8,929 nt of DNA from Candidatus Egaibacter danicus. GTDB taxonomy: Bacteria > Pseudomonadota > Gammaproteobacteria > Burkholderiales > Burkholderiaceae. A model generated the notes under the pieces. That model was not told where the DNA came from. It saw nothing but the letters and a program-made list of their open reading frames with translations, and searched no databases. Below are positions 1 through 8,929 of this stretch, in pieces (position 1 is the first letter of the stretch; each line of letters begins with the position of its first letter). The translations under genes and the position numbers were made by a program. The stretch is taken from the NCBI GenBank assembly GCA_011391115.1, contig JAABRC010000054.1:1-8929 (forward strand), given 5' to 3'.

Positions 1-1
1 T

Positions 2-1237
2 GAGTATGCCGAAAGAAACCAGAGTGCTTTCGTTAATCGCTATGAAAATTTGACACGGGCCTGGACAGCGTGTCTGCCCCTGTTTGATTTCCTTGGCGCG
101 CGCCCGGACGAGCTCAACTTCGAAACCGCGCTGAGTCAACCACACAGTCTTATACCCACGAACGCTACGCTTGCAGCTGCGTCCGGTATCAAGCAAATGC
201 CCTCGACCATGGTGCCAACGCACCCTGGCGCTGATCTGGTAAGAACAGGCGATGCACACACCGGCGAGCAAGATGCCAAAGCCGAAGGCGTGACCGTTTT
301 TGCCATTGTGCGCGACGAGTTGACGAGACTTCCGTGGTTCCTCAGTCATTACCGATCTCTTGGATGTCGGCGGTTCATTTTTGTCGACAATGAATCCGCT
401 GATGGAACGGCTGATTATTTGCGTTCGCAAAGTGATGTGACGGTCTTCCACGCGCCGGTGGCACGATTCGCAGCAAGTTCCTCCGGACGAAATTGGTTTA
501 ACTGGCTCGTTGTGGAGCATGCTGGAGCGGGATGGGCGCTTTGCGCCGATGCCGACGAGTTGCTAACCTGGCCTGGATTTGAGAGGGAAGGTTTGCGGGG
601 GCTTGTGAATCGGGCGGAGCGACTTGGCCTGAACCGGGTGTTCACCCCGATGATCGACGCCTATGCTGACCGCGCTGCCAATGAACTAACCGCATATCAC
701 CCTGGTTTGCCCTTCGGCGTGGTTTGCCCATGGGTAGATCCCATCGCCTCTTACCGGGCTAGCTGGGACAAGGGCCGGCTGGTGCTTTACGGTGGTCCCA
801 GAGCTCGCCATGCGCCAAATAGGACAAGAGGACCGATTATGTCGAAGCAGAGTTTGTACAAGGTACAGGCGAACGGCTATCAGCATCTTGGCCCCCATTT
901 CGACACCTACGGCCATCCCTCGCCCTTGGTGGCACCGTTTCTGCATTACAAGTTTCTCCCGGACTTCGTGCAGCGGGTAGAGCAAGCCATTGCCGAGGGT
1001 CAGCACTGGAACAATGCAGCGGAATACCGCGACTACAAAGCGCAAGGGCTGTCGCAGGTCTGCTTCATGCAGCCGGATTCGGTCCGGATTTGCAGTGGCG
1101 ACGACTTGCGTCCACACATCGCGGCGATCAGCCGCGTGATCCGCGATGCGGACCTTTGTGGCAGCGCGCATTGGAAGCAACTCTTCAAGCCGTTGGCTCC
1201 AGCACACGAAGGCAAAGTTGTTTTTGAACCCGCGTGA
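2..1237 (+). CDS. Glycosyltransferase family 2-like protein, 5' end outside the window
   Basis: Probably transfers a sugar from a nucleotide-sugar donor, in the cytoplasm or at the inner membrane face. The GT-A start is visible from about nt 290 (VTVFAIVRDE, then FIFVDNESADGT), and a metal-binding DAD motif sits at nt 548-556 (CADADELL). The C-terminal part (LHYKFLPDFVQRV, EGQHW, EYRDY) matches my memory of the Glyco_tranf_2_4 / GT92-like group. The frame is open to the left edge: 16 sense codons precede the TTG at 50, so I treat the gene as 5'-partial. Internal ATGs at 197 and 209 are possible starts but have no clear ribosome binding site. Residues before the GT domain (RYENL, then FDFLGARPDEL) resemble the tail of a sulfotransferase domain, followed by a roughly 50-residue linker. 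An 89-base gap follows. Acceptor and donor cannot be told. The GT assignment is firm; the start is not. Confidence 0.85.
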   Translation, partial: EYAERNQSAFVNRYENLTRAWTACLPLFDFLGARPDELNFETALSQPHSLIPTNATLAAASGIKQMPSTMVPTHPGADLVRTGDAHTGEQDAKAEGVTVFAIVRDELTRLPWFLSHYRSLGCRRFIFVDNESADGTADYLRSQSDVTVFHAPVARFAASSSGRNWFNWLVVEHAGAGWALCADADELLTWPGFEREGLRGLVNRAERLGLNRVFTPMIDAYADRAANELTAYHPGLPFGVVCPWVDPIASYRASWDKGRLVLYGGPRARHAPNRTRGPIMSKQSLYKVQANGYQHLGPHFDTYGHPSPLVAPFLHYKFLPDFVQRVEQAIAEGQHWNNAAEYRDYKAQGLSQVCFMQPDSVRICSGDDLRPHIAAISRVIRDADLCGSAHWKQLFKPLAPAHEGKVVFEPA

Positions 1238-1326
1238 ACCCCAGACAGCGCGGTGTCAGACATTTGGCAGCACCTTTGCGGCACACATAGAGGAAAATCG
1301 GTTGTCTGCGCATTAAACTGATATGC

Positions 1327-2538
1327 ATGAAAATTCTTTGGGCTAGTCCGAACACCTTGCTTGACACCACCAGTGGCGCAGCTTTGGCCGTGCGGGAGAT
1401 TCTCAAGCAACTGCGAACTCGCGGCTGTGAAGTTCGCATCCTGGGCGGTACGATTGTTGTCAATCCCAATGGCGCCGCGCCATTTGTCGGCTTGCAGCCA
1501 AAGCTAAAGGACCATTTGGGAAAATTTGTAGTGCTCCAGGACGGCTCGCTGGCTCACCGCCTGCTGGTCACGCAACGGATGCAGCGTCGTCTGATGCTCT
1601 CTTATGAAGAAAAAATATGGTTTGACGAGTATTGCCGGATGCTCGACGAGTTCAAGCCCGACATGGTCTGGTTCTTTGACAATTCGCTCATGACCCTGCT
1701 CACGGCCGACGAGGCCCGGCGCCGCGGTGTGCCCGCTGTGGTGTACCTGGCCCACGCGAACAACCGGGGCACGCGGTGGTGCCGGGACGTGAGTCTGATG
1801 TTGACGGACTCGCAGGCTACCGCCAAGCTTTACCAAGAGCGGGAAGGTTATGACTTGGTGGTCATCGGTACATTTATCCAGCCAGTGGCCTATAAGGCGA
1901 CAAACCAGTCCAGAGCCCATGTTTTGTTTATCAATCCGACGCCAGAAAAAGGGGTTGTTTTTGTCATCCAGCTGGCGCTGCTGTTGGAACGGCAGCGCCC
2001 GGACATCAGGCTCGAAGTGGTGGAGTCACGCAGCAAGTGGGTTGAGGCACTGCGCAGTGTCACGCGCGGTCTGGGGTGCGAGCGCGACGCGCTTGCCAAC
2101 GTGATGTTGACCCCCAACACGCAGGACATGCGACCCGTGTATGGACGCGCCCGGGCATTGCTGGTGCCAAGTGTGTGGTGGGAAAGTGGCGCCCGGGTCA
2201 TCGTCGAGGCCATGCTGAATGGCATACCAGTCATTGGCAGCAACTCCGGTGGTATCCCCGAAATCATGGGGCAAGGCGGGCATGTGCTGCACTTTCCGCC
2301 CGGGCACCTGTTACCGCCCTACGACAAACTGTTTGATGCCGCCCTGCTGAACAGCGCGGCTGCTTTGATCGTGCTCATGTACGATGACCAGGGCTTCTAC
2401 GACACCTGTGTGCAAAGCGCCTACAAGGCGCATGCCGAACGTCACGACATCGAAAAGAACACGGATCTGCTCATGCAGGTTTTGAACGACACGCTCACTC
2501 AGACCAGTTTGCCTGAGCCTTACCGTGAACATCGCTGA
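1327..2538 (+). CDS. GT-B fold glycosyltransferase (GT4-like, group 1)
   Basis: A 403-residue protein, normal length for a GT4 enzyme, which would transfer a sugar from a nucleotide-sugar donor to a growing glycan or small acceptor. The N-terminal Rossmann half begins MKILWASPN and has a glycine/serine acceptor loop (TTSGAALAVREIL, about residues 14-26). The C-terminal half carries the family EX7E signature with E286 and E294 (WWESGARVIVEAM), followed by the donor-binding loop GIPVIGSNSGGIPEIM. There is no signal peptide or membrane segment. The ATG at 1327 is chosen because MKI is the typical first beta strand and an in-frame stop lies at 1288. An out-of-frame ATG at 1323 stops after seven codons. 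No good Shine-Dalgarno is seen close upstream. Its last 14 bases overlap the next gene, which suggests translational coupling. Donor and acceptor are unknown. Confidence 0.93.
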   Translation: MKILWASPNTLLDTTSGAALAVREILKQLRTRGCEVRILGGTIVVNPNGAAPFVGLQPKLKDHLGKFVVLQDGSLAHRLLVTQRMQRRLMLSYEEKIWFDEYCRMLDEFKPDMVWFFDNSLMTLLTADEARRRGVPAVVYLAHANNRGTRWCRDVSLMLTDSQATAKLYQEREGYDLVVIGTFIQPVAYKATNQSRAHVLFINPTPEKGVVFVIQLALLLERQRPDIRLEVVESRSKWVEALRSVTRGLGCERDALANVMLTPNTQDMRPVYGRARALLVPSVWWESGARVIVEAMLNGIPVIGSNSGGIPEIMGQGGHVLHFPPGHLLPPYDKLFDAALLNSAAALIVLMYDDQGFYDTCVQSAYKAHAERHDIEKNTDLLMQVLNDTLTQTSLPEPYREHR

Positions 2539-5500
2539 TATCCTGGAGCAGCAGGCCCAGCGCCTCAGCAGCGCACCCAGCATTTATGTGGAAGAGGCGT
2601 GTTGGTCTTATCAGACCCTGAACCAGTCGGTATGGCAGGTGGCGATGGCGTTGCATCGCCGCGGGGTGCGGCCCGGGGAGGTGATTGCACACACGTTTGC
2701 CAGCGAGTTGGCCTTGCTGGTCGCCGCGCTGGCGTGCGCCCGCATCGGGGCCACGGTGTTAAGCGTTCCCGGCAACATGCCGGCGCGCCAGCGCGATCAA
2801 CTGTTGAACGCGGTGAGCGCCACCTGGCTGGCAACCGATTTGCCCGATCTGCAATTCGGCGCATTGAAGTCAATTCACGTTGGCGTGAATACCAGTTCAG
2901 GCTCAAGCGATGAACAAGTTGTTTCGCCGGCAATCCGGGACAGCGATCCTGCAGCCCCATGGATCATTGTGTCGGGCTCAGGGACAACGGGCAAACCCAA
3001 ATTGATGGCGGTCACGCATCGTCAGCAATGGGCCCGAATGGAAGTGGGTTTGCAGTGGCTGCCTTACGCCAGGCAGGACGTGTTGCACTCCCTGGTGCGC
3101 CTGGACTTTTATGGCGCCAAACAGAGGTATCTGGAAGCTTTTATGAAGGGGGCCAGCATCAGCCTTGGCGCCGGCGGACAGGTGACTTGCCAGAATGGCC
3201 GTTTAAAGAGCAAGGCAACCGTGATCTACGCCACTGTTTTTCATGTTGAGCAGTTACTGACATCCATGCCGAGCAATTGCAAGGGGTTTGACGACAGTTT
3301 CAGTGCCTTGATGATCGGGGGCTCGACGGTCTCCGTTGGCCTGCGCCAAAGAATCCGTGATCGAATCAGCGCCAAGTTCTATGTTTTGTACGGCGCCAAC
3401 GAATGCCACACCACTTGCAGAACCGATTTGCAAGATGTATTTGACACACAGGGGAACGTGGGCCGACCGCACCCGGGTTTCACGCTGCAAATTGTGGATG
3501 CCAACCATGTGCCGCTGCCGCCTCAGCAAATTGGTCAGGTGCGGATCAGGAGTCAGGCAACGATCGATGGCTATTTGGACGACGCCCCGGCAACCCTAAG
3601 AGCTTTCCGGCAAGGTTGGTTTTACCCCGGTGACCTGGGCAGGCTCACTGCGGACGGACGATTGATTCACCTGGGGCGAGCCGACGACATGATGATCATG
3701 AACGGCATCAATATGTATCCGGCCGAGATTGAACAGGTGATGACCTCGCATCCCGCTGTGCTGGATGCAGCGGTGATGCCCTTGCGGCATGCTGTTCATC
3801 AAGATATTCCGGTTTGCGCAGTGACGCTATTGGCGCATGGGCAGGCGACCGAGCAGACTCTAATGATGCACGCGCGCCAACACCTGGGCGCGCATTCACC
3901 GCATCGGGTTGTCATTGTGGGTGAAATCCCGCGTAACGAGCAAGGCAAATTGATTCGGGCTGAACTCGCGGCATTGATCATGGACCGGCTGCGTCGGTCG
4001 CCCAAGCCAGCGCAGGCAATCGGTACCAGTCGACAGTTGACCAAGAAAATTCTTATATCCTTTCAGCTGCCACCAAAACCTGACCTGGCGTTGCTTGATG
4101 CATGGCTGACACAGATATTGACCGACGATCTGGCGAGCTGGCCTGAGCCTGTCTTTACCGGGAGCGAACTGGTGCCCGAACTGACTCGGCAGTGGCTTTG
4201 GCGTTGCTTGCGGATTGCCCGGTTGCTGCTGCAGGCAGCGCGCGTACCAATTTTTGATGCGCCCCACGTGTTTTCTTGCGCAGCGGATGTGCAAGGGAGC
4301 CCACTCTGGCAAGCCGACGTTGCTCTGGCATTGGTCGATGATCAATTCAACGATCTGTACCGGGAGGCGCTCAACACAGCGTTTGAGCTGGCGGCATGGG
4401 CTGCGTTGCGGCCCTTGTCACAAGACAATCTGAACTTGTTTTTCGAGACAATTTCGCAGCGCATCCTGGTACGGGCAAAACAGTTGCTGCCATTCGGAAA
4501 ATCAACTTTTCCGATTCTGCAAGTGGCTCATGCCAAGGCGATACCATTCAGGCACTTGGGCGGCGGCGTGTTTCAGTTGGGATGGGGTGCAAATGCCAGG
4601 CGCCTGGACCGAAGTGCCACCGAGCTTGATTCAACCATAGGCGCCAAACTTTCAAATAGCAAGGCGCTGACGGCCCGCTTGTTACGTGCCGCTGGCTTGC
4701 CCGGCGCAGTGCATGTGGCGGTGAGAACCCCAGGGCTCGCTGTCACGGCGGCACAACGCTTGGGTTGGCCGCTGGTGGTCAAGCCAGTGGATGGAGAACG
4801 TGGCGAGGGGGTGACAGTCGATGTGGCCGATGAGGAAACTCTGAAATCGGCGTGCGACCTGGCAATGGGCCGCTCGCGCAGCAAAGTTGCGATCGTTGAA
4901 CGACAGGTGGCCGGGGTTTGCCACCGCCTCTTCATGGTGAATGGCAAGGTGCTGTACGCGGTCAAGCGTTGGCCCATGTTGGTCATCGGCGATGGGCAAC
5001 ATACCGTGGCAGAGTTGGTGGCGCTCGAAGTGGCGTTGCAGCAGCAAAAACCACCCTGGAAGCGCTCCGAGATCAAACCTTTGGATGAGTTGGCTAGAGC
5101 GGCCATAGCCGCCGCCGGCTTTTCAGAGACAGATGTGGCACCAACGGGTGTCCGGGTGCCACTGAGGCGTATTGAGTCCACCGAATGGGGGGGCGTGGAC
5201 GAGGAAGTTACCCAACGCATTCACCCAGAAAACCTCAGGATCTCTCAGGCTGCGGCGGCCCTGATGGGGCTGCATGTGGCTGGCGTTGACATCATCACAA
5301 ATGATATTGGTCAACCGTGGCATGAAAACGGCGCCATCATCAACGAAGTCAATTTCGCGCCCCTTTTGGGCGGTGCCGATATCTCGCGTCGACATATTCC
5401 GATGTTCCTGGACGATCTCCTCAAGGGACGGGGGCTTATTCCGGTGGATGTGTTTGTGGGCGGAGCGGGGGCCTGGCAAGCGGCATTACAGAGACAGCAG

Positions 5501-5821
5501 TCGCTGGTGAGTCAGGGCTTGGCTGCTTATGTGACTCATGAGTTCCAAACTTTGGCACCGACGGGTGAGCCAATTCCCATGTCTTTGACGGGTGGTTATC
5601 CCCGGGCGCAGGCGCTGTTGCTGTCATCGCGCGTCGGCGCGATGGTATTGTGTGTGCAGACTGATGAGTTTCTGAACACCGGCCTGCCACTGGAATGGGT
5701 GAATACGCTTGTATTTGTGGATCGAGTCGTGATGACTTTTAGTCAGCCCGAGCAATCCCTGCTGCCGCAGCGGTTTGCAGCGCTAGCGCAACTGCTGGAA
5801 AAATGGAAGCCAACCCTTTGA
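2525..5821 (+). CDS. Fusion of ANL adenylation domain and cyanophycin-synthetase-like ATP-grasp ligase with a degenerate Mur-like tail
   Basis: A 1098-residue cytoplasmic multidomain enzyme. Residues 1-485 are an acyl-AMP-forming ANL domain. It has the phosphate loop SGSGTTGKPK (150-159), YGANE (289-293), YPGD with D370, GRADDMMIMNG (384-394) and the C-terminal catalytic lysine K475 (NEQGK). The hinge motif is more acyl-CoA-synthetase-like than NRPS-like. Residues about 508-682 resemble the cyanophycin synthetase N domain. FQLGWG (683-688) leads into an ATP-grasp domain with K753 (VVKPVDGERGEGV), VIGDGQHT, IHPEN and the metal-binding NEVN (940-943). Residues 970-1098 align with the start of the cyanophycin synthetase Mur-like domain, but its P-loop is replaced by GGAGAWQAA (979 onward). 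No carrier-protein GxxS site is visible. The start is GTG, overlapping the previous stop region by 14 bases. Expected chemistry: activate an acid as acyl-AMP and form an amide through an acyl-phosphate. Substrates are unknown. Domain calls are secure; the pathway is inference. Confidence 0.93.
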   Translation: MNIADILEQQAQRLSSAPSIYVEEACWSYQTLNQSVWQVAMALHRRGVRPGEVIAHTFASELALLVAALACARIGATVLSVPGNMPARQRDQLLNAVSATWLATDLPDLQFGALKSIHVGVNTSSGSSDEQVVSPAIRDSDPAAPWIIVSGSGTTGKPKLMAVTHRQQWARMEVGLQWLPYARQDVLHSLVRLDFYGAKQRYLEAFMKGASISLGAGGQVTCQNGRLKSKATVIYATVFHVEQLLTSMPSNCKGFDDSFSALMIGGSTVSVGLRQRIRDRISAKFYVLYGANECHTTCRTDLQDVFDTQGNVGRPHPGFTLQIVDANHVPLPPQQIGQVRIRSQATIDGYLDDAPATLRAFRQGWFYPGDLGRLTADGRLIHLGRADDMMIMNGINMYPAEIEQVMTSHPAVLDAAVMPLRHAVHQDIPVCAVTLLAHGQATEQTLMMHARQHLGAHSPHRVVIVGEIPRNEQGKLIRAELAALIMDRLRRSPKPAQAIGTSRQLTKKILISFQLPPKPDLALLDAWLTQILTDDLASWPEPVFTGSELVPELTRQWLWRCLRIARLLLQAARVPIFDAPHVFSCAADVQGSPLWQADVALALVDDQFNDLYREALNTAFELAAWAALRPLSQDNLNLFFETISQRILVRAKQLLPFGKSTFPILQVAHAKAIPFRHLGGGVFQLGWGANARRLDRSATELDSTIGAKLSNSKALTARLLRAAGLPGAVHVAVRTPGLAVTAAQRLGWPLVVKPVDGERGEGVTVDVADEETLKSACDLAMGRSRSKVAIVERQVAGVCHRLFMVNGKVLYAVKRWPMLVIGDGQHTVAELVALEVALQQQKPPWKRSEIKPLDELARAAIAAAGFSETDVAPTGVRVPLRRIESTEWGGVDEEVTQRIHPENLRISQAAAALMGLHVAGVDIITNDIGQPWHENGAIINEVNFAPLLGGADISRRHIPMFLDDLLKGRGLIPVDVFVGGAGAWQAALQRQQSLVSQGLAAYVTHEFQTLAPTGEPIPMSLTGGYPRAQALLLSSRVGAMVLCVQTDEFLNTGLPLEWVNTLVFVDRVVMTFSQPEQSLLPQRFAALAQLLEKWKPTL

Positions 5822-5823
5822 GG
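5819..5823 (+). promoter_or_regulatory. Shine-Dalgarno of the SDR-like gene, overlapping the upstream stop codon
   Basis: TGAGG contains the TGA stop of the fusion gene and a GAGG ribosome binding core four bases before the ATG at 5828. This supports that start and suggests coupled translation. Confidence 0.6.
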
Positions 5824-5827
5824 CGAT

Positions 5828-6406
5828 ATGAAACATGTAATGGTGACTGGAGCGAATGGTTATTTGGGCGCCGTACTGGTACCGGCATTACTGGCTTCGA
5901 AGCGCGTGGGCAGGGTCACCGCGCGGGTCAGGCGTGCGCATCGCTCTGACGCGGGCGGTCGAGATGTCTTTCCATCGGGAATTTCGGTGGTTGATCTTCG
6001 GCATGTGTTGGCACGTTGCGCCTTGGCTGACAAAGAATTGGCATTGCCGGCACACGGGCAACAGAAACTGGATTTGATGGATGTGCGCGATGCCACTGCG
6101 GTTGTCGTCAAGTTGATCGAATCCGGCTACGACAGATGGCCTGAAGTGATGAATGTCGGGTCGGGAGCGCAGGTGACGTTGCTGGCGTTGGCAAAGATGG
6201 TCTCCAAGTTGACGTTGGCCAGCCACACAAGGCCGCTGTTATTTCGCTTGGATGAAAACAACCTGCGCAAACAACGAAATTTTGGGATGGCCATTGCACG
6301 ATTGGAGAGCACGCTGGATTGGCGGGCGGGTTACACGCCGGAGAAAACTCTGGTCGATATCATCAGTCTGTTGGCAAGGTTTCAAAGCGATGTCAATCGA
6401 ATTTGA
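5828..6406 (+). CDS. Extended-SDR (NAD-dependent epimerase/dehydratase) family protein lacking its catalytic middle
   Basis: This 192-residue protein has both ends of a nucleotide-sugar epimerase/dehydratase but not the centre. The N-terminus has the NAD-binding TGANGYLG (residues 7-14). From about residue 46 it resumes with the region that normally follows the VYGP motif: VFPSGISVVDL, then LPAHGQQKLDLMDV in place of the usual RDFIYVDDV, then the NVGSG motif (109-113). About 100-120 residues of a usual 300-plus are absent, including the catalytic Ser/Thr and YxxxK. The joint lies near nt 5915-5965. An alternative frame across it (VRIALTR near 5930) could be a leftover, hinting at a deletion with frame change. 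The frame afterwards is intact to the stop, so it may still be translated as a non-catalytic protein. It could equally be a decaying pseudogene. It starts 6 bases after the fusion gene. The family is clear; the activity is doubtful. Confidence 0.75.
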   Translation: MKHVMVTGANGYLGAVLVPALLASKRVGRVTARVRRAHRSDAGGRDVFPSGISVVDLRHVLARCALADKELALPAHGQQKLDLMDVRDATAVVVKLIESGYDRWPEVMNVGSGAQVTLLALAKMVSKLTLASHTRPLLFRLDENNLRKQRNFGMAIARLESTLDWRAGYTPEKTLVDIISLLARFQSDVNRI

Positions 6407-6512
6407 TGGAGCTGGTATCCCTAAGTGCCCGGTTCGCAGCAGTATTTCTGCCGTGGTGGTGCCTGCTAAAGTACTGACTTTTGAAAAGCTTGCAAGGCGT
6501 CATCATGAATAA
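6390..6512 (+). CDS. Possible 40-residue small protein bridging two genes
   Basis: An ATG-to-TAA frame begins inside the last 17 bases of the SDR-like gene and ends 8 bases into the binding-protein gene (overlap ATGAATAA), so it fills the whole gap between them. An AAGG lies ten bases before its ATG (6376-6379). The peptide starts MSIEFDGAGI, contains ISAVVVPAKV and ends with a basic RRHHE. I do not recognise it. The overlaps at both ends are typical of coupled genes, but a frame of this length can arise by chance, so confidence is low. A coupling leader for the next gene is another possibility. Confidence 0.2.
   Translation: MSIEFDGAGIPKCPVRSSISAVVVPAKVLTFEKLARRHHE
6494..6497 (+). promoter_or_regulatory. 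Shine-Dalgarno deciding the start of the BUG-like protein gene
   Basis: AAGG lies seven bases before the ATG at 6505. This favours that start over the in-frame TTG at 6481, which would add eight residues ahead of an otherwise normal signal peptide. Confidence 0.6.
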
Positions 6513-7590
6513 ACAAGTTCTGCACCGTCTCGTCGCGGTCGCCTGCGTCGTGGCTTCATCGCTGACACACGTTCGGGCACAAGGTGTGTCCGAGATTGAT
6601 CACAGCCGGAGGGTCTCACAGGCGAAGTCGGCTTGTGCGCCTTATCAGGGGCGCAAGCTGTCATTGGTGATCCAGCATAAACCTGGTGGGGGCTTTGATT
6701 TGATGGCCAGGGCACTGGAGCCGCTGCTGTCGAGCCATAGCGGAATGTCTGTGGCTGTCTCCAGCATCACCGGAGGGCATGGCATTCTGGCGATACGAAC
6801 TGTGGTCAACGCAAAATCTGACAGGCCCGTTGTCGGTCTGATCGACCTGGGTTCTTTTGCCACGCAATTGGTAAGTGACCAGGCAGGCTTGTCTTTATCC
6901 AGTCTTGCAGGGCTGGGCGTGATGGCAACAGACCACACGGTGTGGATCACTCGGCAGCCGTTGGTTTGGTCGCCACCCGACACGGGTGTTTATACAAGTA
7001 CCTCGACGACATCGCCTTACGTGCGATTGGGTATTCCTGGACAGTTGTTGGGATTGAAGCTGAAGCCAATTTTTGGGTTTGAGGGCACGAATCAGGCCTG
7101 GCTTGCATTGTTGCGTGGTGATGTTGACATCGTCACCATGTCCGACCAGTCTGCGAGTAGAAATTTGGCAGCGGGAGCGACCGCAACGGTGGGTTTGATT
7201 CTCAGTGATCGGCCTCATCCCGAATTTCCGGGGGTTCCTTATCTTGCAGGTGTCGGTGGTCTGGTAGATGCCAGGACAAAAGCTTTGGCGCCAAATGAAA
7301 GAAAGCGCCTGATGGACCTGGGCGCGTTGTCCGTGATGCTGTCCGAGCAGGCGCGAACTTTGGTGGCATCGGCCAAGCTTGAGCCGGCGGTGTTGAAGTG
7401 CCTGCGCCACGCGACACAAGCCGCGTTGTTCGATCCCGCCCTTGCAGAAGTTGCAGAACGACAGAAGTTTGGCCTAAGCCCAGAGAAGCCCGAAGCTGCG
7501 CAAGAAAAAATGCAGAAGGTAGCCCGCGCGCTCAGCGACAACCGCGACTACCTGCGTTCCATTGCAGCGGCGTGGAAAGAAGGCAACTGA
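6505..7590 (+). CDS. BUG/TctC-family periplasmic solute-binding protein
   Basis: A 361-residue exported protein of the type that binds carboxylates or other small solutes in the periplasm for tripartite tricarboxylate transporters. The ATG at 6505 gives a classical Sec signal peptide (MNKQVLHRL, hydrophobic core, likely cleavage after VRA at residue 25). The family hallmarks are the ligand-loop PGGGFDLMARALEPLL, an ITGGHG segment where family members have a P-GA-G-type stretch, and a late LLGLKLKPIFGFEGTNQAWLA-type strand followed by RGDVDIV. No TctA or TctB membrane subunit is next to it. It is in line with the ligase genes, 4 bases before the second ATP-grasp gene, so its role may be to capture a precursor or sense a product. 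It is more divergent than typical BUG proteins in the C-terminal third. Family assignment is good; the ligand is unknown. Confidence 0.9.
   Translation: MNKQVLHRLVAVACVVASSLTHVRAQGVSEIDHSRRVSQAKSACAPYQGRKLSLVIQHKPGGGFDLMARALEPLLSSHSGMSVAVSSITGGHGILAIRTVVNAKSDRPVVGLIDLGSFATQLVSDQAGLSLSSLAGLGVMATDHTVWITRQPLVWSPPDTGVYTSTSTTSPYVRLGIPGQLLGLKLKPIFGFEGTNQAWLALLRGDVDIVTMSDQSASRNLAAGATATVGLILSDRPHPEFPGVPYLAGVGGLVDARTKALAPNERKRLMDLGALSVMLSEQARTLVASAKLEPAVLKCLRHATQAALFDPALAEVAERQKFGLSPEKPEAAQEKMQKVARALSDNRDYLRSIAAAWKEGN
7580..7583 (+). promoter_or_regulatory. Weak Shine-Dalgarno for the second ATP-grasp gene
   Basis: AAGG lies 11 bases before the ATG at 7595, inside the end of the binding-protein gene. 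The spacing is longer than ideal, so coupling through the 4-base intergenic gap is also likely. Confidence 0.4.
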
Positions 7591-7594
7591 CCCC

Positions 7595-8929
7595 ATGAGT
7601 AGCCCGAGCGTCGTGGCATTGTCTGCACGTTTTTTGCGCGGCGCTGTCATGGGCAGTCCGCAAGCCACGACCGTGTTGAAACTGAGGCTTCAAGAGTTCG
7701 ACCTTGAAGCCGTTCACCGAGTGAGAGGCCTATTGGCATCGCATTTGCCGCGCTGGCTAACTGAGGCCGACGCGCCACCCAGCAATGGCCAGGCCCCATC
7801 AGATAGCGCCACCCTGGCTTTGCTGTCGGAATTGATTCTTGCCATACAGCTGGAAGCTGGCATTGCAGTGGCAAAGCTGCCGGATGGCCGCCAGATGGCA
7901 CTGAACGAGGGTGAGGCGACGCTGCACCTGCCCAGCCAAAGCCTCAAGGCCTCGGAAATTGCGATCAACTGGGCTGGCGAGCTACTCAATGCGCTGCTCG
8001 CGCGTGCAGCTGAATGTGATGTGGCAGCCGCCGTGGACCAAGCGCGCCAGCGGCTCAAGCCCTTTGCCGAATCAGGGGTCAACAATTTCTTTATTCTCCA
8101 GGCGGCCTACGCCTTGGGCATTGCCGTGTTCCGGCCTGTGCAGGGTCTGTTGGTGCTGGGTACAGGGTGCCGATCCAGGTGGTTGCGGAGTTTGATCTCT
8201 GACGAGACCACGATGCTGGGGGCGCAGTTTGCCCAGGCCAAGAACGTGACGGCCAGTTTGTTGCGCACGGCGGGTCTTCCCGGTGGCGTCCACAGCCTGG
8301 TGAAGACCAGGGAACAGGCCATGGAGGCGGCCGAAGTTTTGGGCTATCCGGTGGTTGTGAAACCCGCAGACGCCGACCGAGGCGCCGGGGTGGCGGCCGG
8401 GTTGACCGATGCGCCGTTGGTTGCATTGGCTTATGACGCTGCGGTCAAGGTTTCGCACAACGTGTTGGTGGAGCGCTGGGCGCCAGGGCAGACCCACCGA
8501 TTGACTGTTCAGGATGAAAAGGTGATACGCGTGGTGCGGCGTATTGCCGGCGGCGTTGTGGGCGACGGGCTGCACACGGTGACGGAATTGGTGGCGATAT
8601 TTCAGCAAACGCCGCTGCAGCAGCGTTTTGCGCGTCGGCTGGGGCATCAGCCCCTGACCCTGGACGAAGAGGCTCTGGGGCTGCTGAGCCAGCACGGACT
8701 CAGCGCGCAAAGCCGACCCGCAGCGGGTGATTACGTGCGGTTACGACGCCGTGACAATGTGAACGCGGGCGGGATCAACGAGGAGCTGGTGCCGGACGAC
8801 GCTGCCATGGTCCACCCCGACAACGTGCGGCTGGCGATTGAAGCCACTCGGGTGCTGCGCCTGGATTTTGCAGGCATTGATCTGATCACCACCGACATCA
8901 GCCGGTCGTGGCTGGAGGTGGGGGCATTG
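7595..8929 (+). CDS. Cyanophycin-synthetase-like ATP-grasp ligase, 3' end outside the window
   Basis: An open frame of 445 codons with no stop before the right edge. It begins MSSPSVVALSARF, 4 bases after the previous stop. Residues 1-187 form an N domain like that of cyanophycin synthetases and like residues 508-682 of the fusion protein upstream. VLGTGCRSRWL (187-197) leads into the ATP-grasp domain, with K256 in VVVKPADADRGAGV, LVERWAPGQTHRL, VVGDGLHT, VHPDN and the beginning of the last strand (AGIDLITTDI). The window stops just before the expected E-x-N metal-binding motif. It should form an amide bond through an acyl-phosphate, using ATP. Whether a Mur-like domain follows cannot be seen. 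It is a paralogue of the ATP-grasp part of the fusion gene: both have LPG(A/G)VH and RGxGV where the cyanophycin synthetases I recall have VP-P-G and N-GRGV. The substrate is unknown and I do not call it cphA. Confidence 0.9.
   Translation, partial: MSSPSVVALSARFLRGAVMGSPQATTVLKLRLQEFDLEAVHRVRGLLASHLPRWLTEADAPPSNGQAPSDSATLALLSELILAIQLEAGIAVAKLPDGRQMALNEGEATLHLPSQSLKASEIAINWAGELLNALLARAAECDVAAAVDQARQRLKPFAESGVNNFFILQAAYALGIAVFRPVQGLLVLGTGCRSRWLRSLISDETTMLGAQFAQAKNVTASLLRTAGLPGGVHSLVKTREQAMEAAEVLGYPVVVKPADADRGAGVAAGLTDAPLVALAYDAAVKVSHNVLVERWAPGQTHRLTVQDEKVIRVVRRIAGGVVGDGLHTVTELVAIFQQTPLQQRFARRLGHQPLTLDEEALGLLSQHGLSAQSRPAAGDYVRLRRRDNVNAGGINEELVPDDAAMVHPDNVRLAIEATRVLRLDFAGIDLITTDISRSWLEVGAL

Follow-up and report, generated by a model that had tools for sequence, protein, structure and literature searches.

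The window, by which we mean the whole 8,929-nucleotide stretch of Candidatus Egaibacter danicus DNA that was analysed, contains the following genes and domains.

2..1237, plus strand: family 2 glycosyltransferase gene, truncated by the window start (PF13704, 1.4e-20)
1327..2538, plus strand: GT4 glycosyltransferase gene (PF00534), overlapping the start of the fused gene by 14 bases
2525..5821, plus strand: fused gene for an ANL and CphA-like ATP-grasp ligase, GTG start, 1098 aa
2525..3979, plus strand: ANL adenylation half, active-site residues intact (residues 1-485)
3980..4036, plus strand: linker (residues 486-504; pLDDT below 50 at 492-502)
4037..4486, plus strand: CphA-like N domain (about residues 505-654)
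4487..5395, plus strand: ATP-grasp (G) domain, catalytic residues intact (about residues 655-957, from CphA1 alignment and residue mapping)
5402..5806, plus strand: Mur-ligase remnant, degenerate and truncated (about residues 960-1094)
5828..6406, plus strand: NAD-dependent epimerase (SDR) gene, 192 codons, internally shortened
6508..7590, plus strand: TctC/BUG-like gene (PF03401, 3.8e-5, 23.8 bits, short of the cut-off of 27)
7595..8929, plus strand: second CphA-like ATP-grasp ligase gene, truncated by the window end (PRK14016, 1.1e-62)

The fused reading frame has no internal stops. Open reading frame, Pfam and NCBIfam matches agree on a single 1098-residue chain in which an ANL domain is followed by an N domain and an ATP-grasp domain, the order claimed in a preliminary description made from the sequence alone. 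The motif positions given there are all correct (SGSGTTGKPK at 150-159, YGANE at 289-293, D370, K475, K753 and NEVN at 940-943), but the stretch from about 960 to 1094 had been overlooked; it is the Mur-ligase remnant. AlphaFold2 modeled the whole fusion with a pLDDT of 87 and a pTM of 0.58. Because of this pTM the mutual placement of the two halves is unsure, while each half models well and, by structural comparison, matches its own family. A structure search with the whole-chain model (VIA-align) returned ANL structures almost exclusively, and we therefore folded the ligase half separately.

Database searches returned 389 related proteins at E≤1e-3. In all of the best 120 of these, one of which is the window's own protein, the ANL domain precedes the CphA-like part, and the catalytic residues of both halves are retained in 117 or 118 of the 118 near-full proteins among them. 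Assembly error is ruled out, since the order recurs in each of the 120 listed proteins and in isolate genomes, among others those of Malikia granosa, Malikia spinosa, Roseicyclus mahoneyensis and Jhaorihella thermophila. We also rejected a mobile or phage origin: among plasmid and phage records, none has a single region spanning 80% of the protein. In the sources, members are called 'AMP-binding protein', 'cyanophycin synthetase' or both domain names strung together. The earlier remark that no characterised family with this architecture came to mind stands: we found none in Pfam, NCBIfam, the solved structures or the literature searched.

An intact-frame fusion is present in 19 of 80 loci, plus L060. 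The ANL and ATP-grasp modules also occur as separate nearby genes (L018, L020, L021, L023, L037 and L065), and L051 encodes three modules, ANL-CPH2-CPH, in one chain. Functional coupling of the two heads is well supported. The stand-alone homologues of the ligase half group into one coherent family of ATP-grasp enzymes. In the tree, the fused label requires at least 10 changes, 6 of them forced by starred branches, which argues against a single fusion event; because some of the rows labeled 'alone' may be broken frames, we do not claim repeated fusion. A glycosyltransferase domain suspected in P0092 had no Pfam support.

The N-terminal half has the features of the ANL superfamily. PF00501 covers residues 7-351 (E 1.2e-35) and PF13193 residues 401-475 (E 2.9e-13), both above the Pfam cut-offs, and the P-loop, YGxNE motif, Asp and A10 Lys are in place. 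S152, E293, D370 and R385 are conserved in 118 of the 118 near-full proteins, window copy included, and K475 in 117. The A4 aspartate that marks amino acid adenylation domains of NRPSs by binding the α-amine is missing: the Asp of the LgrA FDGS motif aligns with Y196, a position occupied by Asp in 13/118 near-full fusion proteins. Pfam matches to the chain include no carrier domain, and a scan of short frames in 24 loci and the window (L004, L008, L019, L051 and L060 lay outside it) gave one clear carrier-like case, in L016. The substrate of the ANL head is probably a carboxylic acid other than an ordinary α-amino acid.

The ligase half resembles cyanophycin synthetases, at a distance. PRK14016 matches residues 613-947 (4.3e-66, 223.7 bits) and misses its 877-bit cut-off, and TIGR02068 scores 198.7 bits against a cut-off of 850. 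K713, K753, R801, E941 and N943 are conserved in all 118 near-full proteins and R815 in 117; K713, K753, R801 and R815 are the retained equivalents of the CphA1 ATP and acyl-phosphate residues K220, K261, R309 and R323. The CphA1 substrate positions, in contrast, have changed (E215 to K708, H267 to R759, N394 to S885, S396 to E887 and R458 to G949, the last read from the motif after EVN, beyond the printed CphA1 alignment), and with few exceptions these cyanophycin and Asp residues are replaced across the 118 proteins. The label 'cyanophycin-synthetase-like' used previously is thus apt for fold and descent but not for substrate recognition. The ligase half is thus of cyanophycin-synthetase descent and keeps the catalytic residues, but is not itself a cyanophycin synthetase.

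The C-terminal tail points the same way. With hhalign, the whole ligase half aligns over 531 columns (1.3e-49), and the tail (about 960-1094) alone gives an E of 0.0039 and a probability of 8.6; searched by itself, the tail had no Pfam match. The structural alignment of the ligase half to CphA1 stops at residue 612. Where the CphA homologue L027_7 has the P-loop GSNGKTT, the fusion has GGAGAWQ. We read the tail as a truncated Mur-ligase remnant lacking a P-loop, and the Mur domain as dead. CphA1 (7lg5, 7lgj, 7wac, 7wae), by comparison, has an active M domain and no N-terminal ANL domain.

Two known systems share parts of this design. Work on the cystargolide/belactosin pathway describes an adenylate-forming ANL enzyme, CysF, together with a putative ATP-grasp enzyme, CysC and CysD being ATP-dependent (PMC11427300). 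There, however, the enzymes are separate proteins and CysF makes a β-lactone; the fusion reported in that work is CysF-CysE (PMC11427300). The pfl and pos pathways pair an aKG-HExxH hydroxylase with a short precursor, but the term ATP-grasp is absent from the text of the source, and the precursors it describes are unlike those beside the present ligases (PMC12636437).

Among the 80 loci, 11 have an aKG-HExxH hydroxylase gene (TIGR04267) near the ATP-grasp gene. The 37 genomes behind 40 of these loci, which were chosen with some hydroxylase neighbours already known, contain the hydroxylase in 13 cases, in 11 of them beside the ATP-grasp gene. In an unbiased sample of 300 genomes of one order, the hydroxylase was found in 10, the ATP-grasp family in 7 and both in 3, and in all 3 the genes are adjacent. 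A RiPP-like precursor family with LDLSKLxGFK leaders and IGxKxGxK cores (137 database members) is present in nine loci, eight with stand-alone relatives and one, L017, with the fusion. L017 combines fusion, hydroxylase, stand-alone ligase and precursor; fusion and hydroxylase also meet in L009, which possibly has a precursor of a second type beside the fusion. Over the 20 fused loci, a hydroxylase occurs in only 2 and the IGxKxGxK precursor in one, and neither was found in the window, both ends of which are cut.

Of 76 loci, 15 have a large, secreted, adhesin-like frame no more than 2.5 kb away, compared with 6.2% of random 5-kb pieces; the frames were picked by a composition filter, and not all of the loci are independent. 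Four loci (L029, L030, L046 and L060) were dropped from this count because the frame caller missed the ligase gene. The control count was 4 of 40 stretches (639 kb, mostly contig starts of 20 genomes), with related loci treated as independent. A quick tree requires at least 7 changes for the hydroxylase label and at least 12 for the adhesin label, so neither link reflects one inherited neighbourhood. Nor is there a single conserved neighbourhood: in 95 neighbour frames, many of them likely spurious calls of a crude frame caller, no Pfam family matched more than two at E≤1e-5. Fused genes also have plain surroundings, such as a PLP decarboxylase in L003, L004 and L008, and putative pilus-type genes.

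The chain thus covalently joins a predicted acyl-AMP-forming head to a predicted ATP-grasp head, both with intact catalytic residues in sequence and model. Two carboxylate-activation chemistries in one enzyme, as suggested before, are the natural reading. We tentatively favor, at somewhat less than even confidence, a bifunctional amide-bond-forming ligase that decorates a peptide, secreted protein or surface glycan. For the substrate and order of steps, we infer the following scheme. The ANL head would convert a carboxylic acid into an acyl-AMP and pass the acyl group to an amine or CoA, a route proposed because the chain has no carrier domain and carrier-like genes are almost absent nearby. 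The ATP-grasp head would activate a second carboxylate as an acyl-phosphate and join it to an amine. Together they may place an acyl or amino-acyl decoration on a peptide or, before export, on a secreted protein; in the window's glycosyltransferase operon, the target could be a surface glycan. A further unit may be added or prepared by the second CphA-like ligase. Against this reading count the differences at residues 949, 954 and 955 between fused and hydroxylase-linked members (given below), the scarcity of hydroxylase and precursor at fused loci, and the neighbours of the fusion in the window, where glycosyltransferases and a second CphA-like ligase take the place of any precursor peptide.

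This second gene, which runs from 7595 to the window end and was absent from the preliminary description, begins 4 bases past the preceding stop. Its closest matches among 15 relatives compared are L069_15 (41%) and L069_12 (39%). No repeats were seen within the window.

The first alternative, by analogy with N-acetylglutaminylglutamine synthetase, is that the fusion makes a small molecule non-ribosomally. In this case the ANL head would N-acylate an amino acid, to which the ATP-grasp head would attach another one or two; the resulting N-acyl di- or tripeptide could serve, for example, as an osmolyte or signal. N-acetylglutaminylglutamine synthetase likewise combines an acyl-group module with a CphA-type ATP-grasp to make an acyl-peptide, although its acyl module is a GNAT rather than an ANL domain. 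Its profile, TIGR03103, matches the fusion weakly (5.9e-34, 117.5 bits), far short of the 569-bit cut-off. In L065, L027, L051, L033, L054 and L075 the ATP-grasp gene has GNAT or GNAT-BKACE genes nearby, O-methyltransferase and FMO genes flank the L017 fusion, and the window itself offers no protein or precursor substrate. Furthermore, G949, S954 and R955 are invariant in 19/19 fused rows, whereas 12 hydroxylase-linked rows have Gly 949 in 2, Ser 954 in 3 and Arg 955 in at most 1; because of these differences, fused and hydroxylase-linked members may bind different substrates. Against a small-molecule product, relatives with R759, C799 and the ATP residues adjoin precursor peptides and peptide hydroxylases. 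We consider this alternative unlikely, though a serious contender.

A dedicated role in surface-glycan decoration, with the window operon serving as a polysaccharide or glycoprotein locus and acyl or amino-acyl groups going onto sugar amines or uronic acids, seems rather improbable. GT2 and GT4 genes lie upstream of the fusion and an epimerase gene downstream, and GT4 and epimerase genes recur with it in L001 (GT4 overlapping the fusion start; DUF6492 also present) and L009 (GT4 abutting or overlapping it; a sulfotransferase also present). However, such a GT4 adjoins the fusion in only three places, and the window epimerase gene is internally shortened, the L001 and L009 copies being longer.

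It is very improbable that the ANL head is a mere acyl-CoA ligase, supplying other enzymes and tethered to an unrelated ligase. Its best structural neighbours do include acyl-CoA synthetases (oxalyl-, OSB- and feruloyl-CoA), and Y196 and the GNAT genes beside some relatives would fit, but the fusion, the nearby separate genes and the triple fusion favor a shared product over tethering. Least credible of all is a variant cyanophycin synthetase with the ANL head making a primer or cap: the fold and the layout of N, G and a short inactive M domain are common to CphA2 (7ta5, 8fxi), and a Mur-bearing CphA-type gene lies near a stand-alone ligase in L027, L009 and L075 (in L075 by length and tree only), but the profile scores are far under the family cut-offs, the M-domain P-loop is lost, the solved CphA2 chains have no ANL domain, and the N394 and S396 positions (omega loop), retained in 7ta5, are Ser and Ala/Glu, followed by Trp888, in the fusion family.

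Returning to the decorating ligase, we extend it to the whole family only as a doubtful conjecture. The CphA-derived ATP-grasp enzymes may perform a new peptide- or protein-modification chemistry, coordinated with 2-oxoglutarate hydroxylases, on LDLSKLxGFK-leader/IGxKxGxK-core peptides or secreted adhesins. The most elaborate members would have acquired an acyl-AMP head and could thereby attach an acyl-amino-acyl unit through two different activation chemistries within a single enzyme.

ANL and ATP-grasp enzymes represent two main routes of carboxylate activation outside the ribosome. A conserved chain predicted to hold both is a tractable system in which to study amide synthesis that is coupled or channelled. 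Its ligase half defines an ATP-grasp family, nameless in the libraries searched, that ties cyanophycin-type catalysts to RiPP-like precursors and giant secreted adhesins. Given these links, mass spectrometry offers a direct way to look for the substrate.

A single 1098-codon open frame with a GTG start encodes the fused protein. It lies in a series of six genes in the same direction: GT2 (cut), GT4, the fusion, a shortened epimerase, a TctC/BUG-like gene and a second ligase. Three of these genes are placed as follows:

Window 2525-5821, + strand: fusion of an ANL adenylation half and a CphA-like ATP-grasp half
Window 5828-6406: epimerase, internally shortened relative to the longer copies in loci L001 and L009
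Window 7595 to window end: second CphA-like ligase, two genes after the fusion

Residues 7-475 form an ANL adenylating enzyme (PF00501 and PF13193 matches). From about residue 505 the chain is of the cyanophycin synthetase kind, with PRK14016 spanning 613-947 (4.3e-66). The preliminary description had assigned motifs to both halves, and every position it gave agrees with the translation and our residue mapping. In an AlphaFold2 model (pLDDT 87), the longest low-confidence run is the linker at 492-502, and the mutual orientation of the halves is uncertain because pTM is 0.58.

The fusion is a family rather than an accident. A database search with it returned 389 proteins (E≤1e-3). Among the best 120 of these, the window's own included, the ANL part is N-terminal to the CphA-like part in all 120, and 118 are near full length across both parts. 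All of those 118 retain ANL residues S152, E293, D370 and R385 and ATP-grasp residues K713, K753, R801, E941 and N943; K475 (ANL) and R815 (ATP-grasp) are each present in 117. The architecture and intact active sites are close to certain.

Pattern matching in GTDB genomes yielded 271 stretches; 188 of them code for a relative, and of these the best 80 became the loci cited here by L number. The frame caller found an intact fused frame in 19 of the 80, and L060 is one more. A 300-genome sample of the order, taken around Malikia and counting the central genome, contains the fusion in three and any relative at E≤1e-60 in seven. The MAG labels of L003, L010 and L044 should be treated cautiously. 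That of L003, Chitinophaga pinensis, is doubtful because its neighborhood shares gene clusters with Malikia/Burkholderiales loci L004, L006 and L008.

Despite its kinship, the ligase half is predicted not to be a cyanophycin synthetase. We aligned it to CphA1 and took residue roles from PMC9427784, in which K220 and K261 are ATP-binding lysines and E215, H267, N394, S396 and R458 hold cyanophycin and aspartate. Both lysines are common to the two proteins (K713 and K753 in the fusion), as are R309 (R801) and R323 (R815). The substrate-holding positions, however, read K708 for E215, R759 for H267 (Arg in 114 of the 118 near-full proteins), S885 for N394 (Ser in 102, Thr in 16), E887 for S396 and G949 for R458 (Gly in 118/118), this last pairing being taken from the motif after EVN, just beyond the end of the alignment. 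In CphA2 (7ta5), unlike the fusion, positions N394 and S396 are both retained.

Coupling of the two heads is well supported, and the strongest argument for a shared product is that the association of ANL with CPH, the stand-alone relatives of the second half, recurs. The two are separate neighboring genes in L018, L020, L021, L023 and L037, and in L065, which has a second CphA-like gene as well. A 1472-residue chain in L051 runs ANL, second CphA-like ligase, CPH, and database protein P0007 carries two ANL domains ahead of its CPH part. A GNAT-BKACE gene (L051 66-1412) immediately precedes the L051 triple fusion (ANL - CphA-like - CphA-like, 1412-5827), and its relatives occur near the ligase in L027, L033, L054 and L075. 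P0007 (1817 aa, tandem ANL-ANL-ATP-grasp) has an N-terminal SnoaL-like match slightly below cut-off.

Linkage supports a peptide or secreted-protein setting for the wider family, and less so for the fused members. A neighbor cluster lacking a Pfam match is TIGR04267, the aKG-HExxH peptide beta-hydroxylase, detected by tblastn in 11 of 80 loci (L009, L017, L035, L046, L055, L064, L068, L071, L072, L077 and L078). In the 37 genomes behind 40 loci, picked partly with hydroxylase neighbors already known, TIGR04267 occurs in 13 (14 matches) and adjoins a CPH gene in 11; in picked genomes G320 and G321 it lies outside the fetched locus, as does one extra copy. The 300-genome sample has TIGR04267 in 10, CPH in 7 and both in 3, adjacent in 3/3.

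A short-frame comparison revealed a family of RiPP-like peptides, putative precursors, next to CPH/hydroxylase genes, with a leader xLDLSKLxGFKI and core repeats such as IGAKVGSKVG. Peptides with IGxKxGxK core repeats occur in L017, L035, L046, L052, L055, L068, L071, L072 and L077, and a second short type adjoins the hydroxylase in L009 and L078:

L017 16681-16899, - strand: RiPP-like precursor peptide adjoining hydroxylase and CphA-like ATP-grasp genes
L009 15437-15589, - strand: second-type peptide, APYG(A/S)L and KVGGGKG
L078 9004-9270, - strand: second-type peptide, APYG(A/S)L and KVGGGKG

A precursor profile built from seven peptides matched 137 proteins at E≤0.01, 30 of which we inspected in sequence; among the best 120 of the 137, those with names are all 'hypothetical' or 'uncharacterized'. 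Two hydroxylase loci contain the fusion. L017 has an O-methyltransferase, the fusion, CPH, hydroxylase, precursor and an FMO-like gene; L009 has a sulfotransferase, GT4, the fusion, an epimerase, hydroxylase, CPH and a CphA-type gene, several on the opposite strand.

The L009 sulfotransferase gene (6912-7535, + strand) has company elsewhere. Near ligase genes lie a CysNC-like gene in L034, L038 and L054 (cluster c29; Pfam match for L034) and an inositol-monophosphatase-family gene in L037, L054 and L055 (cluster c30; Pfam match for L037). The pathway may include a sulfation step, or the co-occurrence may be chance.

Ligase genes also neighbor secreted adhesins. RTX proteins adjoin the ligase in L002 (Pfam) and L019 (same cluster). 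In L007 and L014 a LapD gene is accompanied by an RTX-motif protein encoded on the other strand, with a LapG-like gene probably adjoining LapD, judging from the Pfam tally of neighboring frames. In L037, a 3256-residue low-cysteine frame and an HlyD gene flank the split ANL/CPH pair. Autotransporters adjoin the ligase in L047 (Pfam) and in L059, L061, L070 and L076 (same cluster), and large low-cysteine, secreted-looking proteins do so in L043 and L053. A gene in L047, L062, L070 and L074 resembles a PKHD-type hydroxylase. In L012 the fusion has SapC 5 bases upstream and a FemAB-like gene downstream.

By a composition filter, adhesin-like frames lie within 2.5 kb in 15/76 loci (338 kb of flank) and at 2.5-10 kb in 5/76 (779 kb). 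As a control, 40 stretches totalling 639 kb were taken from 20 of the genomes; four contained such a frame, and a random 5-kb piece touched one in 6.2% of cases. The enrichment has a binomial p of 6e-5 and an internal near/far p of 5e-5, both of which ignore relatedness. A quick tree with labels per locus requires no fewer than 7 changes of the hydroxylase label and no fewer than 12 of the adhesin label.

Much of the new ligase signature, not all, is common to CPH relatives and fusions. R759 is found in 19/19 fused, 12/12 hydroxylase-linked, 12/13 adhesin-linked and 37/38 other rows, and C799 in 19, 12, 12 and 36 of these. G949, S954 and R955 are each present in 19/19 fused rows, whereas the 12 hydroxylase-linked rows have Gly at 949 in two and Ser at 954 in three, and Arg is outside their four commonest residues at 955. 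Fused and hydroxylase-linked members may therefore differ in substrate.

GT4, which in the window runs 14 bases into the fusion start, and the epimerase also accompany the fusion in L001 and L009; L001 is the nearest row to the window fusion (58% identical in the CPH part). Within the 8,929 nt of the window we found neither precursor peptide nor hydroxylase, so for this gene a glycan or an unlinked substrate is no less plausible than a linked protein.

Among the matches listed in the open-licence literature (titles and abstract starts), we found no paper describing a fusion of ANL and CphA-like ligase. Three papers among the matches contain both 'ATP-grasp' and 'HExxH', one of them (PMC13039773) on microviridins; PMC10206079, on cyanophycin genes, lacks the term ATP-grasp.

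The substrate and step order proposed for the enzyme are inferred. The acyl-AMP head would most likely acylate an amine or CoA, and a second amide would most likely be formed by the ATP-grasp head via an acyl-phosphate. Together, the two heads would most likely decorate a peptide, a secreted protein or a glycan.
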